A stretch of 42,812 nt of DNA, taken from positions 1-42,812 of the forward strand of contig JABGRQ010000099.1 in the NCBI GenBank assembly GCA_018648225.1, in the 5' to 3' direction. A program made the translations under genes and the position numbers. Positions 1 through 42,812 of the stretch are shown here, piece after piece. Source of the stretch: Chloroflexota bacterium (GTDB lineage: Bacteria; Chloroflexota; Anaerolineae; Anaerolineales; UBA11858). Every line of letters begins with the position of its first letter. Within the stretch, counting starts at the first letter, position 1. Under the pieces are notes generated by a model. That model ran no database searches. It was not told where the DNA came from and was given only the letters and a program-made list of their open reading frames with translations.

Positions 1-71
1 TCATAAATGATGAATAGAGTTGTTTCCAAACAACTACCATTTTGGCATCCCCCGCTTGCGGCGGGAAAAAG

Positions 72-126
72 TCGCGAAAAAGAGTGTGCATTGGGTGCTG
101 CACCCAATGCACACTCTTTTTCGCGA
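72..126. terminator. Large perfect palindrome downstream of mrdA
   Basis: Two 26-base arms (72-97 and 101-126) are exact reverse complements around a three-base centre. The outer part carries an A5 tract on the left and a T5 tract on the right, with GTGTGC further in. It lies about 60 bases past the stop of the minus-strand cell-shape operon, so it probably acts as a terminator usable from either side. A second, similar palindrome is at 23198-23253. The 71 bases before it hold two small hairpins (19-34 and 51-65) and no gene. Confidence 0.7.
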
Positions 127-187
127 AATCTTGATTGCGAAGGCGTAAGCCTGTTCAATCAGTTTTTTAAGGAACAGGTCTAATATG

Positions 188-2278
188 CTATGGCGTGCCC
201 AGGGCGACATCAATCGATTTAAGCTCAAAATACGCTTCGATGACACGCCGCACCACTGGCCCGGCAACACTGGCGCCTTCACCGCCGTTATAAACGAATG
301 CGACGACGGCAATTTCTGGGTTGTCGTAGGGTGCGTAGGCCACCGTCCAGGCATGTGTGGGCCAGTTGCCCGGTTTGCAGAGATTTTTTTCAGCTGCGAA
401 TTCATCGCAATATTCGGCGGTGCCGGTTTTCCCTGCGGCGGCAATATCAAGCTTTTGGAAGCCGACCGCGTCAATGGAAAGTGTGCCCTGGGTTACAGCC
501 AGTCGCATCCCTTCTTGCACCTTTTGAACAACCCAAGGGGCTACCGTGGTTTGCTCGCCGGTTAGTTTGGCTTCACACCCCCCCGGTTCTACAGGCTCAT
601 TGAAAATATCGATCACCGGGTCTTGGGTAATGTCCCAACGAACATCGGGTTCAAAGCTCTGTACTACTATGCCATTCGCGTCGATGATTTCGTGTACCAG
701 AGTAGGACGCATAAGCACGCCGTCGTTGGCGATGGTTGCTGCCGACATAAGCACTTGCAAGGGGGTAGCAATGACAAAGCCCTGACCCACGCTGGCAATA
801 TAGGTATCGCCGATCGCCCAGTTTTCGCCGTGGGCAATACGCTTCCAGGTGGGGTCGGGGATGGTGCCATCCGATGCGTCGGGAAGTTCAATGCCAGGGT
901 ATGAACCGTAACCCAGGGCGCGGGCATAGGTTCCCAAACGGCAGATACCAAGACCTTCGGGGATTTCGTCTTTGTAGCCACCACCGAGTTTATAGAAATA
1001 AACGTTGCTGGAATTTGAAATGCCGCCCAAAAAATCGAGTTGCCCAAACCCAGCCCGGTTCCAGTCTACAAATTCGCGCTGGTAACCGGGGTCGTTGGGG
1101 CTGAATTTCTCGGTGATGACAATCGTACCGGGTGTATCGATGACCTGCTCGGCAGTAACCACCCCCTCGTTGAGCGCGCCCACTGCTGTAGAAAGCTTGA
1201 AGACAGAACCCGCCGGGAGTTCGGCGCCCACCGCATGGTTCAGCAGCGGGTCGCGCACATCAGCCAGGAGTTGCTGGTAATAATAGGCTGGAATAATGCG
1301 CGCCATACGATTATTCTCATAAGTCGGGAATGAAACCATGGAGAGGATTTCCCCGGTTTGGGGATTCATGGCAATGGCTACACCGCTGGTAATTCTTAGC
1401 TCATTGAAATATGCGTTCCAACCACCGATTTCGCCCAGCAAAACCGCTTCGGTAGCTTCTTGCAGGCGCGTATCAATGGTCAGGGTGATATTTTGTCCGG
1501 GGATGGGTGCAATCGGGGGGTGAATATCGCGCACAATTTGTCCGGCAACATCCACCTCCACCACGCGTTTGCCCGGCTTGCCGCGCAGAATGGTCTCGAA
1601 ATAACTTTCAATTCCCGCATAGCCGATCTTGTCCCGATTGGGGATGAAGCCGCGTTCGCGATAATAGGTTTCGGTGGCCTCCGAGATGGGGCCCAAAAAA
1701 CCGATGATGGATGCGGTCAGTGAGCCAGTCGGATAATCGCGTATCGGTTCAATTTCAATGAGAACGCCAGGCCAGTCTACGGCGTTTTCTTCGATGATCA
1801 TTGCCAGCGTGCGATCAACATTGCACTTGATTTTCACTGTGCGGTAGGGCGTGCTGGTGATGCCATAGTCGGCCAGTTGAGCAATGCCGTGCTCAGAAAC
1901 ACACGGTACATAGGGCGTTTCGATAGAGATTTCTCCCTGGTTGACTGGCACGTCAATGATTTCGGAGAGTTCGCGAAAGATTTCCTGAATTTCCCCCGGA
2001 TCATCGGGAAGTTCTGCGGGCAGGATTGAGACATCGTATGAAGCGATATTGCGTGCCAACACAATTCCATTTCGGTCGTAGATCACGCCGCGCAGGGTGG
2101 GTAAGCTGATCTCGCTGATGCGGTTTTCTTCGGCCAGGGCAATATGCTCTTCGTAGCTAACCACCTGAAGATTGACCAGCCGCACAATATACAGGGAAAA
2201 TATCAACGCAATCGCGATAATAAACGCTAAAATACGCCATCCCGTGACTTGATTTTTGAGAATACCTGATTCGTTCAT
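188..2278 (-). CDS. mrdA: Penicillin-binding protein 2 (elongasome transpeptidase)
   Basis: Class B penicillin-binding protein that cross-links peptidoglycan during cell elongation, working with MreBCD and RodA. The 696-residue product has one N-terminal membrane anchor (about residues 14-36), a dimerisation domain and a C-terminal transpeptidase domain. All three active-site motifs are visible: SVFK with the acylated serine near 358, SSN near 423-425 and KTG near 617-619. I start at the ATG at 2278, where the cytoplasmic tail and anchor begin as usual for the family; the frame stays open upstream, but that stretch is antisense-free overlap with mreD coding sequence and not conserved-looking. 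The start overlaps the mreD stop by four bases, so the two are probably translationally coupled. It is the last gene of mreB-mreC-mreD-mrdA and is followed by a large palindrome. The name PBP2 is secure from motifs plus context. Confidence 0.95.
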   Translation of the reverse strand: MNESGILKNQVTGWRILAFIIAIALIFSLYIVRLVNLQVVSYEEHIALAEENRISEISLPTLRGVIYDRNGIVLARNIASYDVSILPAELPDDPGEIQEIFRELSEIIDVPVNQGEISIETPYVPCVSEHGIAQLADYGITSTPYRTVKIKCNVDRTLAMIIEENAVDWPGVLIEIEPIRDYPTGSLTASIIGFLGPISEATETYYRERGFIPNRDKIGYAGIESYFETILRGKPGKRVVEVDVAGQIVRDIHPPIAPIPGQNITLTIDTRLQEATEAVLLGEIGGWNAYFNELRITSGVAIAMNPQTGEILSMVSFPTYENNRMARIIPAYYYQQLLADVRDPLLNHAVGAELPAGSVFKLSTAVGALNEGVVTAEQVIDTPGTIVITEKFSPNDPGYQREFVDWNRAGFGQLDFLGGISNSSNVYFYKLGGGYKDEIPEGLGICRLGTYARALGYGSYPGIELPDASDGTIPDPTWKRIAHGENWAIGDTYIASVGQGFVIATPLQVLMSAATIANDGVLMRPTLVHEIIDANGIVVQSFEPDVRWDITQDPVIDIFNEPVEPGGCEAKLTGEQTTVAPWVVQKVQEGMRLAVTQGTLSIDAVGFQKLDIAAAGKTGTAEYCDEFAAEKNLCKPGNWPTHAWTVAYAPYDNPEIAVVAFVYNGGEGASVAGPVVRRVIEAYFELKSIDVALGTP

Positions 2279-2778
2279 ATTTGAATAATTTCTGGATGCA
2301 ACCAACCTGCAAAATCTCGCACAATCGCATAAACTGGCGCGGCGAGCAAAATATTTAGAAACAAGCTGGGCAAGGTGATAATCTCCAGAGTTTCCAGCCA
2401 GGGCAGGGGTGTCCCGGCAAGGCTCAATGACAAGGCAGTGGTGATGTGACTGATAAGTGTGCCCAGCAATGTGAGCGCAAACATGGCTAATAACGGTGTT
2501 TGCCAAATGCGTCTGCGCAGCAAGAGCGCCAGCGCCGTGGTAGCAAGATACCCGATCAACGGAATATAAAAATTAAGCGCCGATGCCAACCCGATGAATG
2601 CGCTGCCAATCAAGGCCCAGTGCCAGGCTGTGCGCACGCGTTCTTGCAGCGACCAGGCGATAATTACCAATAATACCAGATCGGCGCTGCCTTGCAGTAG
2701 CGGTATGCGGCTAACAATCGCGGTTTGGAAAATTGCCAAAAGAGCAAAGACAGGAAAGGCAGCGAGTACAGGAATCAT
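2275..2778 (-). CDS. mreD: Rod shape-determining membrane protein MreD
   Basis: A 167-residue, very hydrophobic protein with about five predicted membrane helices and short loops, the size and profile of MreD. MreD is an integral membrane partner of MreC in the elongasome and helps position sidewall peptidoglycan synthesis. The sequence itself is poorly conserved in this family, so the call rests mainly on hydropathy, length and its place between mreC and mrdA. It begins 59 bases after mreC and overlaps the first codon of mrdA by four bases. No unusual residues or breaks are visible. Confidence 0.9.
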   Translation of the reverse strand: MIPVLAAFPVFALLAIFQTAIVSRIPLLQGSADLVLLVIIAWSLQERVRTAWHWALIGSAFIGLASALNFYIPLIGYLATTALALLLRRRIWQTPLLAMFALTLLGTLISHITTALSLSLAGTPLPWLETLEIITLPSLFLNILLAAPVYAIVRDFAGWLHPEIIQI

Positions 2779-2837
2779 GATTTGGGGGCAGGAGACGATA
2801 AAGGGCGCAGGATTGAAAAAGTGGGGATACCCGAACT

Positions 2838-3686
2838 TTAGGGTGCGCCAGGCGTGGGGATGAGTGGGGAAAGATCAACCGGTTGGAAATTGGTGATTAC
2901 CAGAACGATTTCCAGGTTGGAGAAATCGACCACGGGTTGCATGGATGCACTTTGGAAGAGGTCATAATCCTGGCTGCGGACGCCAGTGACTTGCCCGATG
3001 AGGATATTAGGTGGGTAGTTGCCACCCAACCCCGAGGTGAGTACCAACTCTCCGGGTTCAATGGTTACAGCCTGAGGAATCAAATCCAGGCCAATATCGC
3101 CGGTAATCGAGCCAGAGAGAATTGCTTCAGCGCGTGTAGGCTCCAGACGCACATTCACAGTAACGGATGGATCGGTAATTAATTGCACAAGCGCAGCCGA
3201 AGCCGTGACTTGCGAAATTCGCCCCACCAGGCCTTGTTGCGTTACCACGGGCATGCCGCGGCGCAACCCGTCATCGGAGCCGCGGTTGATATGAATATAT
3301 TTTACAAAGGGGCTGGGATCACGCCCAATAACGCTGGCACCAACGTATTGATATTCGGGATACGCGCGGGCGAAATCAAGCAATGCCGATAAGATACGAA
3401 ATTCGCCAAGTTGTTGTTGCAGTTCGATAATTTGGGTTTGTAAATGGGCGACTTCGGCGTTAAGAGCTTCGTTTTCACGGGTGAGTTGGGCTACATCGCG
3501 CGGCGCACTCAGATAAAACTGCACCGCCTGGAAGCGTTCCGAAACCCAGGTTTGCACAGCGATAACCGGAGAGAGTGTCAACCGTGACAGTGGTGTAAGA
3601 TAACCACCCAAAGCCAATATCACCAGGCCAACCGCGATCAACGAAAGTGTAATCGTTGGCCACGGTATTCTTGATTTGGGGTTCAT
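2838..3686 (-). CDS. mreC: Rod shape-determining protein MreC
   Basis: MreC is a single-pass, outward-facing scaffold that links the MreB filament system to PBP2. The 282-residue product starts with a short cytoplasmic tail and one membrane helix (about residues 13-33). A coiled coil of roughly 35 residues rich in Glu, Leu and Gln follows, then the two-lobed beta domain with typical segments such as VIGRDPSPF, MPVVTQQGLVGR and VLTSGLGGNYPPNI. I chose the ATG at 3686, which puts the membrane helix close to the N terminus; a longer frame to 3746 would overlap the mreB 3' end. The gene lies 14 bases after mreB. The C-terminal tail is Pro-rich, as in many MreC proteins. Confidence 0.93.
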   Translation of the reverse strand: MNPKSRIPWPTITLSLIAVGLVILALGGYLTPLSRLTLSPVIAVQTWVSERFQAVQFYLSAPRDVAQLTRENEALNAEVAHLQTQIIELQQQLGEFRILSALLDFARAYPEYQYVGASVIGRDPSPFVKYIHINRGSDDGLRRGMPVVTQQGLVGRISQVTASAALVQLITDPSVTVNVRLEPTRAEAILSGSITGDIGLDLIPQAVTIEPGELVLTSGLGGNYPPNILIGQVTGVRSQDYDLFQSASMQPVVDFSNLEIVLVITNFQPVDLSPLIPTPGAP

Positions 3687-3700
3687 AATCGAAGCGGCAA

Positions 3701-4762
3701 TTATCCTCTGCCGTCGCGCCCCAGCCCAACGAAGAGCGAATTCCACATGGGGAGATTTTCAAGTGCAATGCCGGCACCGCGGGCTACACAACTCATGGGG
3801 TCTTCAGCTACCCAGGCACGGATATTCAACTCGCTCGTCAGGCGCTCATCCAGGCCCTGTAGCAAACTGCCGCCGCCAGCCATACAGATGCCCATATCCA
3901 TCAGATCGGCCACAATTTCGGGGGGGGCTTCATCCAGCGCATCTTTAACAGTATCAACAATAATTTGTACCGAACTCGACATGGCTTCGCGTAATTCAAC
4001 TGATGAAACTTCGATAGCTTCAGGCAGCCCGGAGAGCAAATTGCGTCCGCGCAGGCGCACCGTTTTTTCTTTGGGTAAATGGTACGCAGAACCGGCCGCT
4101 ATTTTTGCATGTTCAGCCATACGCTGTCCAATCAGCAGGTTATATTTATTTCGCACATATTGGATGATGTCTTCATCCAATTCGTCGCCAGCCACACGCA
4201 GCGAGCGCGATACAACCACGCCTTTCATGGAGAGAATTGCCACATCGGATGTGCCGCCGCCAATATCGACCACCATGCTGCCGCGTGTTTCGCTAATTGG
4301 CAAACCGGCACCCAAGGCCGCGGCTACCGGCTCTTCAATCAGGTAGACTTCGCGCGCGCCAGCTGAAATTGCGGCATCGTAGACGGCGCGCTTTTCAACT
4401 TTGGTGACGCCCGCGGGAATACCGATCACCACCCTGGGGCGGGGAACCGGTACAATGCTTTGCTGGTGCACTTTACCAATAAAATATTCCAGCATAGCCT
4501 GAGTGATCTCGAACTCTGAAATTACACCATCACGAACTGGACGAACGGTGAGTACGTTCGCCGGAGTTCGGCCAACCATTTCTTTTGCTTCTGCGCCAAT
4601 CGCTAACGGCTCACGGGTGCGTTTGTCGATCGCCACCCACGAAGGTTCGCTAATTACAATCCCTTTTCCGCTAACATTGACCATAGTATTGGCAGTACCC
4701 AGATCAATGCCAATATCTAGCGAAAAGAATCCGAGTAGCCAGTTGAGTGGATTAAATGCCAA
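3701..4762 (-). CDS. mreB: Actin-like cell-shape protein MreB
   Basis: MreB is a bacterial actin homologue that polymerises on the inner face of the membrane and guides the elongation machinery. At 353 residues the length is typical. The phosphate-1 motif GIDLGTANT is near residue 18, the phosphate-2 motif DIGGGTSDVA near 165, and the adenosine motif MAGGGSLLQG near 293. The start appears to be TTG at 4762: an AAGGAG ribosome site (4769-4774) sits six bases upstream and the protein starts at the normal point before the first beta strand. It is the first gene of a four-gene shape operon. Transcription probably begins at the extended -10 element listed upstream, divergently from glmS. Confidence 0.96.
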   Translation of the reverse strand: MAFNPLNWLLGFFSLDIGIDLGTANTMVNVSGKGIVISEPSWVAIDKRTREPLAIGAEAKEMVGRTPANVLTVRPVRDGVISEFEITQAMLEYFIGKVHQQSIVPVPRPRVVIGIPAGVTKVEKRAVYDAAISAGAREVYLIEEPVAAALGAGLPISETRGSMVVDIGGGTSDVAILSMKGVVVSRSLRVAGDELDEDIIQYVRNKYNLLIGQRMAEHAKIAAGSAYHLPKEKTVRLRGRNLLSGLPEAIEVSSVELREAMSSSVQIIVDTVKDALDEAPPEIVADLMDMGICMAGGGSLLQGLDERLTSELNIRAWVAEDPMSCVARGAGIALENLPMWNSLFVGLGRDGRG

Positions 4763-4809
4763 CTTAGGCTCCTTGCTTTTTAGGGGAAATTTCCCGAAAT
4801 ACTGGGGCG

Positions 4810-4815
4810 ATTATA
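4810..4815 (-). promoter_or_regulatory. Extended -10 promoter element of the mre operon
   Basis: On the minus strand the sequence reads TGG-TATAAT, a consensus -10 box with the extended TGn motif, about 50 bases before the mreB start. No good -35 hexamer is seen at the usual spacing, which is common for extended -10 promoters. Position and orientation fit the mre operon. Confidence 0.6.
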
Positions 4816-4926
4816 CCAAGCTTTGTGAATTAAGTGCTAATAAGGGATGAGAACCAGATGTGGATCAAATTGCGCATAGACATCTTGAGTAGGTGTTGTA
4901 GCCCTGTCTGCAACTCTCACATCCCT

Positions 4927-4954
4927 TTGCGAGTTGCCATTCTCTGGGTATAAT
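4927..4954 (+). promoter_or_regulatory. Sigma-70-type promoter for glmS
   Basis: TTGCGA (4927-4932) and TATAAT (4949-4954) are separated by 16 bases. Transcription would start near 4961, about 22 bases before the predicted ribozyme cleavage site at 4983/4984, matching the short leader usual for glmS ribozymes. Between this and the mreB promoter an imperfect inverted repeat (4844-4852 with 4915-4925) is visible; its role is unknown. Confidence 0.7.
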
Positions 4955-4983
4955 TCGCGCCTACATTCGAGTAGGGAAAGACA

Positions 4984-5221
4984 GCGCATGGACCAAGTTC
5001 GCCAGATAATTGTTTCTCATCGAGATTATCATTGGTCGAACTTGGTTGACGAGGATGAGGGTTCCCCATTGCAAGATGGGGCTAACCCCGGCGAGAGTCG
5101 GGGGAAAATCGAAAGATCAGCGGAAGCCCTCCGGGAGTGCCACAGCCCGTTATCCTTTCCCTCCAACGAACGCCGTAAAAAAATCTTTGGGTAACCGAAG
5201 CGACAAAGCCGCGGCGAGTGG
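4984..5221 (+). ncRNA. glmS self-cleaving ribozyme (riboswitch)
   Basis: The glmS ribozyme cleaves the leader of the glmS mRNA when glucosamine-6-phosphate binds, lowering enzyme synthesis. Visible elements follow the known order. The cleavage-site strand A|GCGCATGGACC has its predicted cut at 4983/4984. P1 pairs 4992-5001 with 5037-5046 and has a further inner stem. The core GTTGACGAGG is at 5045-5054. P2.1 pairs GAGGG (5057-5061) with CCCTC (5127-5131). The core segment ATCGAAAGATCAGCGG precedes that strand. P3 is CGGG/CCCG, and a P4-like helix is formed by CGCCG...CTTTG with CAAAG...CGGCG. Compared from memory with the Thermoanaerobacter ribozyme, the core bases are kept while helix sequences differ, which suggests real covariation. 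Two additional hairpins (5064-5081 and 5086-5103) are inserted between the P2.1 strand and the ATCGA segment. The 3' limit is approximate. Confidence 0.9.
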
Positions 5222-5226
5222 CGATT

Positions 5227-5301
5227 TCAGTGATCAGCTTTCAGTATCCGGTGACAGCAAGTTGTTTTGGTGTCCATTGGATACTGTATACTACTCACTG
5301 A
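5227..5301 (+). other. Inverted repeat between ribozyme and glmS start
   Basis: TCAGTG (5227-5232) pairs with CACTGA (5296-5301), and CAGTATCC (5242-5249) pairs with GGATACTG (5279-5286), giving a long interrupted hairpin. It ends 10 bases before the GGAGG ribosome site (5312-5316). It may be a leader element or a dispersed repeat; no function can be read from it. Confidence 0.5.
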
Positions 5302-5322
5302 TAACGGATACGGAGGAACCCT

Positions 5323-7164
5323 ATGTGTGGAATCGTTGGATATATTGGCCCGCAAGATGCTACCCCTATCATCTTGAGCGGCCTTAAACGGCTGGAATAC
5401 CGCGGCTATGACTCCGCGGGGTTAGCCGTTTTGCAGGACAATCAGATCGAAGTGCGCCGCGATGCTGGCAAATTGGCGCGGCTGACTGCGTTGGTGGGAG
5501 AAGCCCCTTTGCATGGCAATATCGGCATTGGGCATACGCGCTGGGCTACCCACGGCGAACCCAATGCTCGCAATGCCCACCCGCACATGGGTATGACCGG
5601 CGATGTGGTGCTGGTGCATAATGGCATCGTTGAGAATTTCATCGAATTGCGTAGCGAGTTGGAAGCCGAAGGGGTTGAATTTAAGTCAGATACCGATACG
5701 GAGGTCATCGTTCATCTCGTCGAGCGGTATCTCTCCGCAGAACATGGTATTACCGAAGCTGTGCGTAAATCACTCAATCATTTGCGCGGGGCGCATGGCG
5801 TAGTTGTCATGTCTCGGCTGGAACCAGACAAGATTGTTGCCGCGCGCATTGGCAATGCTGGCGGTGTCGTGATTGGCCTGGGCGAAGGGGAGACCTACGT
5901 GGCCTCAGACCTACCCGCAATTTTGGAGCACACGCGGCGTATGATTTTTCTGGAATCACGCCAGATGGCGGTGGTCACGCGCCAGGGAGCACAGATCACC
6001 ACCTTGGAGGGGCTGCCGCTCCCCCTGGATGTGCAGAATGTCCCCTGGGATCCGGTATCCGCTGAAAAGGGCGAATACCGCCATTTCATGCACAAAGAAA
6101 TCCACGAGCAGGTGCGTTCGCTCACCGATACGATCGCTGGTCGGGTTGATTTTGAGGCCGGGCGCATCCGCCTGCCCGATCTCAATCTGACCCCGGAGTT
6201 GGCGCGCCGAATCAATAAAATTGTGATTACCGCCTGTGGAACGGCGGCTTATGCCGGGATGGTTGGCAAAGTACTCATCGAGCGCATCGCCCGCGTGCCC
6301 GTTGATGTAGAAATTGGCTCGGAGTTTCGCTATAGTGAGCCGATTGTCGGGCCGGATGATGTCGTGCTGGCGATCAGCCAATCGGGCGAGACGGCGGATA
6401 CGCTGGCGGCGATGGAAGAAGGCCGCAAAAATGGGGCTATTTTATGGTCGATTGTGAATGCGATTGGCTCACAGGCCATGCGCATCGCTGATGGCTTTAT
6501 CTCGATGCAAACCGGCCCAGAGATCGGCGTAGCCTCGACGAAAGCCTATACCGCGCCCCTGGTCGATTTGTATATGCTGGCAATTCTATTGGCCGATTTA
6601 CGCGGCGTGATCGATGCGGACACGCGCAAAAAATTGGTCGCGGATTTACGCCTGATCCCCGATCTGGCCGGAAAATGCCTGGATCGGGAAGCGCAGGTTG
6701 AAAAAGTGGCTCAGGCGCTGGTTGACGCGCGTCACGCGCTTTATTTGGGGCGCGGCATTAATATGCCCACAGCCTATGAAGGCGCTTTGAAACTCAAAGA
6801 AATATCCTATATCCACGCCGAAGGGTATCCGGCGGGCGAGATGAAGCACGGCCCGATTGCGCTGATTGACAGCGAGATGCCGGTGGTGGTGATTGCGCCG
6901 CGCGACCCGTGGTATGAAAAGATGTTCAGCCAGATTGAGCAATCCAAAGCCCGCGGGGGGCGCGTGATTGCCGTGGCGACTGAAGGCGATGAACTTATTC
7001 CCCCGGTGGCGGATCAGGTGCTTTGGGTACCCGAAACCCCCTGGATGCTCAGCCCGGTGACCACCGTGATTCCGCTGCAAATGCTAGCCTACCATATCGC
7101 AGCTTTGCGCGGCCTGGATGTGGATCAGCCGCGTAATTTAGCCAAATCGGTGACAGTCGAGTAA
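5323..7164 (+). CDS. glmS: Glutamine--fructose-6-phosphate aminotransferase (isomerising)
   Basis: Cytoplasmic enzyme that makes glucosamine-6-phosphate from fructose-6-phosphate and glutamine, the first step to UDP-GlcNAc for peptidoglycan. The 613-residue length is standard. The N-terminal class II glutaminase domain begins MCGIVGYIG, so Cys2 becomes the N-terminal nucleophile after Met removal; HTRWATHG and NGIVEN motifs follow. Two SIS domains come next (about residues 290-430 and 460-600), with TACGTAAYAG, ISQSGETADT and a C-terminal end PRNLAKSVTVE that is characteristic of GlmS. A strong GGAGG ribosome site lies six bases before the ATG. The upstream ribozyme indicates feedback control by its product. 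It lies beside the divergent mre operon, another cell-wall function. Confidence 0.98.
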   Translation: MCGIVGYIGPQDATPIILSGLKRLEYRGYDSAGLAVLQDNQIEVRRDAGKLARLTALVGEAPLHGNIGIGHTRWATHGEPNARNAHPHMGMTGDVVLVHNGIVENFIELRSELEAEGVEFKSDTDTEVIVHLVERYLSAEHGITEAVRKSLNHLRGAHGVVVMSRLEPDKIVAARIGNAGGVVIGLGEGETYVASDLPAILEHTRRMIFLESRQMAVVTRQGAQITTLEGLPLPLDVQNVPWDPVSAEKGEYRHFMHKEIHEQVRSLTDTIAGRVDFEAGRIRLPDLNLTPELARRINKIVITACGTAAYAGMVGKVLIERIARVPVDVEIGSEFRYSEPIVGPDDVVLAISQSGETADTLAAMEEGRKNGAILWSIVNAIGSQAMRIADGFISMQTGPEIGVASTKAYTAPLVDLYMLAILLADLRGVIDADTRKKLVADLRLIPDLAGKCLDREAQVEKVAQALVDARHALYLGRGINMPTAYEGALKLKEISYIHAEGYPAGEMKHGPIALIDSEMPVVVIAPRDPWYEKMFSQIEQSKARGGRVIAVATEGDELIPPVADQVLWVPETPWMLSPVTTVIPLQMLAYHIAALRGLDVDQPRNLAKSVTVE

Positions 7165-7221
7165 TTTTTCTTCTTCTAGATGCCGCCAGCAGTGAGCCTG
7201 GATAATGCGATTGTGTCAAGA

Positions 7222-7257
7222 CGAAACAAGCCAGCTTTATATAGTTGGCTTGTTTCG
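7222..7257 (+). terminator. Hairpin terminator after glmS
   Basis: A perfect 12-base stem (7222-7233 with 7246-7257, arms CGAAACAAGCCA and its complement) with a 12-base loop lies 57 bases past the glmS stop. The T-rich part is inside the right arm rather than after it, so termination strength is uncertain. Confidence 0.65.
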
Positions 7258-7275
7258 ATTCTGGCCGAAGCTGGA

Positions 7276-7305
7276 TTGCGGGTAAGATGATTTCCCCGAT
7301 ATAAT
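7276..7305 (+). promoter_or_regulatory. Probable promoter for deoC operon
   Basis: TTGCGG (7276-7281) and TATAAT (7300-7305) are 18 bases apart, giving a start near 7312 and a leader of about 135 bases before deoC. The leader includes the short inverted-repeat element at 7314-7377. Confidence 0.55.
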
Positions 7306-7313
7306 AGATAGGA

Positions 7314-7377
7314 TAGGACTTGCGCAAAACGATGAAAAATATACCGAAAATAGAAGTGTCTTTTGCGAAAGTGCCTA
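7314..7377. repeat. Short MITE-like inverted-repeat element
   Basis: A 64-base unit bounded by TAGGACTTGCGCAAAA (7314-7329) and, inverted, TTTTGCGAAAGTGCCTA (7361-7377). The ends agree as imperfect terminal inverted repeats. The TAGGACTT-type end resembles ends of some insertion sequences known from cyanobacteria and Chloroflexota; this is recalled, not searched. There is no coding capacity. Confidence 0.45.
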
Positions 7378-7445
7378 AGCCCTGCAAAAGACATGAGAGT
7401 TCTTGTTTTTACAAATGAAAGCACTATCACAAAGGATTGTAGTGT

Positions 7446-8405
7446 ATGGTAACAGAACATGAACGTAACCCCGGCGTAAAGCTGGATTTAGACTGGATCA
7501 CTGGGACACAGGTCAATCGCAGCGCGGTAGAGCGGCGTACAGCCACGCTGCCCACGCGCCGCTCGGTGAAGAAAACCTGGCAGGCGGCCTGGTTATTGCG
7601 CGCAGTCACCTGTATCGACTTGACCACCCTGGCCGGTGATGATTCCCCGGGGCGTGTGCGCCGCCTGTGTGCCAAAGCGCGTCAACCCTTGCGCCCTGAT
7701 TTGATCAAAGCGTTAGGCGTCGAAGATATGAATATCACCACCGGGGCTGTGTGTGTGTACCCGGCGATGGTGCCTTATGCTGTCGAGGCCTTGGACGGCA
7801 CACAAATCCCGGTTGCTTCTGTGGCAACCGGATTCCCCACCGGCCTGACTCCGCTGCCGCAGCGAATCGCTGAAATCGAGCAGGCGGTGGTCGATGGCGC
7901 GCATGAGATTGATATTGTCATCACCCGTCATCATGTGCTGACCGGAAATTGGGCCGCGCTCTATGATGAGATTCAACAGTTCCGCGCCGCGTGCGGTGAA
8001 GCGCATATAAAAGCCATTTTGGGGGTTGGCGATCTGGCCACCTTGCAGCAAGTCTATCGCGCCAGCATGGTCGCCATGATGGCAGGCGCCGATTTTATCA
8101 AAACATCCACGGGCAAAGAAGGCGTCAACGCCACGCTCGAAAACAGCCTGGTGATGGTTCGCGCGGCACGTGATTATCTGGAGCGCACCGGCTACAAGAT
8201 CGGTTTTAAGCCCGCTGGAGGCATCCAAACCGCCAAGCAGGCGCTGGCCTGGCAATTTCTGATGAAAGAAGAACTCGGCAACGATTGGCTCAAACCAGAC
8301 CTGTTCCGCTTTGGCGCCAGCAGTCTGCTGACGGATCTTGAACGCCAACTTTCGCATTATGTCACCGGACGCTACGCCGCCCGCCACCACATGCCGATGG
8401 GCTAG
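7446..8405 (+). CDS. deoC: Deoxyribose-phosphate aldolase
   Basis: Class I aldolase that splits 2-deoxyribose-5-phosphate into acetaldehyde and glyceraldehyde-3-phosphate in the cytoplasm, the final step of deoxynucleoside breakdown. The 319-residue protein is a TIM barrel with an N-terminal extension of about 50 residues, longer than the E. coli enzyme. Key residues by eye: Schiff-base lysine K219 in FIKTSTGK, K255 in GFKPAGGI, and D156 in EIDIVI. The ATG at 7446 has an AAGGA site upstream. The next gene, 17 bases after the stop, is an aldehyde dehydrogenase that could oxidise the acetaldehyde; the pair is probably one operon. Assignment is secure. Confidence 0.96.
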   Translation: MVTEHERNPGVKLDLDWITGTQVNRSAVERRTATLPTRRSVKKTWQAAWLLRAVTCIDLTTLAGDDSPGRVRRLCAKARQPLRPDLIKALGVEDMNITTGAVCVYPAMVPYAVEALDGTQIPVASVATGFPTGLTPLPQRIAEIEQAVVDGAHEIDIVITRHHVLTGNWAALYDEIQQFRAACGEAHIKAILGVGDLATLQQVYRASMVAMMAGADFIKTSTGKEGVNATLENSLVMVRAARDYLERTGYKIGFKPAGGIQTAKQALAWQFLMKEELGNDWLKPDLFRFGASSLLTDLERQLSHYVTGRYAARHHMPMG

Positions 8406-8422
8406 GATAGGAGTACGCATTT

Positions 8423-10852
8423 ATGGAACTCAAAGAGGTATTTGAAACAATGGCTTATGGTCCTGCTCCCGAATCGCCAGCCGCGGTCAACCAATGGTTG
8501 GATGACCATGAGCGGAAATTTGGTCTATTCATCAACAATCAATGGCTGACCTCCGAAGGGGCTGATTATTACCCCAGCTACAATCCGGCAACCGGCGAAA
8601 AACTGGCCGATACCATGCAAGCTGGTCAATCTGAGGTCGATGCCGCCGTCGCCGCGGCGCGCAAAGCCTACACAACCTGGAGTCAGACTCCGGGGGTAGC
8701 GCGCGCCCGCTATATGTATGCCATCGCCCGCAATATTCAAAAACACCATCGCTTGCTGGCGGTACTCGAAAGTATGGATAATGGCAAACCGATTCGTGAA
8801 TCACGCGATATTGATGTGCCCCTGTTGGCGCGCCACTTTTACTACCATGCAGGCTGGGCGCAGCTTATGGAGAAAGAACTGCGCGACTACCAATCGGTAG
8901 GTGTCATCGGCCAAATTATCCCCTGGAATTTCCCGTTGCTCATGCTAGCCTGGAAGATTGCCCCGGCGATTGCGCTGGGCAACACCGTAGTGCTCAAACC
9001 AGCTTCGTACACCCGGCTTTCGGCGCTGCTATTTGCCGAAATCGTCGCCGAATCGGGCCTGCCGCCCGGTGTCGTCAATGTGGTCACAGGCAGTAGCAAG
9101 GCGGGCAGTATGCTCGTCGAACATCCCGATGTCGATAAAATTGCCTTCACCGGTTCAACTGATGTTGGCCGCATCCTGCGCCGCCAGACGGCAGGCACGG
9201 GCAAGAAAATATCACTGGAACTGGGCGGCAAGTCGCCGTTCCTGGTCTTTGATGATGCCGATCTGGATGGAGCTATCGAAGGCGTGGTCGATGCCATCTG
9301 GTTCAATCAGGGGCAGGTTTGCTGTGCCGGTTCACGCCTGTTGGTGCAAGAGAATATCGCCGAAGACTTCCTTACCCGTTTGAAAGCGCGCATGAATAAA
9401 TTGCGTGTTGGCGATCCGCTGGATAAAGCCATTGATATGGGCGCGATTGTGCATCAATCGCAGTGGGATACAGTCGACGAGTGGGTGAAGGTTGGTGCCG
9501 CTGAAGGGGGCGACGTGTACCACGCCCAGGTGGATCTGCCCGAACAGGGCTGTTTCTACCCCCCCACATTGATCACCGGCCTCGACCCCGCGGCGGAGAT
9601 TATGCAAGAAGAGATCTTTGGCCCGGTGCTGGTCTCAACGACTTTCCGCTCACCATCCGAAGCCATCGCCTTGGCGAACAACACCCGCTATGGTCTGGCG
9701 GCCAGCGTCTGGAGCGATAATATCAATCTGGCGCTGGATGTTGCCAGCAAGATCAAAGCTGGCTCGGTTTGGGTCAATTCGACCAATCTATTCGATGCCG
9801 CTTCGGGGTTTGGCGGCTACCGTGAGAGCGGTTTTGGCCGCGAAGGTGGCGAAGAAGGTCTGTACGAGTATCTACGCCCGGCCTGGCAAGCGCGTCCACA
9901 GCCCGCGGAAGAATTTGATGTTGAAACTGAGTGGGGCGGCACAACCCCTGCCCACCCCTTGATCCCCACAGGGAAAACCAGCAAAGCCACCCCCGGCATC
10001 GACCGTACCCCCAAGATGTATATCGGCGGGGCGCAAAAACGTCCCGATGGAGCCTATACCCGCGCGGTATTTGATCCGAAAGGCAAACTCATTGGGCAAG
10101 TTGGCGACGGCAATCGCAAAGACATCCGCAACGCCGTTGAAGCCGCTCACGCCGCCCATAGCGCCAAACCCGGCTGGGCGATGCGCCACGGGCACAACCG
10201 CGCGCAAATCCTGTACTTCATTGCCGAAAACCTGCACGCCCGCGCCGATGAATTTGCTGCTCGCCTGCGCGCAACGACCGGGCAAAGCGAAAAAGCAGCC
10301 CGCGCTGAAGTCGAAAAATCGATGGATCGTCTGTTTACCTACGCTGCTTGGGCCGACAAATATGGCGGCAGTGTGCAGGAAACCACGCTGCGTGGCATCA
10401 CGGTGGGGGTCAATGGTCCGGTTGGTGTCATCGGTATCGCCTGCCCGGACGAATACCCGCTTTTAGGTTTCATCTCGTTGATGGCTCCGGCGATTGCCCG
10501 CGGCAACACTGTGGTCATGATCCCCAGCCAAAAATACCCCCTGAGCGCTGTAGACTTCTATCAGGTACTGGATACCTCTGATGTACCTGGCGGCGTGGTC
10601 AATATCGTCACCGGCGATTGCAATCATCTGACGAAAACCTTGATGGCGCATGAAGATGTGGACGCGTTGTGGTATTTTGGCACTGCCGCGGGCAGCTACC
10701 ATGTGGAGCATGAATCCGCAACCAATATGAAACGCACCTGGACGAACTACGGCCAGCCGCGCGATTGGCTGAACGATGAACAGAGTGCGGGGCACGACTT
10801 CTTACACCACGCCACTCAGGTCAAAAATATCTGGGTGCCAACGGGGATGTAG
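8423..10852 (+). CDS. Two-domain aldehyde dehydrogenase, ALDH16 type
   Basis: NAD(P)-dependent oxidation of an aldehyde to an acid. The 809-residue protein has a complete N-terminal ALDH domain (about residues 30-500) with the general base E266 in LELGGKSP and the nucleophile C300 in FNQGQVCCAGSR. A second ALDH-like domain (about 530-809) keeps the Rossmann part (GPVGVIGIACPDEYP, APAIARGNTVV) but lacks the cysteine motif and most of the C-terminal catalytic half. This arrangement matches the ALDH16 family, in which the second domain is non-catalytic; bacterial members are active through the first. A GGAG site (8410-8413) precedes the ATG. Being 17 bases after deoC, its likely substrate is acetaldehyde from deoxyribose-phosphate; that is an inference from context. 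A GC-rich terminator follows. Confidence 0.92.
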   Translation: MELKEVFETMAYGPAPESPAAVNQWLDDHERKFGLFINNQWLTSEGADYYPSYNPATGEKLADTMQAGQSEVDAAVAAARKAYTTWSQTPGVARARYMYAIARNIQKHHRLLAVLESMDNGKPIRESRDIDVPLLARHFYYHAGWAQLMEKELRDYQSVGVIGQIIPWNFPLLMLAWKIAPAIALGNTVVLKPASYTRLSALLFAEIVAESGLPPGVVNVVTGSSKAGSMLVEHPDVDKIAFTGSTDVGRILRRQTAGTGKKISLELGGKSPFLVFDDADLDGAIEGVVDAIWFNQGQVCCAGSRLLVQENIAEDFLTRLKARMNKLRVGDPLDKAIDMGAIVHQSQWDTVDEWVKVGAAEGGDVYHAQVDLPEQGCFYPPTLITGLDPAAEIMQEEIFGPVLVSTTFRSPSEAIALANNTRYGLAASVWSDNINLALDVASKIKAGSVWVNSTNLFDAASGFGGYRESGFGREGGEEGLYEYLRPAWQARPQPAEEFDVETEWGGTTPAHPLIPTGKTSKATPGIDRTPKMYIGGAQKRPDGAYTRAVFDPKGKLIGQVGDGNRKDIRNAVEAAHAAHSAKPGWAMRHGHNRAQILYFIAENLHARADEFAARLRATTGQSEKAARAEVEKSMDRLFTYAAWADKYGGSVQETTLRGITVGVNGPVGVIGIACPDEYPLLGFISLMAPAIARGNTVVMIPSQKYPLSAVDFYQVLDTSDVPGGVVNIVTGDCNHLTKTLMAHEDVDALWYFGTAAGSYHVEHESATNMKRTWTNYGQPRDWLNDEQSAGHDFLHHATQVKNIWVPTGM

Positions 10853-10873
10853 AATTCCGTAACAGATTAAAAG

Positions 10874-10898
10874 TCCCCCGGTGTTGGTTGCCGGGGGA
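10874..10898 (+). terminator. Intrinsic-type terminator after the ALDH16 gene
   Basis: Stem TCCCCCGG (10874-10881) with CCGGGGGA (10891-10898) and a nine-base loop, preceded by AAAAG and followed by TTCTC. It sits 22 bases after the aldehyde dehydrogenase stop. The T tract is weak. Confidence 0.7.
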
Positions 10899-10960
10899 TT
10901 CTCGAATACGATTTGGTAGGTGGTTAAATATCAGAAGCTCATTTCAGCCAAGAAATTGTA

Positions 10961-11164
10961 ATGCCCTTTATTGAACAAGTTAATCACCATGCTACGGAAT
11001 TAGAAAAGCGCACCGAAGAACTACACCGCATGGTCAACCTGATGGCCGGAAGTGAAGTGCGTATGGCCGAGTTGAAGAAAGCCATTAAGTGCTTGCGAGT
11101 ACAGTTATCGGATGCTGGAATGACCTCGGTGGCCAACGATCCGCTGCTTGAAGAGCTGCGCTAG
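10961..11164 (+). CDS. Small coiled-coil protein resembling a sensor-kinase linker
   Basis: A 67-residue, highly charged, almost wholly helical protein with heptad-like spacing and no signal peptide or membrane segment. The segment EELHRMVNLMAGSEVRMAEL resembles the linker helix found between PAS and kinase domains of many Chloroflexota and cyanobacterial sensor proteins (a VN-MAG-EVRM-ELK pattern). It carries one cysteine. No partner gene is nearby and no strong ribosome site precedes the ATG; an in-frame stop lies at 10925-10927. It could be a free-standing small signalling helix or a leftover of a larger sensor gene. It ends one base before the convergent beta-helix gene's stop. No function is assigned. 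Confidence 0.55.
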   Translation: MPFIEQVNHHATELEKRTEELHRMVNLMAGSEVRMAELKKAIKCLRVQLSDAGMTSVANDPLLEELR

Positions 11165-11165
11165 T

Positions 11166-12293
11166 TCAATCACACGGCTGACCCTCGCCGCACTCCCAGG
11201 CCTCACACCAGGTTTCGCCTTCTGCATTCCCATCAAATTGATTGTCTTTCAATTGGATGATGCTTTTATCTTCAATAGGGCACTGTCCCCAATTCCAGAT
11301 TGAAATCCCGACAATATTACTGCGAAGCACATTTTCCTCAACCACATAGCCAAATGAATCGTTGGGGTATTGCACATCCTCATCGCTGAGCACAATCCCG
11401 GGCCCATGATTATTGGCAATCTGATTGCCGCGCAGAGTGATAGTATGCCCGCCATCCACCCAGATGCCGCCATCCCAGTAGTCGCCATTGGCATCGAGTT
11501 CGTTATCCTCAATGCGATTGTTTTCGACCAGGATGTCAACGCTGTCTTCTACCAGAATCCCGCCGCCGACGGTATCATGCACGTAATTCTCGCGAATGAT
11601 GACGCGGGTATTGCCATAGGTGTTAATCCCCGTTCCCAGGGTGAACTCCTCCCAGCGTTCCTGGTTGGGTCCGTTATTAGCCGATTCATTGCCTTCAATG
11701 AGAATATTTTGCGCACCCAGCACATTCACACCAAAACCCTCGCCATCATGATCGGGGTCTGTGGATGCACGCCCGTTGGCGAAGAATTTATTATCTCTGA
11801 TTGTGATGTCGGAACCCAACAGCACCAGCAGCCCCTCATCGGTATAGTTTCGGAATTCCAGACCTTCGATGATGATATTTTCACTTTCTACCAGGGCGAT
11901 GCCCATTGTGCGTTTCGATTCGCCCTCTAGCACAGGGCGGCTGACTCCCTCGGTGTGGGCGCGAATGATAATTGGTTTGGTGCTGTCTCCGAAATCCCCC
12001 AGTATGACAGATTCGCGATACTCCCCTGGTAGAATCTCCAAGATTTGCCCCGGTCGTAGATTGCACATCGCCACGGCCAGCGTCCCCAAGGGGGAATCAA
12101 TTGTCCCGGGGTTGGCGTCAACACCTTCGGGCGAGACAAAGATCACCTCACCGGGCAACGGCTGCGCCTCCTCACCGAGACATTCCACCCCGTTTTTAAA
12201 ATGAATCCCCACCAGTCCGCCATCCCCGTTACAGGCTGGCGTGAAGACCATCACCAAAAGAAGCATGAATTGTGTGAAAAGTTTTGCTTTCAC
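11166..12293 (-). CDS. Parallel beta-helix lipoprotein (PbH1 repeats)
   Basis: Predicted exported lipoprotein of 375 residues. A basic start and hydrophobic segment end in the lipobox-like FTPAC, with a Gly/Asp-rich stretch after the cysteine. The body contains a segment with ILPGEYRESV and many short repeats of the form NI-I-GN/NRIEDN (about residues 110-340), typical of right-handed parallel beta-helix proteins of the pectate-lyase-like/NosD-like superfamily. Six cysteines cluster in the last 45 residues, which suggests disulfides. I prefer the GTG start at 12293, because a perfect AGGAGG lies six bases upstream; an ATG at 12320 in the same frame has no ribosome site. Members act on or bind polysaccharides, but no catalytic residues could be picked out, so substrate and activity are unknown. 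It is divergent from the Crp/Fnr gene. Confidence 0.85.
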   Translation of the reverse strand: MKAKLFTQFMLLLVMVFTPACNGDGGLVGIHFKNGVECLGEEAQPLPGEVIFVSPEGVDANPGTIDSPLGTLAVAMCNLRPGQILEILPGEYRESVILGDFGDSTKPIIIRAHTEGVSRPVLEGESKRTMGIALVESENIIIEGLEFRNYTDEGLLVLLGSDITIRDNKFFANGRASTDPDHDGEGFGVNVLGAQNILIEGNESANNGPNQERWEEFTLGTGINTYGNTRVIIRENYVHDTVGGGILVEDSVDILVENNRIEDNELDANGDYWDGGIWVDGGHTITLRGNQIANNHGPGIVLSDEDVQYPNDSFGYVVEENVLRSNIVGISIWNWGQCPIEDKSIIQLKDNQFDGNAEGETWCEAWECGEGQPCD

Positions 12294-12357
12294 CGCGCAC
12301 CTCCTGATTGTCAACTTCATCTATGATCATACCTGATTTTTCGATTAGAATAAAGCC

Positions 12358-13104
12358 ATGCAACTCACTGTAACCGAGAGAAACTACGCCCGCAGCGCTG
12401 CAATTTTCAACGGACTTTCTGAAGCAGAATTTGATCGGGTACTGAATGCGGCAAGCTGTAAGCCATTGAATGCAGACGCGTTTTTTTTCATGGAAGAAGA
12501 CCCTGCCGAAGCAGCGTTCGTGTTGATTGAAGGCAAAGTAAAACTGGCACAGGTTACTGTGCATGGGCAGCAGGTGATATTGGGGTATCTGATCCCAGGC
12601 CGCGTGTTTGGCATAATTGCGGTACTGAAGCGCATGAGCTATCCGGTTTCGGCGCAAGCGGTGGGGAAGTGCAGGGCGTTGGTGTGGGACCGCAAAACAT
12701 TGAATCAATTGATGGAAGATTCACCGCGCATCGCGTTAAATGCGATGCGGATCATGGCGGGGCAAATTCGCGAGTTTCAGAACCGTGTGCGCGAATTATC
12801 TACGCAACAAGTAGAGCAGCGTATTGCGCGAGCCGTTTTACGGCTGGCGCGTCAATCGGGGCGAAAAATAGATGCGGGCGTAGTGATCGATTTGCCGCTC
12901 TCCCGGCAAGATTTGGCTGAAATGACGGGCACAACCATGTACACAGTCAGCCGGGTACTGAAAGAATGGTCATTACGAGGAATTGTGGATAGCAAGCGTC
13001 AGCAAGTGACAATTCTGGCTCCGCATGGATTGGTAGTTATCGCAGAAGATATTCCTTCTGTTGAGGGGCCAGGCAAAGTGGATGATGATATTTGTGATCT
13101 CTAG
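12358..13104 (+). CDS. Crp/Fnr-family transcriptional regulator
   Basis: DNA-binding regulator of 248 residues with an N-terminal cyclic-nucleotide-binding-type beta barrel (about 14-130), a dimerisation helix (about 120-150) and a C-terminal winged helix (about 165-225). The recognition helix region reads TGTTMYTVSRVLKEW; by eye Y195 takes the place of the DNA-contacting Glu of FNR, while S198 and R199 are kept. There is no N-terminal cysteine cluster, so it is not an FNR-type oxygen sensor; it might sense NO through heme like DNR, but no ligand can be read from sequence. Directly downstream is nirS with a 14-base palindrome in its promoter, a likely target. No ribosome site precedes the ATG, and a TAGAAT box at 12346-12351 leaves room only for a leaderless mRNA. 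A palindrome TATGATCATA (12322-12331) lies just upstream. Confidence 0.92.
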   Translation: MQLTVTERNYARSAAIFNGLSEAEFDRVLNAASCKPLNADAFFFMEEDPAEAAFVLIEGKVKLAQVTVHGQQVILGYLIPGRVFGIIAVLKRMSYPVSAQAVGKCRALVWDRKTLNQLMEDSPRIALNAMRIMAGQIREFQNRVRELSTQQVEQRIARAVLRLARQSGRKIDAGVVIDLPLSRQDLAEMTGTTMYTVSRVLKEWSLRGIVDSKRQQVTILAPHGLVVIAEDIPSVEGPGKVDDDICDL

Positions 13105-13143
13105 GGGTGTAATGCTGCTAATCGGCCTGATTTGATCCGAATA

Positions 13144-13157
13144 TTGCGCTAGCGCAA
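13144..13157. promoter_or_regulatory. Crp/Fnr-type operator upstream of nirS
   Basis: TTGCGCTAGCGCAA is a perfect 14-base palindrome with the geometry of an FNR/DNR box (five-base half sites, four-base spacer) but the half site TTGCG instead of TTGAT. Its centre, 13150.5, is about 41.5 bases before the transcription start expected from the -10 box at 13180-13185. That is the class II activator position. The regulator encoded just upstream is the natural candidate to bind it. Confidence 0.7.
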
Positions 13158-13179
13158 AGACAAAGTAACCTGGCTTCAG

Positions 13180-13185
13180 TAGAAT
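13180..13185 (+). promoter_or_regulatory. -10 box of the nirS promoter
   Basis: TAGAAT at 13180-13185 predicts a start near 13192 and a leader of about 37 bases before the GTG start. No recognisable -35 box is present, as expected for an activator-dependent promoter whose -35 region is covered by the palindrome at 13144-13157. Confidence 0.55.
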
Positions 13186-13228
13186 GATAGAAGCTTTTAA
13201 AATACAAACTCTACTGGAGGTTTTTGCC

Positions 13229-15238
13229 GTGAAAAAATATCTTTTTATTTTAATTTTCATATTTAGTTTAGGTGTTTTTGTCAGCGCATGTAGCTCGTCT
13301 TCGGGTGAACTTGACCCGGAAGAAGTTGTCATTGCCTTTCAGAGCGGTGGGTGCATCGCGTGCCACGTGATCCCGGGTATTCCGAATGCGAAGGGGGCGA
13401 TTGGCCCAGACCTTTCTCACGCAGGTGTTGTGGCTGCCGAACGCATCCTGGCCGCGGATTATACCGGCACCGCTGAGACCACTGAAGATTTCTTGCGTGA
13501 AGCTGTCTTGGAGCCAGATGCCTACATCCCGACAGATTGTCCGGCTGGCCCTTGCCAACCCGGGCAGATGCCGGCAACATTCGATGATTTGTTGTCGAAA
13601 AAACAGATCAATCTCATTGTTCAGTATCTGGCGAGTCTTCCAGAAGGTGTGTCGGTGATGGGCGATGTGGGCGATGTAGGCATTGCTATGGTGGTGCCGA
13701 CCCTGTCTGAAGACGAGTTTGATCATGCCACGCAAATATTCTTTGAGCGTTGTGCGGGTTGCCACGGTGTGCTGCGTAATGGCGCTACAGGCCCGGCATT
13801 GACGCCCGATAAAACTTTGCCGCAAGGCACAACTGCGCTGGCTTCGATCATATTCAACGGTACGCCGCGCGGTATGCCCGACTGGGGAAAACAAGGCACA
13901 CTAACGGAAGAAGAAACTGATTTGATGGCAAGATTTATCCAGAACGAGCCGCCGCAGCCGCCCGAAATGTCTTTGGAGCAAATGCTGGCGACCTGGAAAG
14001 TGTTCGTGGAGCCAGAAGATCGTCCAACTTCGCCGCAGCACAATCGCAATTGGGAGAACTTCTTCGCTGTGACCTTGCGTGACGCGGGGCAGGTGGCGAT
14101 TATTGATGGTGATACCTATGAAGTTGTAAACTACGTTAATACCGGTTATGCCGTTCATATCTCGCGTATGTCGGCGACAGGGCGGTATGTATTTACCATC
14201 GGACGTGATGGCAAACTGGCTCTGATCGATCTGTGGATGGAAGTCCCCGACAAAGTTGCCGAAGTGCAAACCTGCTATGATGCCCGCTCCGTTGAAACCA
14301 GTAAATATAATGGCGAAGAGGGTGATTTCACCGATAAATATGCTGTAGTGGGTTGCTACTGGCCGCCGCACTTTGTTATGATGGATGGCGAGACGCTTGA
14401 ACCCTTCAAGGTAGTTAGCACCCGTAGTTACACTTATGACACTGAGGAATATCATCCTGAACCGCGAGTTGCCAGCATTGTCGCCTCGCACTTCAAACCG
14501 GAATGGATTATCAATGTTAAAGAAACCGGTCAGGTTTGGATGGTGAACTATGCTGACCCTGTTAATCCTTCGATCAAGATGATTGAAGGAGAGCGATTCT
14601 TGCATGATGGCGGCTGGGATTCGACAAAACGCTATTTCATGGTGGCGGCGAATCAGGCGAATACGATTGTAGTAATTGATGCCTTGGACGGTGATCTGGA
14701 AGCTCTTGTGGGTACTCCGGCAGTGCCGCATCCTGGGCGTGGCGCCAACTGGATTGACCCTGAATTTGGGCCAGTGTGGAGCACATCCCATCTGGGCGAA
14801 GGTTCGCTGATTGCCATTGGCACAGACCCCGAAAACAACCCTGATAGCGCCTGGCAGGTCGTACGCAATATTCCATTGCTGGGCGGGGGTGGTTTGTTTA
14901 TCAAAACACATCCCAACAGTCAATGGATATGGGTAGATCATGTCTTGAACTCGGACGAAGCCATTCAGCGCACGATCTGTGTGATTGCCAAGGCAAATCC
15001 CACCGAAACCCATAAGTGTTGGGAAGTGGCCGATTATGGGCGCGCGGTGCATTTTGAATATAATATGGATGGCACCGAAGTGTGGGTCAGCGTGTGGGGA
15101 ACGGCGGATATCCCGGGCAAGACTGGTGAGATTGTGATTTACGATGATGCTACGCTGGAAGAGGTTGCCCGTATCCCCGATCTCGTCACCCCAACGGGCA
15201 AGTTCAATGTCTATAACACGATTCATGATATTTACTAG
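13229..15238 (+). CDS. nirS: Cytochrome cd1 nitrite reductase with an extra N-terminal cytochrome c domain
   Basis: Reduces nitrite to nitric oxide in dissimilatory denitrification. The 669-residue product begins with a lipoprotein signal (lipobox VSAC, C21), so it is probably tethered outside the membrane. Domain 1 is an additional cytochrome c with CIACH (42-46) and a candidate Met ligand in GQMP (114). Domain 2 is the usual NirS heme c domain with CAGCH (175-179) and RGMPDWG (M216). From about residue 260 comes the eight-bladed heme d1 propeller, with the proximal His H310 in GYAVHISRMS and the distal pair H409 (YHPEPRVAS) and H459 (FLHDGGWD). The C terminus TPTGKFNVYNT is diagnostic of NirS. 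I chose the GTG at 13229: GGAGG lies eight bases upstream, and an ATG further up would lie before the predicted transcription start. No heme d1 synthesis genes are in this window. A strong terminator follows. Confidence 0.96.
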   Translation: MKKYLFILIFIFSLGVFVSACSSSSGELDPEEVVIAFQSGGCIACHVIPGIPNAKGAIGPDLSHAGVVAAERILAADYTGTAETTEDFLREAVLEPDAYIPTDCPAGPCQPGQMPATFDDLLSKKQINLIVQYLASLPEGVSVMGDVGDVGIAMVVPTLSEDEFDHATQIFFERCAGCHGVLRNGATGPALTPDKTLPQGTTALASIIFNGTPRGMPDWGKQGTLTEEETDLMARFIQNEPPQPPEMSLEQMLATWKVFVEPEDRPTSPQHNRNWENFFAVTLRDAGQVAIIDGDTYEVVNYVNTGYAVHISRMSATGRYVFTIGRDGKLALIDLWMEVPDKVAEVQTCYDARSVETSKYNGEEGDFTDKYAVVGCYWPPHFVMMDGETLEPFKVVSTRSYTYDTEEYHPEPRVASIVASHFKPEWIINVKETGQVWMVNYADPVNPSIKMIEGERFLHDGGWDSTKRYFMVAANQANTIVVIDALDGDLEALVGTPAVPHPGRGANWIDPEFGPVWSTSHLGEGSLIAIGTDPENNPDSAWQVVRNIPLLGGGGLFIKTHPNSQWIWVDHVLNSDEAIQRTICVIAKANPTETHKCWEVADYGRAVHFEYNMDGTEVWVSVWGTADIPGKTGEIVIYDDATLEEVARIPDLVTPTGKFNVYNTIHDIY

Positions 15239-15263
15239 AAATATTAAAGATTGCTAGAATCAA

Positions 15264-15300
15264 AAAAAATGTGCGCAGATTACGACTGCGCACATTTTTT
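15264..15300 (+). terminator. Strong hairpin terminator after nirS
   Basis: A perfect 15-base stem (15264-15278 with 15286-15300) has a GTGCGCAG core, a seven-base loop, an A tract before and a T6 tract at the end. It lies 26 bases after the nirS stop and should work in both directions. The next operon starts 15 bases later, so some read-through or a very close promoter is implied. Confidence 0.85.
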
Positions 15301-15314
15301 CTGTAGGGTATAAA

Positions 15315-15542
15315 ATGAATGATGGCATGATAAACTTGGGTATGTTCGTCGCCGATATTATGAGTACATGGCCACAAACTGTAAAGGTATTTCTTAAATA
15401 TCGTATGACCTGTGTAGGCTGCCAGCTTTCAGAATTTGATACGCTAAAAGATGTTTTATTGAATTATGGATATTCTCCGGATAAAATTCTGACAGAATTA
15501 AACGCAGCCCTTCGCGACAATACACCTTCATCGGAAAGATAA
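15315..15542 (+). CDS. DUF1858 domain redox-disulfide protein
   Basis: A 75-residue cytoplasmic protein with the DUF1858 pattern: a short helix around FVADIMSTWPQTVKVFLKY, then the paired cysteines MTCVGC (C33 and C36), then an amphipathic C-terminal helix. The family is known as a hybrid-cluster-protein-associated redox-disulfide domain and is related in layout to the N-terminal domain of the Fe-S repair protein ScdA/YtfE. An AGGG site lies seven bases upstream. It is first in a four-gene run (DUF1858, DUF59, cupin, NnrS-like) right behind nirS, so a role in nitrosative stress or Fe-S upkeep is a reasonable inference but not shown. Confidence 0.85.
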   Translation: MNDGMINLGMFVADIMSTWPQTVKVFLKYRMTCVGCQLSEFDTLKDVLLNYGYSPDKILTELNAALRDNTPSSER

Positions 15543-15545
15543 TCT

Positions 15546-15845
15546 ATGACAGAAGATCAAATTTTGGACACGCTACGAAGCGTGATGGACCCCGAGGTTG
15601 GTATCAATATCGTTGATATGGGGCTGGTGTATTCGGTTGAGATAAAGCCCGAAGAAGTGTATATCCAGATTACCATGACCTCCCCAACTTGCCCCCTGCA
15701 TGGTGTGATTACGCGTAATATGGATAAAATACTGCGGAGCACGTTCCCGGAGCTTGGCGCAATGACGATTGAGTTGGTGTGGAAGCCGCCCTGGACGCCG
15801 GATCGATTGTCAGCGGATGCAAAAAAACAGCTTGGGTGGAATTGA
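15546..15845 (+). CDS. DUF59 / MIP18-family Fe-S assembly protein (SufT/PaaD-like)
   Basis: A 99-residue cytoplasmic protein of the MIP18 family. Characteristic features are DPEVGINIVDMGLVYSVEI near residues 15-33 and TSPTCPLH with the conserved cysteine C49. Family members such as SufT help mature Fe-S proteins; others are parts of ring-oxygenase assembly. The gene begins three bases after the DUF1858 stop, so the two are co-transcribed and probably coupled. It is followed after 91 bases by a cupin gene. The Trp/Pro-rich C-terminal tail (ELVWKPPWTPDRLS) is typical for this family. Exact client proteins are unknown; the position next to nirS and an NnrS-like gene suggests NO-related Fe-S damage. 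Confidence 0.88.
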   Translation: MTEDQILDTLRSVMDPEVGINIVDMGLVYSVEIKPEEVYIQITMTSPTCPLHGVITRNMDKILRSTFPELGAMTIELVWKPPWTPDRLSADAKKQLGWN

Positions 15846-15936
15846 CCGAGCACAAATAAAAGATAGTTTTTTCTTTCCGATGTGTAGCTTCTGCCCTTCG
15901 TGGTGATCATTTACTATTTTGTCTACAGGAGTATCG

Positions 15937-16254
15937 ATGATGAATCCATTTTTTTATACTGAAGACCTGCGTGCGCTGTTGAACGAAATTCCCGCTGATA
16001 GTATCGTCAGCCGCACATATTATGAGAATGATGAAATAAAAGCGATCTTGTTCGGATTTGCGCCAGGGCAAGAACTTTCGGAGCATACTGCCGCACGACC
16101 TGCAATTTTGCATTTTTTGGAAGGCCAGGCCGACTTGACTCTGGGCGATGAGAAAAAGCTTGCCAGAGCGGGAACCTGGGTTCATATGCAACCCCATCTC
16201 CCCCATAGTATTGTTGCTAAGGAGCGTCTGGTGATGCTCTTGCTGCTGTTGTAA
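15937..16254 (+). CDS. Small cupin-domain protein
   Basis: A 105-residue single-domain cupin. The first motif is FAPGQELSEHTAARPAILHFLEG and the second is around AGTWVHMQPHLPHSI, supplying several histidines suited to bind a metal. No enzymatic signature beyond the fold can be seen. An AGGAG site (15927-15931) fits either of two adjacent ATG codons at 15937 and 15940; I use the first. It sits between the DUF59 gene and the NnrS-like gene and starts no separate transcription unit that I can see. Similar small cupins often accompany anaerobic redox genes, but the function is unknown. Confidence 0.82.
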   Translation: MMNPFFYTEDLRALLNEIPADSIVSRTYYENDEIKAILFGFAPGQELSEHTAARPAILHFLEGQADLTLGDEKKLARAGTWVHMQPHLPHSIVAKERLVMLLLLL

Positions 16255-16264
16255 TACAAGGCGC

Positions 16265-17338
16265 ATGATGAAAACAAACTTATATCGTCTTCCCTTGATG
16301 CTAATTGCGCTGGTGATCTTGACCGCCGCGGCCTGGGCTGGGTTGATTCGTTTGGGGTGGCGTTTGCCCGCACTTCAACCTACCCTCGCGCTTAACCACG
16401 GCCCCTTGATGGTGGCGGGCTTCTTTGGGACGCTGATAAGTCTGGAACGTGCCGTTGCGATGGGCAAACGCTGGACGTATCTAAGCCCGTTGATGAGCGG
16501 TCTGGGTGGTTTGTTAGTAGCCTTTGGTGTGGATGGATTGGCCGGGCCAGTGTTGATTACATTGGGGAGTGTATGGCTGGTGTTGATCTTTGTGGTTGTG
16601 CTTCAACAACACTGGGCTGGATATACCGTGGTCATGGCCGGAGGCGCATTGGCTTTGTTTATTGGCAATCTGCTGTGGTTGCTGGGCTGGCCGGTGCATC
16701 AATTTGTACTGTGGTGGGCCGCTTTTCTCATCCTGACGATTGCTGGTGAGCGCCTGGAATTGAGCCGCATGGTTCAACTTTCGCGTCGTCGGCAGATTGG
16801 CTTTGCAGTTGTGACATTGATTTATGTGGCTGGTTTACTGGTGCTGCTCCCTGCCTGGGATTTAGGAGTCCGCATCACAGGGGTAGGAATGATTGGCCTG
16901 GCGCTTTGGCTACTGTTATATGATATTGCGCGCCGGACTGTCAAACAAACTGGCCTGACGCGTTTTATTGCCGTTTGCTTACTCAGTGGTTATGTCTGGC
17001 TGGGGGTATCGGGTGTTGTCGGCCTAATATATGGCGGTTTGCAGGCCGGACCTATTTACGATACGATGCTGCACGCCATCTTTTTGGGCTTTGTATTTGT
17101 GATGGTCTTCGGCCACGCGCCGATTATTTTCCCGGCTGTATTGGGTTTCGATATTGACTATAAGTCCTATTTCTATCTCCCGCTGATTTTGCTCCATGCT
17201 TCGTTGATACTGAGATTGGGAGGTGAAATGCTTGGCTGGGGCTGGGCGCGCGTGTGGGGTGGCTTGATGAATGAAATTGCAGTGCTACTGTATTTGGGGA
17301 TGATCGCCCCGATAAAAATAGTCCGAAAAAAGGCATAG
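16265..17338 (+). CDS. NnrS-like polytopic membrane protein
   Basis: A 357-residue membrane protein with about ten to twelve predicted helices. Conserved-looking histidines lie within helices in LALNHGPLMVAGFFG, TMLHAIFLGF and VFGHAPIIFPAV, the pattern of NnrS, a heme- and copper-containing protein tied to denitrification and nitric-oxide stress. Similarity is at the motif level only, so I call it NnrS-like. It begins 10 bases after the cupin stop with two consecutive ATG codons. Placement in the run behind nirS agrees with an NO-related job. The last codons form the left arm of a terminator. Confidence 0.75.
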   Translation: MMKTNLYRLPLMLIALVILTAAAWAGLIRLGWRLPALQPTLALNHGPLMVAGFFGTLISLERAVAMGKRWTYLSPLMSGLGGLLVAFGVDGLAGPVLITLGSVWLVLIFVVVLQQHWAGYTVVMAGGALALFIGNLLWLLGWPVHQFVLWWAAFLILTIAGERLELSRMVQLSRRRQIGFAVVTLIYVAGLLVLLPAWDLGVRITGVGMIGLALWLLLYDIARRTVKQTGLTRFIAVCLLSGYVWLGVSGVVGLIYGGLQAGPIYDTMLHAIFLGFVFVMVFGHAPIIFPAVLGFDIDYKSYFYLPLILLHASLILRLGGEMLGWGWARVWGGLMNEIAVLLYLGMIAPIKIVRKKA

Positions 17339-17368
17339 AGAATTTTTTACTCTATGCCTTTTTCGGAC
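17321..17368. terminator. Bidirectional terminator between the NnrS-like gene and tRNA-Ser
   Basis: GTCCGAAAAAAGGCATAGAG (17321-17340) is complementary to 17350-17368, with one unpaired A, around a nine-base AT loop. A and T tracts sit inside the arms. It overlaps the 3' end of the coding region and ends six bases from the tRNA 3' end. Its outer CCGAAAAA...TTTTTCGG part is shared with the palindrome at 23198-23253. Confidence 0.8.
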
Positions 17369-17374
17369 TTCTTC

Positions 17375-17464
17375 TGGCGGAGAGGGAGGGATTCGAACCC
17401 TCGATACCTTGCGGTATACGCGCTCTCCAGGCGCGCGCACTAGGCCAGACTATGCGACCTCTCC
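17375..17464 (-). tRNA. tRNA-Ser (anticodon GGA)
   Basis: Read on the minus strand, a complete 90-base tRNA folds. The acceptor GGAGAGG pairs with CCTCTCC. The anticodon stem GCGCGC/GCGCGT carries loop CTGGAGA (anticodon GGA). A long variable arm (TACC GCAA GGTA) is typical of serine tRNA. The T loop is GGTTCGAATCC. The 3' CCA is encoded (17375-17377). Confidence 0.96.
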
Positions 17465-17518
17465 ATATTTTTTTGTGATTGTGATCCCCTTTCAGCGGGC
17501 GGCATTATACCATAAACG

Positions 17519-18844
17519 CTACCCTGGGAATAGGATTTCTGAAAGCCCTGGAGCGAATTCCGCGACCATCTCTGATGAGAGCGCATTTTGTGAACAGATG
17601 GCTGCGTAGAGATCGGCGCTGGGGCGTTTGCGTCGTGCCTGGGTCTCGATATCCAGTTCCCATAGTCCAAAGCGCTGTGTCCAGCCGCGCTCCCACTCGA
17701 AGTTGTCCACCAGGCTCCAGTGATAGTATCCCTCGATGGGCCAGTTGAAATTGATGCCTCGCCAGAGTTGATGAACATGCTGGATTAAATAGCGGCGGCG
17801 CATCGCATCTTCGGGGTCTTCTACACCGTTTTCGGTCACGAAGATCGGTACCTTATACTGTAAACCCCAATGTAGCGCCTGATAAAAACCCTCCGGCTGG
17901 TTGGCAATAAACCCCGTTGGACTGACCTCGGCGCCGGGCTCGTAGTAGCGTTTGCTGAATAATTCGTTCGTCGCGAAAAGATTGAAGGCCACCAGTTCGC
18001 GCGTATAGTAATTGATCCCTAGAAAATCCTGCGTACCTTTGGCCTCCGGCACACGCTGTCGGCGACCGATGAACTGCAAAACCCCATCAGATGCCGCTCG
18101 CGGGAAGAAATCGTTATACAGGCGCGAGAGCAACCCGGCAATCCAGCGGTCTGGGGGCATCCATTGGCGTGCTGGTAACATACCGCGATAATTGACCGCC
18201 ATTCCGACGCGCGCCTCAGGTTGTAACTCGTGAATGGCGTGATAAGCTGCTGCGTGGCCGCGTACCAGATTTTCCATTACTTTGAAGGCGGCGCCCATAT
18301 CCTGTTTGCCGGGGGGAAATTCGCCAAAAATATAACCGATCGTAGCGTAAACATTGGGCTCGTTAATCGTACACCAGAGGTTTACATAATCGCCCAACGC
18401 GTCAACAACTTTGCGCACATAGGCCTCGAAATAAGCAACCACTTTCTCATATTCCCAGCCGCCGAAATGCATCAGCCATAAAGGATCGCTAAAATGGTGT
18501 AGCGTTACCATGGGGGTCATACCGCGCTCTTTCAGTCCGCGCAACATCTGCCGATAATGCTCAAGTGCATCTTCATTCCAGCGATCCACCGCAGGCTGCA
18601 CGCGGCTCCATTCAATGGACAAGCGATGGGTGTTATGCCCAGCCTCGGCGGCGCGGTCAAAATCTTCTCGCCAGCGTCCGCCCCACCAATCGCAGGCCAG
18701 ACCACACGAATGCCCCTCAACAACATGGCCTTCTTGCTCCCAGTAATGCCAGTTGTTATTGGTGTTATTGCCTTCTACCTGATGTGAAGCCGTCGCGGTT
18801 CCCCAGAGAAATCCTTTTGGAAAGTGAAAAGTTGCCTGAGCCAT
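17519..18844 (-). CDS. Glycoside hydrolase family 1 (beta-glucosidase-like)
   Basis: Retaining beta-glycosidase of family GH1, 441 residues, with no signal peptide, so cytoplasmic. The TIM barrel starts with FPKGFLWGTATASHQVEG. The acid/base glutamate is E162 in TINEPN and the nucleophile is E338 in FVTENG. The C-terminal WSLVDNFEWERGW motif is also present. I take the ATG at 18844, which has an AGGA site and places FLWG at the usual distance; eight further residues upstream are possible. It stands alone between tRNA-Ser and folK rather than in the sugar operon at 30589-42787, which has its own GH1. The aglycone range cannot be read from sequence. Confidence 0.93.
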   Translation of the reverse strand: MAQATFHFPKGFLWGTATASHQVEGNNTNNNWHYWEQEGHVVEGHSCGLACDWWGGRWREDFDRAAEAGHNTHRLSIEWSRVQPAVDRWNEDALEHYRQMLRGLKERGMTPMVTLHHFSDPLWLMHFGGWEYEKVVAYFEAYVRKVVDALGDYVNLWCTINEPNVYATIGYIFGEFPPGKQDMGAAFKVMENLVRGHAAAYHAIHELQPEARVGMAVNYRGMLPARQWMPPDRWIAGLLSRLYNDFFPRAASDGVLQFIGRRQRVPEAKGTQDFLGINYYTRELVAFNLFATNELFSKRYYEPGAEVSPTGFIANQPEGFYQALHWGLQYKVPIFVTENGVEDPEDAMRRRYLIQHVHQLWRGINFNWPIEGYYHWSLVDNFEWERGWTQRFGLWELDIETQARRKRPSADLYAAICSQNALSSEMVAEFAPGLSEILFPG

Positions 18845-18917
18845 AGTTTTTCCTATTCGATCACGCATTCTGGAATTCAGTTTTGGATTATGGCTATTGT
18901 AGTCTGCCGCACAAATT

Positions 18918-18948
18918 TTGACAATCTTGCGCGCGGTTATGGTATCTT
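18918..18948 (+). promoter_or_regulatory. Candidate promoter for folK
   Basis: TTGACA (18918-18923) matches the -35 consensus. The best -10 is TATCTT (18943-18948) at a long spacing of 19 bases. If used, transcription would start at or near the folK ATG (18955), giving a leaderless mRNA; no ribosome site is seen before folK. Confidence 0.4.
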
Positions 18949-18954
18949 TAAGCT

Positions 18955-19437
18955 ATGCAAAAATCAATCTACCTGGCATTGGGAACCAATTTGGGGGATC
19001 GGGCGCTGAATCTGCAAGCCGCGCGGGACGCGCTGCCGCCGACTGTAAAGTTGGTTGCTGCTTCCCCGGTGTATGAGACACCTCCCTGGGGGGTCAGTGA
19101 CCAACCCGCTTTTTTGAATCAGGTCGTCCACGTCGAGACCGAGTTATCCCCATTGGAATTATTACACTATCTCAAAGAACTCGAAAATCGTCTGGGACGC
19201 GAGCCATCCATCCGTTATGGCCCCCGTCAAATTGATTTGGATATTCTTTTTTACGGTCATGAGGTTATTTCATACGAAAATCTGACTATTCCTCACGCGC
19301 GCCTGCACGAGCGCGCCTTTGTGCTTGTCCCCCTGGCCGATTTAGCCCCTGAGTTTCGACACCCGCGGTTGGGCGCAAGCGTGATTGAAATGCTCGCCAA
19401 AATGGATACAACCGGAGTGGAGAAAATATCATCGTAG
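18955..19437 (+). CDS. folK: 2-amino-4-hydroxy-6-hydroxymethyldihydropteridine pyrophosphokinase
   Basis: HPPK transfers pyrophosphate from ATP to hydroxymethyl-dihydropterin in folate synthesis; a soluble cytoplasmic enzyme. The 160-residue product shows the full family pattern: YLALGTNLGDR at the start, SPVYETPPWG, FLNQVVHVET, the signature RYGPRQIDLDILFYG, and the substrate loop HARLHERAFVLVPL. No other folate genes are next to it. It is divergent from the GH1 gene, and 54 bases separate it from the membrane-protein operon downstream. Confidence 0.96.
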   Translation: MQKSIYLALGTNLGDRALNLQAARDALPPTVKLVAASPVYETPPWGVSDQPAFLNQVVHVETELSPLELLHYLKELENRLGREPSIRYGPRQIDLDILFYGHEVISYENLTIPHARLHERAFVLVPLADLAPEFRHPRLGASVIEMLAKMDTTGVEKISS

Positions 19438-19491
19438 CGCACTTGCCGAGATGTTGCCGGTAGGCTATTATTCTGTGTTATCTGAAATCCC

Positions 19492-21060
19492 ATGCTATTA
19501 CTGATTGCCTTATTACTTCTTTTCATTATTCCACTTGTGCTGCTGGTGCTGGAGAATACCAAACTCCGTGCCGGGTATCTTTGGTTTTTAGCGCTAGGCT
19601 CTGCATTGGCTGTCTGGGTGTTGGTGATGTTTTCACGCGTGCAATTTCCCATTCAAATTGTGTTGATGCGCTGGCAGCCCGATACCTTATTTATGTTTAC
19701 GCCAACTTTGCTGCTGGATGAAATTTCCTGGACGTATGCAGCGGTATTAGCTGTGTATCCCCTGGCGATTCTGCTGACTGATATTATTCAAGTGGAGAAT
19801 ATTGACTCGCAGGCTTGGGCTGCTACGCTAGGAATTGCCGGACTAAGCCTGCTGGCGGTGTTGGCAGAAAACCCACTTACCCTGATGCTTGCCTGGACGA
19901 TGATGGATTTGGCTGAAATGGTGATGCTATTACAGCGCGTGTCGCATAGCCAGCAGCGTGAGCGTGTGATTATTACGTTTTCGGTTCGACAAATGGGGGT
20001 TTTTATTTTACTAGCCGCGGCGATGGTAGCTCAGGTGCGTGGAGAATATCTCACATTTAAAAATATCCCCGCCGATATCAGTGGGATTTTGCTGTTGGCG
20101 GTGGGGTTGCGCCTGGGTGTGTTGCCCCCGCACCAGCCTTTCTTTCAGGAACCGCCGTTGCGCCGCGGTCTGGGGACAATGGTTCGGCTGGCTTCTGTTG
20201 CCAGCAGCCTGACCTTACTGGCGCGCCTCGCCGTTGTTGGTGTTCCAGTAAGCTGGCAACCCTATTTATTAGTGGTGGCTGTGCTGGCCGCTTTATATAG
20301 CGGTTTTGCCTGGATTCAGGCCAAAGACGAATTGGATGGGCGGCCATTCTGGATTTTAGGTCTGGCAACGTTTTCTCTTGTAGCTGCAGTTCGCAACATG
20401 CCTGCGGCGAGTATCGCCTGGGGAATTGCTTTGTTATCTGTGGGTGGAATCTCGTTCCTGGCCTCGTACCGGTCGCGTTCTATCTCTGTCATTACCATAT
20501 TTGGATTATTGAGTATTTCCGCGCTGCCCTATACGCCGCTATGGCCTGGGGTCGGTTTATATGGACAGCTAAATGTCGGTTTTTTAGCAGCTTTCATAGT
20601 TTCGCATGTTTTGATGTTGGTGGGCTATTTACAACATTCGCGACGGCGTAATCCTGAAAATGAAAATATAGAACCTTGGATGAAAATACTCTATCCTTTA
20701 GGTTTGATACTACTTGTTATGAATCATTGGGGTATTGCCTGGATGTCTGCTGCGCTTCAGCCTGATGCATTGTTGCGTTCCAATTTCTGGTGGATTGGCT
20801 TTGTGGTGATTGGCATTGTGGGGATTGTTGTCTTACTGGCTTTACGGAGAATCTCTTTTCAGCAGCCAATTTTCTCGACATTGCGTAGTGTGCTTTCGCT
20901 AGAATGGATGTATCGATTGTTTTGGTGGCTTTATCGTACCCTGGCGCGCGGGTTTGGCATCCTATCGAAAATCTTTGAGGGCGAGGGGGGTATTCTATGG
21001 GCAATTCTAATCTTAATATTGCTGGTATCCATGATGCAGCAAAGCGGAGGCACTAGTTAG
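19492..21060 (+). CDS. NuoL/M/N-like membrane subunit (antiporter-type), divergent
   Basis: A 522-residue polytopic protein with about 13-14 predicted helices, resembling proton-pumping antiporter-type subunits of complex I and Hyf/Mrp complexes. The best landmark is the TM7-TM8 region GLRLGVLPPHQPFF (about residues 205-218), aligning with the K-L-S-L-V-P-F-H segment of NuoN. Here the key lysine is R207. The TM5 position that is normally Glu looks like Thr or is shifted to D139 (LAWTMMDLAE). The C-terminal part has an amphipathic stretch and a last helix. It is first of three genes; the next starts three bases after its stop. No hydrogenase or NADH module is in the window. No clear ribosome site precedes the ATG. 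Function as a real ion pump is uncertain. Confidence 0.7.
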   Translation: MLLLIALLLLFIIPLVLLVLENTKLRAGYLWFLALGSALAVWVLVMFSRVQFPIQIVLMRWQPDTLFMFTPTLLLDEISWTYAAVLAVYPLAILLTDIIQVENIDSQAWAATLGIAGLSLLAVLAENPLTLMLAWTMMDLAEMVMLLQRVSHSQQRERVIITFSVRQMGVFILLAAAMVAQVRGEYLTFKNIPADISGILLLAVGLRLGVLPPHQPFFQEPPLRRGLGTMVRLASVASSLTLLARLAVVGVPVSWQPYLLVVAVLAALYSGFAWIQAKDELDGRPFWILGLATFSLVAAVRNMPAASIAWGIALLSVGGISFLASYRSRSISVITIFGLLSISALPYTPLWPGVGLYGQLNVGFLAAFIVSHVLMLVGYLQHSRRRNPENENIEPWMKILYPLGLILLVMNHWGIAWMSAALQPDALLRSNFWWIGFVVIGIVGIVVLLALRRISFQQPIFSTLRSVLSLEWMYRLFWWLYRTLARGFGILSKIFEGEGGILWAILILILLVSMMQQSGGTS

Positions 21061-21063
21061 CCG

Positions 21064-21660
21064 ATGAATATTGCATCTCTTGCTCCTTTTGCCGTAGCAA
21101 TGGCTATACTAACATCCGTTCTGCTTCTGGTGAGCCGCGATTGGCGTGTAAGCATCAGCGCGTTAGGCGCGCAATACGTGGCGGTTTTCATTTTGATTAT
21201 GATCTCCTGGCCGTTTGAATACGCGGTGATTAAACTCATCGCCGGGTGGATCGCTGCCGCCGTGTTGGGGGCGGGGCTTGCCGAACAAGTGGACGCCTGG
21301 GAAGATGAGCTGGGGCCGTATCTCAGCGGAATTTTATTTCGCATATTCTTGGCTGGGCTGGTATTATTTTTCGCTTTTTCGGCAGCTCCTGGAGTGTCGC
21401 GCTGGGCGTTGCGGGCGGCTAATTTTCAAATTCGCGCTGGTTTGATTCTAATGGGGATGGGATTACTGCACCTGGGGCTGACAGCCCAGCCGATTCGCAG
21501 CATATTAGGATTATTGACCGTACTGGCTGGCTTTGAAATCATCTACGCCACAATCGAAACTTCGCTGCTGGTGAATGCGATCCTGGCAGCAATTACGCTA
21601 AGCTTGGCATTTACGGGCGCGTATTTGCGGGTAGCCCCTCTTATGGAGAGAGAAGAATGA
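21064..21660 (+). CDS. HyfE/NuoK-like small membrane subunit
   Basis: A 198-residue membrane protein with about six predicted helices. The later part, with MGMGLLHLGLTAQPIRSILG followed by AGFEIIYATIE and two more helices, resembles hydrogenase-4 component E (HyfE) and the related NuoK fold. Several acidic residues lie in or beside helices (E70-75 region, FEYAV, GFEII, TIE), as expected for proton-path subunits. It is tightly packed: three bases after the 522-residue subunit and overlapping the next gene by four bases (ATGA). Similarity is weak, and the name rests on topology plus the two antiporter-like neighbours. Confidence 0.6.
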   Translation: MNIASLAPFAVAMAILTSVLLLVSRDWRVSISALGAQYVAVFILIMISWPFEYAVIKLIAGWIAAAVLGAGLAEQVDAWEDELGPYLSGILFRIFLAGLVLFFAFSAAPGVSRWALRAANFQIRAGLILMGMGLLHLGLTAQPIRSILGLLTVLAGFEIIYATIETSLLVNAILAAITLSLAFTGAYLRVAPLMEREE

Positions 21661-23057
21661 GCGCGCCGCTAATCTGGATTGTTTTTCCCATAGTTATTGC
21701 CGGCATAATGATTGCATTGTCGCGCCAGCGCAGATTGGTTTTCTTTAGCAGTATTTTCATGGCTGCTTTTTTGGCGCTTTTAGCCTGGCAGTTGAAAGTG
21801 GATGAAGTTATCATAGTCGGTTCGGGGGCATTCAAAATTCAACCAGACCTATCGGTGGCAGGGCGCCAGTTCGTGATTTTCAACACCGACCGGCCCAGGA
21901 TCATGTTCTTTTACAGTATGTTGGTTTTCTGGTTTGTTGGCACAGCAGCAATTCGGGTGCCACGTTTATTTATCCCCTTAGGATTGTTGTCAACAACTGT
22001 CTTTATGGCTGCCTTGGCGGTAGAACCGCCACTCTTTGCTGCATTATTGAATGAAATTGCCGTTTTGATCACCGTGTTTATGCTCATAACCGTTGGAGAG
22101 CGCATCAATCGCGGCCTGGTTCGTTTTCTGATTTACCAGACCATCGGTATGTTATTGATTTTGATGGCTGGTTGGTTCCTTGAAGGGGTGCAGGTTGATT
22201 CTGGCAATATTGTGGATATTTTGCGTGCCGCGGTATTGTTGGGATTGGGGTTTGCGTTGCAGTTGGGACTTTTTCCGTTTCATAGTTGGATTCCAATGCT
22301 CTTTGAAAAAGCGCATCCCTATATAACAACGTTTGTTCTATCCCTATTATTGAGCGTCGAAACAATATATATTGCTGGTATGCTGTCGCGTAATCCCTGG
22401 TTGCAGGAAATGCTTGATATACGCGCCGTGCTCCACTTTGTTGGCATTACGATGCTCGTTATTGGTGGCTTATGGACAGCTTTCCAGAAGAATTTATCAC
22501 GTATATTGGGTTTTACATTTCTTGTTGCGATCGGCCAGATCGTTTTGATGCTCAGCATTGATGATGGGATTCAATTCTTTTATGCCTTCTCAGCGCCTCG
22601 TATCCTTGCTCTGGGGATTTGGGCTGTTTCCCTCTCTCTATTACGAAATCATGTGTCGGATATGCGCTTTTCATCCGTTCAAGGGATAGCACGCCGTTTC
22701 CCTATGATCGCTGGCGCTGTCGTGGTTGCTCAGTTCTCTCTTGCGGGTATGCCATTATTAGCTGGATTCCCCATAGCCCTTATTCTGTGGGAACAATACG
22801 CTACATCCGAATACTGGCCTGTTTTATTGAGCATTTTGGGCAGTGCCAGCTTGATGATCAGCGGATTCCGTACATTGGCGGTCTTTGTGATGGGTTTGGA
22901 TGAATTGAAGCATGAAGATAATTTTAATCAATTGTTTGTGCCACGCGCGATCTTATTGATAGGGGTGTCCTTCCTGTTTCTAATGGGATTGTTTCCGCAA
23001 TGGTTTATACCGGCTCTTTTGTCAATCTCAACAATGACTGCCCCTTTAGTACCATAG
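21657..23057 (+). CDS. NuoN/HyfF-like antiporter subunit
   Basis: A 466-residue polytopic protein with about 13-14 helices. The segment LQLGLFPFHSWIPMLFEKAHP (about residues 201-221, one base of the motif left out of analysis) corresponds to the TM7-TM8 region of NuoN/NuoM. The normally essential lysine is Q202, while the H209 and P207 positions are kept. The TM5 glutamate appears retained as E133 in LLNEIAV. A late helix SLAGMPLLAGFPIALILWEQY matches the conserved LAGIPPLAGF-type motif of this superfamily. It overlaps the preceding gene by four bases and ends the three-gene operon. As with the first gene, proton translocation cannot be assumed. Confidence 0.7.
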   Translation: MSAPLIWIVFPIVIAGIMIALSRQRRLVFFSSIFMAAFLALLAWQLKVDEVIIVGSGAFKIQPDLSVAGRQFVIFNTDRPRIMFFYSMLVFWFVGTAAIRVPRLFIPLGLLSTTVFMAALAVEPPLFAALLNEIAVLITVFMLITVGERINRGLVRFLIYQTIGMLLILMAGWFLEGVQVDSGNIVDILRAAVLLGLGFALQLGLFPFHSWIPMLFEKAHPYITTFVLSLLLSVETIYIAGMLSRNPWLQEMLDIRAVLHFVGITMLVIGGLWTAFQKNLSRILGFTFLVAIGQIVLMLSIDDGIQFFYAFSAPRILALGIWAVSLSLLRNHVSDMRFSSVQGIARRFPMIAGAVVVAQFSLAGMPLLAGFPIALILWEQYATSEYWPVLLSILGSASLMISGFRTLAVFVMGLDELKHEDNFNQLFVPRAILLIGVSFLFLMGLFPQWFIPALLSISTMTAPLVP

Positions 23058-23070
23058 GGCAGGTATTCGA

Positions 23071-23087
23071 GCACACTCTTTTTTGCG
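23071..23087. repeat. Half copy of the GTGTGC palindrome family
   Basis: GCACACTCTTTTTTGCG here nearly repeats the right arm of the window-start palindrome (GCACACTCTTTTTCGCG, 109-125), but no matching left arm is present. It lies 14 bases after the antiporter operon and is followed by T8, so it could be a degenerate terminator. Confidence 0.45.
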
Positions 23088-23133
23088 GATTTTTTTTACT
23101 GCGAGGTATCCGCCTGAGCTGTAATGTTCATGC

Positions 23134-23139
23134 TATAAT
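23134..23139 (+). promoter_or_regulatory. Extended -10 promoter for the coiled-coil/selB/femAB operon
   Basis: TGC-TATAAT gives a consensus -10 box with the extended TGn element. It predicts a start near 23146 and a leader of about 195 bases that contains a small hairpin (23173-23190) and the large palindrome at 23198-23253. A second TATAAT at 23151-23156 is also possible. Confidence 0.55.
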
Positions 23140-23197
23140 TCTCCCGCGAATATAATTATAAAGAAATGATGACTGTTCAGCTTCGAACAGTAAGAGG

Positions 23198-23253
23198 CCG
23201 AAAAAGGGGTGTGCGTGGGGGGCGTACGCCCCCCACGCACACCCCTTTTTCGG
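23198..23253. terminator. 56-base perfect palindrome in the leader of the selB operon
   Basis: Arms 23198-23225 and 23226-23253 are exact reverse complements (28 bases each, no loop). The left arm runs CCGAAAAAGGGGTGTGCG and on into a G6 tract. With A5 on one side and T5 on the other it can act as a bidirectional terminator, either for the antiporter operon upstream or as an attenuator for the genes downstream. It is related in plan to 72-126, 17321-17368 and 30512-30558. Confidence 0.7.
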
Positions 23254-23340
23254 AATTCTCTAAGGCTTTTGAACACGCCTAACGTCAAAGATGTGTTTTA
23301 TATTGTTACAAGAATTCTGCAAAACCGGAGAAATCCACCT

Positions 23341-24516
23341 ATGGACATATCACAACTTGAAAAGCGCATCGACTGGTTAGATGATGAGCGTCGCAAAGAC
23401 AAGAATACGATTGCGCAACTCAAAGATCGCGTCGTTACGCTGGAAGGCAAATTAAGAGCCGCAGAGCATGAAAATAAAACCCTGTTGAGTGAAATGACTC
23501 ATATCAAAACGGCAATGGGGCGTCTGGATCGTATGGATGATGCACTGACCAGCAATCGGGCTGATTTTACCCAGCTTGTTGCTCAACAAAAACAACAAGC
23601 TGAACAACGGGAAACCGAACTTAAGAAATTATTACGAGCAGATATTCAAGGGCTTGAGGCCAATTTGGCAGATGCGCAGAAAACTTTAAAAGGGCTACCT
23701 GCCATGCGTGAAAGTATTGATGCTCGCGAGGCCGAAGAAAAACGTCTGGCTGAAATTATGACTAATTTATCTCAGGCGTTTGACGAAATTCATATGCAAG
23801 CCGAGGATCAAACCCGTTCTTATCGCGTCATCGAAGATGGCCGCCGCCAAGACACCCAACGCCTCACCGATCTTCAGGGTGAAGTTACTGCGTTACGCAA
23901 ACGCTCTGATGAGTATCGCGGTCGATTTGATGTTTTCGACGCCGAATTTCGCCGCATTGAATCGCGTTTGAAAGAAGTCGCCGCGCTCGAACGCGAAATT
24001 ACAGAAACCCAGGCTGCTTTTATCGAAAAACACACCTCTACTGAAGCGGAGCGCGAAAAAAGCTGGAAAAGCTGGGCCTCCCGCTTCGAAATTATCGAAT
24101 CACAGTCGGGCGAGATTGAAAATTATTTGCGCGATATCGAGCAAGCCCATCTTGAAATGCGGCGTGCGCAAGAAAATATTGACGAACTTTCCAAGAAAGT
24201 TGAGCGCCGTATCAACGAACTCACCGAAATGCAGCGCTTGTCCGAAGAACGTTTCCGCCAGGAGTGGAATACTTTTAAAGCGGACGATCAAAAACGTTGG
24301 ACGAATTACCTGCTTTCGCACGATGAGCAGCAGAGCGACATTACTCGTCGAATTGATCGACTGACCGAACGCGCCACATTAATTGAAGATGGCCTGCAAG
24401 AAATGCAAGACTTTTTGCAAGAGGTGAACGAATTCTCTGCCAAACGGCTCCACGGCCTTTTAGAAGTGGTGCGCGATTGGGCCGTAGACTACGAACGCCT
24501 TCAGGGGACTTTGTAG
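23341..24516 (+). CDS. Long coiled-coil protein of unknown function
   Basis: A 391-residue soluble protein that is nearly all alpha-helical, with heptad repeats rich in Glu, Lys, Arg, Leu and Gln over almost its full length; no signal peptide, membrane helix or enzymatic motif. It has no cysteines. I start at the ATG at 23341, with GGAG 11 bases upstream; the frame is open further up, but that part would run through the palindrome at 23198-23253. It is seven bases before selB and evidently in one operon with selB and the FemAB-like gene. Such proteins can be cytoskeletal, chromosome-associated or scaffolds; no choice is possible from sequence alone. Confidence 0.85.
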   Translation: MDISQLEKRIDWLDDERRKDKNTIAQLKDRVVTLEGKLRAAEHENKTLLSEMTHIKTAMGRLDRMDDALTSNRADFTQLVAQQKQQAEQRETELKKLLRADIQGLEANLADAQKTLKGLPAMRESIDAREAEEKRLAEIMTNLSQAFDEIHMQAEDQTRSYRVIEDGRRQDTQRLTDLQGEVTALRKRSDEYRGRFDVFDAEFRRIESRLKEVAALEREITETQAAFIEKHTSTEAEREKSWKSWASRFEIIESQSGEIENYLRDIEQAHLEMRRAQENIDELSKKVERRINELTEMQRLSEERFRQEWNTFKADDQKRWTNYLLSHDEQQSDITRRIDRLTERATLIEDGLQEMQDFLQEVNEFSAKRLHGLLEVVRDWAVDYERLQGTL

Positions 24517-24523
24517 GTCAGAT

Positions 24524-26449
24524 ATGCGCGTAATTGGAACCGCAGGCCACGTTGATCACGGAAAATCGGCCTTAATTGAGGCGCTCACCGGGACGCACCC
24601 TGACCGTTTGCATGAAGAGCAAGCACGCGGGTTAACGATTGTCTTGGGCTTTGCCTGGCTCACGCTTCCCAATGGCGACGACGTGGGCATCGTAGATGTG
24701 CCCGGCCACCGCGATTTTATTGAAAATATGCTTTCGGGTGTGGGGGCTATTGACGCGGCCCTCTTTGTGGTGGCGGCGGATGAGGGCGTTATGCCGCAAA
24801 CCCGCGAACACCTGGCGATTTTAGATTTATTGCAAATTCAGGGGGGCGTGATTGTGCTGAGCAAAGTGGATTTGATTGATGACCCCGATTGGCTGGATTT
24901 GGTCGAAGCCGAAGTGCGCGAGACGCTTGCTGGCACGGTGCTGGATTCAGCGCCTCTGGTGCGTGTCTCGGCTCATCGTGGGGATGGCCTCCCGGAGCTA
25001 TTAGCTGCCCTCGAAGGTGTGCTGGCTGAAAGGCCGCCGCGGCCCGATTTGGGACGTCCCCGCCTCTCAGCAGACCGCGTTTTCACCGTGGCCGGATTTG
25101 GCACCGTGGTTACCGGCACACTCACCGATGGTCAGATTAACGTTGGGGATGAAGTTGAAATCTTGCCCCAGGGCACGCGCGGCCGCGTCCGGGGGTTGCA
25201 AACCCATAAAAAGAAGAATCAACTCGCGGTTCCAGGCAGCCGTACCGCCATCAACATTTCGGGCGTAGATGTCGATCAAATCCAGCGCGGCAATGTGATT
25301 GCCCACCCTTCGGATTACAAACCGACCCGACGCCTGGATGTTAGCATCCGCCTGCTCGACGAAATCAGCCAACCGGTGCGCCACAACACCGAAGTTAAAC
25401 TTTTTATTGGCGCGGCTGAGGTGATCGCGCGTCTGCGCTTGCTGGGCAGTGATGTGCTCAACCCCGGCGAAGAAGGTTGGTTGCAATTAGAACTGACCGA
25501 ATCGGTAGCTGCCATGCGCGGCGACCGTTATATTTTGCGCCGCCCTTCCCCCGGCGAGACACTCGGCGGGGGGGCGGTGATTGACCCGCACCCCAAAGGC
25601 CGTCACAAACGCTTCGACCAGAAAATTCTCGACCGTATTGAGGCTTTGGCTGGCGGAACCCCGGCGGATGTACTCTTGCAGGCGCTTTTACCATTGGGGG
25701 CTGCGCCTTTCAAAGATGTGCTGGCGCGCGCCAGCCTGGAGCAGTTGGCTGTGGCGGATGCCTGGAAGGAATTGCTGGCCGATGGGCAGGCGCTCTCGCT
25801 GGGCGGCGATCCGCTGCAAAATAACAGCACACTCGTCACCAGCCAATCGTATTGGGGGCAGATCGGCCAACGCGCGCTGCGCGAAGTTGAGGTTTATCAC
25901 CAGAATTTCCCCCTGCGTCATGGCGTGCCGCGCGAAGAACTCAAAAGCCGTTTGAAAGTTGCTGCGCGCATTTTTGATGCCCTGCTGAATGACCTGACCA
26001 GCACCGGGCAGCTCATCGAACAAGCCTTGCGCGCCAATTTGCCCGGCAGTAGTGTGCAGCCCGTCGTTAAGCGCCCGGCGCATCGCGTTGAATTCTCTTC
26101 GCTGCAGCAAAAAAATGTGGATGCTTTGTTGCGCAAGTTTAAAGCCCAACCCCATACCCCGCCGTCCGTCAAGGAGTGCGTTGAAGCGGTTGGAGAAGAA
26201 ATTTACACCGCCATGATCGACCTGGGGAAGTTAATTCCGCTGAACGCGGAAGTCGTTTTTCGCTTAGAAGATTATCAAAAAATGGTTGCCGAAGTGCGCT
26301 CGATTTTGGCGCGCCAGGGCGAAATCAGCGTAGCGCAGGTGCGCGATCATTTCAACACCACCCGCCGCTATGTACTGGCCTTTTTGGAGCACCTTGACAC
26401 CATCGGCGTGACCGTCCGTGTGGGGGATGTGCGCAAGCTAAAAACATGA
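24524..26449 (+). CDS. selB: Selenocysteine-specific elongation factor SelB
   Basis: SelB delivers Sec-tRNA to UGA codons that are followed by a SECIS hairpin. The 641-residue protein starts with an EF-Tu-like GTPase domain: GHVDHGKSA (G1, residues 8-16), DVPGH (G3) and SKVDL (NKxD-type G4). The switch I sequence EEQARGLTI is typical of SelB. Beta domains follow (FTVAGFGTVVTGTL is a SelB hallmark), and the C-terminal half consists of winged-helix repeats ending FLEHLDTIGVTVRVGDVRKL, which bind the SECIS RNA. It presupposes selA, selD and tRNA-Sec elsewhere; none is in this window and I saw no obvious selenoprotein here. The stop overlaps the next start by four bases. Confidence 0.96.
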   Translation: MRVIGTAGHVDHGKSALIEALTGTHPDRLHEEQARGLTIVLGFAWLTLPNGDDVGIVDVPGHRDFIENMLSGVGAIDAALFVVAADEGVMPQTREHLAILDLLQIQGGVIVLSKVDLIDDPDWLDLVEAEVRETLAGTVLDSAPLVRVSAHRGDGLPELLAALEGVLAERPPRPDLGRPRLSADRVFTVAGFGTVVTGTLTDGQINVGDEVEILPQGTRGRVRGLQTHKKKNQLAVPGSRTAINISGVDVDQIQRGNVIAHPSDYKPTRRLDVSIRLLDEISQPVRHNTEVKLFIGAAEVIARLRLLGSDVLNPGEEGWLQLELTESVAAMRGDRYILRRPSPGETLGGGAVIDPHPKGRHKRFDQKILDRIEALAGGTPADVLLQALLPLGAAPFKDVLARASLEQLAVADAWKELLADGQALSLGGDPLQNNSTLVTSQSYWGQIGQRALREVEVYHQNFPLRHGVPREELKSRLKVAARIFDALLNDLTSTGQLIEQALRANLPGSSVQPVVKRPAHRVEFSSLQQKNVDALLRKFKAQPHTPPSVKECVEAVGEEIYTAMIDLGKLIPLNAEVVFRLEDYQKMVAEVRSILARQGEISVAQVRDHFNTTRRYVLAFLEHLDTIGVTVRVGDVRKLKT

Positions 26450-27543
26450 ATTCCGAAACCTGGAACGCCATCATCGCATCGTTCCCCCGGCCTCATATTC
26501 TGCAAACCTGGCAGTGGGGTGAAATCAAATCGTGCTTTGGCTGGACGCCTTCGTATCGCGTTTGGGGCGACGAACATAACCCGGATGCCGCTGCCCTGAT
26601 CTTGCAGCGAGAAATTCCCATTGCCGGATTTGCGGCTCGTTTGCGAGTGTTGTATGCGCCTAAAGGGCCGTTGCTACGCGATTGGGGGAATGGCAGTTTA
26701 CGCAAACAAGTTTTGAATGATCTACAAGAATTGGCGCGTCAACGCGGGGCGATTTTCCTAAAAATAGACCCGGATGTCGAACTTGGCTCGGGGGTGCCCG
26801 GCGAACCCGACGCTGAATCGAACCCCCTGGGCGGTGCGTTGCAAAGTGATCTTCAGGCCCGCGGCTGGCGCTACTCTGCCGAGCAGATTCAATTCCGTAA
26901 CACTGTCCTCATCGATTTGACCGCATCCGAAGATGAGATATTGGCGCGCATGAAGCAGAAAGCGCGTTATAACATCCGCTACGCGGCTCGTAAGGGCGTC
27001 AACGTGCGCATCGGCACAGCAGACGATTTTGAATTGCTCTACCACATGTACGCCGAAACCTCGGCGCGCAATGGCTTTGTCATCCGCAGTAAAGATTATT
27101 ATCAGGCTTTGTGGGGAACATTCTTCGATGCAGATATGCTCGATCCGTTGATTGCCGAGGTGGATGATGAACCGATTGGCGCGGTGATGCTCTTTCGTTA
27201 TGCTGGGCGCTCATGGTATATCCACGGGATGTCGCGCGAACTTCACCGCAAGAAAATGCCCAATTATCTCTTGCAGTGGGAAGCCATGCGCCGTGCAAAG
27301 GAAATGGGCTGCTGTGAATATGATCTGTGGGGCGCGCCGGAAACCTTCGACGAATCCGATTCGATGTGGGGGGTCTTTCGTTTCAAGCACGGCCTGGGCG
27401 GGGAGGTTTCGCGCACCCTCGGCGCGTGGGATTACCCTGTGAAGCCGTTCTACTATAAACTCTATACCCAAACTCTGCCGGGCATTCTGGATCTCATGCG
27501 CCGTCGCGGGATAGCGCGCGTTGAAAATACGATAGAAGAGTGA
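26446..27543 (+). CDS. FemAB/FemX-family aminoacyl or acyl transferase
   Basis: A 365-residue protein of the FemAB superfamily (two GNAT-like lobes), whose best-known members add amino acids from charged tRNA to the peptidoglycan stem peptide. Recognisable parts are ILQTWQWGEIK near the N terminus, LYAPKGPLLRDWG, the segment LARMKQKARYNIRYAARKGV, the second-lobe LLYHMYAETSARNGF, and WYIHGMSREL with NYLLQWEAMRRAKEMG near the end. The 4-base overlap with selB (ATGA) implies translational coupling. Other superfamily members act on lipids or polysaccharides, so the acceptor is not certain; a peptidoglycan cross-bridge role is the default reading. Confidence 0.85.
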   Translation: MNSETWNAIIASFPRPHILQTWQWGEIKSCFGWTPSYRVWGDEHNPDAAALILQREIPIAGFAARLRVLYAPKGPLLRDWGNGSLRKQVLNDLQELARQRGAIFLKIDPDVELGSGVPGEPDAESNPLGGALQSDLQARGWRYSAEQIQFRNTVLIDLTASEDEILARMKQKARYNIRYAARKGVNVRIGTADDFELLYHMYAETSARNGFVIRSKDYYQALWGTFFDADMLDPLIAEVDDEPIGAVMLFRYAGRSWYIHGMSRELHRKKMPNYLLQWEAMRRAKEMGCCEYDLWGAPETFDESDSMWGVFRFKHGLGGEVSRTLGAWDYPVKPFYYKLYTQTLPGILDLMRRRGIARVENTIEE

Positions 27544-27552
27544 ACTGCCAAG

Positions 27553-27635
27553 CCGCAAAGAACGCGAAGAAATAGAGTAGAAATGCGAATATAAAAGAAC
27601 TTCATTCAACCCCCCCATCTTCGTGCCCTTTGTGG
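27553..27635. repeat. Imperfect inverted repeat of the 'CTTCGTG...TTTGTGG' type
   Basis: CCGCAAAGAACGCGAAGA (27553-27570) is an imperfect inverted match to TCTTCGTGCCCTTTGTGG (27618-27635). Related stretches occur at 40417-40440 and, shorter, at 33575-33584, so this is a dispersed intergenic repeat. It fills the gap before the dcyD-like gene. Confidence 0.5.
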
Positions 27636-27653
27636 ATTTACCAGGAGCTTTGT

Positions 27654-28625
27654 ATGAAAAATTTACCTCGATTAAAAATAGCCCATTTGCCGACCCCGGT
27701 TGAAGAACTGCCTCGCCTGAGCGCCCACCTCGGTGGGCCGCGGCTGCTGGTCAAGCGCGACGACCAGACCGGCCTGGCCTTAGGCGGTAACAAAACCCGC
27801 AAGCTGGAATTTTTACTCGCCGAAGCTCAGGCGCAAGGCGCTGAGATGGTTTTCACTACCGGCGCGCCGCAATCCAATCACTGCCGTCAGACCGCAGCGG
27901 CCGCGGCCCGCGTGGGGCTGGCCTGTACGTTGGTACTGGCCGGTGAACGCCCGGATGAGCTTTCGGCCAATTTTCTTTTGGATACCCTTCTGGGGGCGCA
28001 AATTATCTGGACACAGAAAGCCTTGCGCGATCAAACCTTGCAGATAGCCTTTGAGCAGGCGCAAAGTGATGGACGTAAACCCTATCTGGTGCCGTATGGC
28101 GGCTCCAGTTCGACCGGGGCGGCAGCCTATGCTTTTGCGCTTCAGGAGTTATTGGAACAGGGCATATCTCCCGATTGGATTGTCTTTGCTTCATCCTCGG
28201 GCGGGACGCAGGCAGGGCTGGTGGCTGGGGCGCATGTACTCGGTTTTGAAGGCCGCGTTTTGGGCATCAGCGTCGATGAGCCGGAAGCAGCCCTAAAGGC
28301 GCAGGTGGCAGCGCTGACCTCGGAGACAGTATCTCGCTTGGGCGTGCCGACCCACTTTGAGCCAAGTCAGATTCTCGTCAATACGAATTATATCGGGGCT
28401 GGCTATGGTATGGCTGGACCTCTTGAAGTCGAGGCGATGCAACTATTCGCTAAGAATGAAGGCGTGTTGGTAGACCCGGTATATACCGGGCGCGCCGCTG
28501 CCGGGCTGATTGACCTGATCCGCAAGGGCTTTTTCTCGCCGGATGAGAGCGTGCTTTTCTGGCATACTGGCGGAACCCCGGCATTATTTGCCAGCAAATA
28601 TCGCGATCTGATTCAAAATGCATAA
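27654..28625 (+). CDS. D-cysteine desulfhydrase / ACC deaminase-family PLP enzyme
   Basis: Fold-type II pyridoxal-phosphate enzyme of 323 residues. The PLP lysine is in GLALGGNKTRKLEFLLAEA; the Asn/Ser pocket is TGAPQSNHCRQTAAAAA; the phosphate-binding loop is ASSSGGTQAG; the C-terminal catalytic region includes FWHTGGTPALFA. This pattern fits the D-cysteine desulfhydrase (DcyD) and 1-aminocyclopropane-1-carboxylate deaminase group; the two are hard to separate by eye. Products would be pyruvate, ammonia and H2S from D-cysteine, or 2-oxobutyrate and ammonia from ACC. I start at the ATG at 27654 with AGGAG six bases upstream. The gene appears single, preceded by a repeat and followed by the helicase promoter. 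Confidence 0.9.
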   Translation: MKNLPRLKIAHLPTPVEELPRLSAHLGGPRLLVKRDDQTGLALGGNKTRKLEFLLAEAQAQGAEMVFTTGAPQSNHCRQTAAAAARVGLACTLVLAGERPDELSANFLLDTLLGAQIIWTQKALRDQTLQIAFEQAQSDGRKPYLVPYGGSSSTGAAAYAFALQELLEQGISPDWIVFASSSGGTQAGLVAGAHVLGFEGRVLGISVDEPEAALKAQVAALTSETVSRLGVPTHFEPSQILVNTNYIGAGYGMAGPLEVEAMQLFAKNEGVLVDPVYTGRAAAGLIDLIRKGFFSPDESVLFWHTGGTPALFASKYRDLIQNA

Positions 28626-28634
28626 AGTTGGGGC

Positions 28635-28662
28635 TTGCCGTTATCGGAATGAGTGGTATACT
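28635..28662 (+). promoter_or_regulatory. Promoter for the DEAD-box helicase
   Basis: TTGCCG (28635-28640) and TATACT (28657-28662) are 16 bases apart, predicting a start near 28669 and a leader of about 185 bases. A hairpin CTATCC-AGGT-GGATAG follows at once (28671-28686). Confidence 0.55.
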
Positions 28663-28719
28663 CGCTCGGTCTATCCAGGTGGATAGCACGTTATCAAGTT
28701 TAGTGTTTTGAGTTTTTCC

Positions 28720-28753
28720 AAAAAGTACTCGCCAAATTTGGTCGAGTATTTTT
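28720..28753 (+). terminator. Attenuator-like terminator in the helicase leader
   Basis: AAAAAG then TACTCG (28726-28731) pairs with CGAGTA (28743-28748); the inner CCAAATTTGG is itself self-complementary; T5 follows directly. This is a textbook intrinsic terminator lying about 50 bases inside the transcript from the promoter above and 100 bases before the helicase start. If the promoter is wrong, it is simply the terminator of the dcyD-like gene. Confidence 0.65.
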
Positions 28754-28853
28754 GTTGCCACAGATGGCTCTTGTTTTCGGGATGAGTTGGCTGTCTAAGA
28801 CAACTGGGACTGGCTTGAAATAGCCGATCAACATCATGAAACAGGAGTTTAAA

Positions 28854-30491
28854 GTGAATAGTACGTTTAGTGATTTAAACCTGCATCCGCAACTGGAGCA
28901 GGCCATAGCCGAGCTTGGCTATGTTTCCCCTACCCCAATTCAATCTGCAATAATCCCATTAATGCTGGCCGGTAAGGATATTATCGGGCAAGCTCAAACC
29001 GGGACCGGCAAAACCGCTGCTTTTGCGTTGCCTGTTTTGCATAATTTGGTGCAGGAAAAAAAGCAAGTAAAATGCCTGGTGATGGCGCCCACGCGTGAAT
29101 TAGCCATGCAAGTTGCCAACGCTTTCTTTGATTATGGCAAACACCGTGGTATGCGCGTGTTGGCTGTTTATGGCGGCCAACCCTATGAGCGGCAAACTCG
29201 CCGCATCAAGAAGGGGGTCGATATCGTTGTTGGAACCCCGGGGCGTCTGCTGGATTTGATACGGCGGAAGGTGCTTGATCTCAGCCATGTGGACACCGTT
29301 GTGCTCGATGAAGCGGACGAAATGCTCAGTATGGGTTTTATTGAGGATATCGAGTCTATTTTGAATGAAACTCCAGCGAATCGGCAAACCGCGCTTTTCT
29401 CGGCGACGCTTCCGGCTGGAATCCGCCGTCTGGCGGGTAAGTATCTGCAAGACCCGCAATCCGTTACGATTGAACGCGAACATCTTACCGTGGCAACCAC
29501 AGAACAGCGCTATTATCTGGTCAACGAAAAAGATAAACTGGCGGCTCTGACGCGTTTATTAGAAGTTGAGGAAGTTAGTAGCGCGCTTGTTTTTACAAAG
29601 ACGCGTATTGGCAGCGGTTCATTGGCAAGCAAATTGTCCCAGCGTGGTTTCCCAACGGAAGCCTTGAATGGCGATTTAAGTCAGGACGCACGAATTCAGG
29701 TTTTGAATCGTTTTCGAGCCAACCAGACCAAAGTGTTAGCAGCCACCGATGTTGCTGCACGCGGTTTGGATATTGACGATATTTCGCATGTCTTCAACTT
29801 TGATATGCCGCACGACTCCGAATCTTATGTTCATCGTGTAGGCCGTACCGGGCGCGCGGGGAAGCCCGGCGTAGCCATCACCCTGACGACACCTTCTGAG
29901 CGGGGGCGTTTAGGAAGAATTGAGCGATACACCCGCCAACAGATTACCCCGGCCACGCTGCCTTCAACTGAGGAAATTATCCAACATCGCGAAGACGCGT
30001 TGTTGCGTAATGTCGCGGTCTGGCTTAAACGTGACCGTTATCAGCGTGAGCGCGAAATGGTAGAGACCCTGGTCGCGGCTGGTAATGACCCTCTGGAGAT
30101 AGCGGCCGTAGCTTTAAAGCTGGCGCGCGCGGAAGAACGACAACGCCCAATTGGGACGATTAGCAAAGTGCGGAAAGCGTATTCTGGGAAAAACCCGCGT
30201 GAAACGAGACGAAACAGCCGTAGTCACAATTCTAACCCTGGGAAAGATTCTCATGAAGTTGGTATGGTGCGTTTGCGGCTGGATCGCGGCAAAAAACAGG
30301 GTGTGCGCCCGCAAGATATTGTGGGTACGATTGCATCTTTTGCAGACATCCCTGGAAGAACGATTGGCAAAATCTTTATTCAAGATCATACTACGTTGGT
30401 AGATATCCCCGAGCAGTTTGTGCCTAAGGTGATGAGCAGTGCAGAAAGCATTTTGCTGCATAATCGACCCGTGGCTGTAGAGCGTGCCTGA
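28854..30491 (+). CDS. deaD: DEAD-box ATP-dependent RNA helicase (CsdA/DeaD-like)
   Basis: Unwinds RNA duplexes in ribosome assembly or mRNA turnover, often induced by cold. All helicase motifs are present: a Q-motif near PTPIQ, AQTGTGKTA (I), PTRELA (Ia), TPGR, VLDEADEM (II), FSATLP (III), then TDVAARGLDID (V) and HRVGRTGRAG (VI). The C-terminal region (about residues 370-545) includes a linker rich in Arg/Asn and a DbpA-type RNA-binding domain ending in VMSSAESILLHNRPV. I prefer the GTG at 28854: AGGAG lies six bases before it, whereas the ATG at 28836 has none. The long leader with a terminator-like hairpin suggests regulated read-through. A strong bidirectional terminator follows. Confidence 0.93.
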   Translation: MNSTFSDLNLHPQLEQAIAELGYVSPTPIQSAIIPLMLAGKDIIGQAQTGTGKTAAFALPVLHNLVQEKKQVKCLVMAPTRELAMQVANAFFDYGKHRGMRVLAVYGGQPYERQTRRIKKGVDIVVGTPGRLLDLIRRKVLDLSHVDTVVLDEADEMLSMGFIEDIESILNETPANRQTALFSATLPAGIRRLAGKYLQDPQSVTIEREHLTVATTEQRYYLVNEKDKLAALTRLLEVEEVSSALVFTKTRIGSGSLASKLSQRGFPTEALNGDLSQDARIQVLNRFRANQTKVLAATDVAARGLDIDDISHVFNFDMPHDSESYVHRVGRTGRAGKPGVAITLTTPSERGRLGRIERYTRQQITPATLPSTEEIIQHREDALLRNVAVWLKRDRYQREREMVETLVAAGNDPLEIAAVALKLARAEERQRPIGTISKVRKAYSGKNPRETRRNSRSHNSNPGKDSHEVGMVRLRLDRGKKQGVRPQDIVGTIASFADIPGRTIGKIFIQDHTTLVDIPEQFVPKVMSSAESILLHNRPVAVERA

Positions 30492-30511
30492 TACTATCTG
30501 ATACTGGATGC

Positions 30512-30558
30512 AAAAAATAGCGTGTGCTGGATGTTTTTTCCAGCACACGCTATTTTTT
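30512..30558. terminator. Bidirectional terminator between deaD and the sugar operon
   Basis: AAAAAATAGCGTGTGCTGG (30512-30530) and its exact complement (30540-30558) form a 19-base stem with a nine-base loop. A6 and T6 ends serve both the plus-strand helicase and the convergent minus-strand operon. The GTGTGC core is shared with the palindromes at 72-126 and 23198-23253. Confidence 0.88.
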
Positions 30559-30588
30559 TGGAAAATATATCTTTGGGATGGTTTGAAA

Positions 30589-32073
30589 TTAGAAATAGAT
30601 GCTGGCTAAAGCATCCACAGGAATTTCGTACTTAACCGGTGCGGGGTCGCGGAAATAGGGGGGGATTTCAATCTCCCCGGCGCGGCGGCCTTCTTCCACA
30701 ATTGCTTTGATGACTTTGAGATAGCCCTCGGCAGTGCGCTCCCAGGTGTATTTGGAGATCACTCGCTCGATGCCAGCCTGGTGCAGTTTCTCCCAGCTTT
30801 CAGGGGATTCTACTGCGCGCAGCAAGCCGCGGGCAATATCCGCCGGGTCGCTGGGGTCTACCAACACGCCGAATTTGCGTCCGCCCTCGATCATGCTTTC
30901 GGAGGGGCCGCCACTTTTTGTCACCACGGCGGGCAGGCCGCAACTCATCGCTTCGAGGGGTGCCAACCCAAAGGGTTCGTAGAGCGCTGTCAGGGCGAAG
31001 ACCGAGCGCCGCCCGGCCAGCACGCGGTAGGCTGCGGCCAACTCTGCCTGGCTGTTGAGCGGGAAAGAGGTCACTTTGCCCCACAGAGCGTGCTTCTTGA
31101 TGATGGCGACAATTTCATCCATCAGGGCGCGCTCCTCTTTACTCAGGGACGCGTAGCGCCGCAGAGGGTCATCCAGGCCGCGCATGGCGATGGCGAGATT
31201 GGCTTTGGCTTGCAGTTCTTCGCTTTCAGCGAAGGCGCGTACCAGCCCGATATGATTCTTTTTAGCATCCAAACGGCTGGAGGCCAGCACAATGGGCAAG
31301 GTATGGCGTGCGGGTTCAATATCGCGTTGCAGTACTTCGGCGAGCCGCGCGTTGATGAGTTCATCTGTTTCGTTGCTTTCGGGCGAGAAGACCACGCGGT
31401 TAACGCCCGGTGGGGTGACGGCGAAGCGGGTTTCATCAGCGGGGTCAATCGCCCCGTGATAGGCCTTGTGACCGTATTGCTCCATGCGCTCCTGTTGCGT
31501 GGATGTAATCACCCGGCTGGCATAGTTCATACTGATGCGCTCGGCGAAGATGCGCCGGGCGAAGTGATAGCGCCGGTCGAGGGTTTCGAGGTTGTCGGGC
31601 GCGGCGTGGAGCTTATCCATCTTTTGCGCCCCGAGCGAGTGTCCGGTGAAGGTATAAGGGATGCCAGTTTCTTGAGCGAAGAACGCCCCGGCCAGACCGC
31701 CATCGCCGTAGTGCGTGGTGACGGCGTCGGGCAGCGTGCCCTCTTGCTGGTAAAACTCAATCAAATTGGGTACCCACTGCGAGCCAAGTAAGGGCCACAA
31801 CTCTTCTTTCGGTAGGAAAAACTCGGGGCCGCAGGCGATCCGCACAATGCGTACCCCTTTCACGCCAGGATAGCTGTCCAGCGTTCCGGCGAATTCCGGC
31901 CATTGAGTGTCTACGATCTTGCGGGTGATGATATCCACCTGATGACCAAGCGCGGCCATGGCAATGGCGATTTCCTTGACGTAAACAAGCTGCCCGCCAA
32001 AATCGGGATGCTCGGTCCAGTAGCTGTCGTTGGGATCAAAATTTCCCTGGGGGTTGAGAAAAGCGATATGCAT
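30589..32073 (-). CDS. Sucrose-phosphate synthase (GT4 family)
   Basis: Transfers glucose from UDP-glucose to fructose-6-phosphate to form sucrose-6-phosphate. The 494-residue protein has the two Rossmann domains of GT4 enzymes. The N-terminal signature HIAFLNPQGNFDPNDSYWTE, followed by DFGGQLVYVKE, and the stretch TTHYGDGGLAG with TGHSLGAQKM, match bacterial sucrose-phosphate synthase (the Halothermothrix orenii enzyme, compared from memory) closely. The donor-site motifs ASSRLDAKKNH and EPFGLAPLEAMSCGLPAVVT are present. Mannosylfructose-phosphate synthase is a related alternative. It is the last gene of the minus-strand run, one base after the kinase-like gene, and ends at a bidirectional terminator. 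Sucrose could serve as compatible solute or store. Confidence 0.9.
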   Translation of the reverse strand: MHIAFLNPQGNFDPNDSYWTEHPDFGGQLVYVKEIAIAMAALGHQVDIITRKIVDTQWPEFAGTLDSYPGVKGVRIVRIACGPEFFLPKEELWPLLGSQWVPNLIEFYQQEGTLPDAVTTHYGDGGLAGAFFAQETGIPYTFTGHSLGAQKMDKLHAAPDNLETLDRRYHFARRIFAERISMNYASRVITSTQQERMEQYGHKAYHGAIDPADETRFAVTPPGVNRVVFSPESNETDELINARLAEVLQRDIEPARHTLPIVLASSRLDAKKNHIGLVRAFAESEELQAKANLAIAMRGLDDPLRRYASLSKEERALMDEIVAIIKKHALWGKVTSFPLNSQAELAAAYRVLAGRRSVFALTALYEPFGLAPLEAMSCGLPAVVTKSGGPSESMIEGGRKFGVLVDPSDPADIARGLLRAVESPESWEKLHQAGIERVISKYTWERTAEGYLKVIKAIVEEGRRAGEIEIPPYFRDPAPVKYEIPVDALASIYF

Positions 32074-32074
32074 A

Positions 32075-32707
32075 TTAGGCCTCTATAACCTGATAATTTT
32101 TATCTACAATCAAGTTTGCCAGCGGACGCAGCGAGCTTACAACCTGATGTTCTTGCTCTAGCACCTCCATGCGCCACTTATCGACGTTTTCTTTACCGCG
32201 CAGCAATTGGGCTTTTTTGGTTTCGTGGTAGGTTAGATCAATGAAAACGCGTAAGTCAGCCTCGGCCTGGACGGCGTACAACCCTTCGATAACCATGTAT
32301 CGAATTCCCTTGAAACTGGTGGTGAGGAAATCATCCTGATCGGTAAGCAGGTCTACGCAGGGCATCACGACGACGGGGGCATCTTCGCGGAATTTACGCA
32401 AATTGTGGTTGATAACATCCCAATCGTATTCGGAATAGCCGATCTGCTCTACGCCGTGGGCTTTGCGCCAGGGGTTGCGTTCCTGCGGTGAAGTTTTATA
32501 GTAGTTGTCAATGTGCATGATTTTGGCAGGCGTTCTTTGCTTTTTGAGCAAGTAGGCAACCTCATGCCCAAGTTCGGATTTCCCTGAACCAGATTCGCCA
32601 CCAATGGCGATGACAATTTTATTGCCGTCCATGTGGTTAATATGTTCCATAATTTGCTGAGCGGCTTGTTTGTGTTTGTCAGTGATGAGCAAGATGTCGT
32701 GAAGCAT
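32075..32707 (-). CDS. Uridine-kinase-like P-loop kinase
   Basis: A 210-residue cytoplasmic protein of the uridine kinase/phosphoribulokinase family. The Walker A motif GGESGSGKSELG is near residues 36-47. A DNYY motif follows (HIDNYYKTSPQERN), then VIEGLYAV in the Walker B region and a lid-like RGKENVDKWR segment. An N-terminal extension of about 28 residues precedes the P-loop. Some substrate-site sequence differs from classic Udk, so the acceptor may be uridine or another small molecule. It is packed between an OtsB-type phosphatase (14 bases) and sucrose-phosphate synthase (one base), which suggests a joint role, for example nucleotide supply for UDP-glucose or phosphorylation of a sugar; this is speculation. 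Confidence 0.75.
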   Translation of the reverse strand: MLHDILLITDKHKQAAQQIMEHINHMDGNKIVIAIGGESGSGKSELGHEVAYLLKKQRTPAKIMHIDNYYKTSPQERNPWRKAHGVEQIGYSEYDWDVINHNLRKFREDAPVVVMPCVDLLTDQDDFLTTSFKGIRYMVIEGLYAVQAEADLRVFIDLTYHETKKAQLLRGKENVDKWRMEVLEQEHQVVSSLRPLANLIVDKNYQVIEA

Positions 32708-32721
32708 AGTAGTGACCTTTT

Positions 32722-33525
32722 TTAGTTTCGATTTTCTAAAATCCAGGTGAATAGGTTTTCGACATCGGATACGCCCGAAACCAGTAGATCGGCTTCTTTG
32801 ACGAGGCCCTCCGGGCTATTCTCGGACATGACACCGACACCAATCGCATAACAGGTTCTTTCCATCCGCAATTGCTGAGCCATTCTCAGCGCGGTGAGAT
32901 CTGTGGTGTCGTCGCCAATATAGAGGGCGCTATCGAGCGAAAATTCATTCACCAATTCTTCAAATGCGCTGCCCTTATTGGCTTCTACGGGAGGACATAA
33001 TTCGAAAATCATGCGTCCTTCAAAATATTCCAGATTGTGTTGGGCGGCAATTTTTTGCACAACGGGCAATAACTGGTCGCGAGTTTGTTGCGTATCTTCG
33101 GTTTGACGGTAATGGAGTGTGACGGTTGCGCCCTTGTCTTCCACTTGAATACCATCCAATTCGATTTTTTGAAGCTTCTCTGCCGATATTTTCAGCATCG
33201 GGCGAAATCGATCGATATTGAAGCTGTGACGCACCTGGCCGTCAATGCAGCGCTCCAGGCCGTGATTGCCAATATAAACGATTCCGGGCAAATCCAGGCG
33301 GGCGGTTACACTACGCACGGAGCGGCCTGAGACAACGGATACGAGGGTTAGTTTTTCACGCAATTGCTGTAGCAACTCATAATTTCGGGGCGTCACAACG
33401 GCGTCTTCTGGATTGGCAACAATATAGCTGATCGTGCCATCCATATCGGTGATCAGTCCCATGCGATTTTTGGTGACAAGTTTTTTTAAGGTAGTGGTTC
33501 GTGCTTCGATCCAGTTTTTACCCAT
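32722..33525 (-). CDS. HAD-IIB phosphatase of the trehalose-6-phosphatase (OtsB) family
   Basis: A 267-residue Mg-dependent HAD hydrolase. Motif I is TDMDGT (D27 and D29), VSGRS follows in motif II, IGNHGLE is typical of trehalose-phosphatase, and the C-terminal motif is YIGDDTTDLTAL. By family it would dephosphorylate trehalose-6-phosphate, yet no trehalose-phosphate synthase is in the window, while sucrose-phosphate synthase is two genes downstream in the same run. It may therefore act on sucrose-6-phosphate, a role normally filled by a different HAD branch. The start ATG is at 33525. An AAGGAG lies 14 bases upstream and sits in the loop of a hairpin (TGGGTTTTTG with CAAAACACCCA), which may modulate translation. 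Confidence 0.85.
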   Translation of the reverse strand: MGKNWIEARTTTLKKLVTKNRMGLITDMDGTISYIVANPEDAVVTPRNYELLQQLREKLTLVSVVSGRSVRSVTARLDLPGIVYIGNHGLERCIDGQVRHSFNIDRFRPMLKISAEKLQKIELDGIQVEDKGATVTLHYRQTEDTQQTRDQLLPVVQKIAAQHNLEYFEGRMIFELCPPVEANKGSAFEELVNEFSLDSALYIGDDTTDLTALRMAQQLRMERTCYAIGVGVMSENSPEGLVKEADLLVSGVSDVENLFTWILENRN

Positions 33526-33584
33526 TGTTGGGTGTTTTGCTCCTTAACAAAAACCCATAAAGTGGCAGTGGCGGGCCTTTGTGG

Positions 33585-36500
33585 TTATATGTGTTCAATT
33601 GATGTCCATTGACCGGGGGCCAGAATGATCTCCTCGCTGAAAATCGAGATGGCTTTTTCTTGCTGGCTTTCGAGCCTGACCTTTATTGTATCAGGCCGAA
33701 TCTCAAACAGATAGCGATCGCCCTTGAAGCCTATGCTGAAGCACAACTCGCGCCAGGCCGCCGGGAGTTTGGGGTTGAGCTTGAGTGTCTCTCCATCGTA
33801 GTCCACCCCGGCAAAAGCGCGCAAGGAAAACAACACCGTGCCGGTCATCACCCCGGCGTGGATGCCCTCTTTCGTCGTCCCGCCTTGGATGTCTACATAA
33901 TCGCTCTTCAGGGCTTCCATATAGAGCTGCCAGCTCAAATCTTCGTCGCCGATGATCTGCGCCAGATAGGCATGTACCAGACGGCTGAGCGTCGAGCCGT
34001 GCGAGGTGCGCTGGAGATAGTAGTCGAAATTCGCGCGCAGCAAGTCATCCGGGGGGGGGTAGCCCAACTGGTTCAAAATCGCTTTGACCTGTTTATCGCT
34101 GAGTACATAGAAAGTCATCAATGCGTCCGCCTGCTTGGCGACTTTGTAGGCATCCGGCGATTTGCCCTCAGCCTTGAGGATGCGATCCATGCGGTGGATG
34201 TTGTCATATTTCTGGCGATAGCTCTCCCAATCGAGTTCTTGCAGTTCGAAATAGCCGTCATATTGTTCGAGGATGCCATCTTTGGAGAGTGGGATGCTCA
34301 AATTGTGGGCGATCTCACCCCAGTTTTTCAGTTCAGCCTGTGTGAGGCGCATCTGACCACGGAGTTGTTCGCGTGCCTCGGGGGACATCCTATCGAGCAA
34401 GTTGAAGGCGCGCTGTAACGCCCACGCCATCAGGAGATTGGTGTAACTGTTATTCTTCAGGCCGCCTTCCTTCGCCCCGGGGTATTTCTCGTGGAACTCA
34501 TCTGGCCCCATCACCCCGGCGATGGAATAGCGTTCGCTGGCTTCATCGAACTCGGCTTTCCCGGCCCAGAAGCGGCAAATCTCCAGAAATAGCTCCGCGC
34601 CGTACTTCTCCAGGAAATCCTGGTCGTCATTAATCCACAGATATTCCCAGACGTTGAAGGCTACTGCCAGGCTGACATGGCGTTGCAGCGTGCTGTAATC
34701 TTCGCCCCACTCGCCGGAGAGTGGATTGAGATGCAGGGTTTGGGTTTCTTCGCCGCCGCTGCTGCCACTCTGCCAGGGGAACATGGCGCCCTCAAAACCG
34801 TGTTGACGGGCGTATTCTCGCGCCGCTTCCAGGCGATTGTAGCGATACATCAGAATTGCGCGGGCAGTCTCTGGAAAGTGCAAATTCAGGAAGGGCAGGA
34901 TATACAACTCGTCCCAGAAGATATGCCCGCGATAGGCTTCGCCGTGCAGCCCGCGGGCTGGAATCCCTGCATCGAGTTGGGCGTTGTGCGGGGAGGAGGT
35001 CACAAAGGTATGGTACAGGTGCAGGCGGATTAATTTTTGCGCAATGCGGTCGCCCGTAATTTGGATGTCGGCCTTTTCCCAGATCGTGGCCCAGGCGCTG
35101 GCGCTGGCTTCTTGTAATGCGTCAAAGGTTTCATCGGGCTTCAGGGCGGCCTGCGCCGCGCCCAGCGGATCGCTGACTCCGTGCTGGTGGGACGTGTAAA
35201 TCGCCACGAGCTTATCCACGCTCAGGGAGGCGCCCTCGGGGACGGCTACACCAAAGGATGTCGCAATTTGTCCGGGGGCAGGATCAACTTCAAAGTCGGG
35301 TTGAACATCCTGCCCGTTCACGGCAATCCGCAATTGAGCTGCCTCACCAACTTTCACCGCAGATTGACTCGTCTGCACTAAAAGCGAACTGGTATTCCCA
35401 CGGCCGCGGGTTTCAATCGGTTCCAGATGTTTGGAACTCAGCTCACGATAGCGCGCCACATTACCGTTGATGATGTCGCCGTCGAGCGTCGAGCGCACGG
35501 TGATGGTTTCGGCGTAGTTAAGCGGTGTGATGGTGTAGCGCAGGGCGGCGCGGTGGGGATCGTCCATGCTGGCAAAGCGTAATGACTCGATTTCCGTTTC
35601 ATACCCGTTTTCGTCACGCACGAACAAATTGCGTTGCAAAACGCCCGTGCGGAAGTCCAGCCGCCGCTCGATGCGGGTGATCTCGACGGCATTGGGGTTA
35701 AACCACGCGCCCGCACCGATTTTGAAGGTAATCGGAAGCCAGTTAGGGGCGTTGACAAAATCTTCGTTGCCCACCATTCGCCCGCTGACTTCTGATTCCA
35801 GTCGATTGTACAATCCGGCGATGTAGGTTCCCGGATAATTAGTGTCGTTGGCGCGGGGTTCTTCGAGAGCGCCGCGCGTGCCGAAATAGCCATTACCGAC
35901 CGTCAGCAGGGCCTCGCGGGTGCCTTCTTTGAGCGGGTCGTAATCGAAGTAACTGATGCTCCATTGTTCTTCGGGCAGTTGTTCGGTCAGCCATTTTTCG
36001 ATACGCGGCATATCGATCTCGGCCATATCTTCAACAACAATATCCGCCCCGTTGCGTTGCAGGTCGTGGGCGTTATTTTCGCGGGCAATACCGATCACCA
36101 GCCCAAAGCCGCCGTTCTGCCCGGCTTGCACGCCCGAAATAGCATCTTCGACGACTACGGCGCGGTCGTAACTTACGCCCAGGTTGTCGCAGGCTGTGGT
36201 AAAGATGTCGGGCTCGGGTTTGCCTTTCAGCCCAATCTCGGCAGAGACTACGCCATCGACGCGCGTCTCAATTATATCCAGCAGTCCAGCGGCAGTTAGC
36301 ACGCCTTCGGCGTTTTTGCTCGAGGAGGCCACCCCCACGCGGATTCCGGCGGCGCGCAGTTGGCGCATAAAATCAGCAGTGCTTTGATAGACGGTGACTC
36401 CGTCGGTAGCGATGACCCGGTTGAAATGTTCATTTTTGCGGTTGCCCAACCCGCAGACGCTTTCGCGCTCGGGCGGGTCATCCGGCTCACCGAAGGGGAT

Positions 36501-36731
36501 AACCACCTCGCGCGATTCCAGGAATGAAGCCACACCCTTGTAGCGCGGTTTGCCGTCCACGTAGGGCAGGTAGTCGGCTTCGTGGGTAAATTCCCGGAAA
36601 GGTGCGCCGGTTTTGGCGGCGTGCGCCTGTAAAAATTCATCGAACATTTGCTTCCAGGCGCGGCTGTGAACCGAGGCCGTGTCGGTAATGACCCCATCGA
36701 GGTCGAAAATTACTGCGTCGAAATGATACAT
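33585..36731 (-). CDS. Beta-phosphoglucomutase - GH65 glycoside phosphorylase fusion
   Basis: One 1048-residue protein carrying two consecutive pathway steps. Residues 1 to about 245 form a HAD beta-phosphoglucomutase domain (FDLDGVITDT with D10 and D12, ASSSKN, and VVVEDAISGVQAG). Residues about 255-1048 form a GH65 enzyme: an N-terminal beta-sandwich, an (alpha/alpha)6 barrel with the catalytic Glu E745 in GVMGPDEFHE, the phosphate-site region TSHGSTLSRLVHA, and a C-terminal beta-sheet cap. GH65 phosphorylases cleave alpha-glucosides such as trehalose, maltose, kojibiose or nigerose with phosphate to give beta-glucose-1-phosphate, which the fused mutase turns into glucose-6-phosphate. Which disaccharide is used cannot be told here. 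It lies between the GH13 gene (35 bases) and the phosphatase gene (59 bases). Confidence 0.93.
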   Translation of the reverse strand: MYHFDAVIFDLDGVITDTASVHSRAWKQMFDEFLQAHAAKTGAPFREFTHEADYLPYVDGKPRYKGVASFLESREVVIPFGEPDDPPERESVCGLGNRKNEHFNRVIATDGVTVYQSTADFMRQLRAAGIRVGVASSSKNAEGVLTAAGLLDIIETRVDGVVSAEIGLKGKPEPDIFTTACDNLGVSYDRAVVVEDAISGVQAGQNGGFGLVIGIARENNAHDLQRNGADIVVEDMAEIDMPRIEKWLTEQLPEEQWSISYFDYDPLKEGTREALLTVGNGYFGTRGALEEPRANDTNYPGTYIAGLYNRLESEVSGRMVGNEDFVNAPNWLPITFKIGAGAWFNPNAVEITRIERRLDFRTGVLQRNLFVRDENGYETEIESLRFASMDDPHRAALRYTITPLNYAETITVRSTLDGDIINGNVARYRELSSKHLEPIETRGRGNTSSLLVQTSQSAVKVGEAAQLRIAVNGQDVQPDFEVDPAPGQIATSFGVAVPEGASLSVDKLVAIYTSHQHGVSDPLGAAQAALKPDETFDALQEASASAWATIWEKADIQITGDRIAQKLIRLHLYHTFVTSSPHNAQLDAGIPARGLHGEAYRGHIFWDELYILPFLNLHFPETARAILMYRYNRLEAAREYARQHGFEGAMFPWQSGSSGGEETQTLHLNPLSGEWGEDYSTLQRHVSLAVAFNVWEYLWINDDQDFLEKYGAELFLEICRFWAGKAEFDEASERYSIAGVMGPDEFHEKYPGAKEGGLKNNSYTNLLMAWALQRAFNLLDRMSPEAREQLRGQMRLTQAELKNWGEIAHNLSIPLSKDGILEQYDGYFELQELDWESYRQKYDNIHRMDRILKAEGKSPDAYKVAKQADALMTFYVLSDKQVKAILNQLGYPPPDDLLRANFDYYLQRTSHGSTLSRLVHAYLAQIIGDEDLSWQLYMEALKSDYVDIQGGTTKEGIHAGVMTGTVLFSLRAFAGVDYDGETLKLNPKLPAAWRELCFSIGFKGDRYLFEIRPDTIKVRLESQQEKAISIFSEEIILAPGQWTSIEHI

Positions 36732-36766
36732 GATAATGATGAATTCTGAATGCAGAATATTTCATT

Positions 36767-38449
36767 CTACATTTGAATAATTACTCCTTCGTTTTCTCTC
36801 AGGATGAATGATGATAGGTTTTCAGCGCCAACCCGGTCGGGATGGGTGGATAGAGCGACGCGGCCTTTCCCGATGAGTGACAGGCGCTGCGGGACTGGCT
36901 CGAAGTTGAGTGCCACGGTGAAGGTTTGGCCTGCCTCCGAGCGCTGATACACGAAACAGCCCTCTGGCATTTCCTCGAGCGGGGTGTAACTCCCTTGGTG
37001 CAGGGCTGGATTTTCCCTTCGTATAGCCAGTAACTGGCGATAAAAAGTGAGTGTTGAGGTTGGGTCTTCGAGTTGGGCGGCGACGTTGTGGGTCGGCAAA
37101 TTGTCGGCCAGGGGCAGCCAGGGTGTCGCGCCGCCCTCGGGGGCGAATCCCGCATTTGGCTCTGCCGACCACTGCATGGGTGTGCGGCAACGGTCGCGCC
37201 CCCAACCGGGTACGCGCAACCCAAAGGGGTCAAGTTGCTGCTCGATGGGAATATCCACATCACTCATGCCGATTTCTTCCCCGTAATAGAGCGTGGGTGT
37301 GCCGCGCAAGGTCAGTAGCAGCATAGCCGCCACACGGGCTTGCTCTGGGCCATACCGAGTGGCGATGCGGCCTTCGTCATGATTGCCGAGCACGTAATTA
37401 GGCCACGCCCAGAGCGGGATGGCGGCTTCGAGGTCATCTACAGCTTGCCGGATAGCGGCAGCCTCCCACGGAGTTTTTAGCAGCGAAAAATTGAATGGCA
37501 AGTGAAACTCGAGACCGGACTCCGGCGTGCCGTAGTACGTTGCCCATTCATCCCAATCGAAAATGTGAATCTCGCCCACGGCCATGCGCGGCGAAGTTCG
37601 GCTGTACTCGTCGAGCAGGGTGCGGAAACGGCGATAGATGATGTGTGTGTCGGGGTGGCCTTTGTCGTTTTCGTGGTGCAGCGAGTCATAATCCCCGTGG
37701 GGACGGTGAAAGGCCAGCCCGGATTTTGCCGGGGGATTGTCGCGTATTTGTGGGTCTTTCATAATGAAATGGGCTACATCCACGCGAAAACCATCCACGC
37801 CGCGCTCCAGCCAGAAGCGCACGGTGTTGAGCATGACTTCCTGAACTTCAGGGTTGCGCCAGTTGAAATCGGGCTGTTCTTTGAGGAACGAATGCAGATA
37901 ATATTGCCCGGTGACTTCATCCCATTCCCAAGCCGAGCCGCCAAAGACAGCCACCCAGTTGTTGGGGAAATCGTCCTCACCCCCGGGCTCCCTCTCCTGC
38001 GGGGAGAGGGGCTGGGGGTGAGGGTTTGCATTCACCCAGACGTACCAGTCTCTTTTTGGATTATCGCGTGATGAACGCGATTCGAGGAACCAGGGATGCT
38101 GGTCAGATGAGTGGTTGGGCACCCAATCGACAATCACGCGCAGCCCGCGACGGTGTGCTTGCTCGATGAGTTCATCGAAATCGGCCAACGTGCCGAATAT
38201 GGGGTCAATATTACAATAGTCGGCTACATCGTAGCCGAAATCTTTCATTGGGGATGGGTAAAAAGGCGAGAGCCAGAGCGCATCCACGCCCAGGGTTTGG
38301 CTGAGGTAATCGAGCTTTTCGATCACGCCGCGCAAATCGCCGATTCCGCTGCCGGAGGTGTCTTTATAGCTGCGCGGGTAAATCTGGTAGATTACGGCGG
38401 TTTGCCACCAGAGATAGTTGAAGGTCGAAGGTTGAAGGTTTGTTGTCAT
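36767..38449 (-). CDS. GH13 alpha-glucosidase / oligo-1,6-glucosidase
   Basis: Cytoplasmic hydrolase of alpha-glucosides, 560 residues. The barrel starts LWWQTAVIYQIYPRSYKD. Catalytic residues are the nucleophile D224 (GFRVDVAHF), the acid/base E293 (VGEIHIF) and D358 (LGNHDE). The gene contains an in-frame repeat: residues about 141-159 (NPHPQPLSPQEREPGGE) are encoded by a hairpin-forming unit at 37977-38024 and replace a surface loop before PNNW. The first residues NLQPSTFN also come from a short GAAGGT-type repeat, so the true start could be slightly later; no clear ribosome site precedes the ATG at 38449. It is in a run with GH1 and GH65 genes and ABC permeases. Confidence 0.92.
   Translation of the reverse strand: MTTNLQPSTFNYLWWQTAVIYQIYPRSYKDTSGSGIGDLRGVIEKLDYLSQTLGVDALWLSPFYPSPMKDFGYDVADYCNIDPIFGTLADFDELIEQAHRRGLRVIVDWVPNHSSDQHPWFLESRSSRDNPKRDWYVWVNANPHPQPLSPQEREPGGEDDFPNNWVAVFGGSAWEWDEVTGQYYLHSFLKEQPDFNWRNPEVQEVMLNTVRFWLERGVDGFRVDVAHFIMKDPQIRDNPPAKSGLAFHRPHGDYDSLHHENDKGHPDTHIIYRRFRTLLDEYSRTSPRMAVGEIHIFDWDEWATYYGTPESGLEFHLPFNFSLLKTPWEAAAIRQAVDDLEAAIPLWAWPNYVLGNHDEGRIATRYGPEQARVAAMLLLTLRGTPTLYYGEEIGMSDVDIPIEQQLDPFGLRVPGWGRDRCRTPMQWSAEPNAGFAPEGGATPWLPLADNLPTHNVAAQLEDPTSTLTFYRQLLAIRRENPALHQGSYTPLEEMPEGCFVYQRSEAGQTFTVALNFEPVPQRLSLIGKGRVALSTHPDRVGAENLSSFILRENEGVIIQM
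37977..38024. repeat. REP-like hairpin unit inserted in the GH13 gene
   Basis: TCACCCCC and GGGGGTGA flank an inner CCCTCTCC-TGCG-GGGAGAGGG hairpin. Units of this kind, translated as PHPQPLSP-ERE, are well known as dispersed repeats in many bacterial genomes. Here the unit is in frame and the gene stays open on both sides. Confidence 0.8.
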
Positions 38450-38473
38450 GAGTACTTTGTGAAACCGTTAGAA

Positions 38474-38530
38474 GGTTGGCAGGTTGGATCGTTTTTAAAC
38501 ATTCGACCAGCAACATTAAACCTGCTAACC
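38474..38530. other. Intercistronic inverted repeat between GH1 and GH13 genes
   Basis: GGTTGGCAGGTT (38474-38485) and AACCTGCTAACC (38519-38530) pair in 11 of 12 positions across a 33-base loop. It begins one base after the GH1 stop on the transcribed strand and could stabilise or partly end the upstream message. It may also be a dispersed repeat. Confidence 0.5.
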
Positions 38531-38531
38531 G

Positions 38532-39884
38532 TTAAATGTAAATTGCATTTTGCGCAACAATATTTTTATACCAGTACGCGCTTTGTTTAGGCGTGCGTTC
38601 TAATGTATCATAATTCACGCGTACCAGACCAAAGCGCTGGCTGTAGCCGCGTTCCCATTCGAAGTTGTCGAAGAAACTCCACACGAAATAGCCGTGGACG
38701 TTAGCGCCTGCTTGAATGGCCTGATGCAATGCCAGTAGATGCGCCTGGATGTAGCGAATGCGATCAACGTCGGCGACGAAGCCCTTTTCATCGGGTTGGT
38801 CGGGCATGGCGCAGCCATTTTCGGTGAGATAGAGTTCGGGGTTGCCGTAATTCTCTTTAATGTTGAGCACTTCGGCTTTCAGCCCGGCGGGGTTGATGCC
38901 CCAGCCCATTTCGGTGTAGCCCCAACTGGGGGCGGCGTAGGGCGTCAGGCGGGCTTTGAGCCAGCCGCCGAAGACATCGTAGGTGACGGTGTCGGAGTTA
39001 TAGTGATTCAGCCCCAGATAGTCCGCGGAGCCGCGCATCAACTCCAGGTCACCAGGTTCAACCTGCGGGCGGTGTGCCCCCAGCCACTTGAAGAACGGCT
39101 CCGGGTAGCTGCCTTTGTAAACCGGGTCGAGGAAGATGCTGTGGGTTTCATCGTAAACGCGCTGCGTGGCGGCCAGATCGGCTTCGCTCTGTGTCGCGGG
39201 AATGAGATGATTGAGGTTGAGGATCAACCCGATTTTGCCGCCGTAGTTGCCTTGGCGATAGACTTGCACAGCTTTGGCATGCGCCAGCATGAGATGGTGG
39301 GCGGTCTGATAGGCCTGCGTGGCGTCGCAGATGCCCGGGGCATGGAATCCGGCCCCGTAGCCCAGGAAGGCGGCTACCCAGGGTTCGTTGTGCGTGGCCC
39401 ATATTTTGACGCGATCGGCGAGCGAGTCGAAGACGACGCGAGCGTAGTCGGCATACCAGTCGGCGCTGTCTCGATTAGGCCAACCCCCGAGGTCTTGCAA
39501 CACCTGGGGGAAGTCCCAGTGATAGAGAGTCGCTTTGGGGGTAATCCCGGCCTCGAGCAGAGTATCTACCAGACGGTTGTAGAAGTCCAGCCCCTTGGGG
39601 TTCACGGCTCCACGCCCCTCGGGCAGGATGCGCGTCCACGAGATGGTAAAGCTGTACCACGGGATTCCCATTTCTTTCATCAAGGCCACATCTTGCGGCA
39701 TACGGTGATAGTGATCGCAGGCCACGTTGCCGGTATCGCCGTTGAGAATACGGTCGGGCTGGCGTACGAGGGTATCCCAAATGCTGCGGCCTTTGCCGTC
39801 TTCGTTCCAGGCGCCTTCGATCTGGTAAGCAGATGCAGATGTGCCCCAGAGAAAGTTTTCGGGGAAACGATAACCGGTTTTCAT
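38532..39884 (-). CDS. Glycoside hydrolase family 1 beta-glucosidase
   Basis: Retaining beta-glucosidase of 450 residues without signal peptide. It begins KTGYRFPENFLWGTSASAYQ; the acid/base glutamate is E167 in THNEPW, and the nucleophile is E355 in YLTENG. VWSFFDNFEWERGY close to the C terminus completes the GH1 pattern. Conserved GH1 residues (H in YHWDFPQ, W in FEWERGY) fit beta-glucoside or related substrates. I start at the ATG at 39884 with AAGGAA upstream; the frame runs on to 40286, but that part overlaps the next gene antiphase and has no family resemblance. It differs in sequence from the GH1 at 17519-18844. It is coupled to the membrane-protein gene three bases upstream. Confidence 0.94.
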   Translation of the reverse strand: MKTGYRFPENFLWGTSASAYQIEGAWNEDGKGRSIWDTLVRQPDRILNGDTGNVACDHYHRMPQDVALMKEMGIPWYSFTISWTRILPEGRGAVNPKGLDFYNRLVDTLLEAGITPKATLYHWDFPQVLQDLGGWPNRDSADWYADYARVVFDSLADRVKIWATHNEPWVAAFLGYGAGFHAPGICDATQAYQTAHHLMLAHAKAVQVYRQGNYGGKIGLILNLNHLIPATQSEADLAATQRVYDETHSIFLDPVYKGSYPEPFFKWLGAHRPQVEPGDLELMRGSADYLGLNHYNSDTVTYDVFGGWLKARLTPYAAPSWGYTEMGWGINPAGLKAEVLNIKENYGNPELYLTENGCAMPDQPDEKGFVADVDRIRYIQAHLLALHQAIQAGANVHGYFVWSFFDNFEWERGYSQRFGLVRVNYDTLERTPKQSAYWYKNIVAQNAIYI

Positions 39885-39886
39885 GT

Positions 39887-40372
39887 TTAGAAATTTCCTT
39901 TTGAGTAGCGAAGTAATAATTCGAGCCCGATGCCCGTAACCGAGCCGATGATCGCGCCGACAAACGGGCTGCCGACCAGGCCACTGAAACCAATTGCCCA
40001 GCTCAGGGCGCTGATGGCAAGCCACCAGCCGCTGAGGGGTACCCATTTGCGCAGGACGATCCATTGGGCCAAGCCGATCCACGCCCCGAAGATGGCTCCA
40101 GTGACGGTCTCGAGGGTGGGCGGTGTGATAATGAGCAGATTCAACCCCCCGATGAACCAACCGGCCATGCTGGCGACGATCCACCAGCCCGCGTTGGAAA
40201 CCAGGGGCCGTAGAATGAGCCATTGGGCGATCCCTATGGTTGCCCCAATACTGAATTCTGGAATCAGGGCATTGCCGAGCAGCCAACCGAGGGTGCTAGC
40301 GAGTACCCATTGTATCCAGAATTTCCAGTTGAAGAGACGTTCGTGAGATGGCATATTGATGAAATTTAGCAT
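39887..40372 (-). CDS. Small membrane protein with tandem G-AQW-LR-GWW repeats
   Basis: A 161-residue membrane protein of unknown function with about six predicted helices. Two internal repeats stand out: IGIAQWLILRPLVSNAGWW and, about 50 residues later, IGLAQWIVLRKWVPLSGWW, each followed by a glycine-rich helix. A first partial repeat begins FWIQWVLASTLGW. Similar tryptophan-rich repeat proteins occur in Chloroflexota and cyanobacteria without assigned role. An alternative start is the ATG at 40354; neither has a good ribosome site, and a hairpin repeat abuts the 5' end. It sits between the ABC permeases and GH1, so a link to sugar uptake is possible but unproven. Confidence 0.7.
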   Translation of the reverse strand: MLNFINMPSHERLFNWKFWIQWVLASTLGWLLGNALIPEFSIGATIGIAQWLILRPLVSNAGWWIVASMAGWFIGGLNLLIITPPTLETVTGAIFGAWIGLAQWIVLRKWVPLSGWWLAISALSWAIGFSGLVGSPFVGAIIGSVTGIGLELLLRYSKGNF

Positions 40373-40428
40373 AAAGCCACGAAGACATAAAAAACAGCGT
40401 GTTCACTGTTGTTTTTCTTCGTGGCTTT
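40373..40428. repeat. Hairpin repeat between malG-like and membrane-protein genes
   Basis: AAAGCCACGAAGA (40373-40385) is the exact complement of 40416-40428, with A/T tracts inside (ACATAAAAAACA against TGTTGTTTTT). The following CTTCGTGGCTTTGTGCC resembles the repeat at 27619-27635. It may end most transcripts of the ABC permease genes before the glycosidase genes. The rest of the gap to 40478 holds nothing else recognisable. Confidence 0.6.
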
Positions 40429-40478
40429 GTGCCTTTGTGGTGAAAGTATTTTTTGTCGGCAGTTGTTCGTCTGAATGC

Positions 40479-41591
40479 TTAGCCTTTGACGGATCCAGCC
40501 AGCAGACCGCGCACGAAGAAGCGTTGCAATGAGAAGAAGACGATCAACGGCAATAGCATGGATATAAATGCGCCCGCTGTGAGCAGATGCCAGTCGGAGC
40601 CGCGCGAGCCAACCATTTCGGCAATACGCATGGTGAGCACCTGTACATCGGGTTTTGCGCCGATGAAGACCAGCGCGATCAGGTAATCGTTCCAGACCCA
40701 CAGGAACTGGAAGATGGCAAAGGATGCCAGCGCCGGGATGGAGAGCGGCAAGATCAGGCGGACGAAGATGGTGAAGTGAGATGCGCCATCAATAAAGGCT
40801 GATTCCAGAATGTCGCGCGGCAGCCCTTTGATGTAGTTGAACAACAGGTAGGTTGCCAGTGGCAGGCCAAAGCCGGTATGTGCCAGCCAGACGGCGAGGA
40901 AGGTGCCATTTAGGTCCAAGCGCACATAGTCTTTCAGGATAGGGACAAGTGCAATTTGCAACGGAACCACCATGAGGGCGACGACCATCGTGAAGAGGGG
41001 TTTGCGCCCGGGGAAACTCATCCAGGCGAAGCCATAGGCAGCAAACGCGGCGATGAGGATGGGGATGACTGTAGCAGGTATGGCGATGGTCAGGCTGTTT
41101 AAAAACGAACCGGTGAAGTTATCGCCCTGAACGGTTTTTATGCTGCCATCCGAGCTCTGGATTTCGTAGGCTTTTCCGGCGAGCACCTGGCCATAGTTCT
41201 CCATAGTGAAATCGGTGCGCATCACCCATTTGCGTTCCTGAATCTGGATGGTGGCGAGGCGTTTATTGCCAACCCAAGTTACTTTGGTGCCATCCGCGGC
41301 CTTAACGCCTTCGCGGAATTCTTCGAAAGTGCCACTCACCCCGGAAATTTCCATGATTCCATCCGGGTCGAGATTGTCGTCAGGTTGCATCTCTTCAACG
41401 GTAACCCATTCTCGGTGCGGCAGAATCCACCACCAGCCCGAGGTTTGAATGTCGAAGCGGGTTCGGAACGATGAGACCAACAGCCCCAGGGTAGGAATTG
41501 TCCAGACGAGAACAATCAACAGTAGTACACCATTGACGATAATATCGCTGACAAGTCGCTTGCGTGTGATGCTCTGAGTTTTGCTGCTCAT
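40479..41591 (-). CDS. Carbohydrate ABC transporter permease (MalG-like)
   Basis: Inner-membrane permease of a CUT1-type sugar importer, 370 residues with six predicted helices. The cytoplasmic EAA loop that docks the ATPase is ESAFIDGASHFTIFVRLILP (about residues 259-278). The protein is some 80-90 residues longer than usual: an extra extracytoplasmic segment lies between helix 1 and helix 2 (about residues 50-150), rich in acidic residues and Trp. The C terminus FVRGLLAGSVKG is the standard MalG end. It starts in a one-base TAATG overlap with the MalF-like gene. The ATPase is not in the window; a shared MsmK-type ATPase elsewhere is likely. Confidence 0.92.
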   Translation of the reverse strand: MSSKTQSITRKRLVSDIIVNGVLLLIVLVWTIPTLGLLVSSFRTRFDIQTSGWWWILPHREWVTVEEMQPDDNLDPDGIMEISGVSGTFEEFREGVKAADGTKVTWVGNKRLATIQIQERKWVMRTDFTMENYGQVLAGKAYEIQSSDGSIKTVQGDNFTGSFLNSLTIAIPATVIPILIAAFAAYGFAWMSFPGRKPLFTMVVALMVVPLQIALVPILKDYVRLDLNGTFLAVWLAHTGFGLPLATYLLFNYIKGLPRDILESAFIDGASHFTIFVRLILPLSIPALASFAIFQFLWVWNDYLIALVFIGAKPDVQVLTMRIAEMVGSRGSDWHLLTAGAFISMLLPLIVFFSLQRFFVRGLLAGSVKG

Positions 41592-42787
41592 TAGAATGCC
41601 TCCTCTTCCGCAAATTGTCGTAAGTTGTAGATCATTACCGGGATGACGGTAATCAGCAACACGATGGCGATGGCGGCAGCCAGGCCTTTGTTATTGCTGG
41701 TAAAGGCCTGGCGATAAAACTGCGTGGCGATCACATGCGTTGAGAATTGTCCACCGGTCATCACCATGACAATGTCGAAGATTTTCAGCGTGAAGATTAC
41801 GACGGTTGTGCTGACCGTGATGATGGTTCCCATGATATAGGGGATCATAATGCGGAAGAAAATTTGCGGCTCCGTGGCGCCATCCACACGGGCAGCCTCG
41901 ATCAGTTCGTCGGGAATGCCTTTGATGGCTGCGGAGAAAATCACCATGGCGTAACCGGTTTGCAGCCAGATCATAATGATGATCAGGAAGATATTATTCC
42001 AGGGTTGCGTGATTAACGCAGTCCAGGCCTGGGGTTTATTACCAAAGGCAACCCAGATGGCATTGAGCAAGCCAATTTGCGGGTCGGCAATATCTTTAAC
42101 TTCGTACATGAAGTTCCAGATCACACCGGCTCCGACCATGGAGATTGCCATCGGCAAGAAGATCAATGATTTGGCGATATTTTCAAAGCGGCTGCGATCT
42201 GCCAATACGGCAACCAACAAACCAAAGACAATCGCTAGGGAAGCGCCAAAAATAATCCATAAGAGATTATTACGAAAAGCAGTGATCATGGTTCGTTCGG
42301 TAAAGACAGAAATGTAGTTGCCGAGGCCAATGAAGTTTGTGGAGAGCTGAGCAAAATATTCTTTTGGCGCTGTGAACAACAAACCAAAAGGAACTTCAGT
42401 TGGGCCTGAGCGATCAAAGAGACTGATCCATAAACTTCGGAAGGTCGGCAGGGCTAAATACCATGTGAGAATAGCGATGGCCGGGCCAACAAAAATAAAG
42501 GGCTGTAATCTTTTTACCCAAACCGGAGAGAGTTTTTCAATCAGCCAGTTGGAAATAAGATACAGAATACCGGCACCGCCTACCCCCCAGAGAATTGCAA
42601 CGAGTGAGACGGTGGTTTTCTCGGCGAGGCCACTGGGAACTGTGTCACGTAGCCATCGAAATCCCAAGATGAGAACCGTAAATGTAACGACAGGTACCAC
42701 CAGTGAAACGAGTATTCGTCCAAAGGCAAGCGTCAGCCACTCGAAAAAACCGCCTGGGCGAATTTTTTCATCAGCTATGGGTTGCAT
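41591..42787 (-). CDS. Carbohydrate ABC transporter permease (MalF-like)
   Basis: Partner permease of the sugar importer, 398 residues with about eight predicted helices. An N-terminal part of three helices (about residues 15-120) precedes the core six-helix domain. The EAA loop is EAARVDGATEPQIFFRIMIP (about residues 297-316). A strong GGAG site precedes the ATG at 42787. It is the first gene of the minus-strand sugar run visible here; the solute-binding protein, and probably a regulator, would lie beyond the window end. Together with the MalG-like protein it should import an oligosaccharide for the GH1, GH13 and GH65 enzymes encoded downstream. Confidence 0.92.
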   Translation of the reverse strand: MQPIADEKIRPGGFFEWLTLAFGRILVSLVVPVVTFTVLILGFRWLRDTVPSGLAEKTTVSLVAILWGVGGAGILYLISNWLIEKLSPVWVKRLQPFIFVGPAIAILTWYLALPTFRSLWISLFDRSGPTEVPFGLLFTAPKEYFAQLSTNFIGLGNYISVFTERTMITAFRNNLLWIIFGASLAIVFGLLVAVLADRSRFENIAKSLIFLPMAISMVGAGVIWNFMYEVKDIADPQIGLLNAIWVAFGNKPQAWTALITQPWNNIFLIIIMIWLQTGYAMVIFSAAIKGIPDELIEAARVDGATEPQIFFRIMIPYIMGTIITVSTTVVIFTLKIFDIVMVMTGGQFSTHVIATQFYRQAFTSNNKGLAAAIAIVLLITVIPVMIYNLRQFAEEEAF

Positions 42788-42812
42788 TTTTTTCTCCTTT
42801 CCAGTGAGATTA

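Follow-up and report, generated by a model that had tools for sequence, protein, structure and literature searches.

The window, a stretch of 42,812 nucleotides from a Chloroflexota bacterium, contains in the 5' leader of its glmS gene an element that we are highly confident is a genuine, cis-acting glmS-class ribozyme; its cleavage in response to GlcN6P is inferred, as there are no cleavage or ligand data. Our best reading of this element, taken together with a set of diverged copies that we call N-type, is that a glmS-class ribozyme regulon has been extended to nitrogen assimilation, with GlcN6P probably still in use. The reading draws on observed homology, structure supported by covariation, gene contexts, a single N-type clade and a conserved module; the cleavage, the ligand and the attenuation that it invokes are inferred.

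A whole-window Rfam cmscan matched positions 4972–5226 (+ strand) to the glmS ribozyme family, RF00234, with 54.2 bits (E 6.3e-10), above the family's gathering score of 37 bits; a chance covariance match is excluded by this score. The element lies about 100 bases ahead of an open reading frame (5323–7164, +) that a family search identified as glmS, encoding glutamine--fructose-6-phosphate transaminase (TIGR01135, 767 bits). A sequence-only reading of this DNA had proposed a glmS ribozyme ahead of glmS in a probable Chloroflexota genome and had named the family's covariance model as a check. The score, the gene context and the core residues bear this proposal out, and the genome does belong to Chloroflexota (Anaerolineae). 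Absent from that reading were a helix designated P0, the P3.1 pseudoknot, the diverged copies in the same genome and a promoter-like site (TTGCGA-16-TATAAT, 4927–4954, +). The last of these agrees with the consensus at 10 of 12 positions in a consensus scan and is by itself no evidence of function. Elsewhere, the window carries an ordinary tRNA-Ser (GGA; 17375–17464, −).

Does this copy retain the parts that define the class? It has the cleavage-site A/G (the slash marks the cut), the catalytic and cofactor-site residues, and the P4 domain. The predicted cleavage site falls between A4983 and G4984 (+); A(-1), G1, C2 and G3 do not vary among the 86 glmS-type or the 59 N-type copies. The 5' strand of P2.2 (CGCAUG, 4985–4990, +), whose partner is 5118–5122, precedes P1 with its apical extension (4991–5047, +; base 4991–5001/5037–5047), as judged by reading of the sequence and the RF00234 alignment. 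GACGAGG occupies 5048–5054 (+); its positions 5050–5052 form the 5' strand of P2.1, and ACGAGG is invariant in the alignment. The 3' strand of P2.1 (5109–5111) lies within AUCGA (5108–5112, +), in which AUCG is likewise invariant. P2 (5057–5062 with 5126–5131, +) is supported by covariation among 46 sequences. The strand AUCAGCGG is found at 5116–5123, and its CAGCGG portion (5118–5123, +) comprises the 3' strand of P2.2 (5118–5122) and an unpaired G5123, the cofactor-site residue by analogy with glmS ribozyme structures. The strands of the double pseudoknot made by P2, P2.1 and P2.2 are complementary; in addition to the covariation of P2, positions 5 and 53 of P2.2 covary across relatives. 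P3 (5132–5149, +; 5132–5135/5146–5149) and P3.1 (the loop 5139–5143 with 5218–5222, +) rest on complementarity, while P4 (5171–5216, +), with an A-rich internal loop and a GUAA tetraloop (5191–5194), follows from the RF00234 alignment and the sequence. G5054 is the catalytic G, the homologue of B. subtilis G42 (role from PMC11602151), and a cofactor-site role for G5123 is supported by published work (PMC7125110). The core strands are located where the sequence-only reading had placed them, and P1 is extended, as it had noted.

That reading had also described two inserted hairpins, and both exist. They are placed between the P2 5' strand and the AUCGA strand of P2.1. Hairpin A (5064–5081, +) comprises 7 bp (5064–5070/5075–5081) and a GCAA loop; hairpin B (5086–5103, +) comprises 7 bp (5086–5092/5097–5103) and a GAGA loop. 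They are joined by the linker CUAA (5082–5085, +), of a type found in 70 of 86 glmS-type and 56 of 59 N-type copies, and GAAAAUCGA lies directly 3' of hairpin B. Alignment of related Anaerolineae leaders, which had been suggested as a further check, was carried out with 46 relatives and analyzed with RNAalifold: of 23 pairs predicted, chiefly within the hairpins, 19 had two-sided compensatory change in at least one sequence. All 7 pairs of hairpin A showed such changes, in up to 29 of the 46 sequences, as did 6 pairs of hairpin B, in up to 21. Both hairpins were present in 67 of the 82 parsed glmS leaders of the class; some leaders had one or none. An event unique to this genome is ruled out, as the hairpins are class-wide and covarying. 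As two hairpins are the norm in this class, their presence does not have to mean a changed response to the ligand, for which there are no data.

The additional helix, P0, joins the leader immediately upstream of the cut (AGGGAAAG, 4973–4980, +) to a segment after P3 (CUUUCCCU, 5155–5162, +) over 8 base pairs. These positions are unpaired in the Rfam model. RNAalifold did not predict P0 from the 46-sequence alignment because the pyrimidine tract is misaligned there, and the helix was therefore tested by permutation. In a set of 84 non-redundant sequences, pairing scored 16.1 on average, compared with 13.0 (sd 0.25) for permuted partners (z 12.6); none of 1000 permutations reached 16.1, and control windows downstream were flat (z -1.1 to 1.6). 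The paired strands differ in sequence among relatives (GGAGAAGCA/UGCUUCUCC, CCAUGACG/CGUCAUGG and AAAGAUU/AAUCUUU). Class members without hairpins A and B have P0 as well, whereas it is not evident in the other Chloroflexota classes sampled. This pattern suggests, by inference, that the canonical form gained P0 and then the two hairpins. In two Bacillota controls, the P3–P4 junction was only a few bases long. The presence of P0 lets one ask whether a glmS ribozyme can hold or re-ligate its 5' product.

The sequence-only reading was unsure how many such ribozymes are recorded in Chloroflexota. RF00234 matched in 46 of 61 relatives; at the level of the class, 140 of 298 genomes had a match, and at that of the phylum, 91 of 301, which makes the glmS ribozyme an ordinary find in Chloroflexota. 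Matches sampled from other classes of the phylum were mostly short forms (150–210 nt) ahead of glmS. A few glmS-type ribozymes precede other genes. At L212 (1961–3079) and L216 (1744–2892), the gene is of the DegT/DnrJ/EryC1 aminotransferase type, followed in L216 by a Gfo/Idh/MocA oxidoreductase gene; recruitment to amino-sugar synthesis is possible. L200 (1903–3216) has a ribozyme ahead of a frame in which CofD and phosphoglucomutase domains occur, and L230 (− strand) has one ahead of an 831-aa frame that was not identified.

The N-type copies sit ahead of nitrogen genes, not in the glmS 5' leader. Besides the ribozyme of the window, its genome holds a second copy ahead of glnA (C79:615-830, L031; 29.4 bits) and a third at C53:15390 (L318, G000:C53), ahead of MOSC-like and DinB genes. 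In a relative (L054), a glutamate synthase-type gene comes after a similar gene pair; none follows in L318. A pattern scan of species genomes yielded at least 47 N-type-like loci. Of 400 genomes from the phylum, 12 had the N-type pattern, and every one of these belongs to the order of the window. By tblastn, the genes after 59 N-type leaders were glnA (40), ada-eamA-glnA (10), glutamate synthase (5) and unresolved (4); family searches backed the identities of glnA (TIGR00653), Ada/Ogt, EamA and glutamate synthase. At its gathering score, RF00234 did not list the two copies in the window's own genome, L141 or L129; N-type copies above that score exist (L014 and L015, for example), and many others fall below it. 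The same four loci (L031, L318, L141 and L129), when scanned, had no RF01739 match. In Longilinea arvoryzae KOME-1 (L129, 826–1240), the N-type ribozyme has no terminator-like module, and a 46-aa ORF stands in place of glnA. A literature search of limited scope returned no paper on a glmS ribozyme ahead of glnA, the existence of which is not excluded.

The two forms differ in the core. Copies of the glmS type read A/GCGC, then mostly A or C, with 7 nt ahead of P1, and their positions 5 and 53 are linked: A goes with A, and C goes with G. N-type copies read A/GCG, G or A, CUG, and A or G, with 8 nt ahead of P1, opposite AUCAGCGG in nearly all. A/GCG occurs in all 59 N-type copies, and the core elements ACGAGG, AUCG and GCGG are retained in the alignment; the first base of GACGAGG is variable. 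These counts are partly shaped by the scan pattern, and the copies found by RF00234 alone agree with them except for L047 and L245. When the N-type copies are numbered like the T. tengcongensis core of PMC7125110, their P2.2 has no bulge at position 6, a feature at least 97% conserved elsewhere (PMC7125110). From the sequences we infer that the bulge lies at position 4 instead, with five pairs still possible; a one-base insertion inside P2.2 was considered and was replaced by a moved bulge plus an extra base before P1. In the T. tengcongensis core, C4A was rescued about 24-fold by A6C, a result interpreted as a position-4 bulge (PMC7125110). The match of N-type P2.2 to this shifted-bulge arrangement, which is active in vitro, counts in favor of the main reading.

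In a tree of the cores, which has few columns and many weak forks, the N-type sequences formed one clade (support 100/98) with L047 inside it. L060 carries an N-type sequence, though it was counted in the other class of leaders. L245, a GCGCC copy ahead of glutamate synthase, falls outside the clade; therefore, recruitment to nitrogen genes occurred at least twice. The N-type form itself, found in one order, appears to be a duplicated and diverged ribozyme that arose once.

Between the N-type ribozyme and its gene, a terminator-like hairpin was detected by a strict test in 24 of 53 cases, compared with 0.5 expected from shuffles, and by a looser test in 43 of 59 leaders. In the other class, 2 of 84 passed the strict test, L060 among them. 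The motif is conserved (GGYAYGC-CCNN-GCRURCC-U(n)), and its exact form occurs once in the whole window genome, within the glnA leader, which excludes an origin of the hairpin from some terminator or repeat common in the genome. Searched alone in relatives, the motif led to two more N-type leaders, L325 and L333, and to one unrelated site (L324); among the distinct places in 61 relatives, G044:C41 has it without an adjoining ribozyme. Most N-type leaders have GGAAGGGC 30–40 nt upstream of the hairpin, and GGGC(N)UGCC is able to pair with the terminator arm GGCA(Y)GCCC, with a score above those of all 2000 permutations (z 4.2). Also, GGAAGG is complementary to CUUCC beside the P0 3' strand: both were present in 60 N-type leaders and neither in 6, with CUUCC only in 4 (Fisher p 1.6e-6). 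The kinship of the sequences was not corrected for in these two tests. Cleavage, at which the P0 5' strand is lost, could free CUUCC and so favor termination; this attenuation is inferred, without proof.

How might these RNAs work? In the window copy, plentiful GlcN6P would bind the double-pseudoknot core and help to cut the mRNA at A4983/G4984. The 3' piece with glmS would then be degraded, presumably by RNase J as in B. subtilis (the genome encodes this enzyme; 574 bits), closing a feedback loop. The architecture is a sub-form of Anaerolineae: P0 clamps the leader upstream of the cut onto the P3–P4 junction, and hairpins A and B lengthen the loop that P2 closes, next to the core. In the N-type copies, GlcN6P-dependent cleavage would lower the glutamine supply, jointly with the terminator/antiterminator-like module downstream. 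Glutamine is used to make GlcN6P, and GlcN6P in turn feedback-inhibits glutamine synthetase, which renders such wiring plausible. That the N-type copies are ribozymes that still cleave is quite probable, even without cleavage data; that GlcN6P is their ligand is only somewhat favored, there being no ligand data. The separate recruitment of glmS-type L245 to glutamate synthase favors an unchanged ligand. Apart from these missing data, the main reading must contend with the absence of the position-6 bulge in N-type P2.2, the sub-gathering scores of the N-type copies in the window's own genome, and a shift in genes that could mean a changed ligand.

A more detailed account can be advanced only tentatively: an order of Anaerolineae would control glutamine synthetase and glutamate synthase by a diverged, glmS-derived self-cleaving ribozyme with a moved P2.2 bulge, in which cleavage releases the P0 5' strand and the freed 3' side (CUCCCUUCC) captures the conserved GGAAGGG of an antiterminator, which allows the terminator to form. 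This would be transcription attenuation by a ribozyme, possibly with an altered ligand. We consider it unlikely that the N-type copies have changed ligand outright, becoming self-cleaving switches for another amine that reports nitrogen state (e.g., glutamine), with GlcN6P retained by the window copy alone. In favor of this, nitrogen genes are what all N-type copies control, linked changes are seen in the core (the moved bulge and the variable first base of GACGAGG), and in riboswitch variants a new gene context together with an altered core usually signals a new specificity. However, A(-1), G1, C2, ACGAGG, AUCG and GCGG are unaltered, L245 was recruited independently, and the inhibition of glutamine synthetase by GlcN6P makes a new ligand unneeded. 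More doubtful still is an N-type RNA that has lost cleavage and works, as a structured switch, through the downstream module only; the excess of terminator-like hairpins over shuffles and over the other class and the antiterminator-like pairing would suit it, but the invariance of the cleavage-site A/G and the catalytic G in 59 copies is hard to explain without cleavage. Scarcely credible is a degenerate window copy inactivated by its two hairpins, for although it scores 54 bits against ~80–100 for canonical copies, the lower score stems from lineage-wide insertions, and the hairpins, P0, P2 and the core are kept with compensatory change.

We return to the reading of a glmS-class regulon extended to nitrogen assimilation. 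With RF00234 as known from B. subtilis and T. tengcongensis, the window copy shares the core, P3/P3.1, P4 with its GNRA loop and A-rich internal loop, the cleavage-site sequence and the place ahead of glmS; it adds hairpins A and B, P0 and a long P3–P4 junction, and the N-type differs also in P2.2 and in the genes served. Deinococcus-Thermus glmS variants reportedly carry additional stems in the catalytic core, and the insertions seen here as hairpins A and B may be of that kind. The glmS ribozymes are said to serve almost only glmS, and we know of no ribozyme regulon for nitrogen assimilation described previously. If the present reading is true, the spread of a derived form to the genes for glutamine synthetase and glutamate synthase would give the first such regulon known to us, and an altered switch ahead of glutamine-synthesis genes would constitute an RNA link from cell-wall sugar supply to nitrogen assimilation. 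The glnA RNA (RF01739), listed as glutamine-sensing (PMC3766115), is, like the N-type copies, tied to glutamine metabolism, but it is a different family. The shifted-bulge P2.2 mutants of T. tengcongensis (C4A + A6C, bulge at position 4; PMC7125110) have the form of the N-type; they were made in vitro, whereas the N-type shows U6-A53 and one more nucleotide ahead of P1. In its P2.2, the N-type thus seems to offer a naturally occurring version of an arrangement that had been deduced only from in vitro mutants.
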